The notes under the pieces were generated by a model. The model searched no databases and was not told where the DNA came from. It worked only from the letters and a program-made list of their open reading frames with translations. DNA of 39,198 bases from OCS155 cluster bacterium AG-349-E07. Its GTDB lineage: Bacteria > Actinomycetota > Acidimicrobiia > Actinomarinales > Actinomarinaceae. The DNA lies in contig QCCZ01000005.1 in NCBI GenBank assembly GCA_003281085.1, positions 1 through 39,198 on the forward strand, given 5' to 3'. Positions 1 to 39,198 of this stretch are shown here, one piece after another. How positions within the stretch are numbered: position 1 is the stretch's first letter; each line of letters begins with the position of its first letter. The translations under genes were made by a program, and so were the position numbers.

Positions 1-373
1 TTGAGAAATCTCCAACTATATCACTCTTAAAACTTTCTAGTTCATATTTATTAAGAACATTCGATATCATGTTTTCATTTATATTGTCATTAAATAGAAA
101 ATATTTAATATTTTCCAACAAAGAAAGCTCGGGCATGAGGGATGGGGAAGAGCCAATCTCCATTAAAGAAGTGTCTTTTCTGCGAATATTAGAGTTAAAA
201 GTGTTTCCTATAAAATTATTACTTATACACATGATTAGCGTAGTTTTCCCCGAACCATTTTTTCCTGTAATTTCATAATTTTTTGAAAAGTTTAAAGAAA
301 TTTCTAGATTTTTAATTACAAGTTGATTGCCGTAACCGAGCGTTAGATTGTCAGATTCAAAAAATAAACTCAT
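1..373 (-). CDS. ABC transporter ATP-binding protein (partial, 3' end outside window)
   Basis: The reading frame starts at the ATG at 373-371 and runs off the left edge, giving about 124 residues. A Walker A motif GKNGSGKTT follows about 35 residues of beta-strand-like sequence, and a stretch ELSLLENIKYF matches the region after the Q-loop in small ABC ATPases of the CcmA/export type. The signature and Walker B motifs would lie outside the window. The start overlaps the stop of the exonuclease/GIY-YIG gene (ATGA), so the two are probably translationally coupled. The substrate cannot be judged because no permease partner is visible. The ABC ATPase assignment is firm; the subfamily is not. Confidence 0.85.
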   Translation of the reverse strand, partial: MSLFFESDNLTLGYGNQLVIKNLEISLNFSKNYEITGKNGSGKTTLIMCISNNFIGNTFNSNIRRKDTSLMEIGSSPSLMPELSLLENIKYFLFNDNINENMISNVLNKYELESFKSDIVGDFS

Positions 374-1884
374 AATACTATTGTATTAGCTTCTGATTTT
401 CTTAGGTAACGCAAAATTATTTGAAGTTCACTTAAGAAATGTTGAAAAGAGTATTCCTCATTCAAATTATTGATTTCAAATAAATTATTAGGATCGTTAA
501 AATTTTCTACAAAAATTTGTTTTCCTTGAATCTTAATTCCATGATTTGATAGCTTTGAATTAAGGTCTTTATTATTTTGTAGTATTTTATTAAATAAATC
601 TGAAAATTCTTGGTGTTCCACAAGTATGGATAACAATAATTTGTATTTTTGAGCATTTTCAAAGTCTAAATTTTTTGAGTAATTCTTAATTATTTTTTTT
701 ATTTCTGAAATATTTATATCTAGATTCTCAAAATAATTTTTAAACTCTTCATTTTTTTGGATTAAGTAATTTTCTAAACTGAAATTCTCTATGCAAGCGC
801 ATTGAGAATTTAATAATAATGAAATATCACATATCTCTTTTCTTGCATTATTTTTCTTGCACTTTATTAATTGAAATATTTCTTCTATCGACCTTTTATA
901 ATTAACTGCTTTTGAGTAACTTAGAAAAGGTCCAAATTTGTAAAGTGTATTTTTTGTACTTTCAATTTTAGAAATTTCAAGTCTAAGTTTATTACTTTTT
1001 AACTTAACCCAATAAATATTTTTTGGTACTTTACCGCTTCTATTGTAAGTTGGTTTGAAAAAATTAATTATTCTATGCTCTGCAATGAGTGCTATTAGTT
1101 CACTATCCAACTCAATAAAATTTAAGTTATTTGAATTAGTTACTATTTTATTTGATTTATAGCTTCTCGCATAACTTAGGTGTGATCCAATTCTATTTCT
1201 TAGATTGTTTGATTTTCCTACATATTGAATTTTGTTATTTTGCAAAAAACAATAAATACCTATTGAATTAGGTATATCTTCATAGGAAAATTGAACCTTT
1301 AGTTCATCATCAACTTCGTTTAAAAAAGAATTTAAATGTGAAATACTTTTCTTGTTTGTAATTCTTTCATCACTAGCAAGATTATTAAATACTTCATAAG
1401 TTGTTAAAACATCGGCTTTTGCGTTATGGTCATTCTTATTTGTTGTCTTAAAGTAACGACTTAATGTAGATAGTTTATGATTTCTAACTTTATTCCTCAA
1501 CAGAGCTCTTGATAACTTTAAAGTATCTATGTTTTCGTTAGCAATATTTTCAAACCCATTATTTATTAAGTCATAATTTAAAAAAGATAAATCGAATTTT
1601 AAATTATGACCTATAACAACAGAATCACCTATAAAAGTTTTAATATTTTCAATTTCCTGGTCAATAGTGGGAGAGGAATTGACATGCCATTGATATATCC
1701 CTGTTAAATTTGAAATGAATAATGGAATTTCAATTTCTGGATTAAATTTTGAATGATATTCTTCTATAACTTCATTGTTGCAAACTTTCAGCATGTAAAG
1801 TTCAATAATTTTGTCAGTATTAGCTTTTATTCCAGTAGTTTCAATATCTAAAACAACAATATTTTTATTTTTTACAAATTCCAA
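370..1884 (-). CDS. DEDDh exonuclease / GIY-YIG (UvrC-N-like) fusion protein
   Basis: This 504-residue protein joins two nuclease modules. Residues 10-165 form a DnaQ-like 3'-5' exonuclease: DIETTG at 13-18 (ExoI), GHNLKFD at 92-98 (ExoII), and His153 with Asp158 in HNAKAD (ExoIII, DEDDh type). Residues 205-290 form a GIY-YIG domain like the N-terminus of UvrC, with GIY at 209-211, YVGKSNNLRNRI from 221 and Glu269 before the KPTYN segment. A UVR-like segment (NLDFENAQKYKLL) lies near 405-417. The architecture is typical of an actinobacterial family, of which Mycobacterium Rv2191 is an example. The family is usually longer (near 600), so the tail is trimmed. A DNA-repair role is inferred. It sits in the run of genes downstream of ilv-leu. 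Confidence 0.88.
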   Translation of the reverse strand: MEFVKNKNIVVLDIETTGIKANTDKIIELYMLKVCNNEVIEEYHSKFNPEIEIPLFISNLTGIYQWHVNSSPTIDQEIENIKTFIGDSVVIGHNLKFDLSFLNYDLINNGFENIANENIDTLKLSRALLRNKVRNHKLSTLSRYFKTTNKNDHNAKADVLTTYEVFNNLASDERITNKKSISHLNSFLNEVDDELKVQFSYEDIPNSIGIYCFLQNNKIQYVGKSNNLRNRIGSHLSYARSYKSNKIVTNSNNLNFIELDSELIALIAEHRIINFFKPTYNRSGKVPKNIYWVKLKSNKLRLEISKIESTKNTLYKFGPFLSYSKAVNYKRSIEEIFQLIKCKKNNARKEICDISLLLNSQCACIENFSLENYLIQKNEEFKNYFENLDINISEIKKIIKNYSKNLDFENAQKYKLLLSILVEHQEFSDLFNKILQNNKDLNSKLSNHGIKIQGKQIFVENFNDPNNLFEINNLNEEYSFQHFLSELQIILRYLRKSEANTIVL

Positions 1885-2676
1885 TTATTTTGTCAGCTCC
1901 CACATTGCTATAGCTGCTGCTGTAGATGCATTTATTGAGTCAACATTATTTGTTGATCTAATAAATAGGGAAGTGTAGTTAGAGTTAAACCAATTATCAG
2001 ATATACCATATTGTTCAGCACCAACTACCAATGCAAAATTCTGATTAGGAATAAAACCTTCAAGACTCTCATCTCCCTCAGGGTCTAATAACAGTACTTG
2101 GTAATCATTAGCCTCCAATAATGAAATTATTTCATCATTACTTCCACTAGATATATTTGAACTAAATAAGTGACCTATTGAAGCTCTTATAACATTAGGA
2201 TTATATACATCAGTTATTTCATCAGATAATAATATATTATTTATACCAAAAGATTTTGAGGTTCTAATCATAGTTCCTAAATTTCCTGGTTTTTCAATTT
2301 GGTCAGGTATAAGAATAGGGCCAGATATTGTTTTTGGTAACTTGTTTTTATTTACATCAAATATAGAAATTATTCCGTCTGGTTTATCACGATAAGATAT
2401 TTCTTTAAATACTTTTAATGCTACTTGTACAATTCGAATATTTTTATTTTCAAATTTTCTAATGAGTATTTCATTATTTTCACCTACAAACAATTCTGGA
2501 CAGATATATAAAGTATCAACATTTAAGCTTGAATCTATTAAATTTGAGTTTTCCCGGTATCCTTCAGCAATAGATTTATTTTCAGATTTCCTATTTCTAT
2601 TTTTTTTAAGAGATATTAAAAATTTATATTCTGGATTATTTAAAGATTCAATATATTTATTTATTGAATTGTTCAT
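1885..2676 (-). CDS. TrmH/SpoU-family RNA 2'-O-methyltransferase
   Basis: The C-terminal half carries the three SpoU motifs that build the trefoil-knot SAM site: EKPGNLGTMIRTSKSFG (motif 1, with its Asn and Arg), LVVGAEQYGIS (motif 2, with GAE in place of the common GNE) and VDSINASTAAAIAMWEL (motif 3). The N-terminal part resembles the substrate-binding domain of TsnR/RlmB-type enzymes, so the likely substrate is rRNA, but the target nucleotide cannot be read from sequence. I chose the ATG at 2676. A TTG three codons upstream (2685) is also in frame, but the purine-rich stretch upstream sits better for the ATG. The 5' end overlaps the nitroreductase gene by 20 bases. Confidence 0.88.
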   Translation of the reverse strand: MNNSINKYIESLNNPEYKFLISLKKNRNRKSENKSIAEGYRENSNLIDSSLNVDTLYICPELFVGENNEILIRKFENKNIRIVQVALKVFKEISYRDKPDGIISIFDVNKNKLPKTISGPILIPDQIEKPGNLGTMIRTSKSFGINNILLSDEITDVYNPNVIRASIGHLFSSNISSGSNDEIISLLEANDYQVLLLDPEGDESLEGFIPNQNFALVVGAEQYGISDNWFNSNYTSLFIRSTNNVDSINASTAAAIAMWELTK

Positions 2677-3265
2677 AATGTACAAGTTTTTTCTTTATTT
2701 TTGTTTTTGATTTTTTGTCAATTTCAATATTATCTTCTACTCCTGCAGTTATCATTCCAATAATTTTATATGTATTTGGAATATTTAACATTTTATGAAT
2801 GCCGTCCCTATCTGTATTGTGTAATCCCATAAAACCACTTTTTAATTCTTGTTCTTCAATTAATAACATACAATTCATCATTGCTGCACCTGCATCTACA
2901 TACCAATAAGGAATATCCCAATCTTTTGAACTTACGCTTTTAATCTTGTCAGGACTCTCGTATCTCTGGTGGTATGCATTCTCATTTAATAAGATAAAAA
3001 ATAAACAAATGGAATTTGATATCCACTTTGGCTTTCCTTTTTTGATATACTCCAGCTCATTAAAATGTTCAGCAATGTTCTTAATGTTTTGTTTATTAGT
3101 TACTTGCAAAATTTCTATTCCGCGCGAAAACCCTGCAGTAGGAATTTTTACACTAAATTTTGAAATATTTTTTAATTTTTCAGGGTCAAATTCGATTTTT
3201 TTATAATTTCTTACAACTTTTCTATTTAATATAAGGTTTTCTAGGTAAGTGAAATCTTCACTCAT
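2657..3265 (-). CDS. Nitroreductase-family FMN oxidoreductase
   Basis: The 202-residue protein has the layout of the FMN-dependent nitroreductase fold: RKVVRNY near residue 15 (like the RRSVR flavin-phosphate motif), IPTAGFSRG near 41-49, a central helix DAGAAMMNCMLLIEEQELKSG (flavin/dimer helix), and a late strand YKIIGMITAGV. These enzymes reduce nitro, quinone or flavin-type substrates with NAD(P)H. The true substrate is unknown. Its start codon overlaps the leuB stop by 8 bases, so it is probably translated from the same message, but no BCAA pathway step needs it. Confidence 0.8.
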   Translation of the reverse strand: MSEDFTYLENLILNRKVVRNYKKIEFDPEKLKNISKFSVKIPTAGFSRGIEILQVTNKQNIKNIAEHFNELEYIKKGKPKWISNSICLFFILLNENAYHQRYESPDKIKSVSSKDWDIPYWYVDAGAAMMNCMLLIEEQELKSGFMGLHNTDRDGIHKMLNIPNTYKIIGMITAGVEDNIEIDKKSKTKIKKKLVHYEQFNK

Positions 3266-4325
3266 TTAAATTAGATAATTCTTCAACTACTGAATCACCA
3301 ACTTCTTCAGTAGACATTCCCATTTTCCCAGCTGAAAGAGAATCTAATTTAATTGCCGTATTAATGATTGCTTTTTCAATGTCGGATGCATATTTTTCTT
3401 CACCTAATTCTTTGACCATCATTGCACTAGCTCCTATACAAGCAAGAGGATTAATAATATTTTTACCTGTATACTTTGGTGCAGATCCTCCTATAGGTTC
3501 AAACATTGATGTTCCTGAAGGATTGATATTCCCGCCTGCAGCGATTCCCATTCCACCCTGAATCATTGCACCTAAATCAGTGATAATGTCTCCGAACATG
3601 TTATCTGTAACAATGACGTCAAACCATTCTGGATTTTTAACCATCCACATACAAATTGCATCTACATGTCCATAATCAGTTTCAATTTCAGGATAATCTT
3701 TTGCAACATCATAAAAAATCCTTTCCCATAAATCATGTGCATAAGTTAGTACATTTGTTTTTGCACAAAGAGTAATTTTTTTTCTATTGTTGTTCTTTGT
3801 ATATTCAAAAGCGTATTTTATGCATCGGTGAATTGCATGATATGAATTGATTGATTCTTGAGTTGCTATTTCATTTTCAGTTCCATAATGAATATAGCCT
3901 CCGGCTCCAGCATATAATCCTTCAGTATTTTCTCTAACAACAATAAAATCAATATCTTCAGGCTCTTTGTTGGCAAGTGGGGTTTCTACACCGGGATATA
4001 AAACGACTGGTCTGAGGTTAATATATTGGTCAAACTCTTTCCTAAGTTTGAGAAGAATACCTTGCTCTAATATTCCAGGTTTTACATCTGGGTGGCCAAT
4101 TGCGCCGAGAAGTACCGCATCAGAATCTTGAAATTGTTTAATATCATTATCTGTGACTAAATCTCCAGTTTTTAAATATCTATCTCCACCAAGATCATTC
4201 TGAGAGAAATTGAATTGAGTATCGTAATAAGATGAGGTTTTAACTAGTACTTTAACTGCTTCATTGACTACTTCAGGACCTGTACCATCTCCAGGGAGAA
4301 GTGAGATATTAAAAGTTTTACTCAT
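3258..4325 (-). CDS. leuB: 3-isopropylmalate dehydrogenase
   Basis: LeuB oxidises and decarboxylates 3-isopropylmalate with NAD+ in leucine synthesis. The 355-residue protein shows the beta-decarboxylating dehydrogenase landmarks: [11 protein letters not shown] at the N-terminus, [14 protein letters not shown] (substrate arginines), [12 protein letters not shown], the catalytic Lys in CAKTNVL, the metal-binding [12 protein letters not shown] aspartates, and [14 protein letters not shown] for NAD. The short 'LRK..D.Y.NLRPV' form fits actinobacterial and deep-branching LeuB. Tartrate dehydrogenase-like paralogues share this fold, but linkage to leuA and ilvBNC decides the role. It overlaps leuA by 4 bases (ATGA). 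leuC and leuD are not in the window. Confidence 0.94.
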
Positions 4326-5812
4326 TTATTTAATGCATTTAGAAATGATTCAACTGAACCTTGAACTACATCTGTAGATACAGCACGTCCTTGTTTCATC
4401 AAATGACCATCATTTACTATTGTAACGATTTCTGCAGTTGCATCTGAACCTTTAGTAATACTTTCTACACGGTAATCAATCAATGTTGCATCAGAATCTA
4501 ATATCTTCTTAACCGCAGTGAATGCTGCATGAATCATTCCGTCACCAGTTGCCTCTTCTGTCACTTCATTTTCGCCTACCTTAAGTGTTACTTTCGCAGA
4601 TGCATATTCATCCTTACTATTTACAGATACAGATATTAACTTTGTTGAATTTTCTTTGTTTTCAACTTGTCCAACAATAGCTCTTAATTCATTTTCAACT
4701 ATCTCACCCTTTCTGTCTGCAATTTTCTTAAAAGTATCAAATGCATTACTAAATGAATCATCATCAAGGCTTATATTTAAATTGTCCAAAGCATCTTTAA
4801 ATCCAGCGCGACCAGAATGTTTACCTAAAATTATTTTTGCTTCTTGACCTACAGAGTCTGGGGACATTATTTCGTAGGTCATAGTATTTCTTAAATAACC
4901 ATGTTGATGAATTCCAGACTCGTGACTGAATGCATTTTTTCCAACAACCGCTTTATTGTATTGAACAGGATATCCTGTTAATTTAGAAACTAACCTAGAG
5001 GTTTCAAAAATTTCAGTAGTTTCTGCTTTTATATCCACTCCAAACTGATCTTGTCTTGTTTTTATTGCCATAATGATTTCTTCTGTTGAGGTATTACCAG
5101 CTCTTTCCCCAATACCATTAATTGCACCTTCTATTTGTCTTGCTCCTGCGGTTATTGCAGTAAGAGAGTTAGCAACTGCTAATCCAAGATCGTTGTGACA
5201 ATGAGTAGAAATAATGACATCTTCATTACCGCCCTTAACATCTTCATATACCGATTGAAGAAGGTCTAGATAATCCTTAGGAGTTGCATAGCCTACTGTG
5301 TCAGGAACATTTATAGTTGTAGCGCCCTCTTCCACAGCAATTTTTAACACTTCTATTAGGAAGTCTTTATCGGTTCTTGTTGCATCTTGTGCAGAAAACT
5401 CAACATCTTGACATAATTTTTTTGCATACTTTACAGATTCTTTTGTGTCTTTAAGAATGTCTTCCTTTGTCTTTCGTAGCATATGTTCCATATGAATTTC
5501 TGATGTAGAGGTAAAGACATGAATCCTTGAATCTTTAGCGACTTTGATTGCTTCCCAAGCTCGTTCAATATCATCTGGATGACATCTTGCAAGAGATGCA
5601 ATTGTAGAATTTTTAATATTTTTTGCAATTAGATTAACACCTTCCCAATCACCAGGGGAGGATGCGGCAAATCCTGCTTCAATTACATCAACTTTAAGCT
5701 TTTCTAACTGCTGTGCTATTAAAAGTTTTTCTGACGGAGTTAAAGCAATACCCGGACTTTGCTCTCCATCTCGAAGCGTAGTATCAAATATTACAAGTCT
5801 ATCTTCACTCAT
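4322..5812 (-). CDS. leuA: 2-isopropylmalate synthase
   Basis: This enzyme condenses acetyl-CoA with 2-oxoisovalerate, the committed step of leucine synthesis. The 496-residue length and motifs fit the bacterial type-1 Leu[14 protein letters not shown] at the N-terminus, a TIM barrel, the metal-binding [21 protein letters not shown] and the second-domain motif HESGIHQHG. Residues from about 390 form the regulatory (leucine-feedback) domain ending near [26 protein letters not shown]. Many actinobacteria use the longer type-2 enzyme of about 600 residues, so this form is worth noting. Citramalate synthase is less likely because of the leuB neighbour and intact regulatory domain. The start overlaps ilvC by 4 bases and the end overlaps leuB by 4. 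Confidence 0.93.
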
Positions 5813-6825
5813 TTATCTTTTTTAACGTCTTTAGCATCCAAAAAAGGCATCATATTTCTTAAATTTTTTCCAATTGCTTCAATCTGATGAGCTGAAGCCT
5901 CTTCTCGCTTTTGATTGAGAAATGGCGCACCTTCTCTTGCTTGTGACATCCACTCTTTTGCAAATGCACCAGATTGTATTTCTTCTAGTACTTTTTTCAT
6001 TTCATTTTTTGTTTCACTTGTAATTATTCTTGAACCACGTGAAAAGTCACCGTATTCAGCTGTGTCTGAAATTGAATGCCTCATCCACTCAAAACCACCT
6101 TCATACATTAAGTCAACAATTAATTTAACTTCATGAAGAGTTTCAAAGTAGGCACTTTCAGGCTGGTATCCAGCTTCTACAAGTGTTTCGAAACCATTTC
6201 TAATCAATTCTGTTAACCCACCGCAAAGAACTACTTGTTCACCAAATAAATCAGTTTCTGTTTCTTCCTTAAAAGTTGTATTTAGAATGCCAGCACGTCC
6301 ACCACCGATAGCTGAAGCGTATGAAAGAGCAATTTCATGCGTGTTTCCACTTGAGTCTTTTTCGACAGCTACTAAGCACGGCATCCCACTTCCTTCTTCA
6401 TAAGTTCTTCGTAATAAATGACCTGGACCTTTCGGCGCAACCATACCAACAGACAAATCTTCTCTTGGAATGATCTCATTAAAATGAATATTGAATCCAT
6501 GGGCAAATAGTAAAGTTGCACCTTCTTTTATATTGTCTGCAATCTCAGAGTTATAAACATCTGCCATAACCTGATCTGGAAGAAGCAACATTACAACGTC
6601 TGCACCAGACGCAGCATTTGCTAAGTTTTCAACTTTTAAACCCATTTCTTGTGCTCTTGAGTATGATTCTGAATCCTCTCTAAGACCAACAGTAACGTCT
6701 ACACCTGAATCATGTAAATTTAATGCATGTGCATGACCTTGGCTACCAAATCCAATAACACTAACTTTTAAATCTTTAATTAGATTTTTATCAATTGATG
6801 AATCGTATATAATTTTTGTTTCCAT
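5809..6825 (-). CDS. ilvC: Ketol-acid reductoisomerase
   Basis: IlvC rearranges and reduces acetolactate or acetohydroxybutyrate to the dihydroxy acid in valine and isoleucine synthesis. The 338-residue length is that of a class I (short) enzyme. The NAD(P)H site [17 protein letters not shown] begins near residue 26, followed by [12 protein letters not shown], whose serines would suit NADPH. The domain-2 metal ligands sit in [13 protein letters not shown] and [13 protein letters not shown], and the SDTAEYGD segment is conserved. A strong ribosome-binding site (AGGAGAG) lies just before the ATG; the 8-base gap to ilvN is one of the few real gaps in this operon. Confidence 0.96.
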
Positions 6826-6833
6826 ATCTCTCC

Positions 6834-7307
6834 TTATAAATTTGTTTGAATAGCAATCCTTCCACCTCTAACCATTTCAATTATTCCAAACGGTTTCATT
6901 AAATCCTCAAATTTATTTAATTCTTTTGATGAGCCTGTAAGTTCAAAAACTGCATAATCTTGGCCTACATCTACCGAATTAGCTCCTGAGAGGCTAGCTT
7001 TTTCAATTACAGATGTTTGGCTATCTTTATTTATTGACACTTTTAATAATAAAACTTCAGTTTCTATTGTCATCTCTGGATCTAGCTCAACAATTTTTAT
7101 AACATTAACTAATTTATTGAGCTGTTTTTTTACTTGTTCTACTGCATCAAGTTCAGTAACGATCGTCATTTTTGATCTTCCTTCTATGTGAGTAGGTCCT
7201 ACAGACAAAGAATTTATATTAAAGCCTCGTCTTGAAATAGTAGATGAGACTCTAGCTAGTACACCAGGTTTATCTTCAACCAAAACTGATAAAATTCTTT
7301 CACTCAT
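6834..7307 (-). CDS. ilvN: Acetolactate synthase small (regulatory) subunit
   Basis: The 157-residue protein is the ACT-domain partner of IlvB and carries valine-type feedback control. The N-terminus [28 protein letters not shown] is the classic ACT signature with the effector-site loop, followed by [16 protein letters not shown]. The second half matches the IlvH/IlvN C-terminal domain ending in [14 protein letters not shown]. The length is standard (about 160-170). Its start overlaps the ilvB stop by 4 bases, which fits one-to-one coupled translation of the two subunits. The symbol ilvH is used for the same protein in some genomes. Confidence 0.94.
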
Positions 7308-9016
7308 AAATTTTTCAAATCTTCTTCATTTAAAATTATTTGGTCGTTGCTACCACCAGCTGGGACCATAGGAAATACCATATCTTCAGGATCTACTACA
7401 CAGTCAATTAACACAGGTTTATCATTTATTTTTAACATTTCCAAAAAGACATTTTTTACTTCTGATTTTTTAGTCATTCTTAAACCTACAGCACCCATTG
7501 ACTCAGCTAGCTTTACATAATCAGGAACTACATGACCTAATTCAGATGCAGAGAATTTACTATTGTAAAATATTTTTTGCCACTGTCTAACCATTCCATG
7601 ATTACCATTGTTAAATACTACAATTTTGACTGGTATATTTTCTGTTGATGCAGTAATCAATTCTTGACAAGTCATTTGAAAACAACCATCTCCATCTAAA
7701 GCTAGCACTAATTTTTCAGGATATGCAGTTTTGGCACCAATAGCTGCAGGTAATGAATACCCCATAGTTCCAAGACCCCCTGAATTTAGCCAAGTATTTG
7801 GTTTAGTAAAATTCCAATGTTGCGAAATCCACATTTGGTGTTGTCCAACACCTGATACAACAATTGCCTCTTCTCCAGTTAAATTTTGTAGCTCCTCTAA
7901 AACAAACGGAACTTTCAAAGGACCATTTTCGTTTTGATTATAAGAAAGTGGAAATTCATTTTTCATACTGTTTAATTCATTTATCCAATTTTCAGTATTA
8001 AGTTTTGTATCTCCAAGAGCATTAATAAGACCTAACATTACGCTCTTTGCATCACCAACTATAGGCACTTGAGCTTCTCTTACTTTTCCAATTTCAGCAG
8101 GATCAATATCAGCATGAATTACTTTTGCATTCTGTGCAAAAAATGAAGGATTAGCAGTTACTCTATCATCAAATCGAACACCAATAGCAATGAGCAGATC
8201 TGATTTTTGTATAGAAGTTGTAGCTGTATAGTTTCCATGCATTCCAGGCATTTCTAAACATAAATCATGACCGTCAGGAAAAGCACCTCTACCCATTAAT
8301 GTTGTAACAACAGGAATGTTAAATTTAGTTGCTAAGTCAAAAAGTTCTTGGTTTGCTTTGGAGTGAATAATTCCGCCACCAACATAAAGTATTGGTTTAT
8401 TTGAATTTTTAATTAAGTTGGCTGCTTGCTGAATCATTTTTGGATTTGGTTCTAATGTAGGCTTGTATCCAGGTAAATCAAGCGGACCCGGTTCAACCCA
8501 ATCAGATTTTTGATTTAAAATATCCTTTGGAATATCAATTAAAACAGGACCAGGCCTTCCTGAAGTTGCAATATACTTTGCCTCTTTTAACACTTGGGGT
8601 ATTTCAGAAGCATCCGTTATTAAATAGTTGTGTTTTGTAGCAGCCATAGAAAGCCCCACAGTGTATGCCTCTTGAAAAGCATCATTACCAATTGCTTCAG
8701 AAGCTACTTGACCAGTAATAGCTAACAGAGGAGTGGAATCCATCAATGCATTTGCTAAAGGAGTTATAAGGTTTGTAGCTCCAGGTCCAGAAGTGGCGAT
8801 TACAACACCAAGTTCGCCAGTTGATTGTGCATATCCCTCTGCCATGTGGCCAGCACCTTGTTCGTGTCTTGCCAGAATATGTCGTATAGGACTATCGTAT
8901 AACGGATCATATGCAGGTAAGATTGCACCACCAGGCACTCCAAAAACTGTAGACACATTAAGGTACTCCAAACCTCTAATAACTAATTCTGCACCTGTAA
9001 GTTGTTCTTTATTCAT
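7304..9016 (-). CDS. ilvB: Acetolactate synthase large (catalytic) subunit
   Basis: IlvB is the thiamine-diphosphate and FAD enzyme that makes acetolactate from pyruvate (or acetohydroxybutyrate with 2-oxobutyrate), the first common step of valine, leucine and isoleucine synthesis. The 570-residue protein has the catalytic Glu52 in RHEQGAGHMAEGYA, the ThDP/Mg motif GDGCFQMTCQELITA ending with NNGNHG near residues 440-470, and the QWQKIFY segment typical of true AHAS rather than other ThDP enzymes. The ATG at 9016 is preceded by GGAG on the minus strand (9033-9030), with a rather long 13-base spacer. It lies 27 bases downstream of an intrinsic terminator and leader-peptide gene, so expression is probably set by attenuation. 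Confidence 0.96.
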   Translation of the reverse strand: MNKEQLTGAELVIRGLEYLNVSTVFGVPGGAILPAYDPLYDSPIRHILARHEQGAGHMAEGYAQSTGELGVVIATSGPGATNLITPLANALMDSTPLLAITGQVASEAIGNDAFQEAYTVGLSMAATKHNYLITDASEIPQVLKEAKYIATSGRPGPVLIDIPKDILNQKSDWVEPGPLDLPGYKPTLEPNPKMIQQAANLIKNSNKPILYVGGGIIHSKANQELFDLATKFNIPVVTTLMGRGAFPDGHDLCLEMPGMHGNYTATTSIQKSDLLIAIGVRFDDRVTANPSFFAQNAKVIHADIDPAEIGKVREAQVPIVGDAKSVMLGLINALGDTKLNTENWINELNSMKNEFPLSYNQNENGPLKVPFVLEELQNLTGEEAIVVSGVGQHQMWISQHWNFTKPNTWLNSGGLGTMGYSLPAAIGAKTAYPEKLVLALDGDGCFQMTCQELITASTENIPVKIVVFNNGNHGMVRQWQKIFYNSKFSASELGHVVPDYVKLAESMGAVGLRMTKKSEVKNVFLEMLKINDKPVLIDCVVDPEDMVFPMVPAGGSNDQIILNEEDLKNL

Positions 9017-9042
9017 AAAAACTAATTTACTCCATCTTTACT

Positions 9043-9068
9043 AAAAAAAAACCTCCCGATTTGGGAGG
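9043..9068 (-). terminator. Intrinsic terminator of the ilv attenuator
   Basis: On the minus strand, CCTCCC (9068-9063 side) pairs with GGGAGG (9057-9052 side) around a 5-base loop. The 6-bp all-paired GC-rich stem is followed at once by nine T residues (9051-9043). It lies between the leader peptide and ilvB, with no gene ending before it other than the leader peptide, so it would stop transcription ahead of ilvB unless prevented. This is a transcription attenuator arrangement. Confidence 0.85.
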
Positions 9069-9092
9069 CGCTCATCACAGCAAAATGAGCGC
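9068..9092 (-). promoter_or_regulatory. Pause-type hairpin overlapping the leader-peptide stop codon
   Basis: GCGCTCAT (9092-9085 on the minus strand) and ATGAGCGC (9075-9068) form a perfect 8-bp stem with a 9-base loop. The first base of the 5' arm is the last base of the leader peptide's TAG stop, so a ribosome at the Leu codons or the stop would cover this arm. The 3' arm abuts the terminator stem. I see no obvious antiterminator pairing that would sequester CCTCCC, so the exact switch is unresolved. A partial alternative pairing exists between leader codons 7-10 and the CTGTGATGAG segment. Confidence 0.65.
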
Positions 9093-9142
9093 TAAATAAG
9101 TAATAGCACTAATACTGAAATGAATACAGCTAAATTTTTCAT
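9092..9142 (-). CDS. ilv operon leader peptide (MKNLAVFISVLVLLLI)
   Basis: A 17-codon frame on the minus strand encodes MKNLAVFISVLVLLLI and ends in TAG. Ten of its 16 residues are Leu, Val or Ile, and the last seven in a row are branched-chain (VLVLLLI), using several different Leu and Val codons. It lies directly ahead of a terminator and ilvB. This is the hallmark of leader-peptide attenuation for branched-chain amino acid operons: low charged tRNA would stall the ribosome on the codon run. There is no ribosome-binding site; a -10 element ends 7 bases before the ATG, so the message is probably leaderless. Leader-peptide control of ilvBNC has been reported in Corynebacterium glutamicum. Confidence 0.82.
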   Translation of the reverse strand: MKNLAVFISVLVLLLI

Positions 9143-9149
9143 TAAAATA

Positions 9150-9157
9150 ACTATAGT
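9150..9157. promoter_or_regulatory. Palindromic -10 element shared by ilv leader (minus) and queG (plus)
   Basis: The 8-mer ACTATAGT is its own reverse complement, so it gives a TATAGT hexamer on each strand. On the minus strand it ends 7 bases before the leader-peptide ATG, which predicts a start of transcription at or next to that ATG. On the plus strand it predicts a start about 7 bases upstream of the queG ATG at 9172. I see no convincing -35 element on either side. The two transcription units diverge from this single site. Confidence 0.6.
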
Positions 9158-9171
9158 AAAATCAAAAAAAA

Positions 9172-10266
9172 ATGAAAGATATAAATCTTAATAATTTCAT
9201 AGTTGAAAATTCTCTTGATATTCCAGTTGATGTGTCTATTGGAGTCGTATCAGTACCTACAGGCTTAAATTATTCTGATCAAATCAAAAAAGTAAAAGAG
9301 CAAAATCAACATGCGAACATGAAATTTACATTTTCTGATCCAGACTATTCAGGTCTTGTCGATAAATTTGATTGGGCAAACTCCGCTCTAATTTTTGCAT
9401 ATGATTACAAAAACAAGGTTAATAATTCAAATTTAACAAATATAGGATATGGTCAGATAGCAAGATTTGCTCAACAAGATTTTTATTTACCATTGAAAAA
9501 AATAATCAATCAATTTCAAGAAATATTTAATGATTTAAATATCAAGCATCAAACATTTATTGACAATCCAAAACATTACGATAGATCTTTTTTTGAAAAG
9601 TCTGGGATGGGATGGCAGGGTAAAAGCACAATGATGCTGAGTCCAGGTATTGGTCCGTGGCAACTACTAGGAACAATTTATGTTGAAACTAATTTCCAGT
9701 CTACAGATGAAAAAACTTACTCATGTGGAGAATGCAACTTATGTCAAATTTCCTGTCCTACAGGTGCATTGGATAATGAATACAAACTAGATTCAAATAA
9801 ATGTATTTCGTATTGGCTCCAGTCGCCTGAAATAATTCCGTATGATATGAGGGAATCAATTGGAAATAGATTTTATGGTTGTGATGAATGTTTGATATCA
9901 TGTCCACCTGGTCAAAGTAATAAAATTAAAATTAAAACAAAAAATGAATTTGAAGTAAACCTAGAAGAGTTACTTGAAACAAATGATGAAGTATTACTCA
10001 AAAATTATTATTGGTTTTATATTCCAAAAAGAAATGTTGATTATTTAAAAAGGAATGCAGTCATTGCATTAACAAATAATCCTAAGAAAAGTACTTTTAA
10101 TTTTTTTTTGAAATTGTACACAAATTCTTCAGATTTTTTGAAGATTTACATTTTGTGGGGATTCTGGAAGTTAGGAAAAATTTTTGAAATAAGTAGTTTG
10201 CTTGATAATGAAGTAAATGAAAATTTAAAACTTGAATATGAAAAATTAAAAAAAATGACTTCATAA
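9172..10266 (+). CDS. queG: Epoxyqueuosine reductase
   Basis: QueG performs the last step of queuosine synthesis in tRNA, reducing epoxyqueuosine with cobalamin and two [4Fe-4S] clusters. The 364-residue protein has the ferredoxin-like [16 protein letters not shown] (Cys185, 188, 191, 195), Cys211 in NKCISYW and [10 protein letters not shown] (Cys237, 240, 244), all eight ligands expected for two clusters. The segment [27 protein letters not shown] around 129-155 matches the cobalamin-binding core, including Asp131. A HEAT-like tail ([14 protein letters not shown]) follows. No other queuosine genes are visible. It reads divergently from the ilv operon and is 23 bases ahead of ilvD. Confidence 0.92.
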
Positions 10267-10277
10267 TTGAAATAATC

Positions 10278-10283
10278 TATTCT
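10278..10283 (+). promoter_or_regulatory. Probable -10 box for a leaderless ilvD transcript
   Basis: TATTCT occupies -12 to -7 relative to the A of the ilvD ATG at 10290, the exact position of a TANNNT box when transcription starts on the start codon. There is no ribosome-binding site upstream of ilvD. The match is a short AT-rich word in AT-rich DNA, so chance is possible. Confidence 0.45.
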
Positions 10284-10289
10284 TATTCT

Positions 10290-11951
10290 ATGGAAAAAAT
10301 ATCTGATGACGTAACAAAAGGAGCTAGTAAATCCGCTGCTAGAGCGATGTTAAGGGCCGTTGGGCTTCAAGATGATGATTTTAATAAGTTTCAAGTAGGA
10401 GTTGTATCAGCGGGTAATGAAGTTACTCCATGTAATCTGACAGGTCCAGAATTATCTGAGTTTGCTAAAAAGGGCGTAAGTGGCCCTGATTCTGCTGCAT
10501 TAATATTCTCTACAATTGCTGTTTCCGATGGTATTTCAATGGGTCATGAGGGGATGAGAGCATCTTTAATTTCGAGAGAAGTAATTGCTGATTCAGTTGA
10601 ATTGGTAATGCATGCGGAAAGATTCGATGGAATGGTAACAATTGCAGGATGTGACAAATCTCTTCCAGGAATGTTAATGGCTGCAGGAAGAATTAATCGT
10701 CCAGCAATATTTTTATATGGTGGAAGTAGTTTACCAGGAGTCTACAACGGAAAAGATATATCAATTGTTGATGTTTTTGAAGGTATAGGTGCTTTTGAAA
10801 AAGGAATCATCTCAGAAGAAGAACTTTACAAAATTGAGTGTGCGGCTTGTCCTGGAGTAGGGTCGTGCGCTGGAATGTTTACTGCTAACACAATGGCATC
10901 AGTTGGAGAAGCAATAGGAATGAGTTTACCTGGTACTGCTGCTATTCCAGCTGAGGATGCAAAATTACGAGATGCTGCAGTTGAATCTGGGAAGCAACTC
11001 AATTATTTATTAAAAAATAATATAAAACCAAGTGATATTATGACTCATGATGCATTTACTAATGCCATAACAACCGTACTTGCTCTCGGTGGAAGCACAA
11101 ATGCCGTACTTCACTTATTAGCTATTGCACACGAAACTGGGGTTGAACTATCGATCGATAAATTTGACCAACTTAGCAGAAACGTTCCTCACTTAGCTGA
11201 TATGAAACCATTTGGAAAATATCATATGGTTAATTTGAATGAAATAGGAGGAGTTCCAGTAGTATCAAAAATACTTCTTGAAAATAAATTAATTAATCCG
11301 GATTGCATGACTGTTACTGGACGAACTGTTGGTGAGAATCTTGAAAAAGTACAAATTCCAAAAAACCAAGATGTAATAAGTTTTCCAGACAATCCTATAT
11401 CAAATGAGGGTGGTATTGCAATCCTCAAAGGTTCATTAAGTCCAAATGGATCAGTCGTAAAAACTGCAGGAATAGATATTAATACTTTTTCTGGGCCCGC
11501 AAATGTTTTTGATTCTGAACAAGATGCTTTAGATGCTTTGTTTAATAACAAAATTTCAAAAGGAGAAGTTGTAGTTATTCGAAATGAAGGTCCTAAAGGG
11601 GGGCCAGGAATGAGAGAAATGCTACAAATTACTGCTGCAATTAAAGGTGCAGGATTGGGTAAAGATGTTTTGCTAATAACTGATGGAAGATTTTCTGGAG
11701 GCACTACGGGTTTGTGTATTGGCCATGTTGCTCCAGAAAGTTATGACAAAGGACCTATTTCAGTATGTCAAAATGGAGATATCATCACTTTGGATATAGA
11801 AAATAGATCTTTAAATCTAGAGATTGAAGAAAATGAATTTGATGACAGAATAAGTAAATTAAAATTGCCTCCTCCAAGATACAACTCAGGTGTTTTGTAC
11901 AAATATTCAAAGCTAGTTAGTGGTTCCGATAAAGGTGCTGTTACAAATTAA
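10290..11951 (+). CDS. ilvD: Dihydroxy-acid dehydratase
   Basis: IlvD dehydrates the dihydroxy acids made by IlvC to the 2-oxo acids of valine and isoleucine. At 553 residues it is the usual length. It has Cys48 in [12 protein letters not shown], the CDKSLPGM motif (Cys121), and the [19 protein letters not shown] motif (Cys194-203 region), which together supply the Fe-S ligands. The substrate and Mg-binding segments [26 protein letters not shown] and [17 protein letters not shown] are all present. It completes the BCAA set of the window but lies on the opposite strand from ilvBNC, so it escapes the attenuator and probably has its own promoter. Confidence 0.96.
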
Positions 11952-11954
11952 TAG

Positions 11955-12722
11955 ATGATATTTATTTCAGACGTCCATAATCAATTAGAATTTTTAAAAT
12001 TATTGCCAAAAAAAAATGAGCCAGTAGTTATATTAGGCGATTTAATCAATTGGATAGATTACAGAAATGGCGATGGTATAGCCAAAGAGGTATTTGGATT
12101 AGAAAATGTGCAAAAGCTTATTAATTTAAGAAAAGAGCATAGATTTGAAGAAAGAAAAGATTTATGGAAAAGTTTATATTCTAATGATCCAGAAGTGATT
12201 ATGAAAAATATGAGAGATGCTATTGAAAATCAATATGAAGAAGTTTTTAAGATTTTGAAAAAATATAATGTATGGTTTATCCCTGGGAATGTTGATGACG
12301 TTGAGATTATGAATAGCTACACGTCGCCTACTATAAAAAATGTTGATGGACTTTTAATTGATTATCAAGGCATTAAGTTAGGTTTTGCAGGAGGGGGAGT
12401 ACCTACTCCTATCAACGCAAGAGGAGAAATCAGTGAAAATGAATTTTCAAAAAAATTAAATAAGCTTAAACAGGCTGAAATTATTTGTACCCATGCACCA
12501 CCATATGTAGATGAATTAATGACAGATGTAGTTACAAATAAAATAGAACAGGGATGGAAAAGTCTGCTAGATTTTATAAATACAAATCATCCTAAATTTG
12601 CGCTTTTTGGAGATGTTCATCAACCTAAAGCTTCTACTTGGATAGTAAACAATACAAAATGTATTAATACTGGTTACTTTAGAGCCACTAACCAATATTT
12701 AGAATTATCATCAATAATATAA
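11955..12722 (+). CDS. Calcineurin-like metallophosphoesterase
   Basis: The 255-residue protein carries the full metallophosphoesterase signature: DVH at the N-terminus (Asp6, His8), LGD at 27-29, PGNVDDVE near 112, a metal-binding His in CTHAPPYVDEL near 181 and FGDVHQP near 218. These residues bind two metal ions that cleave phosphate esters. The insert between blocks 2 and 3 is helical and not recognised. The substrate is unknown. It starts 3 bases after ilvD and overlaps the ROK kinase by one base, so it heads an overlapping set of genes up to ltaE. Confidence 0.88.
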   Translation: MIFISDVHNQLEFLKLLPKKNEPVVILGDLINWIDYRNGDGIAKEVFGLENVQKLINLRKEHRFEERKDLWKSLYSNDPEVIMKNMRDAIENQYEEVFKILKKYNVWFIPGNVDDVEIMNSYTSPTIKNVDGLLIDYQGIKLGFAGGGVPTPINARGEISENEFSKKLNKLKQAEIICTHAPPYVDELMTDVVTNKIEQGWKSLLDFINTNHPKFALFGDVHQPKASTWIVNNTKCINTGYFRATNQYLELSSII

Positions 12723-13633
12723 TGAATTGCTTATCTTTTGATGTTGGAGGCACAACAATAAAATATGGAGTTATAAACAATAGTTATGAAGTCATTCACA
12801 AAGATAAAATCCCCACCCCCAAAGATGAAGAAAAGTTTATAGAGTCGCTCTCAGGAATTATTCAAAAAAACATTAATAACATTTCAAAAGTATCTGTAGG
12901 AATGCCAGGATACGTAAATGTAGCAAGTAACAAATATTTGTACGGTCCACATTTACCATTTGCAATTGATTTTTCAAAATTATCAAACTTTTCAGAGTAC
13001 GAATTTTATCTAGACAATGATGGAAATGTTGCAGCTTATTGTGAGTATTTCTTAAATTATAAAAATAAATACTCAAATTTAATTATGTTAACTTTTGGCA
13101 CAGGGGTTGGCGGGGGAATAATTTCTGAAGGTAGATTATTAAGAGGAAGCGGAAATGCAGGAGAGGTTGGGCATATGCTTACTTCAAATGATAGAAATGT
13201 TGAGGGTGATAGCGGAAAGAAAGGTAGTTTTGAGACATCAGTTGCAGCATCAGTATGGACAAAGAAATGTTACGAACTAACTGAAATAAATAAAGATTCA
13301 GAACTGGCTCAAGCATTTGCTTTAAAAAATATTGGTTCAGTACTTTTCGATACCACATTAAGCTTAACCGACAGAGAGGCCTCTGTTAGAGATGAAATAA
13401 TTCAAAATATTTCAAATGGACTTTTAAGCTTATTTGAAATATTCGATAATGAAGTTTTTGTTCTCGGCGGAAGCATGTCCTCTGAGCCTTTTGATTTAAT
13501 CGAGCTTATACAAAGCGATATAAAGAACAGATACAAATTTCCTTCTAGAACTTTTCCCGAAGTATTTATTGCTTCACAAGGAGAAGATTCTGGGATAATT
13601 GGTGCTGCAGCATTAGCGTTTGATGAAGAATAA
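12722..13633 (+). CDS. ROK-family sugar kinase-like protein lacking the zinc cysteines
   Basis: The 303-residue protein has the ROK/ASKHA fold: FDVGGTTIKYGV (phosphate-1 loop) at the N-terminus, SVGMPGYVN, the catalytic Asp100 in DNDGNVAAYCEY, GTGVGGGII (phosphate-2) and GEVGHM with His151. In most ROK proteins this His and a CxCGxxGCxE motif hold a zinc ion. Here the motif reads GDSGKKGSFE (162-171), so all three cysteines are Gly, Ser and Ser while the frame of the motif is kept. The likely reaction is phosphorylation of glucose or another hexose, perhaps with polyphosphate as in PPGK proteins, which lack the zinc motif. The overlap with the metallophosphoesterase suggests co-expression. 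Confidence 0.82.
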   Translation: MNCLSFDVGGTTIKYGVINNSYEVIHKDKIPTPKDEEKFIESLSGIIQKNINNISKVSVGMPGYVNVASNKYLYGPHLPFAIDFSKLSNFSEYEFYLDNDGNVAAYCEYFLNYKNKYSNLIMLTFGTGVGGGIISEGRLLRGSGNAGEVGHMLTSNDRNVEGDSGKKGSFETSVAASVWTKKCYELTEINKDSELAQAFALKNIGSVLFDTTLSLTDREASVRDEIIQNISNGLLSLFEIFDNEVFVLGGSMSSEPFDLIELIQSDIKNRYKFPSRTFPEVFIASQGEDSGIIGAAALAFDEE

Positions 13634-14303
13634 AAATTCTTTATTACTGCCACCACAATTTTTTGAGACTGATTCTGATGAAAAAATAAGAAATATTCTT
13701 GATTTGGATGTTGATGCATTGTATCTTTTTGATCATTTTAAAAATCCCACAGACTCAAGTAAGCCCACTTATTTATTTTCTGAAGAAATCTTCAGCTTAT
13801 ATAAAAAAGTAGAAAATCAAATTGAGGTTGGCGTTTGTGTATTGAATGTAAATGCAAGAGATACAAATATTTTATTTAAAGACATTATTGATCCACTTCT
13901 TGAACTTAAAAATATAAATATAGGTTTAGGTACTGGTGACAACAAATATGAAAAGCATGATGAGATATTTGATAATGATATTGAGGAAACTATTACCTAT
14001 ATTTTGAAAAATAATAATTTTATTTCAAATAATTCAACATTGTTTATCGGAGGAAGTTCACAATCTAAATTAGATTTAGTACAAAAGTACAATTTAGGGA
14101 TTAATCAGTGGATGGGTTCAGATTCTGATTTTATAGATAAACAAAATGTATATAAAAATTTAATAAACCCCATAGGGAGACTTTCAAGATGTGTTACTAA
14201 TAAAAAGATAAGTGAATTTGATTACGAGAAAATATTCGTTGTAAAAGATTCTAATTTGAAGATTTTTCAAGAAACTATAGATAATATTTTTAAAAATGAC
14301 TAA
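13623..14303 (+). CDS. Shortened luciferase-like (LLM) family protein, putative
   Basis: This protein of about 226 residues resembles the luciferase-like, flavin- or F420-dependent oxidoreductases in order and spacing of motifs: VDALYLFDHFKNP (like the 'D.vw..DHf' block), a stretch VGVCVLNVNARDT, INIGLGTGDN, and FIGGSSQSKLDLVQKYNLGINQW (like 'igG.g....la.ryaDgwn'). Family members usually have about 300 residues, so parts of the barrel are missing or very short. Cofactor and substrate are unknown. I chose the ATG at 13623; a TTG lies one codon upstream. It overlaps the ROK gene by 11 bases and alaC by 8. The family call is tentative. Confidence 0.55.
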   Translation: MKNKNSLLLPPQFFETDSDEKIRNILDLDVDALYLFDHFKNPTDSSKPTYLFSEEIFSLYKKVENQIEVGVCVLNVNARDTNILFKDIIDPLLELKNINIGLGTGDNKYEKHDEIFDNDIEETITYILKNNNFISNNSTLFIGGSSQSKLDLVQKYNLGINQWMGSDSDFIDKQNVYKNLINPIGRLSRCVTNKKISEFDYEKIFVVKDSNLKIFQETIDNIFKND

Positions 14304-15468
14304 ATACTCAAACAATTTAATTGATAACTTTCCTGATTATTTGTTTAATAAAATTAATCAGCAAAAACTAGCTTTGCGTCAAAGTGGTGAGGATGTTATT
14401 GATCTAGGCTATGGGAATCCTGACATTCCCTCTCATGAATTAGTTGTAGAAAAATTAATTGAGTCTGCTCAAATAAAAAAGAATCATAAATATTCTGTTT
14501 CAAAAGGTATTTATGGTTTACGAAATGCTATTGCAAATAAATATTTGAGAGAATACAAAATTAATTTAGATCCTGGTAAAAATATTGTAAATACAATTGG
14601 TAGTAAAGAAGGATTGACTCACTTACTAATGTCAATACTAAACAAGGGTGATAATGTTATTGTTCAGGACCCTAGCTATCCTATTCATCATTATGCTCCA
14701 TTAATTGCTGGTGCAAATGTAATTAAAATTGAATGTTTGAGCAGTGAAAATTTCTTAAATAATCTAAATAAAACTTTAACAAGTCAAGAAGTTAAAGCAG
14801 TGCTTGTATCATTCCCACACAATCCAACAACATTAACTGTAAATCAAGAGTTTTATGACGAACTTGTGAGTCTTGCACGGAGATATAATTTTTTGATAAT
14901 AAATGATTTTGCTTATTCGGATATATATTTTAATGAAGAAAAACCTCCATCTTTATTAAATTCTGATCCACAATTTGATCACACAGTTGAGCTTTATTCA
15001 CTCACCAAGGGTTATTCTATGGCTGGATGGAGAGTTGGCTTTGCCGTTGGTAACGAGAGTGCAATAAGTTCTCTCACAAAACTAAAATCTTATATCGATT
15101 ACGGAACTTTTCAACCAATACAAATTGCATCAACAGTTGCGATAAATGAATTAGACGATTATCCAAAAGAAGTATCTTCTATTTATCAGGATAGAAAAAT
15201 ATTGGCAGAAGAGTATCTAACAAAATATGGATTCGAAGTCTATAAAAGTACTGCAACAATGTTTTTATGGGCGAAACTACCTGAAGTTTATAAACATGAT
15301 TCTATGAAATTTTCAATTGACCTGCTTTCCAAATCTAATGTTGCAGTTTCTCCAGGTGTTGGTTTTGGAAACTGCGGAGAAGGACATATAAGACTTGCTT
15401 TGGTTGAGAACAAACAACGTATAAGACAAGCAATGAAAAATTTCTCAAAAATAATTAATAGTGTTTAG
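14296..15468 (+). CDS. alaC: PLP-dependent aminotransferase, AlaC-like (glutamate-pyruvate)
   Basis: The 390-residue class I/II aminotransferase matches the AlaC/YfdZ pattern: GEDVIDLGYGNPD near 31-43, HKYSVSKGIYGLR, TIGSKEGLTHLLMS near 100, QDPSYPIHHY, FPHNPTT, NDFAYSDIYF, and SLTKGYSMAGWRVGF with the PLP lysine Lys238 and the phosphate-binding Arg246. AlaC makes alanine from pyruvate and glutamate. A related N-succinyl-diaminopimelate or LL-DAP aminotransferase cannot be excluded from sequence alone. Its end overlaps the next gene by 8 bases. Confidence 0.85.
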   Translation: MTKYSNNLIDNFPDYLFNKINQQKLALRQSGEDVIDLGYGNPDIPSHELVVEKLIESAQIKKNHKYSVSKGIYGLRNAIANKYLREYKINLDPGKNIVNTIGSKEGLTHLLMSILNKGDNVIVQDPSYPIHHYAPLIAGANVIKIECLSSENFLNNLNKTLTSQEVKAVLVSFPHNPTTLTVNQEFYDELVSLARRYNFLIINDFAYSDIYFNEEKPPSLLNSDPQFDHTVELYSLTKGYSMAGWRVGFAVGNESAISSLTKLKSYIDYGTFQPIQIASTVAINELDDYPKEVSSIYQDRKILAEEYLTKYGFEVYKSTATMFLWAKLPEVYKHDSMKFSIDLLSKSNVAVSPGVGFGNCGEGHIRLALVENKQRIRQAMKNFSKIINSV

Positions 15469-16687
15469 AAAATTTTTATCTGAATTATTTTTCAATACCT
15501 CTTTAGGTAGTGGTTTTTATTCAGATCTATCTGCAGGGACATTTGTAGTATTAATTATTTTTATAATTTTGAGCTTCCTTTTAATCAAGTTTTCAGAATA
15601 TATAAAAGTTGAATTTTTTTTTGGCTTAGGGTTGCTATTAAGCTCCATTACAACAATTAATGTTTTAAGGTACAAGCCGTACGGTGGTGATGCAAAGATT
15701 TATTGTGATTTAACTTTTATATCAAAATCAAGCAATTTGTCAATATATGATGTTGAATATAAGTACACCTTTAATTACCCACCCATTTTTAGGCAAATAT
15801 TAGATTTTTTATGTGATTTTGGATACCAATCAAATTACTACTTCTTTTTACTTCCTGCTTTGGTTCTATTTTTATTAATTTTAAGAAATGAAAATAGAAA
15901 TGTTTTTCTAAGCTCTATGTATTTATTTGGAGCTTTTCTAGCTCTTTGGTGGGTTCTTAAGACTGGAAACTTTGTTATGTTGGAGTTAGTATTTCTAATT
16001 TTGTTTGTTTGGCATTACAAAAAGAAAAGTCATTTATCATATTTGTTTTTGATTCTTTTTGGAATTCAAAGAATTTGGTTTCTTTTACTAGTTCCGATTC
16101 TTTTTTACTTAGACAATACTAATTTTGCTAAAAAAGCAAAAACAATAATTTCTGCTTCACTGTTTGCGATGTTAATAAACATTAATTCTGTTAATGAATT
16201 TTTAGATAGTATTTTCAATTCAAATTCTCAATATAACGTTTTGAGAGAATCACCTGGTCACAATACGCCTTCAATATATTTAGGTCTATTAAATATATTT
16301 AATATTGACTCAAATTTATTTTTACTTATTATTTATGTCTTAGTTGGTATCTATATTTTGTTTTTAATTATAAGAAAATTAAAAATGTCTACTGATATAA
16401 AACTCATTACAACTTTCACTTTAGTTTTACTTATCAATCCCTATCTAAAGCCTTATCACTTTATATTTATTGTTCCTTGTTTATTACTAGTTAGTGATTC
16501 TTTACTTAAAGATAAGAGAAGCATTATCATTGCAATTATTATGCCAAATTTGTTTTGGATAATATTTTCAAACTTATCTTCAGGCACCTCTTTAGGATTT
16601 TTTCAATTATTGTTCATAATTGCATTTATTATTAATCTCATATCTTTAGATAAGGAAAAAAATGAAATTGATCGATTTAAGATCTGA
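15461..16687 (+). CDS. Polytopic membrane protein, GT87/DUF2029-like glycosyltransferase
   Basis: The 408-residue protein is mostly hydrophobic, with roughly nine to ten predicted membrane segments. After the second comes GGDAKIYCDLTFISKSSN followed by YDVEYKYTFNYPPIFRQ, matching the GT87 pattern of an acidic residue near a Tyr and a downstream 'YPP' block in polyprenyl-phosphate-mannose-type GT-C glycosyltransferases. In actinobacteria such enzymes build mannosylated lipoglycans or arabinomannans. The acceptor here is unknown. The start is a GTG overlapping the alaC stop; the next in-frame Met is far inside. It overlaps ltaE by 26 bases. Confidence 0.7.
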   Translation: MFRKFLSELFFNTSLGSGFYSDLSAGTFVVLIIFIILSFLLIKFSEYIKVEFFFGLGLLLSSITTINVLRYKPYGGDAKIYCDLTFISKSSNLSIYDVEYKYTFNYPPIFRQILDFLCDFGYQSNYYFFLLPALVLFLLILRNENRNVFLSSMYLFGAFLALWWVLKTGNFVMLELVFLILFVWHYKKKSHLSYLFLILFGIQRIWFLLLVPILFYLDNTNFAKKAKTIISASLFAMLININSVNEFLDSIFNSNSQYNVLRESPGHNTPSIYLGLLNIFNIDSNLFLLIIYVLVGIYILFLIIRKLKMSTDIKLITTFTLVLLINPYLKPYHFIFIVPCLLLVSDSLLKDKRSIIIAIIMPNLFWIIFSNLSSGTSLGFFQLLFIIAFIINLISLDKEKNEIDRFKI

Positions 16688-17693
16688 TACAGTAACTAAA
16701 CCTGACAAAAATATAATTGAGGAGGCTTTACAAGCTGAATTAGGAGATGATGAGTATGGTGAAGACCCTACTGTAAATAATCTTCAAGAAAAATGTGCAG
16801 AACTTTTAGGTTTTGAAAGTGGCCTTTTTGTTTCTTCTGGACTTATGGGAAATCAAATCTCACTACTAATTCACAATTCACCTGGTACTGAAGTTATTAC
16901 AACATCTGATTCACATATTAAAAATTATGAACATGGTGCAGCATCATTTCTTTCTAGAGTCCAATTTAGAGAAATAGATCATAAAGATGGGGCGTTAAAT
17001 TTAGATACAATAAAAAGTGTTTACGAAAAATCAAAAGTACATAAACCTCAAATTAAGACTATCGCACAAGAAAACACTCATTTAGCTTCAGGAGGGTCGA
17101 TAGTTTCTTATAACCATCTTGCTGAAGTTCATTCTTTTGCAAAAGAAAAAGGTTTAAATATTCATATAGATGGAGCAAGATTATGGCATGCAATACTAGG
17201 TGAGGGATCTACAACAAATTATGGAAATATTTCTGACAGTTTGACTTTTTGTTTTTCAAAAGCATTGGGTGCTCCTATAGGTTCAATGCTTCTTGGCAGT
17301 AAGGAATTTATTAAAGAAGCCAGAGAGTACCGAAAAATACTTGGAGGCGGTATGAGACAAGTAGGAGTCATAGCTTCAATGGCAAATAAATCACTAGATT
17401 TACGGGAAAGAATATTAGAGGATCACCAAAAAGCTAAGGATGTTTTTGATTTTATAAGTGAAAAACATGAATTTGATGCCTTTTTTAAAGCAGAATATAA
17501 AAATACAAATATGATATTTCTTAAATTTAGTGATGGAGCAAATTCTCAAAATTTTATAAAAAACCTAGAAAAAGAAGGTGTGCTATCAGGATTAATAAAT
17601 GATAAAACAGTTAGGCTAGTTTTTCACAAGGATGTTTCAACTGATGATTTGGAACATGTAAAAGGGAAAATTTATTCCTCTTCATTAATTTGA
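16662..17693 (+). CDS. ltaE: Low-specificity L-threonine aldolase
   Basis: LtaE splits threonine or allo-threonine to glycine and acetaldehyde with PLP. The 343-residue protein opens with LIDLRSDTVTKPD and has DDEYGEDPTVNNLQE, FVSSGLMGNQ, the ENTHLASGGS block, HIDGARLWHA and the Schiff-base Lys200 in CFSKALGAPIGS, followed by the KILGGGMRQVG block. All are standard for the family and length. It is the last gene of the overlapping set beginning at 11955. Its 3' end overlaps a small minus-strand gene tail-to-tail by 22 bases. Confidence 0.93.
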   Translation: MKLIDLRSDTVTKPDKNIIEEALQAELGDDEYGEDPTVNNLQEKCAELLGFESGLFVSSGLMGNQISLLIHNSPGTEVITTSDSHIKNYEHGAASFLSRVQFREIDHKDGALNLDTIKSVYEKSKVHKPQIKTIAQENTHLASGGSIVSYNHLAEVHSFAKEKGLNIHIDGARLWHAILGEGSTTNYGNISDSLTFCFSKALGAPIGSMLLGSKEFIKEAREYRKILGGGMRQVGVIASMANKSLDLRERILEDHQKAKDVFDFISEKHEFDAFFKAEYKNTNMIFLKFSDGANSQNFIKNLEKEGVLSGLINDKTVRLVFHKDVSTDDLEHVKGKIYSSSLI

Positions 17694-17911
17694 TTCCATT
17701 CAGTAATCGATTTTTCGGAGAGATTAACCAAAATCATAGTTCCTATTAAAGATGAAAGATTAACCAAGAATATATATAGAGCTATATCATTAAAGCAATC
17801 ACCATTAGAATCAGCTAAACAGAATGCATTTCCTAAAAGATAACCTATATAAGTAGAGAATAAAATAACTGTAGAAAAAATTAAAAAACGTGTTTTGTTG
17901 CTAAATCTCAT
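17672..17911 (-). CDS. Small membrane protein, unknown function
   Basis: A 79-residue protein with a basic N-terminus (MRFSNKTR), two hydrophobic segments near 9-27 and 44-62, and a short loop holding two cysteines (FCLADSNGDCF, near 30-40). The acidic tail ends in NEEE. I do not recognise a family. The positive-inside rule puts the N-terminus in the cytoplasm and the Cys loop outside, where a disulfide is possible. It is divergent to another small membrane gene across 23 AT-rich bases, and its tail overlaps ltaE. The clean membrane pattern and start position support a real gene. Confidence 0.6.
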   Translation of the reverse strand: MRFSNKTRFLIFSTVILFSTYIGYLLGNAFCLADSNGDCFNDIALYIFLVNLSSLIGTMILVNLSEKSITEWNQINEEE

Positions 17912-17934
17912 ATTTATATTAACTTTAGCTTATT

Positions 17935-18159
17935 ATGAATTTTCCTAGTCCTTGGATAACGATTTTAACTTTTGTTGCAATATTTTTTTCAGGTTTCTTT
18001 TCTTTTATGTTTAGTAAAAAGACTGTGGAGTTATATTTATCAAAAGTTGAAACTAAATTTTTGAAATCTTTAGAACCGCTTATTGGGTCAATTGGATTTG
18101 TCTCTTCATTTGGATTAAGTTTATTAATTTTATATTATTTTATAATTCAAGTAAGTTAA
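17935..18159 (+). CDS. Small membrane protein, unknown function
   Basis: A 74-residue protein with two hydrophobic segments (about 7-26 and 50-70) separated by a charged loop (KKTVELYLSKVETKFLKSLE) that could be an amphipathic helix. I do not recognise a family. It starts 23 bases from the divergent small membrane gene and ends 9 bases before the stop of the histidine phosphatase. No ribosome-binding site is evident, in line with many genes here. The gene fills an otherwise empty stretch and has a membrane-protein composition, so I think it is real. Confidence 0.6.
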   Translation: MNFPSPWITILTFVAIFFSGFFSFMFSKKTVELYLSKVETKFLKSLEPLIGSIGFVSSFGLSLLILYYFIIQVS

Positions 18160-18168
18160 ATAACCTAA

Positions 18169-18714
18169 CTAAGTCAAGGTGCGTATTATATTATTATCAA
18201 TAAATTGAATTTCACAATTTTTAGGTCTATACATTGAAAAATTTTCGTTATTTGTAAAAAAATATGTAAATGCTCTTATTGTGTCTTGATGAGAGACAAA
18301 TAATGTATTCACATTATTTTTATATTCTATAGCAACTCTTTCATATACACTTTTTAATGTCTCCTCAACGGGACTCAAATCTAAAGACGATTTTCTTTCT
18401 GAATATTCTTGTGAAGATTTTATTTCTTCAATTGTCTTTCCTATCCAGTTGTTAATTCCAGTCCACTCTGTCAGATTATTTGAAAAGAAAATTGGAATAT
18501 TTAAAATTTCAGAGATAATTGAAGACGTTTCGCGTGCTCTTAATAGGGGAGATGTAATAATTTTTTCAATTTTTTTATTACTATTTTTTAATAATTTTCC
18601 AGCTGCAACACTCTGCTCTTTCCCATAATCACTTATTTGAAATCCTGGTAAATTACCATACTGAATATTTTTCTTATTTAATACTTCAGCATGTCTTAAA
18701 AATAAGTTTGTCAT
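18169..18714 (-). CDS. Histidine phosphatase family protein (phosphoglycerate mutase-like)
   Basis: The 181-residue protein begins MTNLFLRHAEVLNKK, with the phosphohistidine RHA motif at residues 7-9. It continues with GFQISDYGKEQSVAAGKLL, ITSPLLRARETSSII (second Arg of the phosphate pocket), a proton-donor Glu in NLTEWTGINNWIGKT, and the late catalytic His in LFVSHQDTIRAFTYFF. Members act on phosphosugars, cobalamin precursors or proteins; the substrate is not predictable. An in-frame extension to 18888 exists but would overlap the DUF3040 gene on the other strand and has no homology-like content, so I start at the ATG at 18714. Confidence 0.82.
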   Translation of the reverse strand: MTNLFLRHAEVLNKKNIQYGNLPGFQISDYGKEQSVAAGKLLKNSNKKIEKIITSPLLRARETSSIISEILNIPIFFSNNLTEWTGINNWIGKTIEEIKSSQEYSERKSSLDLSPVEETLKSVYERVAIEYKNNVNTLFVSHQDTIRAFTYFFTNNENFSMYRPKNCEIQFIDNNIIRTLT

Positions 18715-18740
18715 AAATTTAGCGTAGTGTGGTAAATGAT

Positions 18741-18746
18741 TAATAT
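18741..18746 (+). promoter_or_regulatory. Probable -10 box for a leaderless DUF3040 transcript
   Basis: TAATAT sits exactly at -12 to -7 from the ATG at 18753, and there is no ribosome-binding site. The gene is divergent to the histidine phosphatase with only 38 bases between the starts, so a promoter must lie here. Confidence 0.5.
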
Positions 18747-18752
18747 CTATAT

Positions 18753-19100
18753 ATGGCATTAAACAAAAAAGAACAAGAAATTTTAAACCAAATTGAGCAA
18801 GAACTTTTGAAAGAAGATCCTGAACTTGCGAACACAGTAAAAGAATCAACACTTTCCAAATACACAAGAACAAGAGCTGTTGTTTCATTTTTTATTTTTT
18901 GTATTGGCCTTTTAACTATGTTTAGTACCTACATCATTCAACCAACTATAGCTCTAGCCGGTTTTGTTATTATGGCATTGTCTGCATACATTTTTGTATC
19001 CAATACAAGAGCACTTTTAAACGCTGAAAATATTTCTGAATGGAATTTTAAACAGGTATATAAAATTTTAAGAAACAAAGATACCTCTAGACAAAATTAA
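18753..19100 (+). CDS. DUF3040 family membrane protein
   Basis: The 115-residue protein begins ALNKKEQEILNQIEQELLKEDPELANTVK, the hallmark of the actinobacterial DUF3040 family (short acidic helix with 'L...E...L..IE..L...DP.FA'). Two adjacent membrane segments follow (about 43-62 and 66-84), then a charged cytoplasmic tail. The family is commonly found upstream of mraZ in actinobacteria and is thought to be linked with cell envelope or division, but no activity is established. It is a good lineage marker for this window. Confidence 0.82.
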   Translation: MALNKKEQEILNQIEQELLKEDPELANTVKESTLSKYTRTRAVVSFFIFCIGLLTMFSTYIIQPTIALAGFVIMALSAYIFVSNTRALLNAENISEWNFKQVYKILRNKDTSRQN

Positions 19101-19149
19101 ATCTTTAAATTAAATTAGTTATACATCGATTTTTTATAGGAGTAAGGTT

Positions 19150-19641
19150 TTGAAAAAAGATGCATTTACATCTAAGCAAGCTTGTTATTTGTCTGGCTGT
19201 ACATCTCACCAATTAAGATATTGGGACAAAGTAAACCTTGTTAATCCTTCAATACAATCATCAAATGGAAAACCCGGTGTTCCAAAGATGTATTCTTTCA
19301 GAGACATTGTTGCATTAAGAGTAATTAAAACTTTACTTGATAATGGAATGAGTATTCAAAGAGTAAGAAGAGCGTGGAGATACTTATCAAAAAATGGTGA
19401 TTTGACCAAACATTTGTCTGAAGTTAAATTAGTTTCTGACGGAAGCACAATTTATTCTGTAGGTGATGAAGAGGTGTTCGATGCACTTAAAAATGGACAA
19501 CTTACATTTTTTGAGACAATTGACAATATTACAAAAGAAGTTAAAGAAGATGTATCAAAATTTGAATTAGATAAGGAAAGATTTTTAAATTTATTGACTA
19601 AAGTAGAAGATGATGTACTTAGTCAACAACTGCAAGCGTAA
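19150..19641 (+). CDS. MerR-family transcriptional regulator
   Basis: The 163-residue protein has a winged-helix MerR DNA-binding domain in the first 75 residues: FTSKQACYLSGCTSHQLRYWDKVNLVNPS is the helix-turn-helix with its usual 'LRYWD' end, followed by the wing, YSFRDIVALRVIKTLLDNGMSIQRVRRAWRYL. The C-terminal part has no Cys metal site, so it is not a metal sensor. The start is a TTG; AGGAG at 19138-19142 with 7-base spacing supports it, one of the clearest ribosome-binding sites in the window. Targets are unknown; its place upstream of the dcw genes is suggestive only. Confidence 0.85.
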   Translation: MKKDAFTSKQACYLSGCTSHQLRYWDKVNLVNPSIQSSNGKPGVPKMYSFRDIVALRVIKTLLDNGMSIQRVRRAWRYLSKNGDLTKHLSEVKLVSDGSTIYSVGDEEVFDALKNGQLTFFETIDNITKEVKEDVSKFELDKERFLNLLTKVEDDVLSQQLQA

Positions 19642-19663
19642 AATTTTTACCTCAAATTAATTT

Positions 19664-20176
19664 ATGGAAAAGTATCGTAGCCATAGAACTCTTATTCTAA
19701 ATTCCACTTACCAGCCGCTATCTGTTGTTCCATTTAACAGAGCAATATCATTATTAATAAACAAAAAAATAAATTCTATAAATGATTCTGAAATAATATT
19801 TAAATCAGAAAATAAACGAATTGCTTTACCTAATGTTGCATTATTGAACTATTTTGTCAATGCACCTTATTCAAGGAGAGTTGCCTTGAATAAGGAAAAT
19901 ATCTTCATAAGAGATTTTTATACTTGTCAATATTGTGGGGACCAAGCAGAATCAGTAGACCATATTATTCCCAAATCTAAAGGGGGAGAGCATATCTGGG
20001 ATAATGTCGTTGCTTGTTGTAAAAAATGTAATTTAATTAAAGCTGATAAAGATCTCACAGATACAAGGTTAAAATTAAAAAGAAATCCTCAACAACCTGT
20101 CGGAGCTTTTTGGATAAAAACAATCGTTGGATCAAACCCGGATCCATCATGGGAAGAATATTTAATTTCAGCGTAA
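19664..20176 (+). CDS. HNH endonuclease family protein
   Basis: The 170-residue protein has an HNH nuclease domain with a zinc knuckle: CQYCG (Cys88, Cys91), the catalytic DH (Asp99, His100) in VDHIIPKSKGG, Asn114 in WDNVVACC, and Cys119 with Cys122. The N-terminus (LILNSTYQPLSVVPFNRAISLL) matches the conserved front part of a family widespread in actinobacteria and cyanobacteria, often chromosomal and single-copy. Its cellular role is not known; I see no partner methylase or phage genes, so a housekeeping or repair role is more likely than restriction. Confidence 0.87.
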   Translation: MEKYRSHRTLILNSTYQPLSVVPFNRAISLLINKKINSINDSEIIFKSENKRIALPNVALLNYFVNAPYSRRVALNKENIFIRDFYTCQYCGDQAESVDHIIPKSKGGEHIWDNVVACCKKCNLIKADKDLTDTRLKLKRNPQQPVGAFWIKTIVGSNPDPSWEEYLISA

Positions 20177-20190
20177 AAAATTTTTTTTCA

Positions 20191-20238
20191 AAAAGTGTTG
20201 CAAAGTGGTAGATAGTGTCATATAATGTGTAAAAGTGG
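20191..20238 (+). promoter_or_regulatory. MraZ-type operator repeats upstream of mraZ
   Basis: Three heptamers AAAGTGT (20192-20198), AAAGTGG (20202-20208) and ATAGTGT (20212-20218) recur every 10 bases, one helical turn. This fits the AAAGTG[T/G] repeats bound by MraZ upstream of its own operon in other bacteria. Two further GTG words (AATGTGT at 20225-20231 and AAAGTGG at 20232-20238) follow out of register. The repeats straddle the -35 box and spacer, so bound MraZ would block the dcw promoter: negative autoregulation is the natural reading. Confidence 0.75.
20198..20226 (+). promoter_or_regulatory. Promoter of the dcw cluster (TTGCAA-17-TATAAT)
   Basis: TTGCAA at 20198-20203 and a perfect TATAAT at 20221-20226 are 17 bases apart, the ideal vegetative sigma spacing. 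Transcription would begin near 20233, leaving about 30 bases before the mraZ GTG. It is the strongest-looking promoter in the window and overlaps the MraZ repeats. Confidence 0.75.
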
Positions 20239-20262
20239 TTCAAGGCACGAAAGGCGGAGAAA

Positions 20263-20688
20263 GTGTTCCTTGGTGAGTTTCAACATACAATGGACTCTAA
20301 AGGTAGGGTTGTAATACCATCCAAGTTTAGAGACGAGCTTCAACAGGGCTGTGTGATCACCAAGGGGCAAGACAACTGTCTCCAAATACTAACTAAATCA
20401 AATTGGGAAGAAGAAGCAATGAAAATGGCTTCACTTCCATCCACAGACAGAACATCAAGGCAATTGAGAAGGGCTTTATTCAGTGGTGCTATTGATGTGA
20501 AAATAGACTCAGCAGGAAGGGTGCAAATACCTGAAAACTTGCGAGTATATAGCGGAATTGATATCAATGAAGAAGTTACTGTAACTGGTTCAGGTCCAGT
20601 TGTGGAAGTTTGGTCGACTAGAAGTTGGAAGAAAATTCAAAATGAAGCTGATCAAGCCTTTGCAAATATAAACGAAGTGAAAGGATAA
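20263..20688 (+). CDS. mraZ: Transcriptional regulator MraZ
   Basis: The 141-residue protein consists of two SpoVT/AbrB-like halves, each with the DxxxR motif: MDSKGRVVIPSKFRDEL near residue 10 and IDSAGRVQIPENLRVY near 85. MraZ forms a ring and binds GTG-containing direct repeats in front of its own operon; such repeats lie just upstream here. The start is a GTG preceded by the purine-rich GGCGGAGAAA. The length is typical (about 142). It is the first gene of the division and cell-wall cluster; a structured 88-base gap separates it from rsmH. Confidence 0.95.
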   Translation: MFLGEFQHTMDSKGRVVIPSKFRDELQQGCVITKGQDNCLQILTKSNWEEEAMKMASLPSTDRTSRQLRRALFSGAIDVKIDSAGRVQIPENLRVYSGIDINEEVTVTGSGPVVEVWSTRSWKKIQNEADQAFANINEVKG

Positions 20689-20696
20689 GTTCATAG

Positions 20697-20773
20697 CCAG
20701 CTCTCTAGACAACTAAATTGGAACACCCTTACTCCGCCCAACTTTCCAATTGGTGCCAGTGCTAGAGAGCTGG
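20697..20773 (+). ncRNA. Structured 5' element between mraZ and rsmH (mraW RNA motif-like)
   Basis: CCAGCTCTCTAG (20697-20708) and CTAGAGAGCTGG (20762-20773) form a perfect 12-bp stem. Inside it AATTGGAA (20716-20723) and TTCCAATT (20744-20751) form a second perfect 8-bp stem that closes a 20-base pyrimidine-rich loop containing CTTACTCCGCCC. The outer stem ends 2 bases before the rsmH ATG and includes any ribosome-binding purines, so folding could limit rsmH translation. There is no T tract, so it is not an intrinsic terminator. In place and general shape it resembles the mraW RNA motif described in actinobacteria; I cannot confirm the match without a covariance search. Confidence 0.65.
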
Positions 20774-20775
20774 GT

Positions 20776-21690
20776 ATGAATAACAACAGGGTAGGGTACT
20801 TAAAGCATGTCGGAGTGATGATATCCGAAGTTAATGAAATAGTATCTAATTCACCTGCAGGAATATTTATAGATGCTACTTATGGTTATGGTTCGCATTT
20901 TAACTATTTAAAACAAAAGAACGGCCATCTTGAATTTATTGGAATAGATAGAGATTTAGAAGCAGTTAAGAATTCCTCTGATGAAGTCTTAAATATAAAA
21001 TTTTCAAACATTACTGATGTATTATCTATTAAAAATATTTTCGATATATCAGGAGTTTTCTATGACTTTGGTATTTCCTCACATCAAATTGATAACCCAG
21101 ATAGAGGATTTTCATATTTGAATCCAGGACCACTAGACATGAGAATGAACCAAGATGACAAAATCACTGCAGATGAAGTATTAAATCAATTTGAAGAAGA
21201 AGATATTGCAAATATTTTGTATAAATATTCTGGTGAAAAAAATTCTCGTAAAATAGCAAAAGCAATTTCTAACTCAAGACCATTAAAATCTACCGAAGAT
21301 TTTTCTAAAGTTTTGAAAGATGTATTAGGAAAACAGAATCCAAAATATATAAATCAGACAATAAAACGATGTTTTCAAGCAATAAGAATTTATGTAAATA
21401 GTGAACTTGAGGAGATTGCTTTATCGATAAATAAAATTCAAAACTTTATTAAACCGGGTGGTGTAATTGTTTGTCTTACCTATCACTCTCTTGAAGACAA
21501 AATAGTTAAAGATATTTTTAATGATTTAACTGTTACATGTGTTTGCGATCCGAGAATTCCAATTTGCAATTGTGATACTACTCAAAATTTTAAATTTGGT
21601 AAAAATAAAAAATTGTTTCCTTCAGATGTTGAAATCAATAAAAATTCAAGATCAGCTTCAGCTACTTTGAGATATGTGGTGAAAATATGA
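20776..21690 (+). CDS. rsmH: 16S rRNA (cytosine(1402)-N4)-methyltransferase
   Basis: RsmH (formerly MraW) methylates C1402 of 16S rRNA with SAM. The 304-residue protein has the family start LKHVGVMISEV, a SAM loop IDATYGYGSHFNYL, FIGIDRDLEAV, the block VFYDFGISSHQIDNPDRGFSY with PLDMRMNQ, and the late motif CLTYHSLEDKIVKDIF. The normal GGGGH SAM loop is GYGSH here. Length is standard (about 310). It overlaps the ftsL-like gene by 4 bases (ATGA), starting the tightly packed part of the cluster. Confidence 0.94.
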   Translation: MNNNRVGYLKHVGVMISEVNEIVSNSPAGIFIDATYGYGSHFNYLKQKNGHLEFIGIDRDLEAVKNSSDEVLNIKFSNITDVLSIKNIFDISGVFYDFGISSHQIDNPDRGFSYLNPGPLDMRMNQDDKITADEVLNQFEEEDIANILYKYSGEKNSRKIAKAISNSRPLKSTEDFSKVLKDVLGKQNPKYINQTIKRCFQAIRIYVNSELEEIALSINKIQNFIKPGGVIVCLTYHSLEDKIVKDIFNDLTVTCVCDPRIPICNCDTTQNFKFGKNKKLFPSDVEINKNSRSASATLRYVVKI

Positions 21691-22007
21691 AATTTAGAAA
21701 TATTATGTTACTAATGGCAAGTGTTTTTATTTTGTCAATGCTATCAGAATTGTATTTCAACTTAAAAATTAATGAATTATCTAGTGATTTAGAGCAAATT
21801 AATAATGAAATTTTAATACTTGAAATTGAAAAGTCTAAGGTTCATTTAAAACATACTGAAGAATTTTCAATTGGAAATATTGAAAAACTTTCAAAGGAAA
21901 TTAATTTTAAAAGATTAGATATTCAAAAGAAAAATTTTGATTTAGTAAGACCTTATAAATTGATTGAAAATTCTAATCCTATAATTGTTTTGGGCTTTGG
22001 AAAATGA
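21687..22007 (+). CDS. ftsL: FtsL-like division protein
   Basis: A 106-residue bitopic membrane protein: a short basic cytoplasmic tail (MKFR), one membrane segment (about 5-24), and a coiled-coil stretch (about 27-60) rich in Leu, Ile, Glu and Lys, then a polar tail. Primary sequence of FtsL/DivIC proteins is poorly conserved, so the call rests on topology, size and its position between rsmH and ftsI, where ftsL is found in actinobacteria. It would join FtsQ and a DivIC protein in the complex that activates FtsW-FtsI. It overlaps both neighbours by 4 bases. Confidence 0.75.
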   Translation: MKFRNIMLLMASVFILSMLSELYFNLKINELSSDLEQINNEILILEIEKSKVHLKHTEEFSIGNIEKLSKEINFKRLDIQKKNFDLVRPYKLIENSNPIIVLGFGK

Positions 22008-23680
22008 CTAATTTTCAAAGATTAAAAAATTATTTTCTAATCTTTATAGTATTTTTTACAGTTTTAGGTTCTTCGTATGTTTTTATATCAACAGTGTACG
22101 AACTTCAATTTACAAATTCTGATTATTTTAAAAATCAAGCTTTGTCTTATCGAGTTAAAACTGAAAAGATAAAAGCGTCAAGAGGCAATATTTACGACAA
22201 AAATCTTTTAGTATTATCTTCAAGTTCTAGGTCATATAATATTGGAATTTTTCCAACAAAAATTGATAATTTAGATGAAGTAGTAAATTCGCTATCTGCA
22301 ATATTATCTGTAGAAAAAGATTTATTACATAAAAGAATTATATCCACTACTAACTTTTTTTATCTTGATAGAAATATAGATTATGAAAAAGGAGAAGAAA
22401 TAAAAAGTTGGAATCTTGAAGGGGTCATTCTAGAACCTTCATTTAATCGTGTGATACACGCTAATTCAGTTTCAAAAATTATAGGAAAAGTAGATCCTGA
22501 CGAAAATGGTATAGAAGGTTTAGAGCTTTATTTTGACTCATCACTTAAAGGAACAGATGGTGAAATTAGCTACGAAGCTTCACCAAATGGAAAAATTATT
22601 CCACAGGCACCTATTAAAACTATTCAACCAACTCACGGAAAAGATTTAATTTTGACACTAGATTCCGAATTGCAATTTATAAGTGAAAATCTATGTTCTG
22701 AGGCACTAGAAAAAACCGAAGCATTAAATTGCTCTATTGTTTTTGCCAATGCAAATACTGGCGAAATATTAATTGCTGCTGAAAAAAGTGGATATCTTGA
22801 AGATAGTTTAAACATAGACTTATTAAGTATGAGAGCTCAGTATGAGCCTGGTTCTTCATTAAAAATCTTTTCTATAGGTGCAGGCATAGAACAAGGATTA
22901 TTTGATGAAAATACTAAATATTTAGTTGACGATAAAATTGAAATTATTGAGGGATCCTGTGCCAAAAATTATGATGGTCTTAAAGGTTGTTATAGAGATT
23001 TCTTAAACCATGATCCATATGAAATATCTATTAAGGAAATAATAGAGCGCTCATCAAATGTTGGGACAATTCTCGCTACAAAAGATTTGGATATAAATTA
23101 TTTAGAAGACTATCTTTATAAATTTGGCTTTGGTGAAAGAACAGGCGTGGAATTGACCGGTGAGATAAAGGGAAGTTTCACCGAATATAACATTTGTAAA
23201 ACTTGTTTAAGTTCACTATCAATTGGTTACACGGTTAATGTAACGCAACTTCAAATGGTCAAAGCATATAGTATTATTGCAAATGGTGGTAAGAATATAA
23301 ATTTGTCATTAATTAAAAAACCTACGGAAAGTTCAAATCTTCAACAGGTAATAAGTGTTGAGATGTCTCAAAGATTAAAAAATCTCTTAATAAATGTTGT
23401 AGAAGGTGTCAATGGTACAGGAAAGTCATTGAAATTAGATAATTACATAATTGGAGGAAAGACTGGGACTAGTAGAACTCATATTGAGGGAGATGGCTAT
23501 TCAGATTTTAGATTTAATACTTCATTTACTGGATTTATTGAAACATTAGAAGGACCTGTTGTTGGATCAGTTATTTTATGGGGAGCTTCTGTTAACCCGG
23601 AATCTGAATACGTTACAGGAGGATCAACTGCTGCTCCGATTTTTAAAACAATTGTCAGCAACCTAGTACCAGGAGAGTAA
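22004..23680 (+). CDS. ftsI: Septal peptidoglycan transpeptidase (PBP3-like)
   Basis: FtsI crosslinks septal peptidoglycan. The 558-residue class B penicillin-binding protein has a membrane anchor (about 10-32), a pedestal domain opening with ASRGNIYDKN (59-67), and the transpeptidase domain with all three active-site motifs: SxxK at 284-287 (EPGSSLKIF), SxN at 350-352 (ERSSNVG) and KTG at 486-488 (GGKTGTS). There are two cysteine pairs in the outer domain (Cys319/Cys329 and Cys398/Cys401) that could form disulfides. There is no PASTA domain. It pairs functionally with ftsW downstream. The stop overlaps the murE ATG (TAATG). Confidence 0.93.
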   Translation: MTNFQRLKNYFLIFIVFFTVLGSSYVFISTVYELQFTNSDYFKNQALSYRVKTEKIKASRGNIYDKNLLVLSSSSRSYNIGIFPTKIDNLDEVVNSLSAILSVEKDLLHKRIISTTNFFYLDRNIDYEKGEEIKSWNLEGVILEPSFNRVIHANSVSKIIGKVDPDENGIEGLELYFDSSLKGTDGEISYEASPNGKIIPQAPIKTIQPTHGKDLILTLDSELQFISENLCSEALEKTEALNCSIVFANANTGEILIAAEKSGYLEDSLNIDLLSMRAQYEPGSSLKIFSIGAGIEQGLFDENTKYLVDDKIEIIEGSCAKNYDGLKGCYRDFLNHDPYEISIKEIIERSSNVGTILATKDLDINYLEDYLYKFGFGERTGVELTGEIKGSFTEYNICKTCLSSLSIGYTVNVTQLQMVKAYSIIANGGKNINLSLIKKPTESSNLQQVISVEMSQRLKNLLINVVEGVNGTGKSLKLDNYIIGGKTGTSRTHIEGDGYSDFRFNTSFTGFIETLEGPVVGSVILWGASVNPESEYVTGGSTAAPIFKTIVSNLVPGE

Positions 23681-25074
23681 TGGATAAAATTTATAATTAT
23701 GACCAATATTTGGGAATGAGTTTAGATTTTTCGGTAATTGTAAATTCAACACTTGACTTAAAACCTGGTTCAATTTTATGTATTGATAATGAAGATATTG
23801 AAAAATTAGATTATTTGATAAATGAAGCATTGAATAAAGACGTAGACAAAATTTTAACCAGTTCAAAATCTAAAATTTACGATGACAAGGTATATAGATT
23901 CGAAGACTATGAAAAAGTTTTTGAAGATATTTTGAAGAACATAAATCCTAATTTTAAAAATAAAACATTTTTTGGTATTACAGGAACAAATGGAAAAACA
24001 ACTACTGCTCATTTACTAAACTCTCTACTTGGAGATTCCTCAATTTTTGTAGGAACTATTGACGAAGATAATCTTTTTGAATTTACAAAAGAGGAACATT
24101 TAACAACACCAAAACTATTTAATCTTGTAAAAATGTTGTCCTTAGTTGATAGAGATGTAAGCAATGTGGTTCTTGAGGTTTCTTCTCATGCTTTAGACCA
24201 AAAAAGATTAAATGGTTTATATTTCAAAATGTCAGGATTTACAAATTTAAGCCAAGATCATTTAGACTACCACAACACAATGGATGAGTATTTTGAAGCA
24301 AAGACAAAGTTATTCAATAAAAAAACCTCAGAAGATTTTGCATACATAGATTCAATCTATGGTGAAAAATTAAATCAAATTTATGACTCTAGAGGTTTCT
24401 CTATTGGCAATACAAAGAATAACAATGTTCAACTAAATTCATACACTAATGATTCAATTGATTTTGATATTGATGGAATAAATGTGAATTCAAAACTTTA
24501 TTTGTCAGGTCCAGAAATTATTTACAATTTTCTTTTGGCTTTTAGCATGGCCTATTATTCAAAAGTTAAAGACATTAATGAGCTTAAAGATCAGATACCT
24601 CTTCTGAAAAATCCAAAAGGAAGATACGATGTTATCAATTATGCAAAAGGTGATATCATCGTAGACTATTCCCATACACCTGAAGCAATAGAAAAAGTCA
24701 TTAAATACACAAAAGAAAGATATAAAAAAGACGTAATTGTAGTTTTTGGAGCGGGAGGAAATCGTGATAAGTCAAAAAGAAAATTTATGGGTACAGCTTG
24801 TCAAAATGCTGAAAAAATAATTATTACTAACGATAACCCAAGGAAAGAAGACCAACTTGATATATCAAAACAAATACTTGAAGGAATTGATCTTAAGAAA
24901 AACGTAGAAATCATTTTAAATAGAAGAGAAGCTATAAGCAAAGGTGTAAAGCTCCTAGATGGTAAAAGCACTCTACTAGTATTAGGTAAAGGACATGAAA
25001 AATTTCAAGAAATAGGTGACGAATTGTATGAATTTGATGATATTGAAGTTGTTAGAGAAGAGATAAGCATCTAA
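23680..25074 (+). CDS. murE: UDP-N-acetylmuramoyl-tripeptide synthetase (meso-DAP adding)
   Basis: MurE adds the third residue of the stem peptide. The 464-residue protein has the ATP loop GITGTNGKTTT near 100-110, LEVSSHALDQKR, FTNLSQDHLDYH, the carbamylated-Lys region EAKTKLF, VDYSHTPEAIEKV, FGAGGNRDKSKR and LGKGHE. The DNPR motif near 385-388 predicts that it adds meso-diaminopimelate rather than lysine. It is slightly shorter than usual (about 490-500). AGGAG lies just upstream of the start. Its stop overlaps the mraY start directly, with no murF in between. Confidence 0.94.
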   Translation: MDKIYNYDQYLGMSLDFSVIVNSTLDLKPGSILCIDNEDIEKLDYLINEALNKDVDKILTSSKSKIYDDKVYRFEDYEKVFEDILKNINPNFKNKTFFGITGTNGKTTTAHLLNSLLGDSSIFVGTIDEDNLFEFTKEEHLTTPKLFNLVKMLSLVDRDVSNVVLEVSSHALDQKRLNGLYFKMSGFTNLSQDHLDYHNTMDEYFEAKTKLFNKKTSEDFAYIDSIYGEKLNQIYDSRGFSIGNTKNNNVQLNSYTNDSIDFDIDGINVNSKLYLSGPEIIYNFLLAFSMAYYSKVKDINELKDQIPLLKNPKGRYDVINYAKGDIIVDYSHTPEAIEKVIKYTKERYKKDVIVVFGAGGNRDKSKRKFMGTACQNAEKIIITNDNPRKEDQLDISKQILEGIDLKKNVEIILNRREAISKGVKLLDGKSTLLVLGKGHEKFQEIGDELYEFDDIEVVREEISI

Positions 25075-26132
25075 TGATTGGAATAATCGTATCAGGAGGA
25101 TTAAGTTTTTTATTTGTTCTTGTATCAACCTTTTTAGGAGTAAATTATTTCAAGAGTAGAAATATAGGACAAAACATTCAAGAAGAAGTTGTTCACCACG
25201 AACATAAAAAAGGGACACCTACAATGGGAGGAATTTTCTTGATTCTCGGTACTTCTTTCGGATTCTTTGCTTCACACATAAACTTTTGGACTATAGGTAG
25301 AGGTTTTGAGGTTGTATTAAGAAGAATTAATGAAGATGTTTTAGCTTTATTAATTATTGCGATAGCTATGGCTTTAGTTGGTTTAGTTGATGATTATTTA
25401 AAAGTAAAAGGTAATAGAAATTTAGGTCTTACGGTCAAGCAAAAATTTGGACTACAGTTTTTAGCGGGTATATTGGCAGCTGTATATATTTACAATTTAG
25501 GCTACTCAACACAACTTTATATATTTAGTGGTTTTGGTATAGACATTGGATTTTTCAAATGGATATTTATAGTTTTTGTCTTTGTAGGTATTACTAATGC
25601 GGTAAATCTTACAGATGGTTTGGATGGGCTGGTAGCTGGAAGTAGTTCAATTAGTTTTGCTGGTATTTTAGTTATTTCATTTTGGATATATAGGCATCCA
25701 GAATATTACTCAAATTTTATTAGCGACTCTTTTTTAACAGTAGATATTTCACTTTTGATTTCATCTGTGTCAGGTGCATGTTTAGGCTTTTTGTGGTGGA
25801 ATACTAATCCAGCAAAAATAATCATGGGTGATGTCGGCTCACATTTTATTGGTGCTATGTTTCCATTAATTTTGATTTCACTTGGTGCAGAAGGGCTGCT
25901 TCTATTTTTTTGTTTCTTATTTTTAATAGAAGCTGGATCAGTAATAATTCAGGTCGTTTCTTTTAGATATAGAAAAAAACGAATTTTTAAAATGGCGCCA
26001 TTACACCATCATTTTGAAATGAAAAACTGGGCTGAAACAACAGTAATTGTTAGATTTTGGATTATTAATGGAATTTTTGTAGTACTTGGTTTGGGGCTCT
26101 TTTATGCTGACTGGGTTTTGTTTGGAAATTAA
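25074..26132 (+). CDS. mraY: Phospho-N-acetylmuramoyl-pentapeptide transferase
   Basis: MraY transfers the UDP-MurNAc-pentapeptide to undecaprenyl phosphate in the membrane, making lipid I. The 352-residue protein has about ten membrane segments. It has the substrate loop HEHKKGTPTMGG near 43-53, the DDYLK aspartates (VDDYLKVKGN), NAVNLTDGLDGL with its catalytic Asn/Asp residues, GDVGSHFIGA, and the HHHFE histidine loop (PLHHHFEMKNWAET). Length is normal. The start overlaps the murE stop by one base (TAATG), the place where murF is found in most actinobacteria. Confidence 0.96.
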   Translation: MIGIIVSGGLSFLFVLVSTFLGVNYFKSRNIGQNIQEEVVHHEHKKGTPTMGGIFLILGTSFGFFASHINFWTIGRGFEVVLRRINEDVLALLIIAIAMALVGLVDDYLKVKGNRNLGLTVKQKFGLQFLAGILAAVYIYNLGYSTQLYIFSGFGIDIGFFKWIFIVFVFVGITNAVNLTDGLDGLVAGSSSISFAGILVISFWIYRHPEYYSNFISDSFLTVDISLLISSVSGACLGFLWWNTNPAKIIMGDVGSHFIGAMFPLILISLGAEGLLLFFCFLFLIEAGSVIIQVVSFRYRKKRIFKMAPLHHHFEMKNWAETTVIVRFWIINGIFVVLGLGLFYADWVLFGN

Positions 26133-27326
26133 GTGAAAAAATTAATATTTGGATATGGTGAAACAGGCAAAGCTGTAGAACAATTTTTTATTAACAACAA
26201 AATAGATTTTGAAATCTACGATGATAATATTTCTAATTTCAACAGAGATATTACCGATAATCTTATGGAATTTGATGAAGTGATAATTTCTCCTGGTATT
26301 CCTCCAGATAATGTACTTCTTTCAAAAATAAAATCACAGAATTTAAACATTTCTACTGATTTAGATCTCTTTTTTAGGTATAACGATAAAAATATAAAAA
26401 TTATTGGAATAACTGGAACAAATGGCAAAACATCATTTGTAAATATAGTTAAAGAATTCTTAGAGAAGAATGGTCATAAAGCCATTTCGTCTGGCAATAT
26501 AGGAACTTCGCCATTAAATTCAATAAATAAAGATTTTGAATATCTTGTATTAGAGCTATCTAGTTACCAACTTCATTATTCAAAGAACTTATCACTTGAT
26601 TCTGGAGTAGTTTTAAATATTGCAAGCGACCATCTAGACTGGCATGGAAATTTTAAGAATTATTTAGAAGCTAAGTCCAAGATTATTAAATTCACTAAAA
26701 AGAATAACATCCTTGTTTATAGTGATTTAATTCGAGAGTTTGCAGATTATGAAACTAAAAAAAATGTTAATGCTGATTATTCATCCTTAGAAAATATAGA
26801 TACGCCTTTTTCAAATGAATTATTAGTACCTTTTTTAGATTTGATTTATTTATTGGATTTAAATATAGAAAATATAGAAGAAGCTTGTCATAATTTCTTA
26901 GTCGGCTTGGAACAATTAGAACACAGATATGAAAGGATCAAATTTAAAGGAAATATAAAATTTATAAATGATTCAAAAGCCACAAATTTTCATGCAGTAA
27001 CAAATGCAATCAATAGATCAAAAAATATAATCCTTATTCTTCATGGTCTAACTAAGAATATTCCTAGTGAAGAATTAAAACTTACATCTGATGTTAAAAA
27101 AATTATTGTACAGTCCGAAATGAAATTAAATTTTAATCAATTTTATGGAAAAATTATTAAATACGAATCAATCAATGAAATTAAAAACTTGATAAAGTCT
27201 GAAATGCAAGAAGGTGATACAGTGCTCTTTTCATGTGGTGGTGCAAGTTTTAACGACTTCAAAAACTATAAAGAGAGAGGAAATTTTTTCAAAAAAATAG
27301 TAAACGAGATTGATAGTGAAACTTAA
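26133..27326 (+). CDS. murD: UDP-N-acetylmuramoylalanine--D-glutamate ligase
   Basis: MurD adds D-glutamate to UDP-MurNAc-L-Ala. The protein has the N-terminal FGYGETGKAVEQFF dinucleotide-like loop, GITGTNGKTSFV near 91-101, LELSSYQLH, IASDHLDWHGNFKNYLEAKSKI (carbamyl-Lys region), and HRYERIKF...FINDSKATNFHAV. At 397 residues it is well below the usual 440-480; the central domain between the YLEAKSK and HRYE blocks looks compressed. The C-terminal GG motif is replaced by LHGLTKN. The start is a GTG directly abutting the mraY stop. Confidence 0.93.
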   Translation: MKKLIFGYGETGKAVEQFFINNKIDFEIYDDNISNFNRDITDNLMEFDEVIISPGIPPDNVLLSKIKSQNLNISTDLDLFFRYNDKNIKIIGITGTNGKTSFVNIVKEFLEKNGHKAISSGNIGTSPLNSINKDFEYLVLELSSYQLHYSKNLSLDSGVVLNIASDHLDWHGNFKNYLEAKSKIIKFTKKNNILVYSDLIREFADYETKKNVNADYSSLENIDTPFSNELLVPFLDLIYLLDLNIENIEEACHNFLVGLEQLEHRYERIKFKGNIKFINDSKATNFHAVTNAINRSKNIILILHGLTKNIPSEELKLTSDVKKIIVQSEMKLNFNQFYGKIIKYESINEIKNLIKSEMQEGDTVLFSCGGASFNDFKNYKERGNFFKKIVNEIDSET

Positions 27327-28419
27327 AATATATTTTGATGAGTATCTGATAAAACTCAATGGTATTTCGGTAATACTTCTTCTTATCTTTGGAGTATTTC
27401 TTGTATCTTCCGCTACAGCTGTAGAGTCTCAAAGAATTTATTCAGATAGTTTTTATATGATTGCTAACCATGGATTGGGTATATTAATCGGGGTAGGGAT
27501 GTTTTTATTAATAAAAAGATTCAATTATTTGTATTTTTTTAAATTTCTAACGCCTCTCGTTTTAGTGATGATTGGTGCTTTATTTGTTTTACCAACAATG
27601 GGAGTAAATCTATTTGGTAGTACACGTTGGTTAGATATTGGCAATATAAGAATTCAACCCAGTGAATTAGCAAAACCTATCATTATTCTTTGGGTAGCGA
27701 GACAGCTATCAAATGAAAAAATAAAAGAACATGATTTGAAAACAATTTGGCGAGCAGGATTTATTCCTGGTATAGCTGTAATTTTAATTTTTCTTCAACC
27801 TGATTTTGGAACTACAGCAACTATTGCTTTTATAGTGTTTATACAATTTTTGTTTTCAAAAACAAAACTAATCTACCCAGCATTACTTTCAATAGGAGGT
27901 TGGTTCATTGGAAGATATTTTTTAGAATCAGAATTTTATAGGGCTGAAAGGCTTAGAGTTTGGAGCGAGGGGATATGCAATCAGGGCCAAGAGCTTCTTG
28001 GTGCATGTTTTCAAGTCCATCAAAGTAGAATTGCAATCAGTTCTGGAGGCATGTTTGGTTTAGGTCCAGGAACTTCTAGAGCAAGATGGGGTTCTTTGCC
28101 AAGCGCTTATTCAGATTTTATTTCATCAATAATAGGTGAAGAATATGGTTTCATTGGATACTTAATATTTATATTTATTCTTTCAGTATGCATTATTACT
28201 TTTTTCTTAATTGCAGTTAGAGAAAAAAATGAATTTAAAAAAATATTTATTTCTGGTTTAGGAGCATGGATACTTTTTCAATCCGTTTTAAATTTAGGTG
28301 CTTCTGTATACTTGTTACCAATTACAGGAATTGTATTGCCATTTGTATCATACGGAGGGACGGCTATGGTTTCTATTTTTGTAGCCCTAGGGATAATGCA
28401 TTGCAGGGTTGATGAATAA
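27316..28419 (+). CDS. ftsW: Septal peptidoglycan polymerase (SEDS family)
   Basis: FtsW polymerises lipid II at the division site and works with FtsI. The protein of about 367 residues has roughly ten membrane segments, the family block STRWLDIGNIRIQPSELAKP (near 97-117), FLQPDFGTT, SGGMFGLGPGTSRARWGSLPSAYSDFISSIIGEEYGFIG with the catalytic-type Asp of SEDS proteins, and VLPFVSYGGTAMVSIF. Gene order (murD-ftsW-murG) and FtsI in the cluster point to FtsW rather than RodA. I chose the GTG at 27316; a TTG at 27310 is equally in frame and no ribosome-binding site decides. It overlaps murD. Confidence 0.92.
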   Translation: MKLKIYFDEYLIKLNGISVILLLIFGVFLVSSATAVESQRIYSDSFYMIANHGLGILIGVGMFLLIKRFNYLYFFKFLTPLVLVMIGALFVLPTMGVNLFGSTRWLDIGNIRIQPSELAKPIIILWVARQLSNEKIKEHDLKTIWRAGFIPGIAVILIFLQPDFGTTATIAFIVFIQFLFSKTKLIYPALLSIGGWFIGRYFLESEFYRAERLRVWSEGICNQGQELLGACFQVHQSRIAISSGGMFGLGPGTSRARWGSLPSAYSDFISSIIGEEYGFIGYLIFIFILSVCIITFFLIAVREKNEFKKIFISGLGAWILFQSVLNLGASVYLLPITGIVLPFVSYGGTAMVSIFVALGIMHCRVDE

Positions 28420-29428
28420 AGGTGTATTTTTATGTGTTGGAACTGGTGGACATGTTCTACCAGCTTATAACGTAATTAAATCAATGCTTGATCAAGGTAT
28501 TGATAAAAAAAATATTTTAATAGTGACTGATGAAAGAGGTATAGAGTATTTCAAAGAAAAAGACTTTGAGACTATAGTTTATCCTTTTGTGTCCTCACGA
28601 AAAGGTATTATTGGCTATCTACTAAATCTTGGTAAAATTTTAAAAAGTATTATTTATTTATATAAAAGTTTAAAAAAGTATAAACCACAATTTCTTTTTA
28701 CAACTGGTGCATATATTGCTCCCGTTTCAGCAATTGTTTCGAAGTTATTGAAAGTAAATTTCTACATACAAGAACAGAATATATATTCAGGCTTAGGAAA
28801 TAAGCTTTCAGCTCCATTCGCTAAAATTGTTTATACATCTTTTCCTGATACTAAAAATATTCAAAAGAATAAAATTCAATATTGTGGACCAGTTTTAAAT
28901 TTAGACTTAAACAACAATAATGAAATTAATAAAACTTCTAATCTTACAATAGGATTTCAAGGTGGAAGCCAAGGGTCAAAAGAAATAAATGATCTTGTTT
29001 ACAAATTTTGTGAAGATGAGAGGTATTTTGATATTGATATCATCCACATTGTTGGAAAAAACAATGAAATAATTAATACAAATAGAAGAAATTATATTTC
29101 TCATAATTATATTGATGACATGCAGTCGTTTTACAATTTAATTCATTTACAAGTTTCTCGTGCAGGCGGGGGTAGTCTTGAAGCTGCGTATCTCAATATC
29201 TACCAGTTACTCGTTCCTTTTAAGCACGGAACTACTTCGGTACATCAACAGCTTAATGCTGAGTATCTGGAAAAAATAAATGCTGCAAGAATTATTAAAA
29301 ATTATGAAGATTTTACTAATCAAGTTGATTATTTTCTTGAAAATTATACTGAAAATATAGAGAAAATTAAAATTGAAGCAGGAAATTTAACAATTAGTGA
29401 AAAATTAGTAGATGAACTTATTAAGTAG
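28412..29428 (+). CDS. murG: UDP-N-acetylglucosamine--MurNAc-pentapeptide-PP-undecaprenol transferase
   Basis: MurG adds GlcNAc to lipid I, making lipid II, on the inner face of the membrane. The protein of about 338 residues is GT28 type: GTGGHVLPAYNV near the N-terminus (GGTGGH motif reduced to GTGGH), TTGAYIAPVSAIVS, EQNIYSGLGNKL, GFQGGSQGSKEIND, and VSRAGGGSLEAAYL with the UDP-GlcNAc-binding Glu, then HQQLNAEYL. The ATG at 28412 follows AGGG; a TTG one codon upstream is possible. It overlaps ftsW by 8 bases and murC by 17. Confidence 0.93.
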   Translation: MNKGVFLCVGTGGHVLPAYNVIKSMLDQGIDKKNILIVTDERGIEYFKEKDFETIVYPFVSSRKGIIGYLLNLGKILKSIIYLYKSLKKYKPQFLFTTGAYIAPVSAIVSKLLKVNFYIQEQNIYSGLGNKLSAPFAKIVYTSFPDTKNIQKNKIQYCGPVLNLDLNNNNEINKTSNLTIGFQGGSQGSKEINDLVYKFCEDERYFDIDIIHIVGKNNEIINTNRRNYISHNYIDDMQSFYNLIHLQVSRAGGGSLEAAYLNIYQLLVPFKHGTTSVHQQLNAEYLEKINAARIIKNYEDFTNQVDYFLENYTENIEKIKIEAGNLTISEKLVDELIK

Positions 29429-30725
29429 TTTCAAAAAAATCTTTATTTTGGGTATCGGCGGCTCAGGGATGAGTTCAATTGCAAAATATCTCAAACAAAA
29501 GGGCCATGATGTTGAGGGTTATGATCAAAGAATTTCTTACATTACTAACCTTTTAGAAAGTGATGGGGTAAAAACTTGCCAAAACCTTGATAATTTTAAA
29601 TATCAAGAAGAAGTATTATATGTTATCTCGTCTGCAATTAACCTTGAGGACACTTTTCTTGCAAAATATACTGAAAATGAAAATGTAATTTCAAGACCAA
29701 AATTTTTGGAATTATTATCTGAAGAAGTAGAAATTCTTGGAATAACTGGTACTCATGGAAAAACTTCTACTACAGCTTTGGTTTCTCATATATTTCATTT
29801 TAATAACAAAAATGCATCATTTATTTATGGAGGGGTCAGCGGTTTTGGTAATTTAGGTGGTCATTTTGGTGAGAAGACACAACCTTTAATACTTGAAACC
29901 GATGAAGCATTCAATACATTTAAAAATATAAATATTAAAGATTTAATTGTTACAAATATAGATAATGATCATATAGATTTCTATGAATCGTATGAGAATT
30001 TAATTGATGCATTTAATCATGTTATTAAAAATGTAAAAGGAGTGAAAGTTTTAAATTATGATGATGAAAATCTTAGGTTAATAAGTGATAAAGACATAAT
30101 TTCGTATTCAAGAACACAAACGTCAGATTACAAAATTAATCTCCCTAACTCGTTTGAACATGAAGGCAAGTCTTATGAAGTATCAACAAAGTTAATTGGA
30201 GACCATTATCTTTCCAATATAGTAGCTGCAATAGCAATTTGTAATGTTTATGGTATCTCGACAGAAGATAGCATAAAAGCTATATCTGAGTTTGGAGGAG
30301 TTAAAAGAAGAATGGAGTATATCGGAACTTATAACAACACGAAATTCTACGATGATTACGGACATCATCCAACAGAAATGAAGGCAACCATTAGTGCTTT
30401 AAAAAGCGTAACAGAAGGGAAATTGTATGTTATTTTTCAACCTCACCGCTACACAAGAACACGTGATAATTTTGAAGCATTTCAGAACAGTTTGAATGTT
30501 GCTGATGCACCAATAGTGACAGATATTTACTCAGCCGGGGAAGAGCCAATACCTGGTGTTTCAAGCAAAAATTTTTCAAACAGTAAAATTAAATATTTTA
30601 AATCGATTCGATCAGTACCAATTTTTATTAAAAGCAATATTAAACCTGGAGATAATGTCTTAACTCTTGGAGCGGGAGACATTACCTTATTAGGTCCACA
30701 GATACTAAAATATTTAAATGATTAA
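29412..30725 (+). CDS. murC: UDP-N-acetylmuramate--L-alanine ligase
   Basis: MurC adds L-alanine to UDP-MurNAc, the first stem-peptide step. The 437-residue protein shows IFILGIGGSGMSSIAKYL (the MurC-type N-terminal loop), GITGTHGKTSTTAL near 110-122 with the His typical of MurC, LETDEAFNTF, TNIDNDHIDFY, FGGVKRRMEYIG, YDDYGHHPTEMKATI and FQPHRYTRTRDNF, then LTLGAGDI. All are diagnostic for MurC over MurD/E. It is slightly short (usual about 460-490). It overlaps murG by 17 and murB by 8 bases. Confidence 0.95.
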   Translation: MNLLSSFKKIFILGIGGSGMSSIAKYLKQKGHDVEGYDQRISYITNLLESDGVKTCQNLDNFKYQEEVLYVISSAINLEDTFLAKYTENENVISRPKFLELLSEEVEILGITGTHGKTSTTALVSHIFHFNNKNASFIYGGVSGFGNLGGHFGEKTQPLILETDEAFNTFKNINIKDLIVTNIDNDHIDFYESYENLIDAFNHVIKNVKGVKVLNYDDENLRLISDKDIISYSRTQTSDYKINLPNSFEHEGKSYEVSTKLIGDHYLSNIVAAIAICNVYGISTEDSIKAISEFGGVKRRMEYIGTYNNTKFYDDYGHHPTEMKATISALKSVTEGKLYVIFQPHRYTRTRDNFEAFQNSLNVADAPIVTDIYSAGEEPIPGVSSKNFSNSKIKYFKSIRSVPIFIKSNIKPGDNVLTLGAGDITLLGPQILKYLND

Positions 30726-31575
30726 TCAAAAAGTTTTATTAAAAAATGAAACAACATATCGTTTTGGAGGTATGTGTAAGAACTTCTTTTTACTTGATGA
30801 TAAAAAAGACTTGGATAATTTTGATGAATATGACAATTTTGATGAGTATTTTATTCTAGGAAAAGGGTCAAATGTTGCATTCTCAGAAAATGAATTTGAT
30901 GGAGCTGTAATTCAATCAAAAATTAACTATATAAATTTTGATAACAAAACAAACAAACTTGAAATAGGTTCAGGAACTTATTTACCAGATCTTTCTAGAT
31001 TTTTAAAATCAAAAAATTTATGTGATGGGGAATTTCTTTTAGGTATACCTGGAACAGTTGGGGGAGCTTTATCCATGAATGCTGGTTGCTATGGATATGA
31101 ATTTTTAGATTATGTAGAGGCTTTTGAATATTTTGATTTAAAAAGTAAAAAAATTAAGACAATTAACAAATCTCAAATAAATTATGGTTATAGATTTACA
31201 GATATTGATGATTCAATAATCCTGTCTGTTACAATGATATTTCCTGATGGAGATCCTGACAAAATCAGTAAAAACATGAAAGAATTCACAAATCATAGAA
31301 AAAATACGCAACCTTCTGCTTTATATAATGCAGGTAGCGTATTTAAAAACGGTGAAGATTATTTCGCCGCTGAATTAATTGAAAATGCTGGCCTTAAGGG
31401 ATATAAGATAGATGGAGTTAGGGTGAGTGAAAAGCATTCTAATTTTTTTATTGCTGATAAAGATGCTAAATCATCAGATTTGTATAAATTAGTTAATTTT
31501 GTAAAAGATAGTATTTTTGATAAATATGATGTGATGCTCCAAGAAGAGATTATATTTGTTGGAGATTTTTCTTGA
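30718..31575 (+). CDS. murB: UDP-N-acetylenolpyruvoylglucosamine reductase
   Basis: MurB reduces enolpyruvyl-UDP-GlcNAc to UDP-MurNAc with FAD and NADPH. The 285-residue protein has YRFGGMCK, ILGKGSNVAFSE (FAD loop), LLGIPGTVGGALSMNAGCYGYE, INYGYRFTD with the catalytic-site Arg, NAGSVFKN with the proton-donor Ser, and the late Glu in LQEEIIFVGDF. The lack of the extra C-terminal loop and the length place it with the shorter type II (Gram-positive-like) enzymes. It overlaps murC by 8 bases and ftsQ by 4 (TTGA). Confidence 0.93.
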   Translation: MINQKVLLKNETTYRFGGMCKNFFLLDDKKDLDNFDEYDNFDEYFILGKGSNVAFSENEFDGAVIQSKINYINFDNKTNKLEIGSGTYLPDLSRFLKSKNLCDGEFLLGIPGTVGGALSMNAGCYGYEFLDYVEAFEYFDLKSKKIKTINKSQINYGYRFTDIDDSIILSVTMIFPDGDPDKISKNMKEFTNHRKNTQPSALYNAGSVFKNGEDYFAAELIENAGLKGYKIDGVRVSEKHSNFFIADKDAKSSDLYKLVNFVKDSIFDKYDVMLQEEIIFVGDFS

Positions 31576-32273
31576 TAAAAGGAAACATCGATATAGAAAA
31601 AACCAGTTTTAGAACTTTTTTAGTATTTTCATTTTTCTTACTAACAATACTTCTTCCTTCATACCTTATATTTTCATCAAAATATATGGTTAAGAATGTT
31701 GAATTTTCTCCAAAATACCAAGTTGACAGTTCTTTTTTAGAAACATTGTATGGTGAATCTATATGGATATTGGATGAAACCTCGGTAGAAAGTCTTTACA
31801 GCGCTGATCCTACAATAGAAAAAATTGAACTCACCAAAATCTTGCCATCTAAATTAGAAATTAAACTTAAGCTTTACGAACAAGTAGCTGAAATATCTGA
31901 CTTAAGAGGATCTCAGCCAAAACTATCTGTGTTGTATAAAAATTTATACATTGCCGAATCTATTGATGCGTCTAAAAACACATTATCAGTGACAATTGTT
32001 AATGGACCTGTTGATAACGGATTCAATGGAGAGGTAGTAGCACTTTTCATGACCTTGAGTAACTTTGATGACATTAATACAGGTTCTTTAAAGCTAACTC
32101 ACTTGGGTACAAGTGTCATAGGCTACTACAAAGATACTGAGATCCTTTTTGGAAACCCTATTGACCTTGCTACTAAAGCAGCTGCAGTGGGAGAGCTCTT
32201 ATCAGAAGGCGCTTGTCAGGGGACTGTAAGATTTGTATCAACAAATTCATTTGTAACTGATTGTAATATCTAA
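31572..32273 (+). CDS. ftsQ: Cell division protein FtsQ/DivIB
   Basis: The 233-residue bitopic protein has a short cytoplasmic tail, one membrane segment (about 14-34), then a POTRA-like domain starting MVKNVEFSPKYQVDSSFLETLYGESIWILDETSVESLYSADPTIEKIELTKILPSKLEIKLKLYEQVA, the typical FtsQ/DivIB layout, and a C-terminal beta domain. It would bind the FtsL-like protein and DivIC in the divisome. The start is a TTG overlapping the murB stop (TTGA). Sequence conservation in this family is low; position between murB and ftsZ supports the call. Confidence 0.88.
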   Translation: MIKGNIDIEKTSFRTFLVFSFFLLTILLPSYLIFSSKYMVKNVEFSPKYQVDSSFLETLYGESIWILDETSVESLYSADPTIEKIELTKILPSKLEIKLKLYEQVAEISDLRGSQPKLSVLYKNLYIAESIDASKNTLSVTIVNGPVDNGFNGEVVALFMTLSNFDDINTGSLKLTHLGTSVIGYYKDTEILFGNPIDLATKAAAVGELLSEGACQGTVRFVSTNSFVTDCNI

Positions 32274-32363
32274 ACCTAAAGTATAGATATAGATAAAAAA
32301 ACTAAAAATTTATTGTTTATATTTATATATGATGATAATCTAGTTTCATTAATTGGAGATTTT

Positions 32364-33431
32364 ATGGCACAAAGAAGTAAAAAAACAAAACAAAAGGGAG
32401 TAAATCTAAATATGAGACCTAGAAATTATACAGCTGTTATAAAAGTTGTTGGTGTTGGTGGTGGAGGAACCAATGCTGTTAATAGAATGATCAAAATGGG
32501 TATTAAGGGTGTAGATTTTATTGCTGCAAATACAGATGCTCAAAGTTTACTTGGATCAAAAGCTGACGTTAAATTAGACCTCGGTAGAAAAACAACAAGA
32601 GGACTTGGTGCTGGTGCTAACCCAGAAGTAGGAAGACAAGCAGCATTAGATTCTGCAGATTTAATTAAAGAAGCATTAAAAGGATCAGACATGGTATTTA
32701 TTACAGCAGGTGAAGGCGGTGGTACTGGAACAGGTGCTTCACCAGTTATTGCTGAAATAGCTCATGAGTTGGGCGCTTTGACTGTAGGTGTAGTTACTAG
32801 ACCTTTTGGCTTTGAAGGAAGAAGGAGATCTGTTCAAGCAGAAGAAGGCGTTCAAGCTCTAAGGGATGTGCTTGATACTTTGATAGTTATACCTAATGAT
32901 AGACTTCTACAAATTAGTGATAACAATGTAAAAGTAAATGAAGCCTATTTAAAATCAGATGAGATTTTATCAAATGGTGTAAAGGGAATTTCAGGATTAA
33001 TTACCCAACCAGGTGTGATTAATGTTGACTTTGCAGATGTAAAAACTATTTTGAAAGATGCAGGCAGTGCCGTACTGGGAATAGGTAGATCAACTGGTGA
33101 GCAACGTGCACCAAATGCTGCACAAGCTGCCATATCTTCACCACTACTCGAAGCAAATATGGACGGAGCAGAGGGTGTATTAATAACTATTACAGGTTCT
33201 GCAGATCTAAAACTTCAAGAAGTTGATGAAGCAGCAAGGGTTATTACAGAACGTGCTGATGACAACGCTGAAATCATCTTCGGTCACATTGTAGATGAAT
33301 CTCTTGGTGATGCTGTAGAAGTTACAGTTGTTGCTGCTGGATTTGGTCCAAGACCAAATAGAAGATTAAAGAATGATTCAGAGCAAATTGATAATGGAGG
33401 TGACGGTCTTCCTGATTTTATTAAGGGATGA
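32364..33431 (+). CDS. ftsZ: Cell division GTPase FtsZ
   Basis: FtsZ polymerises at mid-cell to organise division. The core is well conserved: [15 protein letters not shown] near 29-41, [24 protein letters not shown], the GTP signature [15 protein letters not shown] near 116-130, [11 protein letters not shown], and [11 protein letters not shown] with the T7-loop Asp. The C-terminal linker is only about 20-25 residues and ends in LPDFIKG, the FtsA/SepF-binding tail. I start at the ATG at 32364 because GGAG lies 5 bases upstream; this gives a basic N-terminal extension ([12 protein letters not shown]). An ATG at 32412 would give a standard actinobacterial N-terminus. The 90-base gap after ftsQ is the largest within the cluster and may hold a promoter. 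Confidence 0.95.
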
Positions 33432-34018
33432 TTCGCTCTCAAAATTTAAATAATGCTTTCTTCTCATCAGCAAATGATGGGAGTTTAGAAGAAATATTAG
33501 AAACCATTGGTTTTCAAAACCAAGTTGCAACAATGGATCAAACCCATTCATCTGAAATTGCATTTGCTGACTCGAATATTTCTTACAAATGTGATGGTAT
33601 TTACACAAATAAAATTAAATTACCATTGGTTGTAAAAACTGCTGATTGTGTTCCTCTTCTAATGGAATCAAGCAAGGGAGTTTCTGCAACTCATGCTGGC
33701 TGGCGAGGTTTAGAAAAATCTATATTTGAAAAAAGTTTAGATATACATGAAATATCTAGTTTAAAAATTTCAATAGGGCCACATGCTAGAAAATGTTGTT
33801 ATGAAGTTGGAGCTGAGTTTCTAGAGACATTTAACAATTCAATCAATAAAGTTAACGATAAATATTATTTAGATTTAACAAAAAATATTAAACAATTTGC
33901 ATTTGAAAATAATATAAATTTAGAGGATACGAATGTATGTACTATTTGTAATAAAGAATATTTTTCATACAGAAAAAACAAGACAAATGAAAGACAATTT
34001 AGTTTCATATGGATATAG
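33428..34018 (+). CDS. pgeF: PgeF/YlmD-type purine nucleoside phosphorylase (peptidoglycan editing factor)
   Basis: The 196-residue protein has the family motifs [33 protein letters not shown] and [13 protein letters not shown], with the zinc-site His and Cys residues, and a late block [26 protein letters not shown]. Related proteins act on purine nucleosides or, in E. coli YfiH, remove mis-incorporated serine-containing muropeptide precursors. It is shorter than usual (about 230-250), losing sequence at the N-terminus. It follows ftsZ by an ATGA overlap and overlaps yggS by 10 bases, the standard actinobacterial order. Confidence 0.9.
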
Positions 34019-34626
34019 AAAAAAATTTAAATAGTATTTCTAAAAAGTTATCAAACTATGACGCAAAGCTAATCCCAGTTATTAAAAATAGAACTGTTGA
34101 GGAAGTGAAAAAGGTTTATGACTATGGTTTTAGAGAATTTGGCGAAAATAGGCTTGAAGATTATTATTTGCATTCACAAAATTTTAATGATGCTCTCTTT
34201 CACTTTATTGCCCCTCTTCAATCTAGAAAAATTAGAAGTATTTTTGAAAATTTTGAATTTATTCATACTGTAAGTCGCTACAAAGAGATAGATTTGATTT
34301 CGAAATTAAAGAACAAAAGAGAAGTTTTTCTTCAAGTAAATATTGATAATGATAAAAATAAGTCAGGTATAGATTCTGATTTAATTTTTGAGTATTTTGA
34401 ATACTCAAAAGATAGAATAAGTTTACCAATTGGCCTAATGTGTATACCAAATATACAATCAGATCCAAATATAGTATTTTCAAAAATGCAAAACATTAAC
34501 ACTGAGTTGAAAAATATATATAGTGAATACAAAGGAGAGCTTTCAATGGGAATGTCAGAAGACTATGAAATAGCTCTAGATTATGGTGCTACTATAGTTC
34601 GAGTAGGAAGTAAAATATTTAAATAA
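34009..34626 (+). CDS. yggS: YggS-family PLP homeostasis protein
   Basis: The 205-residue alanine-racemase-fold protein has LIPVIKNRT with the PLP lysine Lys26, the FGENRLEDY block, HFIAPLQSRKIRSI (usual HFIGxLQxNK), IHTVSRYKEIDLI, VFLQVNIDNDKNKSGI, PIGLMCIP and LSMGMSEDYEIALDYGATIVRVGSKIF with the phosphate-binding residues. It binds PLP without a known reaction and keeps vitamin B6 and amino acid pools balanced. It is slightly short, and the VSK motif is VIK. It sits between pgeF and sepF as in many Gram-positives (ylmDEFG order). Confidence 0.92.
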   Translation: MDIEKNLNSISKKLSNYDAKLIPVIKNRTVEEVKKVYDYGFREFGENRLEDYYLHSQNFNDALFHFIAPLQSRKIRSIFENFEFIHTVSRYKEIDLISKLKNKREVFLQVNIDNDKNKSGIDSDLIFEYFEYSKDRISLPIGLMCIPNIQSDPNIVFSKMQNINTELKNIYSEYKGELSMGMSEDYEIALDYGATIVRVGSKIFK

Positions 34627-35063
34627 TGTTAGAAAAATTTTTAATTTCGATTGGTTTAAAGCAACCTGAATCTATCCCAGAATCATATACTGAAACAACT
34701 ACAACAGTTAGACCGTCGGGTGAAAATAGATTTATTGATAATGAAAATATTTCAGATGTAAGAATTCATTCACCTAAAGACGAAGTAGAAATTAAAGCTC
34801 TTAGATCGTTTAATGAAATACATAATTTAGGTGTTGCAATTAAGGATGAATTTATTGTGGCAATGGATATAAGAGATATTCCAGATCAAGGAGAAAGAAG
34901 AAGAATTCTTGATTTTGTAACTGGTATGGCTTTTATGAGTAATGCAACCATTAGGTCTATAAATAGAGATGGTGTATTTCTAATACTTCCCACAAATTCA
35001 TCGCTTTCAACTGAAGAACGGGAAAGACTCCAACAACTCGGTTTGTATAAATTAAATGTGTAG
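34626..35063 (+). CDS. sepF: Cell division protein SepF
   Basis: SepF anchors FtsZ to the membrane in organisms without FtsA. The 145-residue protein begins with an amphipathic membrane-binding helix (MLEKFLISIGL). A linker of about 40 residues follows, then the core domain: VRIHSPKDEVEIKALRSFNEIHNLGVAIKDEFIVAMDIRDIPDQGERRRILDFVTGMAFMSNATIRSINRDGVFLILP. The core is well conserved with actinobacterial SepF. No ftsA is present, so SepF is probably the main FtsZ anchor. It abuts yggS (one-base overlap) and overlaps yggT by 8 bases. Confidence 0.94.
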   Translation: MLEKFLISIGLKQPESIPESYTETTTTVRPSGENRFIDNENISDVRIHSPKDEVEIKALRSFNEIHNLGVAIKDEFIVAMDIRDIPDQGERRRILDFVTGMAFMSNATIRSINRDGVFLILPTNSSLSTEERERLQQLGLYKLNV

Positions 35064-35322
35064 TATTACATTTCTTTTCTTCAGAGTATTTTATTATAGT
35101 TTGTTTGCCTGGATAATATTAAGTTGGATTCAAGTTCCATATGATCATCCTATTGGACAAATAAAAAGTTTCTTAGATAAATATTTTGAAAAAATACTTT
35201 ATCCAATACGGAGTAGGATTCCAGCCCTAAGAATAGGGATGGCTGGTATTGATTTGTCACCATTGATTTTAATTTTTGGAATTAATTTCCTTCAGCCGTA
35301 TATATTAAGAGTTGTTTGTTAA
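35056..35322 (+). CDS. YggT family membrane protein
   Basis: The 88-residue protein has two hydrophobic segments (about 4-23 and 66-86) joined by a loop with the family features ILSWIQVPYDHPIGQIKSFLDKYFEKILYPIRSRIP and GIDLSPLILIFGINFL. YggT proteins follow sepF in many Gram-positives and cyanobacteria (ylmG) and are linked to division or osmotic tolerance, without a known activity. The ATG overlaps the sepF stop. Its 3' end overlaps the ileS 3' end by 18 bases in opposite direction, so the dcw transcript ends inside ileS antisense sequence. Confidence 0.87.
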   Translation: MCSITFLFFRVFYYSLFAWIILSWIQVPYDHPIGQIKSFLDKYFEKILYPIRSRIPALRIGMAGIDLSPLILIFGINFLQPYILRVVC

Positions 35323-38300
35323 CTTTTTAATATCTAAGGAAACATTTTTGTCAAAAATTAAATCTTGTGTTTCTTCTTCTATAAAGTTAAGTTCAATCGC
35401 TAATGTTTCATTTTTGACATAATTATCGTGAATATTTAAAGATTCCTTAACAAAACTATCATTTGAAGTAATAGTTAGTTTAATTCTATCAACTACATCT
35501 AAGCCAGAATCCTTCCTTAGTTTCTGAATTGAAGACACAAGCTCTCTTGAGAATCTCTCCATGATTAAATTTTCATCTAATGAAGTATCAAGATACAAAG
35601 AGAAATCATCGACAATATCTTGGTTTTCGTTGTCTTCTTTTTTGTTTAAAATAATATCAATTTCACCTGACGAAACTTTTATATCATCAATAACAACTCC
35701 ATTTCCTTGAAGAATATCATTACTAATATTTTCGTCGACATTTTTTAGATACTCGCTAAGAACATTTATTTGTTCTCCTAACTTAGGTCCAAGTACTTTA
35801 AAATTAGGTTTAAATTCATAATTTATCCAATTATCCACATCAAAATCAAAAAGTACTTCTTTTACATTTACTTCATTCTTTATCAAGTCGCTTATGACAT
35901 TAAGTTTTTCTTCAATTTCTTTGTCTTTAGTAATTATTTTTACAGAATTCAGCGGTTGTTTGTTTGGTAGTTTTAATTTAACTCTTAAATTCCTTACGCT
36001 TTTTATAACTTTTTTTGCAAGTTCAATATTATCTTCTAAATCTTTATCAATTAAATTTTCATCTGCTTCTGGATAGTCACAGTAATGAATACTTTCATTA
36101 TTTTCTTCAATTAATCCCTGATAAATCTTCTCACAAATAAATGGTAAAACAGGTGCCATAGATTTTGAGAACTCTAAAAGCACTTCATGAAGAGTTTTAA
36201 AAGCATTTATTTTATCTATATCATTTTCATCTTTTTCTTTCCAGAATCTTTTTCTGTTAGACCGAACATACCAATTTGTTAATTCGTCAACAAAATTCAT
36301 CAAAGGAGGAATAACTTCATAAAGATAATAATTTTCCATTTTTTCATTAACAGTTTTGATCAATGATTGCATTGATGAGATTATCCATCGATCCATCATT
36401 GGACGATCTTCTACTGGAGATGCTTTTTCAAGATCTTCAAAAGTAATGTCATCAGCGTTTGCGTATGTTGAAAAAAATGAAAATGAATTCCATAATGGAA
36501 GGATGATGTTTCTTGTAACTAACTTAACACCCTCTTCAGAAAATTTTAAAGGTTCTCCTCTTACAACAGGCGAATTTATTAAGTAAGCTCTCAAACTGTC
36601 TCCACCATAGCTATTTAACAATTCTTCTGGGTCTGGGTAGTTTTTTAGACTTTTACTCATTTTTCTTCCATCTTCAGCAAGAATCATGCCAGTGGTTATA
36701 CAGTTTTTAAATGCTACAGAATCAAATAAAGCAACAGCAAGCACAGTCAATGTATAAAACCATCCTCTTGTTTGGTCTAGACCCTCTGCTATAAAATCTG
36801 CTGGAAATCCATCAAAGAAATCCTCTTCATTTTCAAAAGGGTAATGTTGTTGACCATACGGCATTGCTCCGGATTCAAACCAGCAGTCCAGTACTTCCGA
36901 TGTTCTTTTGTATGTTTTTCCATCAATTTCAATATCTAAATCGTCTAAATAGTGTCTATGTAAATCAGTAATTTTCTGTCCTGACAATTTTTCTAATTCT
37001 TCAACGGAACCAATACAAAGCATATCTTCTGGATCATCAGTATTTATCCATACCGGTATACAGCTTCCCCAATACCTATTACGACTAATTGCCCAGTCTC
37101 TGGCATTTCCAAGCCAGTTAGAGAATCGTTTTTCACCAATAAAACCAGGAACCCAATGAGTGGAGTGATTAAGTTCAACCATTCTATCTCTAATTTTTTC
37201 GACATTGACAAACCATGTTGGTATAGCTTTGTATATCAATGGGGTACCAGTTCTCCAGCAAAAAGGATAAGAATGCATCTCAGTTGTCTTGGAAAATAAA
37301 TTACCTCTTTCCTCTAGCTGGTCCATAATTAATTTGTCTGCATCCTTTACATTTAATCCATCTAATTCTTTAAAAGTACTGTCAAACTTGCCTGAGAGAG
37401 TTACTGGATCTGCGATTACATCTATACTTGCATTTTTTAAGGCATAAAAATCACTTTCTCCATATGCAGGTGCTTGAGAGACTAGACCAGATCCTGATTC
37501 AGTATTAGTATCATCGCTGTGAATTATACGAAAAGCCCCATCTTTAAATAAATGCTCATATTCCGAATAAGCAGGTATATATGATGCTCCTATTAAATCC
37601 TTACCAATAGAAGTCTCTAGAACCTCTACTTCATAATCACTCATTTCAAACAACCTATCCGTAGCTATCCAATAAAAGTTGTTTTTAATTGAGATTCTTG
37701 AGTACTCTATTTCTTTTCCTATGGCAATTGCTAAATTTCCAGGTATACACCATGGTGTAGTGGTCCAAACCAAAAACTTATCACCTTTAATTACTTTTTT
37801 ATAATCATCCCTTGCATCAAGGGTAAAGTAGATTGAAGGATCTTCAACATCTCTGTAATCCATATTTGCCTCAAAGTTTGAGAGAGGTGTTGAAGCTGCC
37901 CATGAGTAGGGTAGTACTTTATAATCTTGATAAATTAAATCTTTAGACCACAATTCCTTAAATACCCACCAAACACTTTCCATAAATTCAATATCCATAG
38001 TTTTATAATCGTTTTCAAAATCAACCCATCTACCAATTTTTCTTGTAATTTTTTCCCAATTTTCAGTATTTGTTTGGACTTGTGATCTACAAGCTTCATT
38101 AAATTTATCTATTCCATACTCATCAATTTGTTGTGGGTCCTCTAAATTTAATTTCTTTTGAACTTCCATTTCAATTGGAAGACCATGGACATCCCAACCA
38201 AACCTTCTTTCTACGTAATAACCGCGCATTGTCCAATATCTTGGAACTATATCTTTTATTACTCCAGCAAGAAGGTTTCCATAGTGAGGACTTCCAGTTG

Positions 38301-38448
38301 GAAACGGTGGACCATCATAAAATCTAAAAGTTTTATCATTTTTACGATTTTCAACAGATGTTTCAAACGCATTTATCTTGTCCCAATATGCAGATATTTC
38401 TGATTCCACGGAAGGAAGATCTATATTTGCATCTACTCTTTTAAACAT
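35305..38448 (-). CDS. ileS: Isoleucine--tRNA ligase (type 2)
   Basis: IleS charges tRNA-Ile. The 1047-residue class Ia synthetase has the HIGH-type motif as HYGN (PPFPTGSPHYGNLLAG near 46-61), the editing domain entry VWTTTPWCIPGNLAIAIG, GLDQTRGWFYTL, and KMSKS (GRKMSKSLKNYP near 594). The HYGN form and length match the eukaryote-like type 2 enzymes common in actinobacteria, which are often less sensitive to mupirocin than type 1. An anticodon-binding domain follows (DRWIISSMQSLI). The 119 bases upstream are too short for a T-box leader, the usual actinobacterial control of ileS. The gene is inverted relative to the order in Streptomyces. Confidence 0.96.
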   Translation of the reverse strand: MFKRVDANIDLPSVESEISAYWDKINAFETSVENRKNDKTFRFYDGPPFPTGSPHYGNLLAGVIKDIVPRYWTMRGYYVERRFGWDVHGLPIEMEVQKKLNLEDPQQIDEYGIDKFNEACRSQVQTNTENWEKITRKIGRWVDFENDYKTMDIEFMESVWWVFKELWSKDLIYQDYKVLPYSWAASTPLSNFEANMDYRDVEDPSIYFTLDARDDYKKVIKGDKFLVWTTTPWCIPGNLAIAIGKEIEYSRISIKNNFYWIATDRLFEMSDYEVEVLETSIGKDLIGASYIPAYSEYEHLFKDGAFRIIHSDDTNTESGSGLVSQAPAYGESDFYALKNASIDVIADPVTLSGKFDSTFKELDGLNVKDADKLIMDQLEERGNLFSKTTEMHSYPFCWRTGTPLIYKAIPTWFVNVEKIRDRMVELNHSTHWVPGFIGEKRFSNWLGNARDWAISRNRYWGSCIPVWINTDDPEDMLCIGSVEELEKLSGQKITDLHRHYLDDLDIEIDGKTYKRTSEVLDCWFESGAMPYGQQHYPFENEEDFFDGFPADFIAEGLDQTRGWFYTLTVLAVALFDSVAFKNCITTGMILAEDGRKMSKSLKNYPDPEELLNSYGGDSLRAYLINSPVVRGEPLKFSEEGVKLVTRNIILPLWNSFSFFSTYANADDITFEDLEKASPVEDRPMMDRWIISSMQSLIKTVNEKMENYYLYEVIPPLMNFVDELTNWYVRSNRKRFWKEKDENDIDKINAFKTLHEVLLEFSKSMAPVLPFICEKIYQGLIEENNESIHYCDYPEADENLIDKDLEDNIELAKKVIKSVRNLRVKLKLPNKQPLNSVKIITKDKEIEEKLNVISDLIKNEVNVKEVLFDFDVDNWINYEFKPNFKVLGPKLGEQINVLSEYLKNVDENISNDILQGNGVVIDDIKVSSGEIDIILNKKEDNENQDIVDDFSLYLDTSLDENLIMERFSRELVSSIQKLRKDSGLDVVDRIKLTITSNDSFVKESLNIHDNYVKNETLAIELNFIEEETQDLIFDKNVSLDIKKLTNNS

Positions 38449-38540
38449 ATCTTAGAATTTTAAAGGGTTTCTCTTACAATTTGTGTAAATATTGAAGTTT
38501 TAAAAAAATATAAAAATCTTTGATTTATTTTAAAAATGGC

Positions 38541-38546
38541 TAATAT
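38541..38546 (+). promoter_or_regulatory. Possible -10 box for the DksA/TraR-like gene
   Basis: TAATAT at 38541-38546 lies 21 bases ahead of the ATG at 38568, with a TTTGAT word about 16 bases further upstream (near 38519-38524) as a possible -35. The gene is divergent from ileS across 119 AT-rich bases, so some promoter must lie here, but the words are weak. Confidence 0.35.
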
Positions 38547-38567
38547 ACGTTCAACAATAAAAAGAAC

Positions 38568-38945
38568 ATGGCTAGAAAACTTTCACCAAATACAATCAAC
38601 AAGTTCAAAAAAAGACTTGAAGCTGAAAAAGAACAGCTTTCATCTATGTTAGAGCTACATCAGCAAGAAAGGGAAAATATACGACTTTCTGAAGCTTCAG
38701 CTGAAAGAAGTCCTGATCCAACATCTGCCGATGGAGGATCTATGGCATTTGAACTTGAAAAAGAGCTTACATTGGATGAAAACACTAAACATTTACTCAA
38801 CCAGGTAGAGCACGCTCTTGTTTTAATCAAAAAGAAAAAATATGGGAACTGTGAGAATTGTGGAGAACCGATCCCTGTTGCCAGACTTGAAGCAATTCCT
38901 TACTCAACTATTTGCAAAAATTGTGCTGAGTTAATTGAATCTTAA
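38568..38945 (+). CDS. DksA/TraR family zinc-finger protein
   Basis: The 125-residue protein has an N-terminal coiled-coil-forming stretch (about 8-40), an acidic/polar middle, and a C-terminal C4 zinc finger: CENCGEPI (Cys95, Cys98) and CKNC (Cys116, Cys119) joined by ARLEAIPYST, the TraR/DksA signature. E. coli DksA binds RNA polymerase and works with ppGpp; whether short actinobacterial relatives do so is not established. It lies between ileS and lspA, as in Streptomyces. AAAGAAC upstream is a weak ribosome-binding site. Confidence 0.87.
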   Translation: MARKLSPNTINKFKKRLEAEKEQLSSMLELHQQERENIRLSEASAERSPDPTSADGGSMAFELEKELTLDENTKHLLNQVEHALVLIKKKKYGNCENCGEPIPVARLEAIPYSTICKNCAELIES

Positions 38946-39198
38946 TAAGAAAATACTTCCGTATCTTTATGCAGTTATTTTTGCTTCATTAGATTTAATA
39001 ACAAAATACCTTATTCGAACTAACAACATACAGGAACAAGTAATTATTGATAATTTCTTAACTATTGATCTTACATATAATACAGGAATAGCATTTGGTC
39101 TTTTTAGCGAATATACATTAATAACATATGTATTTTCAATTTTTGTTTTCACCTGGTTAATTTTTCAATTTAGAGAAGTTAAAAATGGATCAGTTGAG
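38935..39198 (+). CDS. lspA: Lipoprotein signal peptidase (partial, 3' end outside window)
   Basis: The frame opens at a TTG (38935), directly after an in-frame stop, and runs off the right edge with 88 codons. It has a first membrane segment with LDLITKYL (the family 'D..TK' block), then VIIDNFLTIDLTYNTGIAFGLFSE, the conserved 'NxGxAFG' loop, and a second membrane segment. LspA is an aspartyl protease that cuts prolipoprotein signal peptides at the lipobox; the second catalytic Asp would lie beyond the window. It overlaps the DksA/TraR-like gene by 11 bases. The TTG start is the only standard start near the frame opening. Confidence 0.88.
   Translation, partial: MNLNKKILPYLYAVIFASLDLITKYLIRTNNIQEQVIIDNFLTIDLTYNTGIAFGLFSEYTLITYVFSIFVFTWLIFQFREVKNGSVE

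Follow-up and report, generated by a model that had tools for sequence, protein, structure and literature searches.

A compact, widely conserved form of leader-peptide attenuator very probably precedes ilvBNC-leuAB in Candidatus Actinomarina

Does the short region upstream of ilvB in a 0.95 Mb genome, whose nearest relatives are Candidatus Actinomarina genomes, act as a ribosome-mediated attenuator, and how might a hairpin that barely overlaps a terminator prevent termination? The window, i.e., the whole stretch of 39,198 nucleotides analyzed here, is contig G000:C5 of this genome. On its minus strand, a -10 box, a leader open reading frame (ORF), a hairpin (P1), an intrinsic terminator (T), and ilvB-ilvN-ilvC-leuA-leuB follow one another, and queG and ilvD have the opposite orientation. 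The gene for the large subunit of acetolactate synthase, ilvB, occupies positions 7304–9016 with its ATG at 9016, and ilvN, ilvC, leuA, and leuB lie downstream at 3258–7307; these NCBIfam assignments confirmed the operon named in the initial annotation. The module measures ~100 nt from the leader ORF through the terminator. The terminator had been correctly placed just before ilvB, but the interval, counted as 27 bases, is 26 nt (last T at 9043).

The leader ORF, MKNLAVFISVLVLLLI, has 16 codons at 9092–9142 of the minus strand, with its ATG at 9142 and a TAG stop codon at 9094–9092. As first described, 10 of the 16 residues are Leu, Val, or Ile, and the final seven are VLVLLLI. This composition had been called far from chance. 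The chance of ≥ 10 such residues among 15 in one frame is ~0.001 (binomial, from composition), which would be weak evidence when taken alone, and it is the conservation in 30 loci that decides the matter. Complete upstream regions were available for 30 Actinomarina loci, and every one keeps the frame with its codon run, the TAG, P1, T, the spacing, and the -10 box in the comparison that the initial annotation had proposed. A frameshifted or non-BCAA (branched-chain amino acid) leader ahead of an intact ilvB, which it had named as the contrary case, occurred in none of them: the indels were confined to one species that lacks exactly one codon (frameshifts, 0/30). Eight further named contigs, some of the same species, had the same ORF traits.

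The codons themselves appear to be constrained. The distinct Actinomarina leaders have 15–16 codons, 8–10 of them for Leu, Val, or Ile, and always end in TAG, even though this triplet accounts for 18% of the stops in this genome. Leu-Val-Leu occupies residues -6, -5, and -4 from the stop in every Actinomarina species, and is encoded in all leaders by TTA or TTG, then GTG, then CTA or CTT. GTG makes up 8% of the Val codons in this genome; in the leaders it was observed 23 times against 3.8 expected, with GTA at 15 against 14.9 and GTT at 0 against 22.7. The bias between GTG and GTT, together with the invariant, genome-rare TAG, points to selection on the RNA and on the codon that is read. The outgroup leaders are enriched in GTA (77 vs. 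5.8 expected) and CTT (37 vs. 8.7 expected), both reported as control codons in Corynebacterium glutamicum (PMC11857589).

The initial annotation had suggested that the peptide is translated from a leaderless message. The sequence ACTATAGT (9150–9157, both strands) is a perfect palindrome that matches the -10 consensus; its TATAGT (9155–9150, minus strand) ends 7 nt 5' of the leader ATG, and the same bases on the plus strand read TATAGT, 14 nt before queG. The leader mRNA is probably leaderless, given that every one of the 30 Actinomarina loci has the box 7 or 8 nt from the leader ATG. Across 439 kb of this genome, with 164 genes that have intergenic starts, -10-like boxes peaked 6–8 nt before the start codons, with 27 boxes at those three distances vs. 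~1.7 per position elsewhere; therefore, leaderless or near-leaderless mRNAs look common in this organism, and the suggestion gains support. In the outgroup leaders, the peak lies at 6–10 nt, and Shine-Dalgarno-like motifs are few (7/59). An upstream ATG in L110 was rejected as a leader start, since it lies 1 nt past the -10 box, 5' of any plausible transcript start, and out of frame. All 30 Actinomarina loci keep the palindrome, and in 25 of them queG, on the opposite strand, lies 14 nt from it; of the remaining five, at least one has an in-frame ATG farther upstream that masks the same spacing. From this arrangement, ACTATAGT is likely to be a bidirectional promoter for ilvBNC-leuAB and queG-ilvD. 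When the same 439 kb was screened for more leaderless leader peptides, the ilvB leader and two unconvincing cases were obtained. Contig C1 of this genome may hold a further leaderless ORF (~28849, plus strand; L115): MQKYNIVNVVKYINM, of 15 codons, which has a strong terminator and lies upstream of a 431-aa ORF that resembles isocitrate lyase (by eye only).

Two hairpins follow the leader codons, as the initial annotation had noted. P1 (9092–9068, minus strand) is an 8-bp hairpin, GCGCUCAU/AUGAGCGC, that starts at the G of the stop codon, with arms GCGCTCAT at 9092–9085 and ATGAGCGC at 9075–9068 in the DNA; it is our proposed antiterminator. The predicted terminator (9069–9043) consists of GCCTCCC-AAATC-GGGAGGT (9069–9051), a seven-pair stem, and nine T (9051–9043). 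The initial annotation had found no clear antiterminator pairing with the CCTCCC arm, which needs correction: in the perfect-stem search, P1 and the base of the terminator have two nucleotides in common, G9069 and C9068. Beyond these two basal bases, folding in any ribosome state gave no competing partner for this arm. An alternative pairing had also been overlooked, between region 1 (AGUGCUA, 9110–9104), within the Leu-Val-Leu codons, and region 2 (UAGCGCU, 9094–9088), the stop codon plus the beginning of the P1 5' arm; here, region 1 would be the 5' arm of an anti-antiterminator.

The fold z-score was -3.7, and compensatory changes occurred at 10 of the 14 consensus pairs of P1 and T (39 sequences). 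The arms of the terminator change together in L112 and L113 (CCTCCTT/AAGGAGG). In the perfect-stem search, the gap between P1 and T was -2 in 24 of the 25 Actinomarina leaders, and another stem was chosen in the exception. In Actinomarina, the pairing of regions 1 and 2 was favored when compared with synonymous recodings (mean z -1.8; 12/21 at or below 0.05). The distance from the start of AGTGCT to the stop is 16 nt in one clade and 10 nt in another, and a third has the motif at both distances; in all three it can still pair with the same AGCGCT. An anti-antiterminator that includes leader codons is thus found in Actinomarina and not in the Acidimicrobiia outgroups, and the idea of an ancestral trait gained no support, because the outgroup leaders are less structured than their synonymous recodings (z +1.4).

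We then consider how far the module extends. A BCAA leader followed by a terminator was found at 96 of 110 ilvB loci, 61 of them outside the genus and mostly in Acidimicrobiia. In most of the 96 leaders, P1 starts 0–3 nt past the first base of the stop codon. According to RNAfold, the end of P1 is separated from T by 0 nt in 25/25 distinct Actinomarina leaders and by 0–6 nt in the 61 others, in which T lies 13 to 143 nt from ilvB; outgroup gaps of 7–17 nt from the perfect-stem search were discarded as an artifact of interrupted stems. A covariance model trained solely on ilvB leaders matched 166 of the 198 Acidimicrobiia genomes and, in a sample taken across the phylum, 64 of 297 genomes, and found a single copy in the whole assembly of this genome. 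Four records, three labeled Bifidobacterium breve and one Gammaproteobacteria (L055, L068, L071, and L009), carry an ilvB of the Acidimicrobiia or Actinomarina type and are probably mislabeled records or contaminated metagenome bins.

In relatives, the module also precedes other genes. The leaders before citramalate synthase (cimA, TIGR00977; six checked) end in IIIIL, IIIIA, FIIIP, TIVIT, IIIID, and TIIIT, and so carry III or IIII except for L185, which has only IVI; those before leuB (3-isopropylmalate dehydrogenase) end in VVITT, VIIIE, and IVIIS, that before leuA in LLLLM, and that before leuS in LLLT. With Ile runs before cimA and Leu runs before leuA and leuS, the codon run follows the product of the gene, and this match is the best evidence that the codons act as the sensor. 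The Acidimicrobiia genes cimA, leuA, and leuB at L164–L172, L185, L188, and L190–L192 thus appear to be preceded by attenuators of this design as well, of which no description was found in the searched literature. One genome has the leader MKEISAPTATLLLT on two contigs (L173 and L174), one copy lying before leuS; the second contig ends shortly past the terminator. Literature searches combining leader peptides with Acidimicrobiia or citramalate synthase, and Actinomarina with leaderless, found no paper in the library searched, and the Actinomarinales genome paper nowhere mentions leaders or attenuation.

The elements, their conservation, the covariation of P1, and the match in relatives between codon run and gene product are established by these comparisons. 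The conserved BCAA frame, the codon bias, the invariant TAG, and the compensating changes in P1 support the leader-peptide attenuator proposed in the initial annotation, and the Ile-run and Leu-run leaders of relatives agree with it. We consider it likely that the region attenuates transcription by way of the translating ribosome, sensing the charged tRNAs for Leu and Val (possibly also Ile), and that it works as follows. The RNA would start at or beside the leader ATG. With no ribosome, region 1 would pair with region 2, P1 would be blocked, and T would form and end transcription. When amino acids are ample, the ribosome would reach the TAG and cover the 5' arm of P1, so that T again forms and transcription ends. 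When amino acids are scarce, the ribosome would stall at Leu-Val-Leu, the sixth to the fourth codon ahead of the stop, hiding region 1 and leaving region 2 free; P1 would then form and capture the lowermost bases of T, so that read-through by RNA polymerase into ilvBNC-leuAB may follow.

To follow these states, and in line with the earlier proposal of folding the leader with and without its 5' arm covered, partition functions were calculated for 23 distinct leaders with a 27-nt ribosome footprint masked; the values below are medians of predictions only. Without a ribosome, P1 had a value of 0.01 and the bottom GC pair of the terminator 0.99; with the ribosome at the stop, these were 0.00 and 0.99. 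With the A site 4–6 codons before the stop, P1 rose to ~0.9 and the bottom pair fell to 0.37–0.39; the values were 0.81 and 0.98 at 3 codons, and 0.07 and 0.99 at 2 codons. Ribosomes at the regulatory codons and at the stop are thus predicted to give different folds: P1 appeared only with stalls 3–8 codons before the stop, and T was weakened mainly at 4–6, the codons of the invariant Leu-Val-Leu. Some leaders, including L087, retained 0.83–0.86 of the bottom pair even when stalled. The overlap of P1 and T, which is only 2 nt long, counts against the proposed mechanism, and altered ilvB leader codons in Streptomyces coelicolor have been reported to be without effect on regulation (cited in PMC1262725).

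In equilibrium folds of the outgroups, T was 1.00 in nearly every ribosome state and was not mutually exclusive with P1. Simple equilibrium competition is therefore not a sufficient account of the family as a whole; the kinetics of cotranscriptional folding would have to be invoked, or else steric interference from a hairpin that lies flush with the terminator. One rival explanation keeps the sensing of the peptide as proposed and lets P1 counter T without base-pair competition, the flush hairpin either blocking closure of T in the RNA exit channel or acting on RNA polymerase itself. The 0–6 nt between P1 and T in the 61 outgroup leaders, at widely differing distances from ilvB, would fit this, as would an outgroup T that P1 leaves unaffected at equilibrium even though P1 is strongly conserved and covarying. 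Nothing direct speaks against such an effect, although the 2-nt overlap in Actinomarina does weaken T in equilibrium folds; we regard this explanation as possible but doubtful. We hold equally tentatively a broader version, in which a leaderless module (BCAA run, TAG, hairpin, and flush terminator) common to Acidimicrobiia and Actinomarina has been reused before ilvB, cimA, leuA, leuB, and leuS, its hairpin defeating the terminator by abutting it rather than by taking its stem. No description of antitermination by a flush hairpin was found in the leader-peptide attenuator literature examined.

Alternatively, P1 could be chiefly a pause hairpin that lets the ribosome catch RNA polymerase, with the short overlap incidental. 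That role would suit its position, immediately past the stop and shortly ahead of T, and the finding that besides T no other structure is strongly conserved, but a pause alone gives no reason for T to fail during starvation, and the pairing of regions 1 and 2 in Actinomarina would also be expected to cause pausing; we therefore judge this improbable. It is very unlikely that the hairpins form a metabolite- or protein-binding element instead of a ribosome switch: P1 and T are conserved, and in some Firmicutes ilvB is under the control of a ppGpp riboswitch (PMC10272879), but the loops vary freely, the sole fixed single-stranded part is coding, and Rfam 15 gave no match at the gathering threshold in the window or in 20 outgroup loci, and nothing credible at relaxed thresholds. 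Hardly any credence is left for a constitutive terminator beside a chance hydrophobic ORF, or for a small membrane peptide that has a function of its own, since, although the peptide is short and hydrophobic and composition alone does not exclude this, its N-terminal half varies freely while the stop-proximal codons, TAG, and hairpin arms are fixed, and in relatives the run differs according to the gene that follows.

Returning to the ribosome-mediated attenuator, our results suggest that BCAA sensing by the ribosome has very probably been kept, in ~100 nt, by a marine bacterium that is free-living and highly streamlined. They would also extend actinobacterial BCAA attenuation to a whole class, with the sensed residue switching to Ile at citramalate synthase and to Leu at leuA and leuS, and they pose a testable question left by earlier work on actinobacterial ilvB leaders, namely how a barely overlapping hairpin prevents termination.

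The general features of attenuators are present here: a short ORF rich in codons for the end product and a predicted intrinsic terminator between that ORF and the first gene. In the classic trp/ilv model of Escherichia coli, the position of the ribosome on the leader codons picks alternative RNA folds and hence termination. The classic antiterminator takes the 5' arm of the terminator, whereas here two bases at most are taken. The initial annotation had thought that the switch may differ from this model, which is partly right, the overlap being only 2 nt here and nearly absent in relatives. The predicted succession of anti-antiterminator, antiterminator, and terminator follows the three-hairpin logic of the C. 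glutamicum ilvBNC attenuator (PMC11857589), base-for-base homology not being implied. Also like that system (PMC11857589; Corynebacterium ilvB-II, PMC10272879), the Actinomarina module has a BCAA leader peptide of similar length (15–17 codons in Corynebacterium). In C. glutamicum, the transcript begins 1 nt from the start codon of the leader, the overlap between antiterminator and terminator is short (GCC there, GC in Actinomarina), and its control codons, CUU and GUA, are those favored by our outgroup leaders (PMC11857589). Unlike in C. glutamicum, P1 of Actinomarina begins at the stop codon and contains no leader codons, the anti-antiterminator is a short helix of 6–7 bp, and the module is only ~100 nt. 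In the ilvB-II consensus, P1 spans most of the upstream ORF (uORF); because P1 starts at the stop codon here, the module works like ilvB-II but is not filed under it.

The Mycobacterium tuberculosis ilvB1 attenuator (PMC13236596) shares a BCAA uORF, a GUA regulatory codon, and a terminator before ilvB1; with its 166-nt leader and short terminated RNA, it has been tested by experiment, whereas the Actinomarina attenuator is predicted from sequence. Seliverstov et al. (2005; PMC1262725) predicted ilvB leaders with terminators in Corynebacterium, Mycobacterium, and Streptomyces and left the mode of regulation unclear; their systems likewise have a BCAA ORF and then a terminator before ilvB, and a leucine leader before leuS in Streptomyces, but no cimA or leuB cases were reported. 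Based on these comparisons, the control is very probably of a known kind, that of the ilvB leader-peptide attenuators of Corynebacterium and Mycobacterium, and what is new is its unusually compact and widely conserved form.
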